A stretch of 41,812 nucleotides of DNA from Bacillota bacterium (lineage in GTDB: Bacteria > Bacillota > Clostridia > Oscillospirales > Acutalibacteraceae), in contig JAETPP010000006.1 of assembly GCA_021771115.1 (NCBI GenBank), positions 1 through 41,812 of the forward strand. The letters run 5' to 3'. Shown here piece after piece: positions 1 through 41,812 of this stretch; positions within the stretch are counted from its first letter, which is position 1, and each line of letters begins with the position of its first letter. A program made the position numbers and the translations under genes. Under the pieces are notes generated by a model. The model was not told where the DNA came from, searched no databases, and saw only the letters and a list, made by a program, of their open reading frames with translations.

Positions 1-1161
1 CGGAGTGGCAAGGGGCGCTAAGGACGGCAAGTATGAGACGATCATCGTGCTGGAAAGAACGGAAGCGCAGTCCGCGTCATATCCGGGAGCACAGTCTTTA
101 CTGAACTGAAACAGATAAAGCTGCCCGAATTTCAGGTGGACATAGTAGGTGAAACCCGCAAAATCTCCCTCTGTTACAGTAAAACGGCAGAAGCTTGTTT
201 GCGTTTTTCCGTACTCTTGTATCTCCACCGGGCCGATTCCCTCCAGGTCGCCCAGAACCTGGTCCTTCAAAAAAGTATCGTCTAAAAAGGTAAGGCCCCG
301 TTCGGGAAGATCCCCGTTTTTTTCCTTCAGCTTGTCCATAAAATCCATGCTTCCGTATTGGAAAAAGGCCGCCGGGTTTTCCCTGTGAACATATTTTACA
401 TGGGCCCACTCCGTGTCTTCGGAAGCCCCGGCCTCTTCCCAGGAATTCGGAACTTCAAAGGTTGTACTGTCTTCGGCGTCGTAGTAGAGGAACGGATATT
501 TATCCAAATCGAAGGAGTCAGGGCCGGAAGCCGGCTCCGGTGTGGAAGAAACGGGAGCGGAATCTTTGGCATAGAAATGAACGCTGTCTATTAAGTCGTC
601 CATAAGCTGCTGGTCTGCCGGTGTATTGGGATTATCATTTCGGGACAATTTGAACCGCAGGTATCCGCCTTCTTCGGGAAAGCAGTATTCCCAAGAGTAG
701 GTCAAAAGGTCTTCGTCCCGATAAAGTATATTGTATTTCACAAAACTTCCCTGGGGATGTTCGTACAAGGAGGGATCTTCCAGCAGGGTGAAAGTATCAG
801 AACCATCGTATAGCTCTGCAATAAAATCGCAAAACTGCTGACCGCTGAGCGCACTGGTATCCAGATACGAAACGTCGAAAAAATTGATCGCAATGCTGTA
901 TTCATTTTGAGGAAACAAGCAGAGCAGGTAGGCGTCTATCGATTCCAGATGCTCCCGCACCGTTTGAGGATCAAGCCCCAAAACAGTAAGGGCAGGGTCG
1001 TCCTCTGCCATGTCGCGGGTATATCCAGAATGATACTTCGGCACAGAGACAGTAAGCCCCAGCTCCTTGATATCGTACTCCTTGCCGGCCGCCAGCGCGG
1101 GCAGAGAAAAAACAGTGAAAAACAGAATAAGACAAAGAAGCAGGGAAGCAATACGTTTCAT
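1..1161 (-). CDS. Secreted protein of unknown function, partial (C-terminus off the window)
   Basis: An uninterrupted minus-strand reading frame starts at ATG 1161 and stays open to base 1, so at least 387 residues are encoded and the stop lies outside the window. The N-terminus (MKRIASLLLCLILFFTVFSL, then PALA|A) is a textbook signal peptide, so the product is exported. The mature part seems to hold two similar units, each starting with a short 'YDIKELGLTVSVP' or 'YDAEDSTTFEVP' strand-rich segment, separated near residues 205-225 by a Ser/Pro/Glu-rich linker (PVSSTPEPASGPDS). This resembles the PsbP/DUF1795-like secreted proteins of Clostridia, but that is only a resemblance. No catalytic motif was seen. 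A good sigma-A promoter lies about 45 bases upstream. The Shine-Dalgarno is weak (GCAGATG). Confidence 0.8.
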   Translation of the reverse strand, partial: MKRIASLLLCLILFFTVFSLPALAAGKEYDIKELGLTVSVPKYHSGYTRDMAEDDPALTVLGLDPQTVREHLESIDAYLLCLFPQNEYSIAINFFDVSYLDTSALSGQQFCDFIAELYDGSDTFTLLEDPSLYEHPQGSFVKYNILYRDEDLLTYSWEYCFPEEGGYLRFKLSRNDNPNTPADQQLMDDLIDSVHFYAKDSAPVSSTPEPASGPDSFDLDKYPFLYYDAEDSTTFEVPNSWEEAGASEDTEWAHVKYVHRENPAAFFQYGSMDFMDKLKEKNGDLPERGLTFLDDTFLKDQVLGDLEGIGPVEIQEYGKTQTSFCRFTVTEGDFAGFTYYVHLKFGQLYLFQFSKDCAPGYDADCASVLSSTMIVSYLPSLAPLATP

Positions 1162-1203
1162 AGAATACATCTGCTTTCAAAAAATATTTTGCAGTTCGAC
1201 AAT

Positions 1204-1232
1204 ATTCTATCATAATAAACGGAATTTGACAA
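1204..1232 (-). promoter_or_regulatory. Sigma-A promoter of the secreted-protein gene
   Basis: On the minus strand TTGTCA (1227-1232) and TAGAAT (1204-1209) are separated by exactly 17 bases, about 43 bases before the ATG at 1161. This fits a vegetative promoter with a short leader. Confidence 0.65.
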
Positions 1233-1290
1233 GAAAAAGTAAAGTCAGGTGATTGCTTCGCCCGCCTGTGTTTGGGGGTAGGGCGATGTG

Positions 1291-1595
1291 AGGTAAATTT
1301 TAGTTTAGCGCTCACCCTTGGCCCCCCTGAAAGGGGGGCTGTCACGGCGAAGCCGTGACTGGAGGGTTCCGTGCGGCAAGCTGGAACCCCTCCGCCATGC
1401 TATCGCATGGCCCTCCTCCCCTTTCAGGGGAAGCAAGGGTTTTCTGCTTTTTGATAGCCCGTCAAATTCCAATTTACCGCACTACTTCCACTATCATTAC
1501 CTAGAAAAAGAATCCCATCCAGCAAAAACCGGCGCAAAAGCCCTTGCCCCAACGCCCTTCTCCAGAATCCAGAATCCAGCATCCAGTATCTAGTA
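1291..1595. repeat. Mosaic intergenic repeat element R1
   Basis: This gap holds one copy of the window's mosaic repeat family. The left end (1292-1309, GGTAAATTTTAGTTTAGC) and an inward-facing right end (1463-1477, CAAATTCCAATTTACCG) bracket a stem-loop module (1312-1443) that starts CCCTTGGCCCCCCTGAAAGG and ends with CCCCTTTCAGGGGAAGCAAGG. The module contains two inner hairpins: GTCACGGCGAAGCCGTGAC, and GCCATGCTATCGCATGGC. Downstream are a shared AACCGGCGCAAAAGCCC block (about 1526-1550) and a short tandem of CCAGAATCC/CCAGCATCC/CCAGTATC units (1563-1591) that abuts the recG stop. No gene is expected here. Confidence 0.8.
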
Positions 1596-3635
1596 TTAGA
1601 GCACCACCCCGTCGCTGCCGGATTTGGCGAAAAGGCGGCGGGTTTCAGCGCGGAGGCCGCGGTATTCCTCGGAGGAGAGGGCCGGGCTTTCAAACAGCTC
1701 CTTGGCGCATTTCTGGGCCTGCTTTAATACCCGCATATCCGTGGACATATCCGCGATCTTCAGCTGGGGCAGGCCGTGCTGCCGCTGGCCGAAAAAGTCG
1801 CCGGGCCCCCGCAGCTTTAAATCGATCTCCGCGATCCGGAAACCGTCTGAGGTGTCCCGGAACAGCCGGAGCCGCTTCAGGGTCTCCTCGTTTTGCGCGT
1901 CTGTCACCAAAATGCAGGAGGAGTGGTGCTTTCCCCTGCCGATGCGGCCCCGCAGCTGGTGCAGCTGGGAAAGACCGTACCGCTCGGCGTTTTCAATGAG
2001 CATGATCACGGCGTTGGGCACATCTACCCCCACCTCTACCACGGTGGTGGAGACCAGAAGCTGTGTTTCCCCCCGAGAGAAGGAGGACATGATCTGTTCC
2101 TTCTCCGCCGCCTTCATTTTCCCGTGAAGCACGCCGATGGAAACGCCGGGAAAGGAATCTCTCACCAGCTTCGCGTATTCCTCCACGCTCATCATGCCGC
2201 TTTCGTCCTCTTCGATCAGCGGGCAGATGAGATATCCTTGCCGCCCCTCTTCCAGGTGCTTTTTTACATAGCCGAAGGCCCGCCGGCGCTTGGGAGAATC
2301 GATGAGATAGGTTTCAATTTTCTGCCTGCCGGGCGGCAGCTCGTCCAGCACGGAAATATCCAAATCGCCGTATACCATCAGCGCCAGGGTGCGGGGAATG
2401 GGTGTGGCGCTCATGACCAGCAGATGGGGGGAAGTCCCCTTTTTCGCCAAAGCGGAGCGCTGGTTCACCCCGAAGCGGTGCTGCTCGTCTGTAATGACAA
2501 GGCCCAGGTTTTGAAAGCCGACCTTCTCCCCCAGCAGGGCGTGGGTGCCGATTACAAGGTCGATCTCTCCCGCTTCCAAAGCGGCTAAAAGCTTTTTTCG
2601 TTCCGCCGCCTTGCTGGAGCCTGTGAGCAAAGCGCAGCGGAGCCCGGCGGGCTCCAGCAGGGCGGAAAGAGAGGCGTAGTGCTGGGCCGCCAAAATTTCC
2701 GTGGGGGCCATCAGGGCGGCCTGGGCTCCGGCCTGGATCACAGACCAGCACAAAGCGGCGGCCACGGCGGTTTTTCCGCTGCCCACATCCCCCTGGATCA
2801 GCCGGTTCATGGGGGCGGGTCCGGCCATATCCTCAATGGCTTCCCGGATGGCCCGGTTTTGCGCGCCGGTGAGAGAAAAGGGCAGAAGGCTCACAAAGCC
2901 TTCCGGGAACCGGTTGGGAACAGGGTGCAGGTTTTCCGTCTTCCGCCCGCTTTTAATGCGCATCAGGCCCAGCTGCAGCACAAGAAATTCCTCAAAGATC
3001 AGCCGGTACTTGGCGGTGGAAAGCTCCTCTTCCGATTGAGGAAAGTGGATATGTTCCAGGGCAAAGCCCAGGTGGCAGAGCTGATAGCGCTCCCGCAGGG
3101 AAAGGGGAAGGGGATCGTTTACCGTTTCCGGCAGAAGCTTCAGGGCTTCCCGCACGGCATTGGAGATCTGCCGGGAGGAAAGGCCCTGGGTGGCGGGATA
3201 AACGGGTACAATGGCAAGGTTTTTCGATTCCGGCAGAAATTCCGGGGAAAGCATTTCCCGCCGAAGCAGGGTGCCGGTCATTTTGCCCCGGAACACATAC
3301 TCTTCTCCTGCCTTCAGCAGATTGGGAATGTAGCGGTTGTTAAAAAAGGTCAGGCTCATATCGGACACGCCGTCAGTCACGGTGGCCTTGTACAGCAGCT
3401 TTCCTCCCCGCACCCGGTGCTCGGTGGGCTTTTTCACCACTGTGCCCCGCACTACCGCCACCTCGTTTAAGGGGGCGGCCTGAATGGGGAGGGGGTGGCT
3501 CCAGTCCTCATAGGCACGGGGGTACAGGCGCAGCAGATCCCCCACGGTAGGCGCGCCCAGCCTGGCAAACAGCGCCGCCCGCTTTTCTCCTACCCCCTTC
3601 AGGGTCTTGATATCCTTGTCAAACAGAGAGGGCAT
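1596..3635 (-). CDS. recG: ATP-dependent DNA helicase RecG
   Basis: RecG is a superfamily 2 DNA translocase that remodels stalled replication forks and branch-migrates Holliday junctions. The product is 679 residues, the normal family length. An N-terminal wedge/OB region (about 1-230) has the helix-hairpin-helix-like start DIKTLKGVGEKRAALFARLG. It is followed by Walker A GDVGSGKT (282-289), the RecG-type DEQH box in ITDEQHRFGVNQRSAL, motif III MSATPIPRTL, and motif VI QLRGRIGRG. The start at 3635 is chosen because GGAGG lies 8 bases upstream (minus-strand CCAAAAAGGAGGCGTGGCA); longer forms lack a site. It is last in the minus-strand run after fakA, with 104 bases between them holding a strong hairpin. 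The stop codon abuts the tandem-repeat end of element R1. Confidence 0.98.
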   Translation of the reverse strand: MPSLFDKDIKTLKGVGEKRAALFARLGAPTVGDLLRLYPRAYEDWSHPLPIQAAPLNEVAVVRGTVVKKPTEHRVRGGKLLYKATVTDGVSDMSLTFFNNRYIPNLLKAGEEYVFRGKMTGTLLRREMLSPEFLPESKNLAIVPVYPATQGLSSRQISNAVREALKLLPETVNDPLPLSLRERYQLCHLGFALEHIHFPQSEEELSTAKYRLIFEEFLVLQLGLMRIKSGRKTENLHPVPNRFPEGFVSLLPFSLTGAQNRAIREAIEDMAGPAPMNRLIQGDVGSGKTAVAAALCWSVIQAGAQAALMAPTEILAAQHYASLSALLEPAGLRCALLTGSSKAAERKKLLAALEAGEIDLVIGTHALLGEKVGFQNLGLVITDEQHRFGVNQRSALAKKGTSPHLLVMSATPIPRTLALMVYGDLDISVLDELPPGRQKIETYLIDSPKRRRAFGYVKKHLEEGRQGYLICPLIEEDESGMMSVEEYAKLVRDSFPGVSIGVLHGKMKAAEKEQIMSSFSRGETQLLVSTTVVEVGVDVPNAVIMLIENAERYGLSQLHQLRGRIGRGKHHSSCILVTDAQNEETLKRLRLFRDTSDGFRIAEIDLKLRGPGDFFGQRQHGLPQLKIADMSTDMRVLKQAQKCAKELFESPALSSEEYRGLRAETRRLFAKSGSDGVVL

Positions 3636-3665
3636 TGCCACGCCTCCTTTTTGGCTTTTCAGGAA

Positions 3666-3710
3666 AGAAGGAACCTTTCCCGTCTGATGATCGGAAGAAA
3701 GGTTCCTTCT
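3666..3710 (-). promoter_or_regulatory. Intercistronic hairpin between fakA and recG
   Basis: A perfect 14-base inverted repeat (arms 3666-3679 and 3697-3710, core GAAGGAACCTTTC / GAAAGGTTCCTTC) with a 17-base loop sits between the fakA stop and the recG Shine-Dalgarno. On the minus strand only a mixed TTTCC follows, so it is a poor intrinsic terminator. mRNA processing, attenuation or protection of the upstream message are possible roles. Confidence 0.6.
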
Positions 3711-3739
3711 GAAAGGGTGCAAAATCGATCTGTGCCGGA

Positions 3740-5455
3740 TCACTCCACCGAAATAATGAAGTAGTAGACCGGCTGGCCGCCGTTTACCAGGGTGATCTCC
3801 ACATCGGAGTGGAGCTTTGCAAGCAGCGTGCGCCTAGCCTCCTCGGCCTGCTCCTCCGTGATCCCCTCGCCATAGACCAGGGTGATAAAGGAGGTGTGCT
3901 TTGTCACAAAGGAACGGGCGACCTTGACGCAGGCGGCAATGGGGTCCTTCTCAATGTAATCCAGCTTGCCGTTGGTCATGCCCAGAATATCGCCCCGGCG
4001 AATGGTGTGGCCGCCGAATTCCGAATCTCTGGCGGCAAAGGTGACAAGGCCGGTATCCACATGCTCGATAGCCGCCAGCATGGCCTCCTGGTTTGTCTGT
4101 GCGTCGGAGTCCGGGTCAAAGGCCAGCATGGCGGAAAGCCCCTGGGGAATGGTCTTGGTGGGGATCACGATGATCTCCCGGTCCGTTGCCAGGGAAACAG
4201 CCTGCTCCGCCGCAAGAATAATGTTTTTGTTGTTGGGAAGCACAAATACCTTTTTGGCGGGAGTGGCCAAAGCGGCCTCCAGAATATCCTCCGTGCTGGG
4301 GTTCATGGTCTGCCCGCCGCTGACCACCACCGAACAGCCAAGCTCCTGGAACAGGCCCTTCAGGCCTTCGCCTGCGGCAACGGAGATAAAGCCTAACTCC
4401 TCCACAGGCTCCTGGCGCTCCAAGCCGGTCTTTTCCGGTTTCTCCTGGGCGGAAGCGGCGGCCTTTGCGGCCTCGTTTGCTTCCGCGGCCTTCCGGTGCT
4501 GCTCCTTCATATTTTCGATCTTCACCGTGAGCAGCTGGCCGAACTGCAGGGCCATTTGCAGCGCGTCTCCGGGATTTTCGGTATGAACGTGTACCTTGAT
4601 GATCTCCTCGTCGTCCACCACGACCACACAGTCGCCGATGGTTTCCAGGAACAGCCGGAGCTCCAGGGGATCCTTCTGGATCTCGGGGTCACGGCCCACA
4701 ATAAATTCCGTGCAGTAGGTAAAAGTGATCTCACTGTCAAACTCGGCGGCCACATTGCGGAAGAATTCCGCCGTTTCCTGGGCCTTTTCCTCGGGAGTAA
4801 GGCCGGATTCAATGACAACGCCGTCCCGGAACACACTGAGCATGCCCTCAAAAATCAGGCACAGCCCCTGGCCGCCGGCGTCTACCACGCCGGCTTTTTT
4901 CAAAACAGGCAAAAGGTTGGGTGTTTCCTCCAGCGCTTCTGCCGCGCCGACGCAGGCCGCTTCCCAGATCTCTGTGGGATCGGGCGTTTCCTCCGCAGCT
5001 TCCAGGGCTTTTTTCCCCTGCTCGGCGGCCACCCGGGCCACGGTGAGAATGGTGCCCTCCGTGGGCTTCATCACCGCTTTATAGGCGGCGTCCACACCCA
5101 GCTCCAGAGAGTGGATCAGATCCTCCGCGGTGACCTCTTCCTTTCCCTCCAGGCCTTGGGAGATCCCCCGGAACAGCAGGGAAAGAATGACGCCGGAATT
5201 GCCCCTTGCGCCCCGCAGCATGGAGGAGGCGGCCTTTTTCGCAGCCTCTCCGGCGGAAACATCAGGGCTGAGATTTTCCATTTCCTCTGCGGCGGCGCCG
5301 ATGGTCATGGACATGTTGGAGCCTGTGTCGCCATCCGGTACCGGGAAAATGTTCAGCTCGTTTACCTGCTTCTTGTATTTTGCGATGTTGTTGGAGCCGG
5401 AAATGATAGCATCCTTCAGCTGACTGCCTGAAATCACGGGAAACACATCCTTCAC
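3740..5455 (-). CDS. fakA: DAK2-domain fatty acid kinase FakA (YloV family)
   Basis: FakA is the ATP-binding subunit of the bacterial fatty acid kinase; it phosphorylates fatty acids delivered by a FakB carrier for phospholipid synthesis. The 571-residue product has the family layout. An N-terminal DAK2 (DhaL-like) domain carries the metal-binding NIFPVPDGDTGSNM signature (about residues 35-48) and ARGNSGVILS. A middle domain has PEGTILTV-like (here PTEGTILTVARVA) and VDAGGQGL motifs. The C-terminal DUF1949/DegV-like region begins near GFISVAAGEGL. A charged Ala/Glu/Lys linker (about 330-350) separates them. The start is GTG at 5455; alternative GTG codons occur a few residues in. A FakB gene is not in the window, nor is the asp23-like gene often found upstream. 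It lies between ymdB and recG. Confidence 0.93.
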   Translation of the reverse strand: MKDVFPVISGSQLKDAIISGSNNIAKYKKQVNELNIFPVPDGDTGSNMSMTIGAAAEEMENLSPDVSAGEAAKKAASSMLRGARGNSGVILSLLFRGISQGLEGKEEVTAEDLIHSLELGVDAAYKAVMKPTEGTILTVARVAAEQGKKALEAAEETPDPTEIWEAACVGAAEALEETPNLLPVLKKAGVVDAGGQGLCLIFEGMLSVFRDGVVIESGLTPEEKAQETAEFFRNVAAEFDSEITFTYCTEFIVGRDPEIQKDPLELRLFLETIGDCVVVVDDEEIIKVHVHTENPGDALQMALQFGQLLTVKIENMKEQHRKAAEANEAAKAAASAQEKPEKTGLERQEPVEELGFISVAAGEGLKGLFQELGCSVVVSGGQTMNPSTEDILEAALATPAKKVFVLPNNKNIILAAEQAVSLATDREIIVIPTKTIPQGLSAMLAFDPDSDAQTNQEAMLAAIEHVDTGLVTFAARDSEFGGHTIRRGDILGMTNGKLDYIEKDPIAACVKVARSFVTKHTSFITLVYGEGITEEQAEEARRTLLAKLHSDVEITLVNGGQPVYYFIISVE

Positions 5456-5583
5456 AATGATACGCCTGCCAAAGCCCGGCGTGTGTGCTGACAGAGACTT
5501 TTTTTCTATATTTTAGCGCTGAAAGCGCCGACTACTTTGAGAAGCCCGGTGCTAGGGTTCTCGCAGATAATCGCTTTACGATT

Positions 5584-5612
5584 ATTTTATCACAGTTGCT
5601 CGTAAAATACAA
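5584..5612 (-). promoter_or_regulatory. Probable promoter of fakA-recG
   Basis: On the minus strand TTGTAT (5607-5612) and TAAAAT (5584-5589) are separated by 17 bases, leaving a leader of about 120 bases before fakA. That leader contains the small hairpin GCGCTTTCAGCGC (5515-5527). The -35 matches consensus at four of six positions. fakA-recG may therefore be transcribed separately from ymdB. Confidence 0.5.
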
Positions 5613-5693
5613 CGCCTTCCCGGACAGTATTTTTGCGCCCCTGTCAGCGGCCAAGCGGCATTTGCCGCCCGGCACTCTTTGCAGGGTGGAGGA

Positions 5694-6467
5694 TCAGGTC
5701 AGAGAGAAGCGCTCCACACCGGTGCAGAGGCCGGTTTTTTCATCGGCGGTAAACAGCACGCAGTCCATGTGGCAGGGGCCCTTTGCCGTTTCAAAGCGGG
5801 TGGGCAGCTTGGTGGTGAGCTTTGTAATGATGCATTCCGGTTTTACCCCCAGCACGGAATGGATGGGGCCGGTCATGCCCACATCGGTAAGGTAACCGGT
5901 GCTGTGGGGCAAAAGGCATTCATCGGCGGTCTGCACATGGGTGTGGGTGCCGAACAGAGCGGTGATCTTTCCATCGGCAAAAAAGCCCATGGCCCGTTTT
6001 TCCCCGGTGGCTTCGGCATGAAAGTCCACAATGCAGAGCTTTGGCAGATCGGGGGTTTTCAAAAGCTCCGTCAGAGTCTCAAAGGGGCAGCGCAGGCTTT
6101 CCAGATACACGGTACCCATCAGGTTTATCACCGCCACCCGCGCCCGGCCCAGATCCACCACGCACATGCCCCTTCCGGGGGTGGTAGCGGCGGGAAAATT
6201 GGCGGGGCGGAGCAGGGCTTCCGCCGAATCGTACAGCTCATAGGCTTCCTTCCGCCGAAAGCTGTGGTTTCCGGTGGTCACCACATCCACGCCGCTGTCC
6301 AGCAGATGGTGGAAGGAGGCGGGGGTAATGCCGTTGCCGTCCGCGGAGTTTTCCCCGTTGGCGATCACCAGGTCCACCGCCTTCAGCTTTTTCAGGGCGG
6401 GCAGGCGCTCCCGCAGGAATTCGCAGCCCACAGAGCCCACCACATCGCCGATACAAAGTATATTCAT
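5694..6467 (-). CDS. ymdB: YmdB family calcineurin-like phosphoesterase (TIGR00282)
   Basis: YmdB proteins are dimetal phosphodiesterases. The Bacillus homologue hydrolyses 2',3'-cyclic nucleotides and affects biofilm and motility gene expression. The 257-residue product is of family length and shows the whole metal-binding set: GDVVG near the start, ANGENSADG, TTGNHSF (GNH motif), VDFHAEATGEK, and GTHTHVQTAD (GTHTH motif). The ATG at 6467 has GGAAGGG about 8 bases upstream. In Bacillus it is cotranscribed with rny; here a P-loop kinase gene lies between the two. The identification is firm; the physiological role in this host is inferred. Confidence 0.95.
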   Translation of the reverse strand: MNILCIGDVVGSVGCEFLRERLPALKKLKAVDLVIANGENSADGNGITPASFHHLLDSGVDVVTTGNHSFRRKEAYELYDSAEALLRPANFPAATTPGRGMCVVDLGRARVAVINLMGTVYLESLRCPFETLTELLKTPDLPKLCIVDFHAEATGEKRAMGFFADGKITALFGTHTHVQTADECLLPHSTGYLTDVGMTGPIHSVLGVKPECIITKLTTKLPTRFETAKGPCHMDCVLFTADEKTGLCTGVERFSLT

Positions 6468-6542
6468 AGGGAATCCCTTCCTTTCAAGTCAGGTGGCGCA
6501 AATATTCCGGTAAAAAACCAAGTTTATATTCGCGTGGCCTGG

Positions 6543-7052
6543 CTAAAGCTCGATCTCGATTCGGTAGCTGCCGTCGATCAGAACAGGGGTATGGCCCTGC
6601 TTTTCGCACTGCTCTCTATGAAGGCGGTTTTCCAGGATCACGCTTTCCATGGAAAGCTCCTCGCCGTCTCTCGCCTCGATCACGCCGGCATACGCCTTGA
6701 TATCCTCAAAATGGCGGCGAATATAGGGTTCCGTCATCACCAGGCAAAAATACCTGATTTCCCGCAAATAGCGCTCTGAAAAATCCTTCTGCCAGTCAAA
6801 GGGGATATAGCAGCCCTCCAGGATCAGGTTTTGCTCGTTTTCCACCGCTGTTTTGACGATCTCCCGCAGGATGGGCCACAGATAGACGGTGAGCTCCTCG
6901 TCGTCCTCCGGCGTCAGCGCTGTGATCCCGCTGCGGATCAGCCCCATTTTCAGATGGTCGATGGAGAGATAGGGGAAGTGATAGCGCTCCAGCAGCCGTT
7001 GGGCCAACGCGGTTTTTCCCGTGTGGGAAGCGCCGCCAAGCAGTACGATCAT
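6543..7052 (-). CDS. Small P-loop kinase-like protein (adenylate kinase/2-phosphoglycerate kinase-like fold)
   Basis: The 169-residue protein begins directly with a Walker A loop (MIVLLGGASHTGKTALAQRL, K13), followed by YLSIDHLKMGLIRSG, a typical lid/substrate helix. LILEGCYIPFDW occupies the Walker B region. The C-terminus ENRLHREQCEKQGHTPVLID is Arg/His-rich. Such single-domain P-loop proteins phosphorylate small molecules or nucleotides, but the substrate cannot be read from sequence. The start at 7052 is chosen because GGAG lies 8 bases upstream; a longer frame would read through the hairpin-rich gap. It sits between rny and ymdB, two genes that are normally adjacent, with 75 bases to ymdB. 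A 2-phosphoglycerate kinase-like or zeta-toxin-like role is possible but not supported by specific motifs. Confidence 0.8.
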   Translation of the reverse strand: MIVLLGGASHTGKTALAQRLLERYHFPYLSIDHLKMGLIRSGITALTPEDDEELTVYLWPILREIVKTAVENEQNLILEGCYIPFDWQKDFSERYLREIRYFCLVMTEPYIRRHFEDIKAYAGVIEARDGEELSMESVILENRLHREQCEKQGHTPVLIDGSYRIEIEL

Positions 7053-7097
7053 GGGATCGCTCCTTTCGGGCCGGTATTTCCGGCCGGTCATTCCAAA

Positions 7098-7330
7098 AGG
7101 GTACACGTATGTGACAAGAGGGTACACGCATGTGTACCCTCTGAGCGTGTCGAAAAAGCTTTTCGCCACGCTCAAACTTCTTGAGAAAATCTTTGATTTC
7201 CTCAAGAAGTTCTGATTGAAACGCGAGAGAGGGACCCTGATGGTCCCCTCTCACACTCTTCCCCCTTCTGTTTCTTACGGTTAGAGGGCTTATCGACAGC
7301 CTGAGAGGGTACACGTGCGTGTACCCTCTC
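7098..7330. repeat. Array of perfect hairpins between rny and the P-loop kinase gene
   Basis: At least five inverted repeats lie in 230 bases. They are AGAGGGTACAC/GTGTACCCTCT (7117-7142, 4-base loop) with a partial extra copy at 7098-7112; GAGCGTG..CGAAAA/TTTTCG..CACGCTC (7143-7173); AACTTCTTGAG/CTCAAGAAGTT (about 7174-7211); GAGAGGGACC/GGTCCCCTCTC (about 7225-7252); and GAGAGGGTACACG/CGTGTACCCTCTC (7303-7330). The first and last share the GAGGGTACAC core. None has a clear T-tract. The gap between the two genes is 306 bases with no credible coding sequence. Confidence 0.75.
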
Positions 7331-7358
7331 TCCTTCTCTCTGTAAAACGAAGACGATT

Positions 7359-8918
7359 TTATTTCGCGTAATCCACCGCGCGGCTTTCCCGGATCATATT
7401 GACCTTGATCTGACCGGGATAATCCAAATCGGCCTCGATCTTTTTGCAGATGTCCCTGGCAAGCAGGGTCATTTGCTCGTCGCTGACCGCTTCGGGCTTT
7501 ACCATGACCCGGATCTCGCGGCCCGCCTGAATAGCGTAGCAGTTTTCCACACCGTGGAAGGAGGCGGCGACCTCCTCCAGCTTTTCCAGGCGCTTGATGT
7601 AATTCTCCAGGTTTTCCCGGCGTGCGCCGGGGCGTGCGGCGGAAATGGCGTCGGCAGCCTGTACCAGGCAGGCGATGATGGTTTTTGCCTCCACGTCGCC
7701 GTGATGGGCGGCAATGGCGTGCACCACCGTTTCGCTTTCCTTATACCGCTTGGCAACGTCCACGCCGATCTGCACGTGAGAGCCTTCCATTTCGTGATCC
7801 AGCGACTTGCCGATATCGTGGAGCAGACCGGCGCGCTTGGCAACGGTGGGGTCAAGCCCCAGCTCGGAAGCCATTAAGCCGGCTAAGAACGCCACCTCAA
7901 TGGAGTGGTTCAGCACGTTCTGACCATAGCTGGTACGGTATCTGAGCCGCCCCAGCAGCTTAATGAGCTCGTGGTGAATGCCGTTTACGCCTACCTCCAT
8001 CACAGCGTGCTCGCCCTCGGACTTGATGGTGGCCTCCACCTCCCGGCGGGCCTTTTCCACGGTTTCCTCAATGCGGGTGGGATGGATCCGCCCATCGGAG
8101 ATCAGCTTTTCCAGGGCGATGCGGGCCACCTCACGGCGGACCGGCTCAAAGCTTGACAGGGTAATGGCCTCCGGTGTGTCGTCAATAATCAAATCTACGC
8201 CGGTCAGAGTTTCAATGGCCCGAATGTTCCGGCCCTCTCTGCCGATGATGCGCCCCTTCATTTCATCGTTGGGAAGGGGAACCACGCTGATGGCGGCCTC
8301 AGAAACCTGATCCGCCGCGCAGCGCTGAATGGCCAGGGCAATGATCTCTCTGGCGGCGCTGTCGCTTTCCTCCTTGGTCTGCTGCTGGAATTCCATGACC
8401 TTCACGGCCTTTTCGTGCACCAGCTCGCTTTCCAGATTCTGAAGCAGATATTCCTTTGCCTGCTCCACGGTGAAGGAAGAAATTTTTTCCAGCATATCGA
8501 ACTGGCTTTTCTTGACGGCCTCGGCTTCCTTCAGGCGTTCCTCGGCCTTTTTGTTCTTCTGATCTACCTGATCTTCCTTGCGCTCTACATTTTCCAGCTT
8601 TTTCTCCAGGCTTTCCTCTTTCTGAAGGATCCGCCGTTCCTGATGCTGGATCTCCTTGCGCCGGTCGGCAAGCTCTTTTTCGGAATCGTTGCGCAGGCGA
8701 TGGATCTCGTCCTTGCCCTCTAATACGATCTCTTTTTTCTTTGCTTCCGCGGTTTTCACAGCATCGCCGATAATGCGCTTGGCTTCCTGCTCAGCGGAAC
8801 CAATGGCGGATTCCGCCTTGTTTTTCCGGTAGGACATTCCCAGGACAAAAGCCAGGGCTCCCACAATAACGGCGGCAGCCACCGCAATGACGATGCACAG
8901 CCATATTGAAATCTGCAA
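7359..8918 (-). CDS. rny: Ribonuclease Y
   Basis: RNase Y is the membrane-bound endoribonuclease that starts bulk mRNA decay in many Firmicutes. The 519-residue product has the full architecture: an N-terminal membrane helix ([20 protein letters not shown]), a long charged coiled coil (about 30-200, with repeated [18 protein letters not shown]-type segments), a KH RNA-binding domain with the [13 protein letters not shown] loop (about 222-234), and an HD domain whose metal pair is H367-D368 in [12 protein letters not shown]. The start is TTG at 8918, set by an ideal GGAGGTG 5 bases upstream; no ATG is near. It is first in the minus-strand run toward ymdB and fakA. A consensus-like promoter with a roughly 330-base structured leader precedes it. 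Confidence 0.97.
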
Positions 8919-8975
8919 TCAGGCACCTCCTTTTCTCATTTTCTTGTTTTAAAGTCTAAATGATAAAATAAGAAT

Positions 8976-9092
8976 GCCGGAGCCATGGTGATAGCATCAC
9001 CCTGCCCCGTGAATGCAGACGGCCTTTCCTCCGCTATTTTTCTATGTTCTTTTCTAAGGCTTACGCTATCTCCGGCAGCCGCCGTACACGGG
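8976..9092 (-). promoter_or_regulatory. Structured 5' leader of rny with possible pseudoknot
   Basis: Between the rny promoter and its start, two inverted repeats are interleaved: 8976-8982 pairs with 9070-9076 (GCCGGAG/CTCCGGC) and 9006-9011 pairs with 9087-9092 (CCCGTG/CACGGG). A separate perfect hairpin GGTGATAGCATCACC is at 8987-9001. Interleaved stems are a pseudoknot arrangement. It matches none of the riboswitch cores I compared by eye (c-di-AMP, cobalamin, c-di-GMP, NiCo, fluoride, ZTP). The structure could be chance. Confidence 0.35.
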
Positions 9093-9255
9093 AAAACCGC
9101 AGGCACGGGGCCTTTCCGGGCCGGAAAATAAAAAATGTATCCTAATAAAAAGGGTAAGGCAAAACCGGGCAAACGCTGGTTTTTTCCCGGAACGGCCTTA
9201 TAAAAATGAAAAACAGAAGAAATCTATAAAAAGCACGAAGTGCATTCTGTGTATA

Positions 9256-9285
9256 ATTGTATCTCTAAAGGGCACCTGTTGTCAA
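9256..9285 (-). promoter_or_regulatory. Sigma-A promoter of rny
   Basis: On the minus strand a perfect TTGACA (9280-9285) and TACAAT (9256-9261) are 18 bases apart. Transcription would start near 9249, leaving a leader of about 330 bases before the TTG start of rny. Confidence 0.75.
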
Positions 9286-9381
9286 GAAAATTGTAACATT
9301 TTATTCAGAAGTTCGTTACAAAGCGGTTACAGAACCGGTACAGCGGCGATTTGAAGCGGCCAGCCTGGGAAAATTCTCCTC

Positions 9382-9410
9382 TTGACAAGGATTTTTTCCG
9401 GTGCTATGAT
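9382..9410 (+). promoter_or_regulatory. Sigma-A promoter of the thrS T-box transcript
   Basis: TTGACA (9382-9387) and TATGAT (9405-9410) are separated by 17 bases, a near-consensus vegetative promoter. It lies just upstream of the T-box leader. Confidence 0.85.
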
Positions 9411-9417
9411 AATTTCT

Positions 9418-9760
9418 ATCATAAAGAAACGCGGAGAAAAGGAAGTCCTGTTTCCGAAGCTTTGCCGCAAGAGGCGTTTTGACGCCTTCAGAGAGCAAAC
9501 GCCATAGGCTGGAAGCGTTTGCGGCGGCACAGGGAACCGGATACCACCTTTGAGCGGCTGCCGAACGCCGGTTTTCTGAAAAGCGGCTTAAGGACAGACG
9601 GGTAGCGCCGTTATGGGCTGAAACGAGGAAGCGGGGGCCGTGCCGTGTGAAAGGGTCACAGGCGGCGGCTGAAGCTTTGAATCCGGGTGGAACCGCGGAC
9701 GCAGGGAAAATTTTTGAAGCCTTGTCGCCTGCCCCAGAATTTGCTGGGGCAGGCGTTTTT
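9418..9760 (+). promoter_or_regulatory. T-box leader (threonine-specific) controlling thrS
   Basis: The leader carries the conserved T-box core TGGAACCGCGG (9688-9698) immediately before a strong terminator. Upstream, a stem I region contains the K-turn-like CAGAGAGC (about 9489-9496). It also carries a specifier segment GGATACCACCTTTGAGC in which ACC (9543-9545), a threonine codon, is followed by a purine as the family requires. Uncharged tRNA-Thr would stabilise the antiterminator and allow thrS transcription. The TGGA bulge would pair with a UCCA acceptor end. The codon assignment is my reading; the T-box call itself is firm. The start is set from the promoter. Confidence 0.93.
9726..9760 (+). 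terminator. T-box regulated intrinsic terminator
   Basis: Arms CGCCTGCCCCAG (9726-9737) and CTGGGGCAGGCG (9744-9755) form a 12-base-pair stem with a 6-base loop, followed by TTTTT (9756-9760). This is the competing terminator of the thrS T-box. Confidence 0.92.
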
Positions 9761-9787
9761 CTGTTCCGGCGGAAAGGAGTTTTCCAC

Positions 9788-11692
9788 ATGATCAAGATCG
9801 ACCTGAAAGGACAAGTAAAGGAGTTCGAAAGCGGCGTTACCCCCGCCGAGGTGGCAAAGTCCATCGGCATGGGGCTGTATAAAGCCGCCTGTGCCGCCCG
9901 TGTTGACGGCGAGGTAAAGGACCTGCGCACCCCCCTGACACAGGATTGCGCTTTGGAGATCCTCACCTTTGACGAAGCCGACGGCAAGCACGCCTACTGG
10001 CACACCACCTCCCACATTATGGCCCAGGCGGTGAAACGGCTCTATCCCGGCACAAAATTTGCCATCGGCCCGGCCATTGAAAACGGCTTCTATTACGATT
10101 TCGATCTGGAAGCGCCTCTTTCTCCTGAGGACCTTCCCAAAATCGAAGAGGAAATGAAAAAGATCATCAAGGAAAATCTGGAGCTCCAGAAATTTGAGCT
10201 GCCCCCGGAAGAGGCCAAAAAGGAAATGGCCGGGCAGGAGTATAAGGAAGAGCTGATCGACGAGCATTCCGGAAACGGAGAGAAGATCAGCTTTTACCGC
10301 CAGGGGGATTTTGAAGATCTGTGCGCCGGCCCCCACCTGATGAGTACCGGCGGGGTAAAGGCCGTAAAGCTTACCTCCATCACCGGCGCGTACTGGCGGG
10401 GCGACGCCACCAAGAAAATGCTCACCCGCGTGTACGGCATTTCCTTCCCCAAGCAGAGTCAGCTGGACGAGTATCTGCAAATGCTGGAGGAAGCGAAGAA
10501 GCGGGATCACCGGAAGCTTGGTAAGGAACTGGGCCTCTTCATGCTGCGGGACGAGGGCCCCGGCTTCCCCTTCTTCCTGCCGAAGGGCATGGTGCTGAAA
10601 AACACCCTGATCGATTACTGGCGGCAGGTGCACAAAAAGTACGGCTATCTGGAAATTTCCACCCCCATCATGCTGAACCGCCAGCTCTGGGAGCGCAGCG
10701 GCCACTGGGATCACTATAAGGACAATATGTATACCACCGTCATAGACGAGACCAATTTCGGCATCAAGCCCATGAACTGCCCCGGCGGCATGCTGGTGTA
10801 CCAGAGCGAGCCCCATTCCTATCGGGAGCTGCCCCTGCGTGTGGGAGAGCTGGGCCTTGTTCACCGCCACGAGCTTTCCGGCACGTTGCACGGCCTGTTC
10901 CGGGTGCGCTGCTTTACCCAGGACGACGCCCACATCTTCATGACAAGAGAGCAGATGCAGGAGGTCATTCAGGAGACGGTGCGCCTGTTTGACGAGGTGT
11001 ATTCCACCTTCGGCCTCAGCTATACCATAGAGCTTTCCACCATGCCGGAGGACCATATCGGCGAGGTGGAGGAATGGGAGCGCAATCAGGAGATCCTGAA
11101 AAACGCCATCACCGCCATGGGAAAGGATTTCGTCGTAAACGAGGGAGACGGCGCCTTCTATGGGCCAAAGCTTGACTTCCACATTGCCGACAGCCTGGGG
11201 CGCACCTGGCAGTGCGGCACCATCCAGCTGGACAGCCAGCTTCCCGAGCGTTTTGAGCTGGAATATGTGGGGGCGGACGGTGAAAAGCACCGCCCTGTCA
11301 TGATCCACCGTGTGGTGCTGGGCTCCATTGAGCGCTTTATCGGCGTGATTACCGAGCATTTCGCCGGGAAATTCCCCCTGTGGCTCTCCCCTGTGCAGGC
11401 GGTGATCCTGCCTATTTCCGAGCGCCACCACGAATACGCCCAGGCCCTGAAGGAGAAGCTGGAGGCCGCCGGGCTGCGGGTGGAGTGCGATTTGAGAAAT
11501 GAAAAGATCGGCTATAAGATCCGGGAAGCTCAGCTCCAGCAGACTCCCTATATGCTGGTCGTGGGCGATAAGGAAGTGGAAAGCAACACCATTTCTCCCC
11601 GCCACCGGAAGGACGGCGACCTGGGCGCCATGTCCCCGGAGGCTTTCATTGAGATGACCCAGGCGGAGATCGCTTCCAGGGAGATCAAGTGA
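9788..11692 (+). CDS. thrS: Threonine--tRNA ligase
   Basis: ThrRS charges tRNA-Thr with threonine in the cytoplasm. The 634-residue product has all family domains. The TGS domain is at about 1-60 (MIKIDLKGQVKEFESGVTPA). The editing/SAD region has the HTTSHIMAQ zinc-site-like motif and LCAGPHLMSTG. The class II catalytic core has motif 2 around VHRHELSGTLHGLFRVRCFT and motif 3 RPVMIHRVVLGSIERFIGV. The C-terminal anticodon-binding domain begins near PVQAVILPISERHHEYA. ATG 9788 has GGAG upstream; an in-frame upstream extension would run through the T-box terminator and is rejected. Control is by the T-box. Its TGA overlaps the GTG of the next gene by four bases. Confidence 0.98.
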   Translation: MIKIDLKGQVKEFESGVTPAEVAKSIGMGLYKAACAARVDGEVKDLRTPLTQDCALEILTFDEADGKHAYWHTTSHIMAQAVKRLYPGTKFAIGPAIENGFYYDFDLEAPLSPEDLPKIEEEMKKIIKENLELQKFELPPEEAKKEMAGQEYKEELIDEHSGNGEKISFYRQGDFEDLCAGPHLMSTGGVKAVKLTSITGAYWRGDATKKMLTRVYGISFPKQSQLDEYLQMLEEAKKRDHRKLGKELGLFMLRDEGPGFPFFLPKGMVLKNTLIDYWRQVHKKYGYLEISTPIMLNRQLWERSGHWDHYKDNMYTTVIDETNFGIKPMNCPGGMLVYQSEPHSYRELPLRVGELGLVHRHELSGTLHGLFRVRCFTQDDAHIFMTREQMQEVIQETVRLFDEVYSTFGLSYTIELSTMPEDHIGEVEEWERNQEILKNAITAMGKDFVVNEGDGAFYGPKLDFHIADSLGRTWQCGTIQLDSQLPERFELEYVGADGEKHRPVMIHRVVLGSIERFIGVITEHFAGKFPLWLSPVQAVILPISERHHEYAQALKEKLEAAGLRVECDLRNEKIGYKIREAQLQQTPYMLVVGDKEVESNTISPRHRKDGDLGAMSPEAFIEMTQAEIASREIK

Positions 11693-12198
11693 GCAACGCA
11701 GCCGAAGAAAAGCAGATTTATGTGCTGGCGGAGCTGGATCGGGGTACCCAGGTAAACTGCAAGGCGCTCTATGACCGGCTGGCCGCCGCCGGATTTTCAG
11801 GCAGACAGACCCGGGGGATCCCCTATCATATTACACTGGGGTGTTTTCCCAGCGAAGAAGAAAAGCAGGTGCTGGAAGCATCCGCGGCCACGGCGGAAAA
11901 AACAAAGGCTTTTTCTCTTACCTTCAGCCATATCGGTGTGTTCGGCGGGGGAAATGTGCTGTTTCTGGCCCCGGACTGTAACCGGAAGCTGCTGGAATGC
12001 AAGGAGCGGTTCGGAAGCTCCGAAAACTGGACGCCCCACGCCACGCTGTACCTGGAGGACGCCCCGCAGGTCTGCCGGGCCCTGCCCCTGGTGCTGGAAC
12101 GCTTTTCCCAGTTTCAAGGCAGTGTGGAAAGCCTTTTGGTCTATGAGCTTTTCCCCACCCGATTTCTGGGGAGATTCCCGCTGAAAGCGGCTCAATAG
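11689..12198 (+). CDS. 2H phosphoesterase (2'-5' RNA ligase/LigT-like)
   Basis: The 169-residue product has two HxT motifs, YHITLG (H47/T49) and PHATLY (H117/T119), spaced as in the 2H phosphoesterase superfamily. That superfamily includes LigT/ThpR RNA cyclic phosphodiesterases and other 2',3'-cyclic phosphate enzymes. The first strand IYVLAELD and the segment GNVLFLAP also fit the bilobal fold. The true substrate is unknown. It starts at GTG 11689, overlapping the thrS stop (GTGA), with GGGAG a few bases upstream, so it should be translationally coupled to thrS and share its T-box control. It ends just before a strong terminator. A tRNA-repair or cyclic-phosphate link with thrS is speculative. 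Confidence 0.85.
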   Translation: MSNAAEEKQIYVLAELDRGTQVNCKALYDRLAAAGFSGRQTRGIPYHITLGCFPSEEEKQVLEASAATAEKTKAFSLTFSHIGVFGGGNVLFLAPDCNRKLLECKERFGSSENWTPHATLYLEDAPQVCRALPLVLERFSQFQGSVESLLVYELFPTRFLGRFPLKAAQ

Positions 12199-12216
12199 CT
12201 ATTTTCGCAAAAAAAA

Positions 12217-12258
12217 GCCCTGCTGCAAAACATGCGTTTTGCAGCAGGGCTTTTGCTT
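12217..12258 (+). terminator. Intrinsic terminator of thrS operon
   Basis: Arms GCCCTGCTGCAAAA (12217-12230) and TTTTGCAGCAGGGC (12237-12250) form a 14-base-pair stem with loop CATGCG and a TTTTGCTTT tail. A run of A on the left makes it potentially bidirectional. Confidence 0.95.
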
Positions 12259-12289
12259 TGTTAGTCGTTAGTAGTTTGTTGTTAGAAAG

Positions 12290-12770
12290 GGCCATAGTGT
12301 AGTGCTCACCCTTGGCTTCTCGCCTGTCGGCTCGGTCGGTTCGCACCAGCGTGCCACCGGCACGCGCTCACCCCTGAAAGGGGAGCTGTCACGGCGAAGC
12401 CGTGACTGAGGGGTTCCACGTGGCAAGCAGGGAAACTACAGGCTTTATGCGATTTTCAAGCGAGCTAGAACCCTTCCACCATGCAAAGCATGATCCCGCA
12501 GGTTGCGCAACAAACTGTTTCCCCTATTCAGGGGAGGCAAGGGTTTTGTGCTATTCGTCAGCTCTCTAAATTCCCAATTAACGCACTGGCTATCTCACTG
12601 TCATCCTGAGGAACATAAAAGGCGCTGTGCGCCTTCACGACGAAGGATCTCGTCCTTCCTTCCCGGGTAAAGGGGGAAAAAGAACGAGATCCTTCACTTC
12701 GTTCAGGATGACAGGAAGGGAGGTTCAGAATGACAGGAAGGGAGGCTCAGAATGACACCGAAGAGAGCCT
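12290..12770. repeat. Mosaic intergenic repeat element R2
   Basis: This 700-base gap holds a long mosaic copy and no credible gene. In order it has a CTCGCCTGTCGGCTCGGTCG block with a GCGTGCCACCGGCACGC hairpin (about 12319-12368), then the stem-loop module CCCCTGAAAGGGGAGCTGTC (12371) to CCCCTATTCAGGGGAGGCAAGG (about 12522-12543) with inner hairpins GTCACGGCGAAGCCGTGAC and CATGCAAAGCATG. Next come a right end CTAAATTCCCAATTAACGCAC (12565-12585) and a palindromic element (12597-12714). Degenerate tails of the last element (TTCAGAATGACAGG, CTCAGAATGACACC) repeat at 12724-12756. Confidence 0.8.
12597..12714. repeat. Palindromic repeat module B (MITE-like), copy 1
   Basis: The element opens ACTGTCATCCTGAGGAAC and closes GTTCAGGATGACAG, so its ends are inverted repeats. 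Inside, GACGAAGGATCTCGT is mirrored by ACGAGATCCTTC, and there is a small variable hairpin GGCGCTGTGCGCC. About 118 bases, no coding capacity. Related copies are at 18160-18300, 24820-24961 and, as a left half only, 25087-25140. Confidence 0.8.
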
Positions 12771-12898
12771 AGAGTGGCGGGAAGCGCCTGCTTCTGGGCA
12801 ATAAGACGGTATTTTTGATTTTTCAAACAGCCCCTGATGCTTATCGATAATATTTTTTGAAAAACGCTATCTTTGAAGTCCGGAAAGCAGCCTTGCCC

Positions 12899-13654
12899 TT
12901 ACAGCGCCTTCTTTTCCGCCCGGGTGGCCCAGAAGGTGGGAACATTGTGCTCGTGAAGCTTTCCCTCGCCGTTGGTGTCCTCATAAACATGGGTGAGAAT
13001 GAGGCCGGCCTCCAGCTGGCCGCCGATCTGCTCCTCCAGGGTATGGGAAAACTGTACGCCGTCGTTTCCCTTTTGCAGAGATTCCATTTGTTCCGGGTTT
13101 TTTAGAGGATCAAAGGGCAGGCTCCAGGTCAGGGTGGTTTCCGTTTCATCGAACAGGTAGTTGACGCCGTTATCCAGGCCGCACAGCAAAGCGCCGCCGG
13201 GCTTCAGGATCCGGGCGCATTCCCGGAAAATGGGGCGCACCTCTTTAACATAGCAGTTGGAAACCGGGTGAAAGATCAGGTCAAATTCCCCGTCTGCAAA
13301 GGGCAGGGGCTTTGTCATATCCGCCCGGATGATCCGGATCTCATAGCCCTCCCGCTGTGCCACCAGCCTTTCGCTTTCCAGCTGCTCCGGGGTGTAGTCC
13401 AGCACGGTGCAGTCCGCCCCCAGGGCGGCAAAGATGGGCATCTGCTGCCCGCCGCCGGAGGCAAGGCCCAGCACCTTCTTTCCCCGCAGCTCCCCAAACC
13501 AGCTGTGGGGAACGGGCTTTGTGGGGGTGAGCAGCACATCCCAGCTTCCCTCTCTGGCCTTTTGAAAGGTCTCATGGGAAACGGGAATTCCCCATACCCA
13601 GCCTTCCCGGCACCAGTCCCCTATGGTTTTGGCGTTGATATCCTGATAGTTCAT
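12899..13654 (-). CDS. Class I SAM-dependent methyltransferase
   Basis: The 251-residue product has a SAM-binding motif I variant, VLGLASGGGQQMPIFAALG (about 60-78), an acidic strand-2 end CTVLDYTPEQLE, motif II/III DMTKPLPFADGEFDLIFHP, and the post-motif REC-ARILKPGGALL typical of small-molecule or protein class I methyltransferases. The substrate is unknown. It is last of three close minus-strand genes; its ATG is 3 bases after the carboxylesterase stop, so translation is probably coupled (weak site AGGGAA). No intrinsic terminator follows; repeat element R2 does. Confidence 0.9.
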   Translation of the reverse strand: MNYQDINAKTIGDWCREGWVWGIPVSHETFQKAREGSWDVLLTPTKPVPHSWFGELRGKKVLGLASGGGQQMPIFAALGADCTVLDYTPEQLESERLVAQREGYEIRIIRADMTKPLPFADGEFDLIFHPVSNCYVKEVRPIFRECARILKPGGALLCGLDNGVNYLFDETETTLTWSLPFDPLKNPEQMESLQKGNDGVQFSHTLEEQIGGQLEAGLILTHVYEDTNGEGKLHEHNVPTFWATRAEKKAL

Positions 13655-13657
13655 ATT

Positions 13658-14965
13658 TTAGTTCCCTTTCTGTACGATCTCCTCCGCCAGCAGGATCGGT
13701 TCCCGGTTTTTGGCGGTATAAGGCTCCCAGCGGGGCAGAGTGCCGCCGCCCGGATTGCCGGTTTTCGCAAAATTCGCCCAATAGGCGGACATGGCCCGGG
13801 CAAGCTCTCTGTCGCAGTCCTCCCAGGGCCGCCAGCAGCGGGGATAGGTTTCAAACACATACCACAGCTCGCTGGAATGGAAGGCCCCCGCGTCGTCGCC
13901 GGGAAGCTTGCGGTCAAAGAAATAGAAATAGGCGGGGGTGCGGCCCAGCTTCAGCTGGTTTTCGCAGAAGCGGGCGCCGCTTTCCTGAAGCAGCGTTTCC
14001 CCGCCGATATCGTCTCCGGTGGAGCCGATCATATAGGAAATATCATGAATTTTCCCGGTTTCCGCCTGCTCGTCTGTGGAGGCGGGCAGCAGCCATCCGT
14101 CCTTGTGGGGCGTCCAGCCCAGGCCTTCTTTATTTACCGCGTAAGCGGCCTCCATCAAGGTGTTTGCAGGGACCTGACGCAGCTGATCGATGGTTTCCGT
14201 ATGCAGATACTCCATCAGCTTCCTGGAGATATCCCAAAGCCGCTCCTTCTCCGGGGTCTCGTGGACCGCGCGAAGCCCGCCGCCGCTTTGCAGAATGGCG
14301 CCCCGCATCATGCCCTTGGAAAGGGGAGAGGAAATGATGGACTGTACGCTCATGCAGCCCGCGGACTGTCCGGCCAGGGTGATTTTTTCCGGGTCGCCGC
14401 CAAAGGCGGCAATGTTTTCCCGCACCCACTTCAGGGCAAAGATTTGATCCAGAATGCCGTAGTTTCCGGAAACACGCTCTTCGGTTTCGCGTTCCAGATC
14501 GGGGTGGGCGAAGAAGCCGAAGGCGTTGACCCGGTAATTGATGGTGCAGAGGATCACGCCTTTTTTGGCAAAGCCCTCCCCATCAAATTCCTTTTCACTG
14601 CCCCAGCCGTGCATAAAAGCGCCGCCGTGGATCCAGAACAGCACGGGCAGCCTGCTTTCCGAGGTGCTGTCCGCCGGCGTCCAGAGGTTCAGGCGCAGGC
14701 AGTCCTCTCCGCACTCCGGCACAAAGGAATCGTAAAATTCCTTGGCATAAAAGCCCATTTTTGTGGGATCGGCCTGGGGGCAGCGGTTGGGAAATTCCTG
14801 ACAGGAAAGGGTCCCTTCCCAAGGCTCATGCTCCTGAGGGCGGCGAAAGCGCAGCGCGCCTGTCGGGGGCTGAGCGTAGGGAATGCCCCGGAAAATGGCG
14901 GTTTTCCCATCCTCGCTTCGAAGGCCTTCCACCAATCCCTGCTTTGTTTTGACAACGGTATTCAT
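13658..14965 (-). CDS. Type-B carboxylesterase
   Basis: Carboxylesterases of this alpha/beta-hydrolase family cleave carboxylic esters. The 435-residue product carries FRGIPYAQPPTGALRFRRPQ near the N-terminus, CLRLNLWTP, the oxyanion-hole HGGAFMHG, the nucleophile elbow AGQSAGCMSVQ (Ser in GQSAG), and a C-terminal catalytic-His context GAFHSSELWYVFET. No signal peptide is seen, so it is likely cytoplasmic. The start at 14965 is preferred because GGAGGAG lies 9 bases upstream. It is somewhat shorter than the roughly 500 residues usual for the family. It lies 16 bases after the membrane/HIT fusion and 3 bases before the methyltransferase. The substrate is unknown. Confidence 0.93.
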   Translation of the reverse strand: MNTVVKTKQGLVEGLRSEDGKTAIFRGIPYAQPPTGALRFRRPQEHEPWEGTLSCQEFPNRCPQADPTKMGFYAKEFYDSFVPECGEDCLRLNLWTPADSTSESRLPVLFWIHGGAFMHGWGSEKEFDGEGFAKKGVILCTINYRVNAFGFFAHPDLERETEERVSGNYGILDQIFALKWVRENIAAFGGDPEKITLAGQSAGCMSVQSIISSPLSKGMMRGAILQSGGGLRAVHETPEKERLWDISRKLMEYLHTETIDQLRQVPANTLMEAAYAVNKEGLGWTPHKDGWLLPASTDEQAETGKIHDISYMIGSTGDDIGGETLLQESGARFCENQLKLGRTPAYFYFFDRKLPGDDAGAFHSSELWYVFETYPRCWRPWEDCDRELARAMSAYWANFAKTGNPGGGTLPRWEPYTAKNREPILLAEEIVQKGN

Positions 14966-14981
14966 AAAACAACTCCTCCTT

Positions 14982-16328
14982 TTAGGGCATTGGATTTTCA
15001 TGCTTCTCCCGCTCCGGCGGAAGAAGGGTCAGCCGCTTCTGTACCTCCTCCAGCGGCGTTTTGTCCTGTCCCAGCTCCGGCCAGGCGGTGATCCCATCGC
15101 CTTTTTTGCGGGGAATGATGTGAAAATGGAGATGGGGCACAGACTGCTGGGCGCTTTCGCCGCTGGCGTTTAAAAGGTTTATGCCCTCATAGCCGCAGTC
15201 CTGTACATAGTGCTCCGCGACAAGCTTTGCCGTTTCCATCAGGCGGGCGCAGGTTTCGCTGTCGCAGTCCATCAGGGTTTTCGCGTGCTGCTTGGGGATC
15301 ACAAGGGTATGGCCCTCGGCGTCTCCGGCGATATCCAGAAATGCCAGGGTATATTCATCCTCATAGATTTTTTGGCAGGGCGCTTTTCCCGCCGCAATCC
15401 GGCAGAAAATACAGTCCGGCTCAGAAGCGTGCTCCTCCGGCTCCGCTTCGGAAAGGGGAATGGGGTCTAAAAGGCCCGCGCCCTCTTCGCTGGAAGGGGG
15501 CAGCTCGTTTTCCTTCAGCCTAGGAATGAATTTGGGAGCAAATTTTCCCTTTCCCCGGCCCATGATATACAGCATGCCGATGAGAGAGAAAATCACCGCG
15601 CCGATGAAATTCACCAGCAGATCCTTCATGGTGTCGTGCAGCCCGATATCGAGATAGCCGGCCCAGGGCTCCCCGTTTATGACAACGCTTTCAATGGGGA
15701 CCGTAACGGCGGCATTTCTGCCCTCGGGGTTCAGCATCACGGAGGTGACGGAGGAAAGCACGGTGTCCTTCTGCATATCCATGTGGAAAAAGCAGTCCAT
15801 GCCGTATTCAAAAAATTCCCACAGCACGCCGATGGTCATGGAAAAGCAGAAGGCCACCACCGCCACAAATACGGGGGACAGCCGCACCTTGAATTTTCGG
15901 GAACGGTTCAGAATATCCACCATGGCAATGCCGATGGCAGCCATCAAAAAGCCGTTTATCGTGTGGAGCATGGTGTCCCAGAAGGGAAAGATCAGATAAT
16001 ATTCCTGAATTTCCCCCAGAATTTCCGCCGAAAAGATGAACAGGAGAATGATCACCTCCAGCGTATTCGGCACATCGATATGTAGCCTGCGCTCCACAAA
16101 GCTGGGAATGGTAAACAGCAGCAGGGTAAGGGCACAGAGAAATACATCGTAATATTTCTGGTTGAAAAATTGAAGCACCATCACAGTGATGACCAGCGCC
16201 CGCAAAATCACATAGGCGGCAAACAGCACCGGATGCTCCCTGATTTCCAGCTTCATTTTCCCCTTGTTTTCCGCCGAACGAAGCTTTCTTTCCTCTTTCG
16301 TCAGCTTTTTCTTCTTTCCTTTTTTCAT
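14982..16328 (-). CDS. Membrane protein (DUF2238-like) fused to a C-terminal HIT domain
   Basis: This continuous reading frame joins two unrelated parts. Residues about 1-270 form a six-helix membrane domain: a very basic N-terminus (MKKGKKKKLTKEERK), helices such as LEVIILLFIFSAEIL and MLHTINGFLMAAIGIAMVDI, and WEFFEYGMDC, as in the DUF2238 family. After an acidic linker (about 280-320) comes a complete HIT domain: CIFCRIAAGKAPCQKIYEDE, HTLVIPKQH, and the triad HLHFHIIP near residue 396. HIT proteins hydrolyse or transfer nucleotidyl phosphates and are normally free, soluble, roughly 110-140-residue proteins. Start 16328 is preferred (GGAA 12 bases upstream); ATG 16340 abuts that site. The carboxylesterase follows after 16 bases. 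The catalytic domain would face the cytoplasm if the basic tail is inside. Confidence 0.85.
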   Translation of the reverse strand: MKKGKKKKLTKEERKLRSAENKGKMKLEIREHPVLFAAYVILRALVITVMVLQFFNQKYYDVFLCALTLLLFTIPSFVERRLHIDVPNTLEVIILLFIFSAEILGEIQEYYLIFPFWDTMLHTINGFLMAAIGIAMVDILNRSRKFKVRLSPVFVAVVAFCFSMTIGVLWEFFEYGMDCFFHMDMQKDTVLSSVTSVMLNPEGRNAAVTVPIESVVINGEPWAGYLDIGLHDTMKDLLVNFIGAVIFSLIGMLYIMGRGKGKFAPKFIPRLKENELPPSSEEGAGLLDPIPLSEAEPEEHASEPDCIFCRIAAGKAPCQKIYEDEYTLAFLDIAGDAEGHTLVIPKQHAKTLMDCDSETCARLMETAKLVAEHYVQDCGYEGINLLNASGESAQQSVPHLHFHIIPRKKGDGITAWPELGQDKTPLEEVQKRLTLLPPEREKHENPMP

Positions 16329-16367
16329 GACCTTACACATTTCCTTTTTTGTATTCTGAGGTGGAGT

Positions 16368-16701
16368 AGTAATTAGAATTTAGCGCTCACTCTTGGCTTC
16401 TCGCCTGTCGGCTCGGTCGGTTCGCACCAGCGTGCCACCGGCACGCGCTCACCCCTGAAAGGGGAGCTGTCAGCCGATAGGCTGACTGAGGGGTTCTGTG
16501 TGGCAAGCTGGAACCCCTTCGTCACGGCTTCGCCGTGCCACCGAACGTTGCTCTCTGAGCAACGTTTCCCCTTCTCAGGGGAGGCAAGGGTTTTCTGTTA
16601 TTTGTTGGCACTGCTAAATCCCAATTTATCGCTTACTCCCGGTCGGGCTGTATACTTACAAATACCGCCTGCTGCCTTCACGAGCGGCAGCGCTGCCGCT
16701 G
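16368..16701. repeat. Mosaic intergenic repeat element R3
   Basis: This copy runs from a left end (AATTAGAATTTAGCGCTCAC, 16371-16390) through the CTCGCCTGTCGGCTCGGTCG block (about 16398) and its GCGTGCCACCGGCACGC hairpin. It continues through the CCCCTGAAAGGGG module (16453 to about 16590) and a right end CTAAATCCCAATTTATCG (about 16613-16631). Last is module C, CGGTCGGGCTGTATACTTAC (about 16641) with a terminal hairpin GCGGCAGCGCTGCCGC (about 16684-16699). Inner hairpins differ from R1: GTCAGCCGATAGGCTGAC, CACGGCTTCGCCGTG, and ACGTTGCTCTCTGAGCAACGT. It ends on the stop codon of the DUF711 gene. Confidence 0.8.
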
Positions 16702-18060
16702 CTAGTTTTTCAAGCTCTGCAAAGGCGCGGGGATCTTGCCGCCGCGGTGGATAAACTCCGCGGGAGAGGCGGGGTTTACCGCCATGATGGGCCCCTGGCC
16801 CAGCAGTCCGCCGAAATCCAGCTCGTCTCCGGCCTTTCTTCCCACGGCGGGGATCACCCGAACGGCGGTGGTCTTGGAATTCACCATGCCAATGGCCATT
16901 TCGTCCGCAATGATGCCGGAAATGATCTCGGGGGAGGTGTCGCCGGGAATGGCGATCATATCCAGGCCCACGGAGCAAACCGCCGTCATGGCCTCCAGCT
17001 TTGTCAGGGTCAGGCAGCCGCTGCGGGCGGCGTCGATCATACCGGCATCCTCGGTAACGGGGATAAACGCGCCGGAAAGTCCGCCCACGCTGGAGGAGGC
17101 CATCACGCCGCCCTTTTTCACCGCGTCGTTTAAGAGGGCCAACGCCGCCGTGGTGCCGTGGGCGCCGCACTGCTCAAGTCCCATGCCCTCCAGAATATGG
17201 GCCACGCTGTCGCCGATGGCGGGGGTGGGAGCCAGAGACAGATCTACAATGCCAAAGGGAACGCACAGCCGCCGGGAGGCCTCCTGGGCCACCAGCTGCC
17301 CCATGCGGGTGATCTTAAAGGCCGTGCGCTTGATAAGCTCGGCAATTTCCGTCAGAGTGCAGCCGCCGCCGGATTTTTCAATGGCGGCCCGCACCACGCC
17401 GGGGCCGGAAACGCCCACGTTTATCACACAGTCCGGCTCTCCGGGGCCGTGAAACGCCCCTGCCATAAAGGGATTGTCCTCCGGGGCGTTGCAGAACACT
17501 ACCAGCTTGGCGGCGCCGATGCACTCCCGGTCCGCAGTGCGCTCGGCGGTCTCCTTGACGATGCGGCCCATTTTCTCCACCGCGTCCATATTGATGCCGG
17601 CCTTGGTGGAGCCCACGTTGACAGAAGAGCAAACCAGCTCCGTTTCGGAAAGGGCCTGGGGAATGCTTTCCAGAAGGGCGTAATCTCCGGGCCCGAAGCC
17701 CTTCTGCACCAGGGCGGAATACCCGCCGATAAAGTTCACCCCCACCGTGTGAGCGGCCTTATCCAGGGCCCTGGCAAAGTGAACGGGGGAAGCGCCGGGG
17801 CAGGCCGCGGAGATCATGGCGATGGGCGTCACCGAAATGCGCTTGTTGATAATGGGGATCCCGTACTGCCGGCTGATCTCCTCCCCGGTGCCGACCAGGC
17901 GCTCCGCATAGCGGCAGATCTTGTCATAGACCTTTTGCACCGCCTTGTTGATATCGGGATCGGCGCAGTCCAGAAGGGAAATTCCCATAGTGATGGTGCG
18001 CACGTCCAGGTTTTCATTGTCGATCATATTGATCGTTTCCAAAATTTCATTGGTATTCAA
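16702..18060 (-). CDS. PFL family protein (DUF711/UPF0210)
   Basis: DUF711 proteins resemble pyruvate formate-lyase-type folds but have no established biochemical role. The 452-residue length is usual. Typical family segments are [20 protein letters not shown] near the N-terminus, [73 protein letters not shown] and [23 protein letters not shown] 18060 has AAAGGTGG about 9 bases upstream. The partner ACT-domain gene is upstream on the same strand, a pairing seen widely in Firmicutes, but here the two are separated by 424 bases filled by repeat element R4, so cotranscription is uncertain. The stop codon coincides with the end of element R3. Confidence 0.95.
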
Positions 18061-18076
18061 AAAAAGACCACCTTTA

Positions 18077-18409
18077 CTAGATGCTGGATGCTGGATACTG
18101 GATGCTGGAGAAGGGCAGGTGCGGTAGATTATAGTTTAGCACACTAACGACCCTTACACACTGTCATCCTGAGGAAAAAAGGCGCTTCGCGCCTTCTTGA
18201 CGAAGGATCTCGATTAGTAGTAACCGGCGCATTCAGAGGGATTTGTACCCGCTGGCTGAGCAAAAACCGAGATTCTTCGCCTTCGGCTCAGAATGACAGT
18301 AAGGAAAAGAGGCCGGTTTTACTTCCGGTCGGGCCGCACGCTTACAAATACCGCATGCTATTTTCACGAGTGGCTGCGGCGCCTCGCCGCTAAATTCCAA
18401 TTTATCGGT
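18077..18409. repeat. Mosaic intergenic repeat element R4
   Basis: The copy starts with a short tandem (18085-18112; units TGGATGC, TGGATAC) and has a left end GCGGTAGATTATAGTTTAGC (18121-18140). A palindromic module B follows (18160-18300) with an inserted AACCGGCGCATTCAGAGG block. Next is module C, CGGTCGGGCCGCACGCTTAC (about 18326), with hairpin GCGGCGCCTCGCCGC, and the element closes with the inverted end CTAAATTCCAATTTATCGG (18390-18408). It separates the ACT and DUF711 genes. Confidence 0.82.
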
Positions 18410-18427
18410 CTAAAAGGGAAAAGGAAT

Positions 18428-18491
18428 CGTTCTCTTTCAGAGAACGAAGGAAAACTCCCAAGAATCTAAAACACCAAAGGTGTTTTAGATT
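18428..18491 (-). terminator. Possible terminator hairpins after the ACT gene
   Basis: Two perfect hairpins lie at the 3' end of the ACT gene: AATCTAAAACACC/GGTGTTTTAGATT (18463-18475 with 18479-18491), which contains the stop codon, and CGTTCTCT/AGAGAACG (18428-18446), followed on the minus strand by ATTCCTTTTCCCTTTTA. T-tracts are imperfect. Confidence 0.45.
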
Positions 18492-18766
18492 TTGTGCATA
18501 GAATTAAAAATGTCCTCGTGCATCACGTGGATCTTCAGGTTCAGGCTTTCGCCCAAGGCGTCGAACTGGTCCGCCAGCTCCGCTACCTCGGCGGTGGCGC
18601 GGGTGATATCCACCATCATCACCATGACGAACATGTCCTGCAAAACAGACTGGGTGACCTCCAGAACATTGACGCCGTTTTTCTCACACATGGCGGAAAC
18701 CTTTGCCAGGATCCCCACCATGTCCTTTCCGATCACCGTAATAACGGCCTTTGTCATTTTTTCCAT
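18485..18766 (-). CDS. ACT domain-containing protein (UPF0237)
   Basis: This 93-residue protein is essentially one ACT domain with a C-terminal extension: TKAVITVIGKDMVGILAKVS, CEKNGVNVLEVTQSVLQDMF, VMMVDITRATAEVAELADQF. UPF0237 proteins are small ligand-binding or regulatory modules, commonly next to DUF711 as here. The ligand is unknown. The start at 18766 has GGATGGAG about 5 bases upstream; an upstream in-frame ATG lies across the promoter and is rejected. A consensus promoter precedes it. The last codons and stop lie inside a hairpin. Confidence 0.92.
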   Translation of the reverse strand: MEKMTKAVITVIGKDMVGILAKVSAMCEKNGVNVLEVTQSVLQDMFVMVMMVDITRATAEVAELADQFDALGESLNLKIHVMHEDIFNSMHKI

Positions 18767-18824
18767 AAACGCTCCATCCTTTCCCGGCGGTACGCCGGAA
18801 GTATCGCAGTGCTTTTTGTTTTCC

Positions 18825-18853
18825 ATTATAAGGCACGGGAAAGCGGTTGTCAA
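18825..18853 (-). promoter_or_regulatory. Consensus sigma-A promoter of the ACT gene
   Basis: On the minus strand TTGACA (18848-18853) and TATAAT (18825-18830) are both perfect and 17 bases apart. The leader to ATG 18766 is about 50 bases and includes a small hairpin TTCCGGCGTACCGCCGGGAA. Confidence 0.9.
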
Positions 18854-18905
18854 AGGCCTCCTTCGCGGAACGGATTTTCCGCTTTCCTTTTGCCTCGGTT
18901 TATGC

Positions 18906-18911
18906 TATACT
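18906..18911 (+). promoter_or_regulatory. Probable -10 of the PHP-aroB operon
   Basis: TATACT lies about 37 bases before the PHP gene's ATG. No good -35 is 16-18 bases upstream (TTTCCT is the best). The region is shared back to back with the ACT promoter. Confidence 0.4.
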
Positions 18912-18947
18912 AAGGTTTAATTTCCGCGTGAGAAAGGAGCAGGGGCC

Positions 18948-19766
18948 ATGGAGCATTTGTACGCCAGCGATTGCCACAATCATTCGTCCTGCTCGCCGGA
19001 CGGCAGGGACGCCGTGGAAAGCATGTGCCAAAGGGCGCAGGAGCTGGGGCTTTACGCCTATACCCTAACAGACCATTGCGAATGCCAGGAATTTGAAGCC
19101 AAGTACGCGCCCCGGGTGGAGCGGGCCTGGGAGGAAATGGAGCGGGCAAAGGACTGTATCGCCGGAAAGCTTCGGTTTTACCGGGGTATTGAGCTGGGTC
19201 AGCCCAACCAGAACCTTCCGGCGGCGGAAGCGGTCCTTTCCCACAGGGAATACGATTTTGTGATCGGCTCTATCCACAATATTCGGAATTTTGAGGATTT
19301 TTTCTTTCTGGATTATACCAAGGAGGGGCCGGAATTTATAGACCGGCTGCTTTGTACCTACTGGCAGGAGCTTTTAGAGGTGATCGCCTGGGGCAAGTTT
19401 GATTCCCTGGGCCACCTGACCTATCCGCTGCGGTACATTGAGGGAGAACATGGGATCCCGGTGGATCTTGCCAAACATCGGGAGGCCATAGATAACGTGT
19501 TTCTGGCTTTGATCCGCGGGGAGAAAGCCCTGGAGGTAAACACCTCCGGCCTGCGGCAGAAGATCGGCCGCACCCTGCCGGACCTGCCCCTGCTTTCCCG
19601 GTATTATGAACTGGGGGGCAGGCTTGTCACCCTGGGCTCCGACGCGCACCGGACGGAGGACCTGGGAAAAGGCATCGATGAAGGCATGGAGCTGCTGCGG
19701 CAGGCGGGCTTTGCGGAGTTTGCCGTTTTTGACAGGCGGAAGCCCATCATGCTGCCGCTGAAATAA
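18948..19766 (+). CDS. PHP-type histidinol-phosphatase family protein
   Basis: PHP phosphoesterases use three metals. The 272-residue product carries the whole metal-ligand series: DCHNHSSCSPDG (HxH), TLTDHCE, RGIELG (Glu), IGSIHNI (His), SLGHLTYPLRY (His) and GSDAHR (DxH) near the C-terminus. This matches HisK-type histidinol phosphatase in length and motif order, although other small phosphates are possible. No other histidine genes are in the window. ATG 18948 has AAAGGAG 8-9 bases upstream. It opens the plus-strand operon leading to aroB 28 bases later, so it may serve aromatic or histidine synthesis. Confidence 0.9.
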   Translation: MEHLYASDCHNHSSCSPDGRDAVESMCQRAQELGLYAYTLTDHCECQEFEAKYAPRVERAWEEMERAKDCIAGKLRFYRGIELGQPNQNLPAAEAVLSHREYDFVIGSIHNIRNFEDFFFLDYTKEGPEFIDRLLCTYWQELLEVIAWGKFDSLGHLTYPLRYIEGEHGIPVDLAKHREAIDNVFLALIRGEKALEVNTSGLRQKIGRTLPDLPLLSRYYELGGRLVTLGSDAHRTEDLGKGIDEGMELLRQAGFAEFAVFDRRKPIMLPLK

Positions 19767-19794
19767 ACCGGACGAAAAGAAACGGGGGAAGCCT

Positions 19795-20910
19795 ATGAGC
19801 GTGCTTCAGGTAGAGCTCAAAAAAGTGGTGGACGACAGCTATGAGATCGAGATCGGCTTCGGGCTGGAGGAAAAGCTTCTGGCGGATCTGAAAGACGGGC
19901 TGTTTGAGGGCAGAAAAAGGCTTGCCCTGATCACGGACAGCAACGTGAAGGGCCTGTACGGAGAGCGGCTTCAAAGCATGCTTTCCGAAGCGGGCTTTCA
20001 GGCGGAGCTGTTTGTATTCCCCGCCGGAGAGCAGCAGAAAACCAGGGAAACGAAGGCCAGGCTGGAGGATGAGCTCCTGGAAAAGGGCTTTCGCCGGGAC
20101 TGCGGCGTGATCGCCGTTGGCGGCGGCGTGGTCACGGATCTGGCGGGCTTTTTGGCAGGCACCTTTGCCAGAGGCGTTCCCTTTGTGAATTACGCCACCA
20201 CTCTGCTTTCGGCGGCGGACGCCTCCGTAGGCGGAAAAACGGCGGTGGATACCCCCCTTGCCACCAACCTGATCGGCTTGTTTTACCAGCCGAAAAAGGT
20301 CTATATCGATGTGAACGCCTGGAAAACTCTGCCCAAAAGGCAGATCTCCAGCGGCCTGGCGGAAACCATCAAGCACGCCTGCCTTGCGAGCCCCGGCTTT
20401 TTTGAGTATCTGGAGGAGCATATGGAACAGCTTCTCGCCTGTGACCCTGAGGCCTGCGCCTACATCGCGGAGGAAAACTGCCGGATCAAATATCAGGTGG
20501 TCATGCAGGACGAACGGGAAAGCGGCCTGCGGGAGGTATTGAACCTGGGCCATACGGTGGGCAGGGCCATAGAAACCGTCAGCGGCTATCAGCTGCTTCA
20601 CGGGGAGGCGGTATCCATCGGCCTTCTGGCGGAGGCGGCTCTCTCCAGACGCCTGGGTTTTCTCACCGAGGCGGAAGAGAAAAGGATCCTTGCCCTGCTG
20701 GAGAGGGCCGGGCTGCCCGGAAAGATCCCGGCGGGGATCGACCGGGAGGCCTTGGTGAAAAAGCTCTATACCGACAAAAAGGTACGGGACGGCAGGCTCC
20801 GCTTTGTGGTGCAAAAAGGAATCGGAGCCGTGGTGGAATTTGCCCCCGGCGTGTTCTCCACCCCTGTGGAGGAGCAAGCGGCGCGGGAGATCATTTTCAG
20901 TCTTTCGTGA
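19795..20910 (+). CDS. aroB: 3-dehydroquinate synthase
   Basis: AroB converts DAHP to 3-dehydroquinate, the second shikimate-pathway step, using NAD and zinc. The 371-residue length is typical. Signatures include the NAD-binding GGGVVTDLAGFLAGTFARG, the DASVGGKTAVD phosphate/substrate loop (family usually GKTGVN), and zinc ligands in SGLAETIKHA (Glu), LNLGHTVGRAIE (His) and LLHGEAVSIG (His). The usual 'PTTLLAQVD' reads ATTLLSAADAS here, a mild deviation. GGGGGA lies a few bases before ATG 19795. It is second in the PHP-aroB-Lrp-aminotransferase operon; the other shikimate genes are elsewhere. Confidence 0.96.
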   Translation: MSVLQVELKKVVDDSYEIEIGFGLEEKLLADLKDGLFEGRKRLALITDSNVKGLYGERLQSMLSEAGFQAELFVFPAGEQQKTRETKARLEDELLEKGFRRDCGVIAVGGGVVTDLAGFLAGTFARGVPFVNYATTLLSAADASVGGKTAVDTPLATNLIGLFYQPKKVYIDVNAWKTLPKRQISSGLAETIKHACLASPGFFEYLEEHMEQLLACDPEACAYIAEENCRIKYQVVMQDERESGLREVLNLGHTVGRAIETVSGYQLLHGEAVSIGLLAEAALSRRLGFLTEAEEKRILALLERAGLPGKIPAGIDREALVKKLYTDKKVRDGRLRFVVQKGIGAVVEFAPGVFSTPVEEQAAREIIFSLS

Positions 20911-20955
20911 TTCCGGCAGATCAGAAAGCAATTTTGTGGAAAGGTGGAATTGTCA

Positions 20956-21450
20956 ATGAAAACAGATCGTCTCTTAGAGCTCTTGCGGGAGGATGCTCAG
21001 CTTACCCCCGCCCAGCTGGCAGTGATGCTGGGGGAAAAGGAGGAGGACGTCAAAAAGGCCATCGCCGCCTTTGAAAAGGACGGGGTGATCCGGGGCTATC
21101 ACGCCCTGGTAAACTGGGAGCGCACGGAGATCCACCGGGCCACGGCCCTGATCGAGCTGCGGGTCTCTCCCCAGAAGGACACAGGCTTTGACGAGATCGC
21201 GGGCCGGGTCATGAATTTCCCGGAGGTGGAAAGCGTGTACCTCATGTCCGGCGGGTATGACCTGGCGGTGACGGTCACAGGGGAAACTATGTCCGATATT
21301 GCCATGTTCGTTTCCCGGCGGCTTGCCCCCATCGGCGGCGTGCTTTCCACCGCCACCCATTTTGTGCTGACGAAATATAAGGACGGCGGCGTGGTCTTCC
21401 ACAGCGATTACGAGGAACGAGACGAGAGGGGGAGCAATCTTTGTGATTGA
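20956..21450 (+). CDS. Lrp/AsnC family transcriptional regulator
   Basis: The 164-residue protein has an N-terminal winged helix-turn-helix (about 1-60; LTPAQLAVMLGEKEEDVKKA then FEKDGVIRGYHALVNWE). A RAM ligand-binding domain follows (HRATALIELRVSP, VMNFPEVESVYLMSGGYDLAVTVTG). Such regulators sense amino acids and often control adjacent aminotransferase genes. ATG 20956 is preferred because AAGGTGG precedes it by 7 bases; GTG 20944 is inside that site. It overlaps the aminotransferase gene by 8 bases, so the two are coupled, and autoregulation by an amino acid is plausible. Confidence 0.93.
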   Translation: MKTDRLLELLREDAQLTPAQLAVMLGEKEEDVKKAIAAFEKDGVIRGYHALVNWERTEIHRATALIELRVSPQKDTGFDEIAGRVMNFPEVESVYLMSGGYDLAVTVTGETMSDIAMFVSRRLAPIGGVLSTATHFVLTKYKDGGVVFHSDYEERDERGSNLCD

Positions 21451-22612
21451 TTACGAGACCCTTTTGAACGCTGCGGCGAAAAATATCAAGCCCTCCGGGA
21501 TCCGGAAATTTTTCGATATCGCCAATGAAATGGAGGATGTGATCTCCCTTTCCGTGGGAGAGCCCGATTTTCACACCCCCTGGCATATCCGGGAGGCGGG
21601 CATCGAATCTCTGGAAAAGGGGCGCACCCGCTATACCCCCAACCGGGGCTTTATCCGCCTGCGGGAAGCGATCTCCGGCTTTCTTTCCCGCCACTACCAG
21701 GTGCAGTACGCTCCGGAAAGCGAAGTGCTGGTCACTGTGGGCGGCTCGGAAGCCATTGACCTCTGCGTCCGCAGCCTGGTTTCCCCCGGCGAGGAGGTGC
21801 TGATCCCGGAGCCCAGCTTTGTGTGTTATGTGCCCATTACCCAAATGGCAGGCGGCGTTCCCGTGATCATTGAGACCAAGGCGGAGGATGAATTCCGCCT
21901 GACCGAAGCGGAGCTGGAGGAAAAGATCACGGAGAAGACAAAGCTTTTGGTGCTGCCCTACCCCAACAACCCCACCGGCGCGGTGATGCGCCGGGAGGAC
22001 CTGGAGGCGGTGGCCCGGGTGGTGGAGCGCCACAACCTTCTGGTGCTTTCCGATGAGATCTACGCCTCCCTCACCTACGGGGAAGCCACCCACGTTTCCT
22101 TTGCTTCCCTGCCGGGCATGCGGGAACGCACCGTTTTGGTAAACGGCTTTTCCAAATCCCATTCCATGACAGGCTGGCGATTAGGCTATGCCGCCGGGCC
22201 GAAAGAGATCATCGGCGTGATGACAAAGCTGCATCAATTTGCCATTATGAGCGCCCCCACCACCAGCCAGTACGCCGCCATCGAGGCCATGGAGAACGGG
22301 GACGAGGATATCGAATACATGCGGGGGCAGTACGATATGCGCCGCAGGCTCATTGTGGACGGCCTAAACCGCATGGGCCTCAGCTGCTTCGAGCCGGAGG
22401 GAGCCTTTTACGTGTTTCCCTCCATCAGATCCACCGGCCTTTCCTCTCAGGAATTCTGTGAAAAGCTCATTTATTCCCACCATGTGGCGGTGATCCCCGG
22501 CGACGCCTTCGGCGCCTGCGGAGAGGGCTTTGTACGCATCTCTTATTCCTATTCCATCAAGCATATCACCGAAGCGCTGGAGCGGATAGAAGCGTTTCTG
22601 AAAGAGCTATGA
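21443..22612 (+). CDS. PLP-dependent aminotransferase, class I/II
   Basis: The 389-residue product has the fold-type I signatures: SVGEPDFHTPWHIREAG, the glycine/aromatic VTVGGSEAIDL, the substrate loop YPNNPTGAV, DEIYASLTYG, and the PLP lysine in NGFSKSHSMTGWRLGYAAG. The C-terminal Arg context is GEGFVRISYSYS. This pattern fits aspartate/aromatic aminotransferases of the PatA type; the amino acid is not certain. Start GTG 21443 has GAGGGGGAGC upstream and overlaps the Lrp gene. Its stop overlaps the next start by four bases (ATGA). With aroB and an Lrp regulator in the same operon, an aromatic amino acid is a reasonable guess. Confidence 0.95.
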   Translation: MIDYETLLNAAAKNIKPSGIRKFFDIANEMEDVISLSVGEPDFHTPWHIREAGIESLEKGRTRYTPNRGFIRLREAISGFLSRHYQVQYAPESEVLVTVGGSEAIDLCVRSLVSPGEEVLIPEPSFVCYVPITQMAGGVPVIIETKAEDEFRLTEAELEEKITEKTKLLVLPYPNNPTGAVMRREDLEAVARVVERHNLLVLSDEIYASLTYGEATHVSFASLPGMRERTVLVNGFSKSHSMTGWRLGYAAGPKEIIGVMTKLHQFAIMSAPTTSQYAAIEAMENGDEDIEYMRGQYDMRRRLIVDGLNRMGLSCFEPEGAFYVFPSIRSTGLSSQEFCEKLIYSHHVAVIPGDAFGACGEGFVRISYSYSIKHITEALERIEAFLKEL

Positions 22613-23742
22613 GAGAACAGGTGTATTTGGCCCGGTGTGAAACCTACCGGGCGGAGGAATTGGAGCCGCTGATCCACCGCATGTTCGAAAGCCTCCATGT
22701 GTACGAAGAGCTAAAGCCGGGTATGACAGTGGTGGTAAAGCCCAATCTTGTCATACGGGCAAAGCCGGAAGAGGCGGTGGCTACCCACCCAGCCTTTGCG
22801 GCGGCGGTGGGAAAATGCGTGAAAAAGGCCGGGGCCAAGGTGCTCATTGCTGAAAGCCCCGGCGGCCCCTATACCCCCGGGCTGATGAAGGCCCATTTCA
22901 AAGCCTGCGGCTATACGGACATGGCGGAACAGAACGGCTTTTCCTTATATACCGATTGTAAAAGCCGGGAGGTTTCTCTGCCGGAGGGCTCTGTCTGCCG
23001 GCAGCTTTCCATTGTGGAGCCCTTTCTGGACGGGGACTATCTCATCGACCTGGCAAAGCTGAAAACCCATTCCATGGTGAGCTTTTCCGGGGCGGTGAAA
23101 AACCTGTTCGGCGCGGTGCCCGGCCTGCAAAAGCCGGAGCTGCACTGTAGGTTTCCGGGAAAAGAAGAATTTTCTCAAATGCTGGTGGATCTGTGCGGCC
23201 TTCTCCGGCCGGGTCTCTCTCTGCTCGATGGGATTTGGGCCATGGAAGGGGACGGTCCTACAGGCGGTTCCCGCAGGGAGCTGGGGGCGGTGATCGCCTC
23301 CAAAAATCCCTATGCCGCCGATGTGTGCGCGGCGGATCTGGTGGGCATAGAGCCCGCCTCCGTTTTGATGCTGCGCTATGGGAACGAACAGGGCTTTGGC
23401 CCCATTGCTCCGGAAGAGCTGGAGCTGATCGGAGATCTCCCGGAAAGCCTGCGGCAGGTGGATTTTAAGCAGGCAAGGGCCTCCAGCACAGATTTTATCG
23501 ACAAGCTGCCGAAGGCTTTGCGCCCTCTGGCGAAAAAGCTTGCCACGCCTTACCCGCGCATCGACAAAAAGGGCTGCGTGGGCTGCGGAAAATGTGCGGA
23601 AAGCTGCCCCCGGCACACCATCGAGATCAAAAACGGGAAAGCGGAGATCGACTATAAAAACTGCATCCACTGCTTTTGCTGCCACGAAATGTGCCCCCGG
23701 CACGTGATCGGCGTGCGCAGGCTGGGTGCGTTCAGGCTGTGA
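22609..23742 (+). CDS. DUF362 protein with C-terminal 2[4Fe-4S] ferredoxin domain
   Basis: The 377-residue protein has an N-terminal DUF362 domain (MTVVVKPNLVIRAKPEEAVATH, AKVLIAESPGGPYTPG, DLAKLKTHSMVSFSGAVKNLFG, LLDGIWAMEGDGPTGG). The C-terminus is a bacterial ferredoxin-like pair of CxxCxxCxxxCP motifs (CVGCGKCAESCP and CIHCFCCHEMCP, about residues 322-365). It is thus a predicted cytoplasmic iron-sulfur protein of unknown electron partner. It overlaps the aminotransferase stop by ATGA and is followed 7 bases later by ispE, so it belongs to the operon. What redox step it serves is unknown. Confidence 0.93.
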   Translation: MREQVYLARCETYRAEELEPLIHRMFESLHVYEELKPGMTVVVKPNLVIRAKPEEAVATHPAFAAAVGKCVKKAGAKVLIAESPGGPYTPGLMKAHFKACGYTDMAEQNGFSLYTDCKSREVSLPEGSVCRQLSIVEPFLDGDYLIDLAKLKTHSMVSFSGAVKNLFGAVPGLQKPELHCRFPGKEEFSQMLVDLCGLLRPGLSLLDGIWAMEGDGPTGGSRRELGAVIASKNPYAADVCAADLVGIEPASVLMLRYGNEQGFGPIAPEELELIGDLPESLRQVDFKQARASSTDFIDKLPKALRPLAKKLATPYPRIDKKGCVGCGKCAESCPRHTIEIKNGKAEIDYKNCIHCFCCHEMCPRHVIGVRRLGAFRL

Positions 23743-23749
23743 AAAAATC

Positions 23750-24610
23750 ATGAAACTGAAGGCATATGGAAAAATAAATCTCACCCTGGACGTGACGGGG
23801 AAGCGGGAGGACGGCTTTCACCTGCTGGATACGGTAATGCAAAGCGTTTCCGTGTGGGACGAGGTGGAGCTTACCCCCGGCGGTGAGCCCGGGATCCGCC
23901 TGCGGTGCGACAGGGGATATCTTCCCACAGATACGAAAAACACGGCGTACCGTGCCGCCGCTCTCTTTTTCCAACACTGCGGGATCAAAGGAGAGGGGCT
24001 TACAATCTCTCTGCGGAAGCATATTCCTACCCGGGCCGGCATGGGCGGCGGCAGCGCCGACGCCGCTGCCGTGCTTTTTGGGCTTGATCGGCTTTATGAA
24101 ACAAGGCTGGGGCTTCCCGTTTTATTGGAGCTGGGCGGGCAGATCGGGGCCGATGTGCCCTTCTGCATTCACGGCGGCACCTGCCGCTGCACAGGCCTGG
24201 GGGAGAAGCTGGAGCCGGTTCCCCCCCTGCCGGACTGCTTTCTGGTGATCTGCAAGCCCCCTGCCGGGATGAGCACCCCCAGGGCCTATGCGCTGTTAGA
24301 CCAGTACCCCCTTTCCCAAGCGCAGGCCACCCCAAGGCTGGTGGAAGCCCTGGAAGCCGGGGACCTGCGGCAGACCGGCAGGGCTCTTTCCAACCGCTTT
24401 GACGAAACCATGAAGCTTTCCCAGGTGCGCGCCATAAAAAGACTGATGCTTTCCGCCGGAGCCCTGGGCGCCATGATGACCGGCAGCGGCTCCGCCGTGT
24501 ACGGCATTTTTGACAGGGTGGAAAAGGCAAAAAACTGCATGCGCCTTCTGGAGCGCAAAGGCGAGGTCTTCCTTTCCAGACCCCGCGATCACGGCGTGGA
24601 GGAAGGGTGA
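23750..24610 (+). CDS. ispE: 4-diphosphocytidyl-2-C-methyl-D-erythritol kinase
   Basis: IspE phosphorylates CDP-methylerythritol in the MEP isoprenoid pathway. The 286-residue product has the GHMP-kinase features: KAYGKINLTLDVTGKREDGF (N-terminal signature), the ATP loop IPTRAGMGGGSADAAAVLFG (about 89-108) and the C-terminal ALGAMMTGSGSAVYGIF. ATG 23750 lies 7 bases after the DUF362 stop with only a weak ribosome site, so coupling is likely. It is last in the operon and ends just before a strong terminator. In many Clostridia ispE is near regulatory or cell-wall genes; here it follows an amino-acid operon. Confidence 0.97.
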   Translation: MKLKAYGKINLTLDVTGKREDGFHLLDTVMQSVSVWDEVELTPGGEPGIRLRCDRGYLPTDTKNTAYRAAALFFQHCGIKGEGLTISLRKHIPTRAGMGGGSADAAAVLFGLDRLYETRLGLPVLLELGGQIGADVPFCIHGGTCRCTGLGEKLEPVPPLPDCFLVICKPPAGMSTPRAYALLDQYPLSQAQATPRLVEALEAGDLRQTGRALSNRFDETMKLSQVRAIKRLMLSAGALGAMMTGSGSAVYGIFDRVEKAKNCMRLLERKGEVFLSRPRDHGVEEG

Positions 24611-24615
24611 AAAAA

Positions 24616-24645
24616 GTGCCGCTGCATTTTGCAGCGGCACTTTTT
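24616..24645 (+). terminator. Intrinsic terminator after ispE
   Basis: Arms GTGCCGCTGC (24616-24625) and GCAGCGGCAC (24631-24640) with an ATTTT loop and TTTTT tail, preceded by a run of A. It closes the PHP-to-ispE operon and could work in both directions. Confidence 0.95.
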
Positions 24646-25215
24646 AGATGCTGGATACTGGATGCTAGATGCTGGATGATGGTGCCGCTGCTGCGCAGCG
24701 CATGGGAAAGAAAGGGTGAGGGAAGAGCGGTAAATTATTGTTTATTATATGGTTAGTCGTAGGGGAGGCTTTCCCTAAGTCGCTAAATTCCAATTTAACA
24801 CACTATCCACCCTCACTCTCTGTCATCCTGAGGAAAAAAGGCGCTTCGCGCCTTCTTGACGAAGGATCTCGGCTAGTACTAACCGGCGCATTCAGAGGAA
24901 TTTGTACCCGCCAACGACTACAAACCGAGATTCTTCACCGCTTCGCAGTTCAGAATGACAGTGAAAAAAGAGACAGGTTTCACTTTCGGTCGGGCCGCAT
25001 GCTTACAAATACCGCCTGCCATCTTCACGAGTTGGTGCAGCGGCACGCTGCTAAATTCCAATTTAACACACTATCCACCCCCACACACTGTCATTCTGAA
25101 CAAAAGCAAAGCTTGCTTTGCTTTCAGTGAAGGATCTCGGCCCGCAGCAACCGGCGCAAATGCCCTTGTCCTTAAAATTGCTCATTCCTCATTTCTAATT
25201 TTTCATTCTCCATTT
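24646..25215. repeat. Mosaic intergenic repeat element R5 (compound)
   Basis: No gene lies in this gap of nearly 600 bases. It holds a tandem of TGGATAC/TGGATGC units (24653-24680), then a short unit with both ends, GCGGTAAATTATTGTTTATT (24727-24746) and CTAAATTCCAATTTAACACAC (24783-24803). A full module B follows (24820-24961) with an inner AACCGGCGCATTCAGAGG block, then module C (about 24987-25047, hairpin GCAGCGGCACGCTGC) and a second right end (25051-25071). Next are a left half of module B with a different stem (AGCAAAGCTTGCTTTGCT) and an AACCGGCGCAAATGCCC block. Last is a light CATT/TAATTTTTCATT run (25178-25215) that overlaps the 3' end of the next gene. Confidence 0.8.
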
Positions 25216-25863
25216 CCCCTGCTTCCTCCTGCACCGAAGGAAAACAGCGGCGAAAAGCAGGAGAAGGCCTCCAAAAAACAGAACAGGCTGAAAGCCGGGG
25301 GTGTAATTTTGACCGCCCGGGAAGGGGCAAAGGGCTTCCAGGCCCCATTCCTTCATGCGCTCCCGCCCGGTCATGGCGCAGAGGATGAAATACAGCACCG
25401 GCACCAGATAAGCGGCGGGCAGGTTTTCCCACAGGGCGTAGCAGAAGGCCCCCAGCCCGCCTAGAAACAGGGAAGCGGAAACCGCCGCGCTCCACAGGCC
25501 GGGCATGGTCTCGCAGTGAAGCAGCTTGAGAAAAAGCAGCGCCCCGGCGGGCAGCGCCAGCAGAAACAGGAGCCCGCAGGCCGCCCGCACGCCGAAGAGC
25601 AAAGTAAGGGGTGTGTTTCGCATACGGATCACATCCAGAATTTTTTCATCCTGCTCCGGCAGGAACAGAGGCGTGAGCAGTAAAAGCCCGGTAGGGGGAA
25701 GGAAAATCAGCAGAAAGCTCATGGTAACATCCGCTTCCCAGTAGCTGGGCCACATGAGAAGAAAGGCCCCGGCAAGCAGCCCAAGGGAGAGCAGAAGATG
25801 GGGCGGCAGATTATTCTTCAGGCATACCCTTGCTATGGGAAAAACGCGTTTTGAGAGCGTCAA
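25195..25863 (-). CDS. ABC-2 type permease-like membrane protein
   Basis: The roughly 222-residue protein has about six hydrophobic helices (LLLSLGLLAGAFLLMWPS, FLLIFLPPTGLLLLTPLF, AACGLLFLLALPAGALLFL, AAVSASLFLGGLGAFCYAL, AYLVPVLYFILCAM, PVLFFGGLLLLFAAVFL), as in small ABC-2 export permeases. No start with a clean site exists downstream of the previous gene. I choose TTG 25863, which has AGGTGG 7 bases upstream, giving a 53-base overlap with the preceding permease gene. The last codons (KWRMKN) lie in a CATT-rich repeat, so the natural C-terminus may have been altered. It is the third gene of the exporter operon. Confidence 0.7.
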   Translation of the reverse strand: MTLSKRVFPIARVCLKNNLPPHLLLSLGLLAGAFLLMWPSYWEADVTMSFLLIFLPPTGLLLLTPLFLPEQDEKILDVIRMRNTPLTLLFGVRAACGLLFLLALPAGALLFLKLLHCETMPGLWSAAVSASLFLGGLGAFCYALWENLPAAYLVPVLYFILCAMTGRERMKEWGLEALCPFPGGQNYTPGFQPVLFFGGLLLLFAAVFLRCRRKQGKWRMKN

Positions 25864-27085
25864 AGTGAAACCACCTGCCTTTCCGTTTTTGTTCCAGAAC
25901 CAGGGCGGAAAGCCCCACAAGGGCCAGCGCTATAGCGGTGTAAAGCAGCCGGTTTGTGAGAAGCTCTCCAAAATGGCTTTGAAAGGTGGAGCTCCCCATC
26001 AAATCGTTGTGCCGGGGCATCAGAACAAAGCCGTCATATCCGCCGTCTATTTCCCGCATGCCGCGGTTTAGGTCCACAAACCAAAGGGCAAGCACAGCGG
26101 CAAGGCCGATGGGCGTGTCGGTAAACTCTGTGAAAAGTAGGCCCAGCGCGCAGGAAAACAGCACAGTGGGCAAGATCCAGCCCAGGGCATATTTGCAGTA
26201 GGCCAGCAGATCGATCTGGCTGCCGCTGTACAATAGGGCGCTGCGAACGGTATCGATCCCCGCAAGCAACAGCACTGGCGCCATGGAAAGCAGTACCGCC
26301 GCACCGTACCGGGTCAGCGTCAGCCGCAGGGAGGAAACCCGCCGGGTAAAGATAAGCTCCCGCATGTTGGCCCGGCGGTCCCGCAGACACTCTGATACCA
26401 TGAGAAAGGCGGGAAGAAAGGCGCAGAAGATTGTCATATAGTCGGAAAAGAGCCGGGCGTGGGCTCCGGTGTACCGGTCGGTATCCCGTGCCTCTTCATA
26501 TTCCTGTAAGGCCTCTTCATAGGTTTTTCCCCGATAGGCAAAGGAGGAAAGGCGTTCCTCCTGATAGTCGCTTCCCCCTCCAAGCAAGGCGTCCGCCTGG
26601 TTCATCAGCTCCCGGAAGCGGGCGTAGGAAATACCCTGCGCGGGAGCAAGGCCCCGGGCCGTATCCGGCTCTGTTGCGGTCATACTTCCGTCTGGGTTCA
26701 TGATCACGGTGGCGCCGCCCTGAAAATCTCCGGCACGGGCAAGAACCTCCTCTTTCTCTGTCCCGGAAAGCTGAGAAAGCAGCTCTGTCATTTTATCCTG
26801 CTCCTTTTCGCCCAGCCGGACATTGCGGAGAAAGCCCCAGGGGTAGGTCGTATAACGATTTTCCGCAAATTCTCCAAACAGGCTGTTTAATGCCCCCGGC
26901 ATTACAAGCTCCGGGTCGTCCGTGTGGACTAGACCGTAATTTTCCAACCCCGGCTGGGGGGCTGTGATCTTTTTTCCCTCGTTCAGATATCCACTGAGCT
27001 GGCTTTGGTAGAAGATCAGCAGGGTGAGAAACAGCAGCAGAAAGGGAATGGAAAGAGCTCCCTTTTTCAGCTCCTTTCGGAACAT
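25811..27085 (-). CDS. ABC-2 type transporter permease with large extracytoplasmic domain
   Basis: The 424-residue product has a first membrane helix (SIPFLLLFLTLLIFYQ, about 12-28) and then a roughly 180-residue hydrophilic loop with coiled segments (about 30-215). A cluster of helices fills the second half (YMTIFCAFLPAFLMVSECL, AAVLLSMAPVLLLAGIDTV, WILPTVLFSCALGLLF, IGLAAVLALWFVDL, LLYTAIALALVGLSALVLE). This layout is that of ABC-2 family exporter permeases. ATG 27085 has GGAGG 6 bases upstream and overlaps the ATPase gene by 19 bases. With the next gene it would form the membrane part of the exporter. The cargo is unknown; the adjacent divergent small proteins do not reveal it. Confidence 0.85.
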   Translation of the reverse strand: MFRKELKKGALSIPFLLLFLTLLIFYQSQLSGYLNEGKKITAPQPGLENYGLVHTDDPELVMPGALNSLFGEFAENRYTTYPWGFLRNVRLGEKEQDKMTELLSQLSGTEKEEVLARAGDFQGGATVIMNPDGSMTATEPDTARGLAPAQGISYARFRELMNQADALLGGGSDYQEERLSSFAYRGKTYEEALQEYEEARDTDRYTGAHARLFSDYMTIFCAFLPAFLMVSECLRDRRANMRELIFTRRVSSLRLTLTRYGAAVLLSMAPVLLLAGIDTVRSALLYSGSQIDLLAYCKYALGWILPTVLFSCALGLLFTEFTDTPIGLAAVLALWFVDLNRGMREIDGGYDGFVLMPRHNDLMGSSTFQSHFGELLTNRLLYTAIALALVGLSALVLEQKRKGRWFHFDALKTRFSHSKGMPEE

Positions 27086-27816
27086 ACGGAACCCTCCTTT
27101 CCGCTGTGGATACAGGCAAGGTACGCCCGCTCCATGTTAGGCTCTCCGGTAGCTTCCAGCAGCTCACTGACCGTGCCGGAGTAGCGCAGCCTGCCGCTGT
27201 CCAGGATCGCCAGATTTTCACAGGCCTCTTCGATATCGCTGACGATGTGGGTGGAAAGCAGCACGGTTTTTTCCTTTGCCAGCTCCTGAAACAGCTCCCG
27301 GAACCGCACCCGCTCCTCCGGGTCCAGCCCGGCGGTGGGCTCGTCGGCAATGATGACCTGGGGGTTATGGAGCAGCGCCTGGGCGATCCCCAGCCGGCGC
27401 TTCATGCCGCCGGAAAGGGCCTTTACCTTTTTCCCGGCCTGCTCCATTAGGTTCACCTGCTCCAGCAGCATCTTGATCCGCCTGCGCCGCAAAGATTTTT
27501 CCATGCCGGAAAGCACGCCCAGGTAATCCAGGGCCTCAAAGACGGACATAGAGGGATAAAGGGAAAATTCCTGGGGCAGGTAGCCTGTCATTTCCCGAAT
27601 TTTCCCGGCCTGAGAAACGGAAACGCCCCCCACGGTGACTTTCCCGCTTTTGGGAGTGAGCAGGGTGCAGAGGGTTTTCATCAGGGTGGTTTTCCCCGCC
27701 CCGTTTCTCCCCAGCAGGCCGAACATGCCCTGGGGAATGACAAAGCTCACATCACAAAGGACTTCCTTTTTTCCATAGCTTTGACATAAATGGGAGATCA
27801 CGATTTCCCGATCCAC
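27067..27816 (-). CDS. ABC transporter ATP-binding protein
   Basis: The 249-residue ATPase has all motifs: Walker A GLLGRNGAGKTTLMKTL, Q-loop GYLPQEFSLYPSMSV, signature ALSGGMKRRLGIAQAL, Walker B VIIADEPTAGLDP and the switch His in STHIVSDIEE. It resembles ABC-2 exporter ATPases. Start GTG 27816 is chosen since GGAA lies 9 bases upstream; GTG 27825 would directly abut that site. The ribosome site is inside a long hairpin (27820-27866), suggesting translational control. It is first in the exporter operon, overlapping the permease gene. Confidence 0.93.
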   Translation of the reverse strand: MDREIVISHLCQSYGKKEVLCDVSFVIPQGMFGLLGRNGAGKTTLMKTLCTLLTPKSGKVTVGGVSVSQAGKIREMTGYLPQEFSLYPSMSVFEALDYLGVLSGMEKSLRRRRIKMLLEQVNLMEQAGKKVKALSGGMKRRLGIAQALLHNPQVIIADEPTAGLDPEERVRFRELFQELAKEKTVLLSTHIVSDIEEACENLAILDSGRLRYSGTVSELLEATGEPNMERAYLACIHSGKEGSVCSERS

Positions 27817-27819
27817 AAA

Positions 27820-27866
27820 AAACACTTCCTTTTTCTGAGGTTTCCCCCAGAATACAGGAAGTGTTT
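27820..27866 (-). promoter_or_regulatory. Hairpin sequestering the Shine-Dalgarno of the ABC ATPase gene
   Basis: On the minus strand AAACACTTCCT (27856-27866) pairs perfectly with AGGAAGTGTTT (27820-27830), and TTCTG (27848-27852) with CAGAA (27833-27837), leaving a 10-base loop. The right arm contains AGGAAG, the only ribosome-binding site of the gene, so the folded leader would block initiation. The 5' arm must be transcribed for this to matter; no clear minus-strand promoter was found. Confidence 0.55.
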
Positions 27867-27985
27867 CACATTTTTCTCAACCCGGATGTTGGATCGAAGC
27901 CGCCGGGTGCGGGAGAAGTGCGGAAGGAGAATAACTCTCTTTTGCTTCGGGAAATAAAAATTTTTCCCGGGGTGAGTGTTTTTCT

Positions 27986-28012
27986 GACTTTTGTTGTATA
28001 AAAGGAAAAGTC
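27986..28012. promoter_or_regulatory. Possible divergent promoter/operator
   Basis: GACTTTT (27986-27992) and AAAAGTC (28006-28012) flank TATAAA (27997-28002) on the plus strand and an overlapping TATACA on the minus strand. This could serve the divergent ABC exporter and small-protein genes. -35 elements are poor, so the evidence is weak. A second inverted repeat CGGGAAA/TTTCCCG is nearby (27949-27969). Confidence 0.3.
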
Positions 28013-28094
28013 AATAGCAGAAACAGAATCAGAAATCGATGATGCTTTCGGCGGCAAATTTTGGGAAATCACATTTTAAACAGAGGCGATCACT

Positions 28095-28544
28095 GTGAAA
28101 AAGAAGCTCCTAATCATATCCCTTTTCGCTATTTTAGGCATCCTGCTGGCTTTCGGAGCTTACCGGATCGACATTCTGATAAATGGAGAAAGACTTCCCA
28201 TTAGCAATGAGATTCCACAAATGATAGAAGTTTTTCCACCAATAGGAAGCGAGAAATCCCATACAGTTTTGAAAATAGAAAGCGATGAAGAAGAGATTCG
28301 GGAGATTGTATCGTTGTTTCGCGAAATCAGATATAAAACCTGTGAGCAAAGCGGCCATGAAACAGATTCGTACGCGTTGTATTTCCGCTACGCTCACTAT
28401 GGAATATCGCTCAGGCTGTTTCCTGACGCAGTAGCGATCTGGGGAGACGAGAATCTTCTTTATACCGTAACAGACGCAGAGCTTTTGCAAAGAAAAGCAG
28501 AACAGCTGGATCAGCTTGTTTGGCCTGCGGACGTGGAGGGATAG
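28095..28544 (+). CDS. Membrane-anchored small protein, paralog 1 of 3
   Basis: This 149-residue protein of unknown function has an N-terminal membrane helix (KKKLLIISLFAILGILLAFG) followed by an extracytoplasmic domain. It shares with the next gene the near-identical segment AYRIDILINGERLPISNEIP, the acidic SDEEEIREIVSLFREIRY helix and the ending IWGDENLLYTV. No lipobox or AxA site is evident, so it is probably membrane-tethered. Start GTG 28095 has AGAGG 8 bases upstream. Base composition is AT-richer than the neighbouring housekeeping genes, a hint of transfer. It is divergent from the ABC exporter, and 8 bases separate it from paralog 2. Confidence 0.8.
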   Translation: MKKKLLIISLFAILGILLAFGAYRIDILINGERLPISNEIPQMIEVFPPIGSEKSHTVLKIESDEEEIREIVSLFREIRYKTCEQSGHETDSYALYFRYAHYGISLRLFPDAVAIWGDENLLYTVTDAELLQRKAEQLDQLVWPADVEG

Positions 28545-28552
28545 AAAGCACA

Positions 28553-28999
28553 ATGAAAAAGCGAATCCTGATAATCGGGCTTTTACTTATTACGTGCGCG
28601 CTGCTTGTTTTCGGAGCCTATCGGATCGATATTTTGCTAAACGGGGAAAGGCTTCCGATCAGCAATGAAATTCCAAAAAAGGTGGAATTCTCAAGATCGG
28701 ACATAGAAAATCACGAATACGCCATTTTGGAAATAGAAAATGATGAAGAAAAAATCCGGGAGATCATATCATTTCTGAAAAATATCAGATATGAGAATTG
28801 CGAACCCAGCGGACGCGACAGCGATCAAATCTATTCCATAAAGCTTCGCTATGTGCACTATCTCGCTTCCCTTGTGGTGTTTCCTGATGGTATCAAGATA
28901 TGGGGAGACGCAGACAACACGATACTTTACTATGCAAAAGCCCCCGAAAAGCTGCAGGAGGAAGCCGCGCGGCTGGATCGGCTGATTCTTGGGGAATAA
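28553..28999 (+). CDS. Membrane-anchored small protein, paralog 2 of 3
   Basis: The 148-residue product has the same plan as its neighbour: membrane helix (RILIIGLLLITCALLVFG), AYRIDILLNGERLPISNEIP, the acidic NDEEKIREIISFLKNIRY helix, RYVHY and KIWGDADNTILYYAKAPEK. It is clearly a tandem duplicate of paralog 1, with changes mostly in the loop after EIP. The start ATG 28553 has GGAGGG 12 bases upstream. It is AT-rich like paralog 1. No known domain is recognised. Confidence 0.82.
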   Translation: MKKRILIIGLLLITCALLVFGAYRIDILLNGERLPISNEIPKKVEFSRSDIENHEYAILEIENDEEKIREIISFLKNIRYENCEPSGRDSDQIYSIKLRYVHYLASLVVFPDGIKIWGDADNTILYYAKAPEKLQEEAARLDRLILGE

Positions 29000-29032
29000 G
29001 CCTGTTTTGCAGTTACCGGAGGTGAACATGCC

Positions 29033-29500
29033 ATGAAAAAACGAATCCTGATAAGCTGCGCCGCCCTTCTCGCGGGTGTTCTTGCCGCGATAGCGTTTTT
29101 TGTGGGCGACAGGCTGATAAACGGCGGCAAGCTTCCGCTGAGAAAAGAGCTTCCCGTAAAAATAGCCTTCAGCTTTAAGGAGTCTCAGAGCGATCACAAC
29201 GAATTCACGCTGGAGGAGGATGGGGAGCTGATCGAGGAATTTGTTTCCTACCTGAGGGAATTTCGGTATGACGACTATTTTGAAATGCCTTTTATTCTGG
29301 GCTGGTCAGGCGATAATTTCGGCCTCACCTACAGCGACGGCGAGTGGTGGCATATTGCGCTGGTGGCCGAAGAGGGCTTTGAGATACAGAAGGGAAGCGG
29401 AAAGAGCATTCTGTATTACGCCAAGGACGATGATGAATTCCGTTCCAAAGGCGAGTATTTTCTTGAGAAATTTTCGAAAGGCAAACGGAGAGGAGAGTAG
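29033..29500 (+). CDS. Membrane-anchored small protein, paralog 3 of 3 (diverged)
   Basis: This 155-residue protein keeps the plan of paralogs 1 and 2 but is more diverged: membrane helix (ISCAALLAGVLAAIAFFVG), DRLINGGKLPLRKELP in place of DILINGERLPISNEIP, an EDGELIEEFVSYLREFRY helix and SILYYAKDDDEF matching the TILYYAKAPEK end of paralog 2. GGAGG lies 10 bases before ATG 29033. An out-of-frame ATGCCATGA (29028-29036), a two-codon frame, overlaps the start and might tune translation. The function is unknown. Confidence 0.82.
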   Translation: MKKRILISCAALLAGVLAAIAFFVGDRLINGGKLPLRKELPVKIAFSFKESQSDHNEFTLEEDGELIEEFVSYLREFRYDDYFEMPFILGWSGDNFGLTYSDGEWWHIALVAEEGFEIQKGSGKSILYYAKDDDEFRSKGEYFLEKFSKGKRRGE

Positions 29501-29555
29501 AAAGGCGAAAGAACGCTCTTTTTTAAAGGCTCCTAGCAGTAAATAAAGCAAAAAC

Positions 29556-29601
29556 CCGGGAATACCGGCCGTACAAACGGCAAACGGCATTCCCGGATTT
29601 T
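29556..29601. terminator. Bidirectional terminator between paralog 3 and the metallophosphoesterase
   Basis: CCGGGAAT (29556-29563) pairs with ATTCCCGG (29589-29596), with an inner GCCGT/ACGGC stem. ATTTTCT follows on the plus strand and a better GTTTTTGCTTT on the minus strand, so it can end both convergent transcripts. Confidence 0.8.
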
Positions 29602-29640
29602 CTGAGGGGAACTTTTCCTGGAAAACAGTACTATCTGACG

Positions 29641-30843
29641 CTAAAAATCAAAAGAAAATTCCCGATGGTTTTGAAAGCCGTCCTCATAGATACTGGTGAT
29701 ATATTGAGAGGAAAAGCCCCCCTGCTGTTGCAGGGCCTGATACAGGGTATCATCCCACTGCTCTTCTGTTACATGGCCGCTGAAATAGGCAAGGTTGATT
29801 TCGGCGAAAAAGCGATCCGCTTCCGAGGCGGAGCCTTCGTCCTCTCCGTCGGCCAGGTGACAGCAGTGCCGCCAGTGGTAATCGTAGGCGTAGTCGGAAA
29901 ACGGGGTCTCTACCGGAACAGCACGGTAATCTGCCGTGCTGCCCATAAGGGAAAGCTCCCCGTATTGCAGGGGCCACATCAGAAGGGAAGAGGTGGCAAT
30001 ATCCCGAAGCCCCGTTTCGCTTTGGGCGGTATGCTGAATGTGCATGTGGCCGCTGAGATTGCAGATCACGCCGTATTTTTCGTACAGCTCCAGCAAGGCG
30101 GAATTATTCGAGATCACATAGCCGAAGCTGAAAAGGTCGCTGTGAGGGAGAAGGTTTTGGTGGCTGACCGCCAGCACCCGGCAGCCCTCTTTGGCGGCGG
30201 CCTTCAGCTGCTTCTTCACCCATTGCAGGGTCTCATCCGCCGCAACGCCGCGAACGGCGGAGGCGTTTACATCCAGCAGCAGCACGCGAAGCTCCGGCGT
30301 GACCTGGGCGGTATAGCTCAGGGAGGAGGTGTCCCTGCTGAGAGCATCCGCATAGCCGAAGGCGCTGTAAAGCTCCGCAAATTCTTCCCCGTCTATGCTG
30401 TCTACCAGGGTATAGCCGTCCCCCTGATAGCTGGCGGCGTATCTGTTTTTCAAATCGTGGTTGCCGGGGAGAACCAGCACCTGGATCCCCGCCTCTTTGA
30501 TTTTGGAAAGCTTTTCTATCAGCGCCTCGTGGCTTTTCCGGGCGCCGTTAAAGGTCAGGTCGCCGGAAAGCAGCAAAGCGTCAGGCGGGTCACTGATCAC
30601 CTGCTCCACGAAGGCGTCGGTGATTTCTTCGCAATGCTCCATGGCCTTGCCGTCTCCGTTTTCCAAAACCAGCTGGAAATATTCCCCGTGGTCGGTAAGC
30701 TCCGGCGAAATGTAGTGGAGGTCGCTGGCCGCAAGGAGCCGGGCCGTGACCGGCGGCAGGGGCCTTTTCCAAAACAGAAAGGCGCAGACGCCTGCGGTGA
30801 TCAAAATCAGAATCCCCAGAAAGACAAACAGCTTCTTTTTCAC
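29641..30843 (-). CDS. Membrane-anchored calcineurin-like metallophosphoesterase
   Basis: The roughly 400-residue protein starts with a signal anchor (MKKKLFVFLGILILITAGVC) and carries the complete dimetal motif series: AASDLHYIS (DxH), LLSGDLTFNG (GD), VLPGNHDLKN (GNHD), AVSHQNLL (His) and LSGHMHIQH (GHxH). It is an outward-facing phosphoesterase of unknown substrate. GTG 30843 is preferred as start since AGGGGGA lies 7 bases upstream and it puts the signal anchor at the N-terminus; ATG 30882 has no site. It has its own promoter between it and the FAD oxidoreductase gene, so it is probably separate from the import operon. Confidence 0.92.
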   Translation of the reverse strand: MKKKLFVFLGILILITAGVCAFLFWKRPLPPVTARLLAASDLHYISPELTDHGEYFQLVLENGDGKAMEHCEEITDAFVEQVISDPPDALLLSGDLTFNGARKSHEALIEKLSKIKEAGIQVLVLPGNHDLKNRYAASYQGDGYTLVDSIDGEEFAELYSAFGYADALSRDTSSLSYTAQVTPELRVLLLDVNASAVRGVAADETLQWVKKQLKAAAKEGCRVLAVSHQNLLPHSDLFSFGYVISNNSALLELYEKYGVICNLSGHMHIQHTAQSETGLRDIATSSLLMWPLQYGELSLMGSTADYRAVPVETPFSDYAYDYHWRHCCHLADGEDEGSASEADRFFAEINLAYFSGHVTEEQWDDTLYQALQQQGGFSSQYITSIYEDGFQNHREFSFDF

Positions 30844-30915
30844 GATAGTTCCCCCTGTCTGCTGCCCTTTTTCTGCCGTCATGTGTGGGCGAAAGAGCAC
30901 GATTTGTAGAATAAA

Positions 30916-30945
30916 ATCATACCGCGAAAACTGTGCCGCAGTCAA
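30916..30945 (-). promoter_or_regulatory. Sigma-A promoter of the metallophosphoesterase
   Basis: On the minus strand TTGACT (30940-30945) and TATGAT (30916-30921) are 18 bases apart, about 75 bases before GTG 30843. A near-consensus promoter. Confidence 0.75.
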
Positions 30946-30960
30946 GAGGGAAAAGGTGTT

Positions 30961-32832
30961 CTATACCGGCTCGTTTGCAGAATGGGCTTCCTGCTTTGTG
31001 AGAGCTCGTTCCAGCCATTTTAGGAGTTCTTTGTTTACAGGCAGCTTCGTGTCGCCGAGGGACAAAAAGAAGGGTTCCTTTTCCAAGCGGATGAGCGCCG
31101 CTTTTTTCACCCGCGCCCGCAGAGCGGCGGAGCTTTGCGATAGCTTCATCAGAGCCGCCAGGGCGTGGGAAAAATACTGAAAGCGGAGATCCTCCCGATC
31201 CTGGATCAAGTCATTGGGGCGGATCACAGCCGTTCGGGCGGGGCCTTCCTCCTCCACCAGGGACAGCAGGTGCTCGGAAAGCTCCAAAAGCTCCAGCCGG
31301 CCAATCAGGAGAATTCCCAAAATGGCATAGGGGTGGCAAAACCTTGCACTGGTTTTCGGCGCCTCTCCGCTGAGATCCTGCGTCATTTCCAGCAAAACCG
31401 GAGCGCAGGCGGGGTTTCCCTGCAAGGCAAGGGCGATCGCGCTGTGATAGCGCAGCGGCTTGTTTTCTGACCGCAGCCATTTTTGCAGAAGGGGGGCTAG
31501 ATTCGGAAGGCCGCGCAAAGCCCAAAGCCCGATCCCCGGCCTGTCGGAGCTGAGGATCCTTTCCAATTTCTCTGGATCTTCCGGCCACTGAAACGGCTCC
31601 CGGTTTCCCTGGTCTCCGTTTCGCTTTTGGCAGGAGGTTTCCCCCGGTAGGAGACATCCGGACCGTGCTAGTTCCGCCTGGAATTCCTTGTAGGGGATCT
31701 GCCCGGCGGGCACGCTGCGGCAGAGGGACAAATGCGCCATGCATGCCGCCGCCTCGCCGCTTTTATACATTTCGTCCTTCATGCGCAGGGCGCAGGCTCC
31801 GTCGTGATCCGCCGCCATGGCCCGGCCCGCGGTGAGAATTCCCAGCATCCCCCGGGGGATCAGAGCGCCCAGGGGAACAGGGAATTTCAAATAAACGCTC
31901 CAAAGCCCCGCCGCCGCGATCCAGTCCTGATACAGGGGAGATTCAAAGGCGGTGGCGCGGCAATGATTGTCCATGTTGGAATAGCAGAAAAAGGCGGGCG
32001 GCCCAGGCTCCCGGCTTTCCAGAATATCGGAAAACCGCAGGGTGCTTTCTCCCACGATCCTTCTGCCCTCCCGCACGCCCAGCAGAGAAGCAATGGACAG
32101 TAAGGGCTCTCCCTTACAATAATCCTTTTCATAGAAATTTGGAGAGGCCGAGGACAGCACCAGCTGGGTTCCGTATTCCCAGGGGTCGTTGGGGTCAAGG
32201 TAGCCGCTGTCCACATTGCGGCACTGAACGCCTTTTTCCGTCAACACGGTGCGAATATTGGAAAAGGGCTGGAAGGGAAACAGGGTGTCCCGGCTCCACT
32301 GCATTTCACAGCCCGCCATGGCGCTGAGGATCCCGTCTCCCGTGCAGTCCACCACATAGCGGCTCCGGTGGTGTTCTTCCTGTCCCGCGCCATCCAGCAC
32401 CGTTACGCCCAGAACGTGGTTTTTCTCCCGCCAAACACCGGTGATCACGCTGTCGTACCGCAGGGTGACGCCTGCTTCCTCCAGCTCCCTTTGGAGAGCC
32501 AGGTGCTTGGCCCAGCCGCTGATGCCCTGCGCGTTGGGAAGATAGGACTCACCGGCTTCCAGCGCGGCGGCCTTTTCATCGATCTTCTGGTAAAGGCCGC
32601 CCTTATTGCCGCAGTAATATTCCGTGATCTCCCCGGCGGCGGCCATGCCGCCCAGCTGCTCCAGCTCTTCGATCCCCAGCACGCTGTGTCCGTATTGCCC
32701 GGCGGCGGTACAGGCGCATTGAGCTCCGGCGGTGCCGAGCCCCACGATGATGAGATCCCATGTTCCGTTCCAGTCCGGTTCTTTTGCGGAGGCGGCGCTC
32801 CAGCCGTCCTCCATCCATTTACAAAGCTCCAT
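30961..32832 (-). CDS. FAD-dependent oxidoreductase (FAD_oxidored type) with helical C-terminal extension
   Basis: The 623-residue product has an N-terminal Rossmann loop DLIIVGLGTAGAQCACTAA (GxGxxG at 31-36), LGIEELEQLGGMAAAGEITE (FAD_oxidored signature GGMA/T) and YVVDCTGDGILSAMAGCE. The late FAD segment GMLGILTAGRAMAADHDG ends in a helix YKSGEAAACMAHLSL. From about residue 430 on it carries an extra roughly 190-residue alpha-helical region with HEAT-like repeats (GIGLWALRGLPNLAPLLQKW, LRYHSAIALALQGNPACAPV). No signal peptide is seen. ATG 32832 has GAGGAGG 7 bases upstream and overlaps the previous gene by 14 bases, so the two are coupled. It is the last gene of the import operon. The substrate is unknown but probably related to what the importer takes up. 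Confidence 0.88.
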   Translation of the reverse strand: MELCKWMEDGWSAASAKEPDWNGTWDLIIVGLGTAGAQCACTAAGQYGHSVLGIEELEQLGGMAAAGEITEYYCGNKGGLYQKIDEKAAALEAGESYLPNAQGISGWAKHLALQRELEEAGVTLRYDSVITGVWREKNHVLGVTVLDGAGQEEHHRSRYVVDCTGDGILSAMAGCEMQWSRDTLFPFQPFSNIRTVLTEKGVQCRNVDSGYLDPNDPWEYGTQLVLSSASPNFYEKDYCKGEPLLSIASLLGVREGRRIVGESTLRFSDILESREPGPPAFFCYSNMDNHCRATAFESPLYQDWIAAAGLWSVYLKFPVPLGALIPRGMLGILTAGRAMAADHDGACALRMKDEMYKSGEAAACMAHLSLCRSVPAGQIPYKEFQAELARSGCLLPGETSCQKRNGDQGNREPFQWPEDPEKLERILSSDRPGIGLWALRGLPNLAPLLQKWLRSENKPLRYHSAIALALQGNPACAPVLLEMTQDLSGEAPKTSARFCHPYAILGILLIGRLELLELSEHLLSLVEEEGPARTAVIRPNDLIQDREDLRFQYFSHALAALMKLSQSSAALRARVKKAALIRLEKEPFFLSLGDTKLPVNKELLKWLERALTKQEAHSANEPV

Positions 32833-33595
32833 ACTGTGCCTCCTCGATAGCTCTGGCTGTTTGTATTCCGGCGTCATAGGCCTGCTGCAGCGTATAGGCG
32901 GGGGGCATGGAGATACAGCCGCGATTTTCCCGGGGCCTTTCGGAAAGGGGAAGGACCCCTATTCTGCCTGCTATGCCGCAAATTTTTTCCTTGGAGGGCC
33001 ACGGGGGAGAAGCCTTTCTTTCATAGAGCAGGGCGGCGGCCTTCCAGCCCTTTTCAGCGCCGGATACCGGAAGTGTGCGGTAGTGTACGGGGCCTTTTGG
33101 GCCTTCGGTTGTTACGAAGCTGAGAAATCGCCGGTTTTCACAGCGTGCCGGAGCTTTTCCCAACAGCCTTTCCCCCAGGCAGTCCGGTGTGCAGTCACAG
33201 AAAACAGGAGATTCCACCTCCAGATGAACGCCCAGGGAAACAAGGCGCAGAAGAAAGCGGCCTTCCTTTTGGGAGATACCCCTTACCCGGGCGCGGAAAA
33301 GGCACGTGACTCCGGCGGATTTCAGCTCTTCGCACAGAGCGGGGTGGATCGCCGGGCATACCAGCCCGTGTTCCGTTATAATATTTCTTTCGCAAAGCTT
33401 TTGGCAAAAGGAGCGCGTTTCCTGCTCCGCAGGCTCTGTTTGCTCCTCCGCCGCCTGAAAGGAGGCGGTGTATTCCGGCGCTGTGAGAATGCCTTTTTCG
33501 ATCAGCAAAACCCGCAGGCCTTTCCGCCCCAGCCGGCAGGCCGCAGCGCAGGCCGATAGGGAGGCGCTTAAAAAAACAGCGTCAAATGATTTCAT
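32819..33595 (-). CDS. Degenerate FAD-oxidoreductase-like protein lacking the GxGxxG loop
   Basis: The roughly 258-residue protein looks like a shortened FAD oxidoreductase. The N-terminus KSFDAVFLSASLSACAAACRL has the strand-loop-helix shape, but the glycines of the dinucleotide loop are replaced by Ser/Ala; GLRVLLIEKG follows as the second strand. The C-terminus (RGCISMPPAYTLQQAYDAGI) resembles the closing FAD segment of full-length family members. The catalytic middle is short. It may be a non-catalytic subunit partnering the 623-residue enzyme that overlaps it. ATG 33595 (or GTG 33598) follows GGAGA. No frameshift is seen, so it is not an obvious pseudogene. The function is inferred only from context. 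Confidence 0.75.
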   Translation of the reverse strand: MKSFDAVFLSASLSACAAACRLGRKGLRVLLIEKGILTAPEYTASFQAAEEQTEPAEQETRSFCQKLCERNIITEHGLVCPAIHPALCEELKSAGVTCLFRARVRGISQKEGRFLLRLVSLGVHLEVESPVFCDCTPDCLGERLLGKAPARCENRRFLSFVTTEGPKGPVHYRTLPVSGAEKGWKAAALLYERKASPPWPSKEKICGIAGRIGVLPLSERPRENRGCISMPPAYTLQQAYDAGIQTARAIEEAQYGAL

Positions 33596-33634
33596 CACAA
33601 TGGTTCTCCTTTCCGGTGACAGGAGGCAGCAGGA

Positions 33635-33662
33635 GGGGCCGGGGGAAAAGATCCCCGGCCCC
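33635..33662 (-). promoter_or_regulatory. GC hairpin between solute-binding protein and FAD genes
   Basis: GGGGCCGGGG (33635-33644) pairs perfectly with CCCCGGCCCC (33653-33662) with an 8-base loop. There is no T-tract on the minus strand, so it probably stabilises the upstream message or lowers expression of the distal oxidoreductase genes, as is common after solute-binding protein genes. Confidence 0.6.
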
Positions 33663-33701
33663 CTTGCGCCTGTCGTTGTTATCGTAAGTTACCTATGGCT
33701 T

Positions 33702-35237
33702 TTACCGGTTGGTATACCATTCGTTGTAGGCGTCCAGCACGGTACCCAGGCCATGGGCATCCAGCTCACTGACAAACTGATCGAACTCATTGAGGTCTCT
33801 GGCTCCGGCAATAAATTTGATCAATTCCTGCGTGGTGTATTCCGCTACCGCCTTTGACTCCTGAGATACGCTTTCAAAGGAGGGGGCAAAGGACAGCACG
33901 CTGGAAACCTGGTAGGGATTTGATTGTTCAGCCAGCTTCGTATATACCGTGTCGTACTCCGGAACCTTCCTGGTGCGCAGCAGCCACATATCATAATAGG
34001 CGTCTCCATCCTGAATGGGGAAGTAGTTGGACATCTGGCCCCGGTTGGTATTGAAGGCGTCTGTGGGGACGCGCTCGCCGTCTACGATCAGATAGTCCAC
34101 GCCTTCCTCGCCGTGGATGATGCTTTCAAAAACATCCTCCTGCAAGTAGGTGTCGATATAGCTCAAAACGGTTTCCGCCTTGCTTGAGGAAGCGGGGATC
34201 ATGCCGATGCCGAACAGGCCCTTATCGCTTTGTACCTGCTGCTTTCCATCCGGCCCCTTGAGAGGCGGGAACGCTTCCATAAACACGCCGTCTTCACCGG
34301 CTTCATGCTTGGCGATCAGCAGATCCTTTGCGGGATCCACCCAGCCGCAGTAGAAGCCCACTTTTCCGGAGGCGATCTTTTCACTCTGTGTGGACCCGGT
34401 ATTGATGGGCATATCCTGATCCAGAAGCCCTTCTTCATACAGCTGGTTCATGAAGGTAAGGTATTCCTTAAATTCCGGCAGAGTGCAGGTGTTTACGATT
34501 TTGCCGTCCCGCTCCTCGTAATTGTAAACGATGCCGTAGGTGCTGGTGATGGCGGTGACCCAGCCGTTATCCGCGCCAAAGGGGATGTTGTCCGCGCCGT
34601 TTTCACCGGGATCCTGCTCCTGGAACGCCTTCAGCACCTGATAAAGCTCTTCCCGGGTGGTGGGGACCTCCATTCCCACCTTTTCCAGCCAGTCCATCCG
34701 GATAAAGTTGGAGGTTTTTGAAATGGGCAGACCTGTGCTGCCGATGCCGTAGATCTTTCCGTCTGTTTTCAGTGCGTCGAAGCACAGGGGGTCGCTGGCG
34801 GCCAGGTTGGGGTAGTTGGGGATCAGATCTGTCAGGTCGGTGAGCAGCCCCTTGTTTGCATAGCCTGCAAAGGTGCTCTTTTCTTCGTCTGTAACGCCCA
34901 GCATGATGTAATCGTACTCCATGTCTCCGCTGGAGAACATGAGGTTCAGCTTGTCCAGGGGATTTTTCTCCGGCAGGAAATCAAACTGCAGATCGTAGCC
35001 TGTTCCCTCCGAGAGCTCCCGGATAGCGTTTTCATCCTCTTCCTTGGTAGCGATATAGCCCCGCAGGATCCGAATGGTCTCCTTTTCCTTCTGAACATCG
35101 GAGCCGCCGGAAGAAACGGGCTTTTCAGGCTGAGAAGAGGGGGCCTGGCTGCTGCCGCCGCCCGCGGAGCAGGCGGACAGTGAAAGTGCCAGCAGCAGCG
35201 AAGCGGCGATCTTTAGCGTGCGTTGAAATTTTTTCAT
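33702..35237 (-). CDS. Extracellular solute-binding lipoprotein (ABC importer, LipO/family 1 type)
   Basis: The 511-residue protein has a lipoprotein signal (ASLLLALSLSACSAG, lipobox Cys23) and a Ser/Gly/Pro-rich tether (about 24-48). A family 1 solute-binding fold follows, with segments such as NPLDKLNLMFSSGDMEYDYI, DLIPNYPNLAA, ALKTDGKIYGI, FIRMDWLEKVGM and ASGKVGFYCGW. Large proteins of this kind deliver oligosaccharides or related substrates to LplB/LplC-type permeases. ATG 35237 has GGAGG 7-8 bases upstream. It lies 15 bases after the LplC-type permease gene. The ATPase for the importer is not in the window, which is usual for this family since a shared MsmX-type ATPase can serve. Confidence 0.95.
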   Translation of the reverse strand: MKKFQRTLKIAASLLLALSLSACSAGGGSSQAPSSQPEKPVSSGGSDVQKEKETIRILRGYIATKEEDENAIRELSEGTGYDLQFDFLPEKNPLDKLNLMFSSGDMEYDYIMLGVTDEEKSTFAGYANKGLLTDLTDLIPNYPNLAASDPLCFDALKTDGKIYGIGSTGLPISKTSNFIRMDWLEKVGMEVPTTREELYQVLKAFQEQDPGENGADNIPFGADNGWVTAITSTYGIVYNYEERDGKIVNTCTLPEFKEYLTFMNQLYEEGLLDQDMPINTGSTQSEKIASGKVGFYCGWVDPAKDLLIAKHEAGEDGVFMEAFPPLKGPDGKQQVQSDKGLFGIGMIPASSSKAETVLSYIDTYLQEDVFESIIHGEEGVDYLIVDGERVPTDAFNTNRGQMSNYFPIQDGDAYYDMWLLRTRKVPEYDTVYTKLAEQSNPYQVSSVLSFAPSFESVSQESKAVAEYTTQELIKFIAGARDLNEFDQFVSELDAHGLGTVLDAYNEWYTNR

Positions 35238-35252
35238 GTGTGTTCCTCCTTT

Positions 35253-36128
35253 TTATTCTTTCACAGAGCCGATCATCACACCCTTGGCAAAGTGCTTTTG
35301 CAGCAGGGGATAAACGATCAGCACAGGGATCATGGAAATCAGGATCGTGGCGGCCTTCACACCCTCGGGAGAGTTCGTGGCGAGCATGGCGGAATCCGCG
35401 TTTGCCAGCGTGTCCGAGGCGGCGTTTATCACGTCCATCAAATAGATCTGCAGCGTTTTCAGTTCGCTTTTGGTGATATAGAGCATGGCGCTCCAGTATT
35501 CGTTCCAGTAGCCCACCGCCAAAAACAGGGATACGGCGGCAAAAGAGGGCTTGACGATGGGAAGCATGATCCTCAAAAAGATCGTCATGTTCCCGGCTCC
35601 ATCCAGCTTGGCGGATTCCTCCAGCGCCGGGGAAATATCCTCAAAGGCCGATTTCAGGATCAGCATATTGTAAACGCTGATGGCTCCCGGCACAAACAGG
35701 CTGCTGATATGATTGAGCATTCCCAGGGAATGGATCAGCATGTATTGGGGGATCATCCCGCCGCCAAACATCATGGTAAATACGAAAAGCAGGGTAAAGC
35801 CCCTTCTTCCCCGAAGCTGCCTGCGGGAAAGCACGTATGCCGCCATGCCGGATACAAAAACGGAGAGGAGCGTGCCCAGAACCGTGACCTGAAGGGAGAC
35901 CCAAAAGGCCTGCAAAAACCGTTTGCTTTGTATCACGCTGAGAAAGGTGGCGGTCTGAAAGTCTACAGGCCACAGAAATACGCTTCCCGTGGTGTTGGCG
36001 GTATATCCGCTGAAGGCCTTCGCAATGATGTTCAAAAACGGGTATAGGGTGATAACGGAGCAGAAAAATAAAACGATATAGATGACCGGAAGCAGCGCGC
36101 GGTCTCCTTTTGCCTGCTTGATCTTCAT
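35253..36128 (-). CDS. Carbohydrate-type ABC importer permease (LplC/YtcP-like)
   Basis: The 291-residue permease has about six helices starting with LLPVIYIVLFFCSVITLYPF. The cytoplasmic coupling loop EESAKLDGAGNMTIFLRIML, followed by PIVKP, is the EAA motif of this family. Segments AGAISVYNMLIL-like (here PGAISVYNMLILKSAFEDI) and GVMIGSVKE at the end are typical. It pairs with the LplB-like permease 19 bases upstream and the binding protein 15 bases downstream. GGAGGAG precedes ATG 36128. Confidence 0.95.
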   Translation of the reverse strand: MKIKQAKGDRALLPVIYIVLFFCSVITLYPFLNIIAKAFSGYTANTTGSVFLWPVDFQTATFLSVIQSKRFLQAFWVSLQVTVLGTLLSVFVSGMAAYVLSRRQLRGRRGFTLLFVFTMMFGGGMIPQYMLIHSLGMLNHISSLFVPGAISVYNMLILKSAFEDISPALEESAKLDGAGNMTIFLRIMLPIVKPSFAAVSLFLAVGYWNEYWSAMLYITKSELKTLQIYLMDVINAASDTLANADSAMLATNSPEGVKAATILISMIPVLIVYPLLQKHFAKGVMIGSVKE

Positions 36129-36147
36129 AGGGGCGTCTCCTCCTTTC

Positions 36148-37062
36148 TTACCACAGGCTTCTTCCGGAAAATCTGCGGCTGAGCCAGTTGCAGACCGCTA
36201 CCAGGAAAAAGGACACCACGGAATTGAACAGTCCGGCGGCGGAAGCAAAGCTGTATTCCATATTGGAAAGGCCGGTGCGGTAGATATAAGTTCCCAAAAC
36301 GTCTCCGGTTTGATAAACGGCGGGGTTGTAGATGGCCATGATCTGTTCGGAATTGGCGTCCATAATGGTGCCTACCCGCAGCAGCAGCATCACCACGATC
36401 ATGGGCGCAATGCCAGGCAGCGTAACATAAACGGCCTGCTTCCATTTGCTGGCCCCATCTACCACCGCCGCCTCGTAAAGGGTGGGGTCGATCCCGCTGA
36501 TCGCGGCTAAAAACACGATGGAGCTGTATCCCACCTCCTTCCAGATAGCGCTGAGGACCACAATGGAGCGAAACAGCTCAGGCTTCATCAGGAAGTTGAT
36601 GCGCGTGCCCCCGAAAAAGCCGATGATCCGGTTGAAGGTCCCGCCGGAAGAGAGCAGATCAAACAGCAGGCCGGAGATGACGACCCAGGAAAGGAAATGG
36701 GGCAGATAGATAATGGTTTGTACCGAGCGCTTGTACAGCGGCCTTCCCACCTCGTTTAGCATCAAAGCCATCAAAATGGGGAGGGGAAAGAAAAACAGGA
36801 TCTTGTAAAGGCTGATGAGCAGGGTGTTGCACAATACGTGAAAGAATTCCGGTGTGGCGAACAGCCGCTGAAAATTTTTCATCCCCACAAACTCACTGCT
36901 CAAAAAGCCCGCGAAAATATCGTAATCCTGAAAGGCCATTACAAGGCCCGCCATGGGAACGTACTTGAACAGGATCAAAAAGAACAGCGGGATCAGCAGC
37001 ATGAGATATAAGTCCCAGTCCTTGCGGAGATCCGTGCGCAGCCGTTTCTTCGTTTTCCGCAT
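36148..37062 (-). CDS. Carbohydrate-type ABC importer permease (LplB-like)
   Basis: The 304-residue permease begins with a basic tail (MRKTKKRLRTDLRKDW) and six helices (LMLLIPLFFLILFKYVPMAG and others). It carries the EAA loop YEAAVVDGASKWKQAVYVTL, then PGIAP. The segments YDIFAGFLSSEFVGMKNFQ and YLPHFLSWVVISGLLFDLLS are typical of the LplB family. ATG 37062 is chosen because GGGAGGG lies exactly 6 bases upstream; longer in-frame starts overlap the promoter. It is the first gene of the import operon and is divergent from the response regulator. Confidence 0.95.
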   Translation of the reverse strand: MRKTKKRLRTDLRKDWDLYLMLLIPLFFLILFKYVPMAGLVMAFQDYDIFAGFLSSEFVGMKNFQRLFATPEFFHVLCNTLLISLYKILFFFPLPILMALMLNEVGRPLYKRSVQTIIYLPHFLSWVVISGLLFDLLSSGGTFNRIIGFFGGTRINFLMKPELFRSIVVLSAIWKEVGYSSIVFLAAISGIDPTLYEAAVVDGASKWKQAVYVTLPGIAPMIVVMLLLRVGTIMDANSEQIMAIYNPAVYQTGDVLGTYIYRTGLSNMEYSFASAAGLFNSVVSFFLVAVCNWLSRRFSGRSLW

Positions 37063-37090
37063 AAGCATCCCTCCCTTATCGGCTGACTTC

Positions 37091-37096
37091 ATTATA
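37091..37096 (-). promoter_or_regulatory. -10 of the importer operon, -35 poor
   Basis: A perfect TATAAT on the minus strand lies about 30 bases before the LplB-like start. At 17 bases spacing the -35 is only TTTCAA (three of six), as expected for a promoter needing activation, plausibly by the divergent YesN-type regulator. Confidence 0.55.
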
Positions 37097-37171
37097 AGAG
37101 AAAAACCGGGGGCTTGAAAAGGAGAGAAAAGCATACTTTGGGGGGATATCCTTGACTGTTTAGACGATTTA

Positions 37172-37201
37172 TTGGATTTTTATGGATAATATTGATATAC
37201 T
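37172..37201 (+). promoter_or_regulatory. Possible promoter of the response regulator gene
   Basis: TTGGAT (37172-37177) and TATACT (37196-37201) are 18 bases apart, 35 bases before ATG 37237. An AT-rich region; moderate match only. Confidence 0.4.
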
Positions 37202-37236
37202 ATATACAAATTTCATCTTCCGGGGGGATTTTTACC

Positions 37237-38859
37237 ATGTTGACGCTTCTTTTGGCAGACGATGAAAGGCTTTTGCGGGAGGGAGTAGCGGAGCTGATCG
37301 ATTGGGCCGGGCTGGGCATTGACCGGCTGCTTCAGGCGGAAAACGGGAAGGAGGCTTTGGAGCTGGCCAGAGAGCATGCGCCGGATATCCTGTTGACCGA
37401 TGTGAAAATGCCGCTGATGGACGGCATTGCGCTGGCCCGTGCCTTCCATCGGGAATTTCCGGAAACCAGGATCATTTTCCTTTCCGGGTATGCCGATGTG
37501 GAATACTTAAAAGCGGCCATACAGGAGCAGGCGGTAGACTATATTCTGAAGCCTGTCGATCCCCGGGAGCTGGAATCCGCCATCGGAAAGGCGGCCCGGG
37601 CGGTGAACGGCCAGCGGGAGCATCGGGAGCAGCAGCTGACCATGAGAAGGCTGATCCAGAAAAGCCTGCCGGCCTATCGGAAGGATTTTTTCTCCCGGCT
37701 GTTTACCACCGACTGGGACGTGGAAGCCCTGCAGGAGCAATTTTCTTTTTGTGATTTTCCCTTTCAGGAGGACGATGGCTTTTTAGTCGCCATGGTATCC
37801 CTGCGCTATGAGAAAATGGTTTCCGGCACCCAGATCGCCTTTCTGGGAGGGGAGGCGGAGGAGCTTCTCCGGCAGTGCCTCACGGAGGAAGGCCTTGTGG
37901 GATATGTGTATCCCGCAAGCCATGATCTGTACGCCTTGATCCTGCTTGCCTCCGAGCAGGAGGAGCCGGAAACAGAGCTGTACGGCCGTTTGCTCGGCAG
38001 CCTTACCGCACAGCTTCCGGCGGAGTGCAGCATCGGGGTGGGTACGCTGTGCAGCGGGATCTACAATATCCGGGAATCCCGGGAATGCGCCGAGCTTGCC
38101 CTTTCCAGGCAGTTTCAGGGAGGGAGAGGAAGGATCTACCGGTATCAGGAAAACCCCGTGACGGAATTGCCAAGCCTTACCATAGACCGGAACCATGTGG
38201 AGCTGCTTTGCTCCTGCATCCTTTCCGGGGATCGGGCCGCCTGCATGGAGCTTCTTCCTGTGCTGACGCGGAAGCTGGAGCAGCTGGAATATGTGGATTG
38301 GGCCTACCTTTCCTGCTACTGCCTCCATGCTCTCTCCATTGTTCTCTTCCGGCTGTGCGCCGAAAAGGGCCGGGGAGAAGGCGCCCCCATCGAGCTTTTG
38401 GTTCAATGCCATACCGCCCTTTCCGCCTGCCGGACCGTGACGGAGCTGGAAAAGCTGTTCAGCTCGATCCTGGAGGACCTGCTGCAAATGTTTTCCCGGG
38501 AATCGCAGACCCAGAACAGACGGATCGTCCGGGAGGTTCTCGCGTATCTGGACGATCACTATTCCGAAGCCGTCACCATTCAGAAAATCGCCAGAGAGCT
38601 TTATGTGACGCCGGCGTATTTGTGCAGGCTTTTTAAGAAGGAGACCTCTCAAACCATCAACGAGGCATTGACTGAGCTGCGGATCCGAAAGGCTAAGGAG
38701 CTTTTGGAGGCGCGCCGGTATCGCCTGTATGAGATCGCCCCCATGGTGGGATACCAGGATATCAAGTATTTCAGCCGGATCTTTAAGGCCCATACGGGCA
38801 GCACGCCCGGCGAATATGGGGAAAGGGCCGGAGCTTCCGGAGAAAGGAACAGCATATGA
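37237..38859 (+). CDS. YesN-type response regulator with AraC DNA-binding domain
   Basis: The 540-residue protein has an N-terminal receiver domain (acidic pair D8-D9 in LLADDE, phospho-acceptor D55 in LLTDVKMPLMDG, IIFLSGYADVEY, and the K of DYILKPVDP). A long middle region follows (about 130-430). The C-terminal AraC-family double helix-turn-helix has VTIQKIARELYVTPAYLCRL then LFKKETSQTINEALTELRI and IAPMVGYQDIKYFSRIFKAH. It should bind DNA near the divergent importer promoter when phosphorylated by the next gene's product. Start 37237 has GGGGGGA 8 bases upstream; an upstream in-frame ATG lacks a site. Its stop overlaps the kinase start by four bases (ATGA). Confidence 0.96.
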   Translation: MLTLLLADDERLLREGVAELIDWAGLGIDRLLQAENGKEALELAREHAPDILLTDVKMPLMDGIALARAFHREFPETRIIFLSGYADVEYLKAAIQEQAVDYILKPVDPRELESAIGKAARAVNGQREHREQQLTMRRLIQKSLPAYRKDFFSRLFTTDWDVEALQEQFSFCDFPFQEDDGFLVAMVSLRYEKMVSGTQIAFLGGEAEELLRQCLTEEGLVGYVYPASHDLYALILLASEQEEPETELYGRLLGSLTAQLPAECSIGVGTLCSGIYNIRESRECAELALSRQFQGGRGRIYRYQENPVTELPSLTIDRNHVELLCSCILSGDRAACMELLPVLTRKLEQLEYVDWAYLSCYCLHALSIVLFRLCAEKGRGEGAPIELLVQCHTALSACRTVTELEKLFSSILEDLLQMFSRESQTQNRRIVREVLAYLDDHYSEAVTIQKIARELYVTPAYLCRLFKKETSQTINEALTELRIRKAKELLEARRYRLYEIAPMVGYQDIKYFSRIFKAHTGSTPGEYGERAGASGERNSI

Positions 38860-40682
38860 GCAGGGGTTCTCTTTTTTCCCGGTGGAAGGCGAAATACGAG
38901 CACAGCAGCATACGCGCCAAGACCCTTCTTTCCGTGTTTTTGGGAAGCGTGCTCCTGGTGATAGGCTCGGCCGGCTTTTTCTTTTTTCGTTATACGGGCA
39001 TGATCCAGGAAAGCTCTCAGAGGCAGTTTTCGGAGCTTTGCACACAGGCCGGAGTCAGCCTGAACTATATGTTTTCCTCGGTGGAAAGCAATGGCGTCTA
39101 CATTTTGAACAGCTCAGAGCTGCTTCAAATCTTTCGCCATTTGCAGCAAAGCGATTATACGCTTTCCCAGGAGATCGATGATTACTTTGCCGTTTCCCGG
39201 GTAACCAGCCGGTATCATACGAACAAAGCCACAAAGGCGGTGCGCTACTACTTCAATACGGACGCGATCTACACCAGAGAGCAAAATTTTATTTTTCCTT
39301 TAAGCAGGATCGCGGAAAAGGATTGGTATGAGCGGATGCTTCTTGCAAAGGGCGCGCCCTTTTGGGTCTATCTTCCGGAGGAGGACAGGCTTTCCTGCTT
39401 TCAGGCTGAGTACAAAAACGTTCAGACAGGAGAGCTTTTGGGAGTGCTGGAGCAGGAATTGGACCGTGAGGAGGTGCTGCGGCTCTTAAGCAGCGTTTCC
39501 TCCTTTTCCACGGGCTGCACGGTGCTCACGGACCGGTCGGGAAACCTGGTGTATTCCGTGGGAGAGAAACCCCGGGAGTTTTTGGAGCGCTATCCCGTTT
39601 GGGAGCTTGCGGAAGAGAAAACCGCCATTTATTCCGGGGAAGGGGAACGGTATGCGGCCAACCGGCTGGACAATTTTTTTGTTCTGGCGGGAAGCATCCC
39701 CAGCCCCTATCTCGATGGGCAGATGAACGCCCCTGTCATAGAAACGCTGCTGTTTGGGATCATAGCGCTGCTGATAGCGGCGTGGATGGCCAGGCTCATT
39801 TCCAAAAGCCTCTCCGGCCGGATCAGCCGGATCGTGGAAGGGGTCAGCCGTATCCGCCTGGATTCGGAAGACTATCTGCCGGTCAGGTACGACGATGAGA
39901 TCACGAAAATCGAAGAGACGATAAACCGCTTTCTGGAGACGATCCGGAACAGCCTTCGGGAAAATGAAAGGATCTATTCCCAAAAGAAGCAAGCCGATTT
40001 TCGGATCCTGCAGGAGCAGATCAATCCCCATTTTCTGTACAACTGCCTGGATTCCATCAACTGGATGGCCCTGCGCAGCCGGGAATATCAAATCGCCCGC
40101 ATGGCTCAGCTTTTGGGAAGGTTTTTCCGCATGTCCTTAAGCCGCGGAAATCAGCTGGTGTCTGTGGAGGACGAGCTGGAGCACATCAGAGCCTATTTGG
40201 ATATCATGCAGATCCGGTTTGAAAACTGGATCCAGGTCGAATACAATGTGGAGAGCGATGCGGCAAAGTGCTTCATGCTGAAGCTCTTGTTGCAGCCCCT
40301 GGTGGAAAACGCCATCCTCCATGGGTTTAACGGGCAAAAGCAGGAGACGAAGATCCTCCGCATCCACATTTGCATTGCGGAAGAAAGGCTTCAGGTCACC
40401 GTTGAGGATAACGGAGCAGGAATGAGCAGCGAGCAGCTGGAAAAGATCCGGAATATCCTGAAAAGCGAGGAAACTCCCCGGGAAAGCTTCGGCCTTTGGA
40501 ATACCAATCAGCGGCTTGTGCTGTATTACGGGAAAGAAGCGGGCCTGCGGCTGAACAGCGCGCCGAAGGAGGGAACAAGGGTGGAGTTCAGCTTTCCCTG
40601 CACCCGTTTCCCGGCGGCCGACCTGCCCGCGGAAACCGTACTTTCGGAAAACGACCGGTCACGGATCACAGAAAACAACTAG
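38856..40682 (+). CDS. YesM-type sensor histidine kinase
   Basis: The 608-residue kinase has a first helix (SVFLGSVLLVIGSAGFFFFR), an extracytoplasmic sensing domain (about 50-290), a second helix (LLFGIIALLIAAWMARLI) and a HAMP segment. The phosphoacceptor His392 is in EQINPHFLYNCLDSINWMAL (HisKA_7TM-less YesM signature), and the HATPase part has LLLQPLVENAILHGFNGQ and VEDNGAGMSSEQLE. It would sense an outside signal and phosphorylate the coupled response regulator. After the usual end (TRVEFSFP) there are about 28 extra residues, and the stop codon's last base is the first base of a small inverted-repeat element, so the C-terminus may have been changed by its insertion. Confidence 0.96.
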   Translation: MSRGSLFSRWKAKYEHSSIRAKTLLSVFLGSVLLVIGSAGFFFFRYTGMIQESSQRQFSELCTQAGVSLNYMFSSVESNGVYILNSSELLQIFRHLQQSDYTLSQEIDDYFAVSRVTSRYHTNKATKAVRYYFNTDAIYTREQNFIFPLSRIAEKDWYERMLLAKGAPFWVYLPEEDRLSCFQAEYKNVQTGELLGVLEQELDREEVLRLLSSVSSFSTGCTVLTDRSGNLVYSVGEKPREFLERYPVWELAEEKTAIYSGEGERYAANRLDNFFVLAGSIPSPYLDGQMNAPVIETLLFGIIALLIAAWMARLISKSLSGRISRIVEGVSRIRLDSEDYLPVRYDDEITKIEETINRFLETIRNSLRENERIYSQKKQADFRILQEQINPHFLYNCLDSINWMALRSREYQIARMAQLLGRFFRMSLSRGNQLVSVEDELEHIRAYLDIMQIRFENWIQVEYNVESDAAKCFMLKLLLQPLVENAILHGFNGQKQETKILRIHICIAEERLQVTVEDNGAGMSSEQLEKIRNILKSEETPRESFGLWNTNQRLVLYYGKEAGLRLNSAPKEGTRVEFSFPCTRFPAADLPAETVLSENDRSRITENN

Positions 40683-40754
40683 GGAAGCACTGATTAAATC
40701 ACGCCTAAGGGCTTGGCACGCGTCTCGCGCAGTCAGATTTATTCAGTGCTTCCC
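40682..40754. mobile_element. Small MITE-like inverted-repeat element
   Basis: Ends GGGAAGCACTGATTAAATC (40682-40700) and GATTTATTCAGTGCTTCCC (40736-40754) are 19-base inverted repeats with one mismatch, enclosing a 35-base centre with CGCGTCTCGCG. Length 73 bases, no coding capacity. The ends resemble insertion-sequence termini, but I cannot name a family. Its first base is the G of the kinase stop codon. Confidence 0.6.
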
Positions 40755-40758
40755 TGGA

Positions 40759-40788
40759 AAAAAGGACCTTCTTCCGAAGGTCCTTTTT
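40759..40788. terminator. Bidirectional terminator between kinase and DUF4180 gene
   Basis: AAAAAGGACCTTC (40759-40771) and GAAGGTCCTTTTT (40776-40788) form a stem with loop TTCC. A/T runs on both sides let it end the plus-strand kinase transcript and the convergent minus-strand gene. Confidence 0.93.
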
Positions 40789-40801
40789 GATCGTGTTGAG
40801 T

Positions 40802-41164
40802 TTATCGCGTCAGCATGGAAAGGGCCTCTGCTTCTGTGTCCACGAAGAACACGTCGCTGCCCTTGTTGCTCTCATAGATGAAATCCTTGAGGGGCTTGCT
40901 GGTATAGTGGGAATAATCGCCGTAAATCGCGATCCGTCCGCCGTAGTTCACGTATTTTTGCAGAATTTCTCCCGCAAGCCCTGTACTGAGAATGAAAAAA
41001 TCCTCCGCGATCAGCTTTTTGTCGATGATGATGTTTTTCGTTCCCGCCTCATATTGCGCCGTCATCAAAAGGTCCAGGGCGGACTGGGCGTCTGTTATCA
41101 CGGGCTCGTCACTGCTGACAAGCCCGCAGACAACGCCGTTTTTTTCTAATTTTTTTAGCTTCAT
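40802..41164 (-). CDS. DUF4180 domain-containing protein
   Basis: The 120-residue protein matches the DUF4180 pattern: ITDAQSALDLLMTAQYE, LIAEDFFILSTGLAGEILQK (central family signature), YVNYGGRIAIYGDYSHYTSK, and the closing PLKDFIYESNKGSDVFFVD then EALSML. The role is unknown; members are sometimes found near MerR-type regulators, none of which is here. ATG 41164 has CGGAGG 7 bases upstream. It is monocistronic and convergent with the kinase gene. An inverted repeat CTCCGG/CCGGAG (about 41194-41220) lies upstream and could be an operator. Confidence 0.85.
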   Translation of the reverse strand: MKLKKLEKNGVVCGLVSSDEPVITDAQSALDLLMTAQYEAGTKNIIIDKKLIAEDFFILSTGLAGEILQKYVNYGGRIAIYGDYSHYTSKPLKDFIYESNKGSDVFFVDTEAEALSMLTR

Positions 41165-41490
41165 TTATATTCCTCCGATTTCTGTTTCCTAACCTCCGGT
41201 TTAGTGATGACATGCCGGAGACAGACCTTGCCGCCATAGGTGTGAAAGGGACGTTTCGGAAATGCCAGTGCCATATGAACCTGTATTCACAACCTGTAAA
41301 CGGCCCCTCAATTTGTCGAAAGCCGCCGCATATTTTCTTATTTTACCGGGAAATCGCCATTCTGGCAACAGGGATTTTTTGCAGTGCGGTTTTGGGGAAG
41401 TTTTTTCTATCCGGTACGATACAAAAGGGGGAATCAGTTGTTAGTAATGAGCAATAAGCAATTAAGGCGGCTGGCGGAAGCGTTTGTGAA
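41165..41490. other. Intergenic stretch without a recognisable gene
   Basis: Apart from the small inverted repeat near 41194-41220 and the ribosome site of the DUF4180 gene, I see no convincing coding sequence, promoter or RNA here. The GTTGTTAGTAATGAGCAATAAG run at about 41437-41460 resembles the low-complexity tails next to other mosaic repeats. Confidence 0.5.
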
Positions 41491-41812
41491 ATTGAGCGGT
41501 AAATTGGAATTTAGCGGGCTGACGAATAGCGCAAACCCCTTGCCTCCCCTGAAAGGGGTGAGCACGCCCCAGTGGGGCGTTGACGCGAACCGACCGAGCC
41601 GACAGGCGAGACGGGGGACCATGCTTTGCATGGTGGAAGGGTTATAGCCCAGCTGCGATTTGCATAAAGCCTGCGTTTATCAACTTGCTGCCACGGAACC
41701 CCTCAGTCAGCCTTCAGCTGACAGCTCCCCTTTCAGGGGTGAGCGCGTGCCGGAAAGTTATAACTTTCCTGGTACGCTGGTGCGAACCGACCGAGCCGAC
41801 AGGCGAGAAGCC
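41491..41812. repeat. Mosaic intergenic repeat element R6 (runs off the window, inverted orientation)
   Basis: The copy starts with an intact end GCGGTAAATTGGAATTTAGC (41496-41515). It continues with CCTTGCCTCCCCTGAAAGGG, a hairpin ACGCCCCAGTGGGGCGT, the GAACCGACCGAGCCGACAGG block, ACCATGCTTTGCATGGT, then CCCCTCAGTCAGCC and GTCAGCCTTCAGCTGAC. Last come CCCCTTTCAGGGGTGAGCGC, a palindrome GGAAAGTTATAACTTTCC and a second GAACCGACCGAGCCGACAGG block reaching the window end. Module order is the reverse of R2 and R3, so it is inserted the other way round. Confidence 0.8.

Follow-up and report, generated by a model that had tools for sequence, protein, structure and literature searches.

A lineage-amplified mosaic of palindromic intergenic units bounded by two end forms in a Clostridial draft genome

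The window analysed here, a stretch of 41,812 nucleotides, belongs to a draft genome of 2,998,275 bases in 417 contigs that is 88% complete. Six gaps in the window are numbered 1 (1291-1595), 2 (12290-12770), 3 (16368-16701), 4 (18077-18409), 5 (24646-25215) and 6 (41491-41812); the original prediction saw in them one family of repeats with shared, inward-facing ends and exchangeable stem-loop modules. The features read in the gaps are given below. Module limits given with "about" are approximate, and ends located by pattern scan are marked as such.

1294 to 1307, plus strand: L end TAAATTTTAGTTTA of gap 1, with GC inward (scan)
about 1324 to 1440, plus strand: module A, nested hairpins, between the L and R ends of gap 1
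1463 to 1476, plus strand: R end CAAATTCCAATTTA of gap 1 (scan)
about 12318 to 12368, plus strand: module E (CTCGCCTGTCGGCTCGG...) within the left arm of a module A, gap 2
about 12371 to 12546, plus strand: module A, long form, gap 2
12567 to 12580, plus strand: R end of gap 2, indel variant TAAATTCCCAATTA
about 12600 to 12715, plus strand: module B (CTGTCATCCTGAGG ... CAGGATGACAG palindrome) after the R end, gap 2
16370 to 16382, plus strand: diverged L end TAATTAGAATTTA of gap 3 (identified by eye; the scan did not pick it up)
about 16399 to 16449, plus strand: module E within module A, gap 3
about 16451 to 16590, plus strand: module A, gap 3
16615 to 16628, plus strand: R end TAAATCCCAATTTA of gap 3
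16640 to 16702, plus strand: module C of gap 3, finishing at the stop codon of the adjacent gene on the minus strand
18125 to 18138, plus strand: L end TAGATTATAGTTTA of gap 4 (scan)
about 18161 to 18298, plus strand: module B, gap 4
about 18325 to 18389, plus strand: module C (CGGTCGGGCCGC ... TTCACGAGTGGC...), gap 4
18391 to 18404, plus strand: R end of gap 4 (scan)
24731 to 24744, plus strand: L end TAAATTATTGTTTA of gap 5 (scan)
24745 to 24783, plus strand: small module of 39 bp (GTAGGGGAGGCTTTCCC), gap 5
24784 to 24797, plus strand: R end common to two units, gap 5 (scan)
about 24819 to 24962, plus strand: module B, gap 5
about 24986 to 25050, plus strand: module C, gap 5
25052 to 25065, plus strand: second R end of gap 5 (scan)
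25087 to 25140, plus strand: partial module B past the last R end, gap 5
41500 to 41513, minus strand: R end of gap 6 (scan)
about 41540 to 41753, minus strand: modules A and E, gap 6
41770 to 41812, minus strand: module E cut by the contig end, gap 6

The prediction of inward-facing ends in all six gaps is confirmed overall, with gaps 2, 3 and 6 weaker than claimed: gap 2 has only the R end with an indel and no recognisable L end on its left side, the L end of gap 3 is diverged, and gap 6 shows one end and is cut by the end of the contig. Both ends enclose module A in gap 1 and modules B and C in gap 4, as had been read from the window, and the small unit of gap 5 has 39 bp between its ends, where about 35 had been given. 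Beside gap 2, at 12770-12845, lies another repeat with long inverted ends (GGGGCTGTTTGAAAAATCAAAAA...), which is also present at C56 (L005, about 980-1180).

The single 18-base end of the original prediction gives way to two distinct forms, L, found mostly at the left, and R, found mostly at the right, with a core that is a palindrome in itself. The L form reads TAAATTATTGTTTA followed by GC on its inner side, and the R form reads TAAATTCCAATTTA with GC before the core on the inner side. The ends are 14-18 bp long; the core of the joint is 14 bp and its fullest form seen is about 34-38 bp. Allowing at most one mismatch, the genome holds 140 copies of L and 135 of R, against 0 and 0 matches to the reversed patterns used as control, and the ends thus occur beyond chance genome-wide. 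L and the reversed R have TAAATT....TTTAGC in common, so that terminal inverted repeats are present. The arrangement of the ends was parsed in 105 islands (353,520 bases), which were picked around end matches, so that all island counts given here describe a sample and not a census. GC forms the two inner bases beside the core in 101 of the 126 R ends and 84 of the 100 L ends of the islands. In the 66 arrays that run from L to R, the first outer base is variable on both sides, whereas the second is usually the same: G at position -2 in 57 arrays and C at position +2 also in 57.

The islands contain 226 ends (126 R and 100 L), and pairs of neighbouring ends at most 600 bp apart delimit 106 segments, namely 70 L..R, 16 L..L, 14 R..R and 6 R..L. 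The L..R units measure 39-505 bp between their ends. Neighbouring ends within 600 bp point in the same direction in all 106 cases, and among the 15 spacings above 600 bp nine are in the same and six in opposite direction. Adjacent units have one end in common. Such hairpin-forming units make up much of the intergenic sequence of this bacterium. Two or more ends are present in 79 arrays, of which 66 run from L at the start to R at the finish; the rest differ, some of them at contig ends. Single-linkage clustering of the 106 segments yielded a B-type group of 48, an A-type group of 34, C units of 75-76 bp (six L..L and two R..R), and small groups or single composites. The two ends are identical over 14 bases in only 4 of 16 L..L and 4 of 14 R..R segments, and so few identical pairs give no direct sign that one end copies the other. 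No array lies inside a long frame (0/79), and the frames flanking the arrays are co-directional at 39, convergent at 18 and divergent at 6, the remaining 16 arrays being too close to the island edge.

Outer repeats of the D, T and Z types flank the arrays and are oriented inward in 46 of 46 cases on the left and 49 of 51 on the right. Simple repeats of the TGGATGCTGGA, TTAGTTGTTAG and CAATTAGTAATTAG types (e.g., L086, 2780-2855) flank arrays and face inward, as does a GCCTTGC...GCAAGGC hairpin. For an arrangement of nested palindromes, layered like an onion, type matching speaks neither for nor against, since the outer left and right types are not significantly matched: they agreed in 15 of 24 cases against 12.7 expected (p = 0.20), and under other distance settings in 15 of 23 against 12.4 (p = 0.14) and in 13 of 22 against 9.8 (p = 0.08).

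The two sides of an R end have largely separate histories. The type of module on the left of R (A, C or D) is independent of that on the right (B, E or other; chi-squared p = 0.64 in 95 of 126 R sites, the remainder being of rarer or unreadable types). Copy distances were correlated at the 42 R sites with B at the right. The halves of the left modules correlate with each other (rho 0.50, p 0.001; sites pooled, with type differences contributing), and so do the halves of the right modules (rho 0.40, p 0.001; sites pooled), whereas the four comparisons across R gave rho values of 0.05, -0.06, 0.12 and -0.03 (p 0.16, 0.86, 0.018 and 0.76, respectively), leaving one weak positive value (rho 0.12). 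A sites alone (n = 22) and D sites alone (n = 8) show the link within modules on both sides; C sites alone (n = 12) show it on the right (rho 0.35, p 0.012) but not on the left (rho 0.05, p 0.37). Nearest neighbours agreed at 15 of 42 sites within left modules, 3 of 42 within right modules and 0 of 42 in each comparison across R, a criterion that the low agreement within right modules makes informative for the left side only and weak if taken alone. An earlier version based on k-mer distances gave no link across R either. As the types are independent and the correlation is found within modules and hardly across R, R joins units whose histories are largely different.

Module A provides a view of the cargo outside this genome. 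Its 22-base core, with at most one mismatch, has 63 copies in the own genome and is present in 4 of 345 genomes of the order, the own one included; with at most two mismatches, the congener G015 has two copies and the other 27 congeners have none. Named genome contigs contain at least 97 stretches with module A, in metagenome-assembled genomes named Oscillospiraceae, Clostridiales, Clostridia, Ruminococcus and others. Among the matches listed, 86 copies in 80 analysed loci have flanks that are all distinct; 41 of them sit at most 120 bp after the right arm of another A and 45 do not. An end-like motif accompanies 7 of these 86 copies (2 of 86 for the reversed control) and 8 of the 11 own copies fetched by module A alone (control 0 of 11). 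A 23-base core of module A is present in four viral contigs, and none of the five copies of the module in viral contigs has an end-like motif. Because module A is free-standing in other Clostridia, it is here real cargo of the ends. The original prediction that the family captures or swaps stem-loops is thereby supported in part: one end system does surround several unrelated stem-loop modules in many combinations, with independent types on the two sides of R. In other lineages (JAJQGB, JAJQDP, JAJQFX and others among loci L130-L209), other short linkers, seen repeatedly within a lineage, connect the A copies.

Module E is placed inside A or inside B at differing positions and may be a small mobile hairpin in its own right that prefers certain sequences. 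By eye, E (e.g., 12318-12368 and 16399-16449) directly precedes a run of CCCC in one or the other arm of module A, and it is also seen in B.

The distribution of the R end among relatives is narrow. A scan of 60 genomes, the own one counted, with the R pattern and at most one mismatch found matches in six: the own genome, G015 (four copies, one mismatch each) and four members of the order (one each). The reversed R control gave one match in the same 60 genomes. Thus, 27 of the 28 congeners have no R match, and G015 is the exception. It is also the closest congener by the BLAST pieces seen, collinear with the window at 14.7-23.4 and 23.4-27.9 kb with 78-87% identity. At gaps 1, 3 and 5, the three sites that are cleanly comparable, G015 has other intergenic DNA and the element is absent; this DNA is too diverged for an exact element edge to be found at the empty sites. 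At gap 4, G015 has B-like and D-like repeats without an L/R unit, and of the six other congeners shown, five have nothing but a short spacer at this position. G015 does contain a few copies whose ends have drifted. The near-absence of R from relatives, together with the lack of elements from the compared gaps of G015, indicates that the system is amplified in this lineage.

Candidate targets and carriers of the ends were sought and rejected. If L and R were the halves of one target, their fusion should be found uninterrupted; the inner 22 bases of the fusion have no match genome-wide with up to three mismatches, a 26-base form allowed six mismatches in the islands has one match, which is an ordinary L end, and a looser gapped search of the islands gave eight matches, all single ends on inspection. 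No autonomous element carrying the ends emerged, the longest L..R interior being 505 bp within the 600 bp parse. At L086, a frame of about 0.9 kb lies between two arrays, outside the L..R units. An IS200-type gene, the only one in G015, has none of modules A, C, D and E near it, and loose scans around it yielded poor end-like and B-like matches, the end-like ones no better than chance; a 689-residue frame of the same genome gives one PF01548 match below threshold. Viral contigs hold no exact copy of the extended L and R patterns, and phages and plasmids gave no match to the gap 5 array.

We read the system as a lineage-specific intergenic mosaic of palindromic non-coding units delimited by L and R and joined end to end by a recombinase or transposase acting in trans, a reading to which we give about even chances. 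The L and R ends would be recognised by this putative enzyme, which may have been lost, may be missing from the draft, or may be of another family than the four searched. It would spread units to new intergenic sites and add further units at existing ends in a fixed direction, so that the ends might act as joints, much like the role proposed for dRS3 between RS modules in Neisseria. The diversity of the cargo would stem from palindromic repeats of external origin (A and, if read likewise, B, E and others) that landed within units flanked by ends or between them. Going from joints to an enzyme is an inference of ours, and insertion of ordinary miniature elements and general recombination are live rivals.

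The units could alternatively be ordinary MITEs, each L-X-R being a non-autonomous transposon mobilised by a transposase that recognises its terminal repeats, and the composites resulting from insertion of such elements and of other palindromic repeats into or beside each other in safe intergenic DNA. We consider this somewhat unlikely. It fits the 70 L..R units among the 106 segments, the inverted repeats at their ends, the absence of arrays from long frames and the different places of E inside A and B. However, insertion in random direction predicts that about half of the neighbouring ends should be opposite, and none of the 106 is; adjacent units also have one end in common rather than two. 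Target-site duplications, which the original prediction proposed to look for, were not convincing, with matching flanks of 1-9 bases showing no clear excess at the offsets examined for the 66 L...R arrays. The transposase-related families PF01609, PF13358, PF01797 and PF01548 each have 0 matches in the own genome, and the idea of spread without a transposase is unproven by this result, which covers only four families in a draft 88% complete.

A bolder form of the preferred reading, with an enzyme in trans, makes the ends true site-specific joints at which a dedicated recombinase would join hairpin cassettes, L to L and R to R and always in the same direction. Compatible with this are inner bases that are mostly fixed, a first outer base that varies, the L-left and R-right placement, the complete co-orientation and the largely unlinked flanks. 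We hold it to be clearly unlikely. If true, the joint system would be integron-like, built of folded non-coding DNA instead of genes.

General homologous recombination or gene conversion among hundreds of repeats might reshuffle the arrays without any site-specific enzyme, and independent R flanks and co-oriented arrays would then be expected. A length of 14 bp is short for RecA-type exchange, and the joint core is of just this length, with 34-38 bp at its fullest. Such exchange also leaves unexplained the placement of L at the left and R at the right, as well as the arrival of units at sites that are empty in G015, and we find it quite improbable.

Folding was examined for the units and for module A. 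Each of three L-A-R elements folds into a single long hairpin (-92.9, -97.4 and -94.1 kcal/mol), and L pairs with R at the base of the hairpin in all three. In 17 aligned own A elements, standard pairs fill 530 of 541 consensus-pair cells, and double changes occur at only 4 of 33 consensus pairs, so that covariation within the own genome is modest. Across Clostridia (loci L130-L209), the tip of module A has 44 distinct forms among the 72 of 80 loci that are readable, and these tips, counted from the base, are paired to 86% on average, compared with 12% for shuffled sequences. Module A (1324-1440 in the window, and in many Clostridia) has the look of a structured element whose tip varies but stays complementary. 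Such folds, together with the 18 convergent against 6 divergent intergenes, would agree with units kept as RNA or cruciform hairpins (terminators or transcript stabilisers), the mosaic being a by-product of selection for folding, but the patchy, lineage-limited distribution, the lack of an Rfam match at gathering scores in the window, the few double changes and the renewal of palindromes by template switching in DNA, which may also take place, make this very unlikely.

The closest described architecture that we found is that of the neisserial intergenic mosaic elements (NIME), and the present system may work like a NIME without being one. According to the account of these arrays (PMC3898611), dRS3, a 20 bp inverted repeat with the sequence ATTCCC-N8-GGGAAT and almost 700 copies, lies between RS modules of 30-160 bp in intergenic arrays spanning 200-2700 bp, and recombination between dRS3 copies by a phage integrase has been suggested. 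A short inverted repeat in high copy number between several module families in intergenic arrays is likewise seen here. Where the original prediction knew of no named description of the combined architecture, a similar one thus does carry a name: as described there, the NIME has a similar design and a different sequence. The ends here, TAAATTATTGTTTA and TAAATTCCAATTTA, are not dRS3, and the system is therefore not a NIME member. It also differs from the NIME in its two end forms and in full co-orientation within arrays, and the searches of viral contigs, phages and plasmids and for PF01548 turned up neither a phage nor an integrase connected with the ends.

Other composite repeats are more distant. 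Correia elements of Neisseria, as outlined in PMC3049150, are common and have an interior bounded by 26 bp inverted repeats, as here, but their interiors reach up to 156 bp, whereas here several unrelated interiors form chains with common ends. REP and BIME sequences resemble the present arrays as extragenic composites made up of short palindromes, whose number in a genome often exceeds 100 copies (PMC3733652). The REPs of BIMEs alternate in orientation (PMC2817692), unlike the constant direction found here (106/106), and a Y1-type (RAYT) transposase has 0 matches in the own draft genome. The pneumococcal BOX is also a composite modular repeat, described (PMC3049150) as boxA and boxC around a variable number of boxB, in contrast to the many unrelated modules with a common joint seen here. 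With MITEs as outlined in the same paper (PMC3049150), the units have in common that they are short, strongly folded and intergenic with terminal inverted repeats; the common ends, the chains and the lack of a target duplication set them apart.

No description of the L/R repeat was found by sequence string or by topic in one open-access literature collection, and none of module A by sequence string; the string matches listed were, judging by title, concerned with primers or binding sites. The system brings a Neisseria-like mosaic design to an unrelated group, amplified in one lineage. It has measurable rules, i.e., two end types, one direction and largely unlinked flanks, which make the assembly of composite intergenic repeats testable with sister strains. 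The analysis has also brought up module A, a widespread Clostridial hairpin. Elsewhere in the window, at 7117-7329, two 40-base inverted arms that are 88% complementary stand 133 bases apart, and each of them holds a GAGGGTACACG...CGTGTACCCTC-type palindrome.
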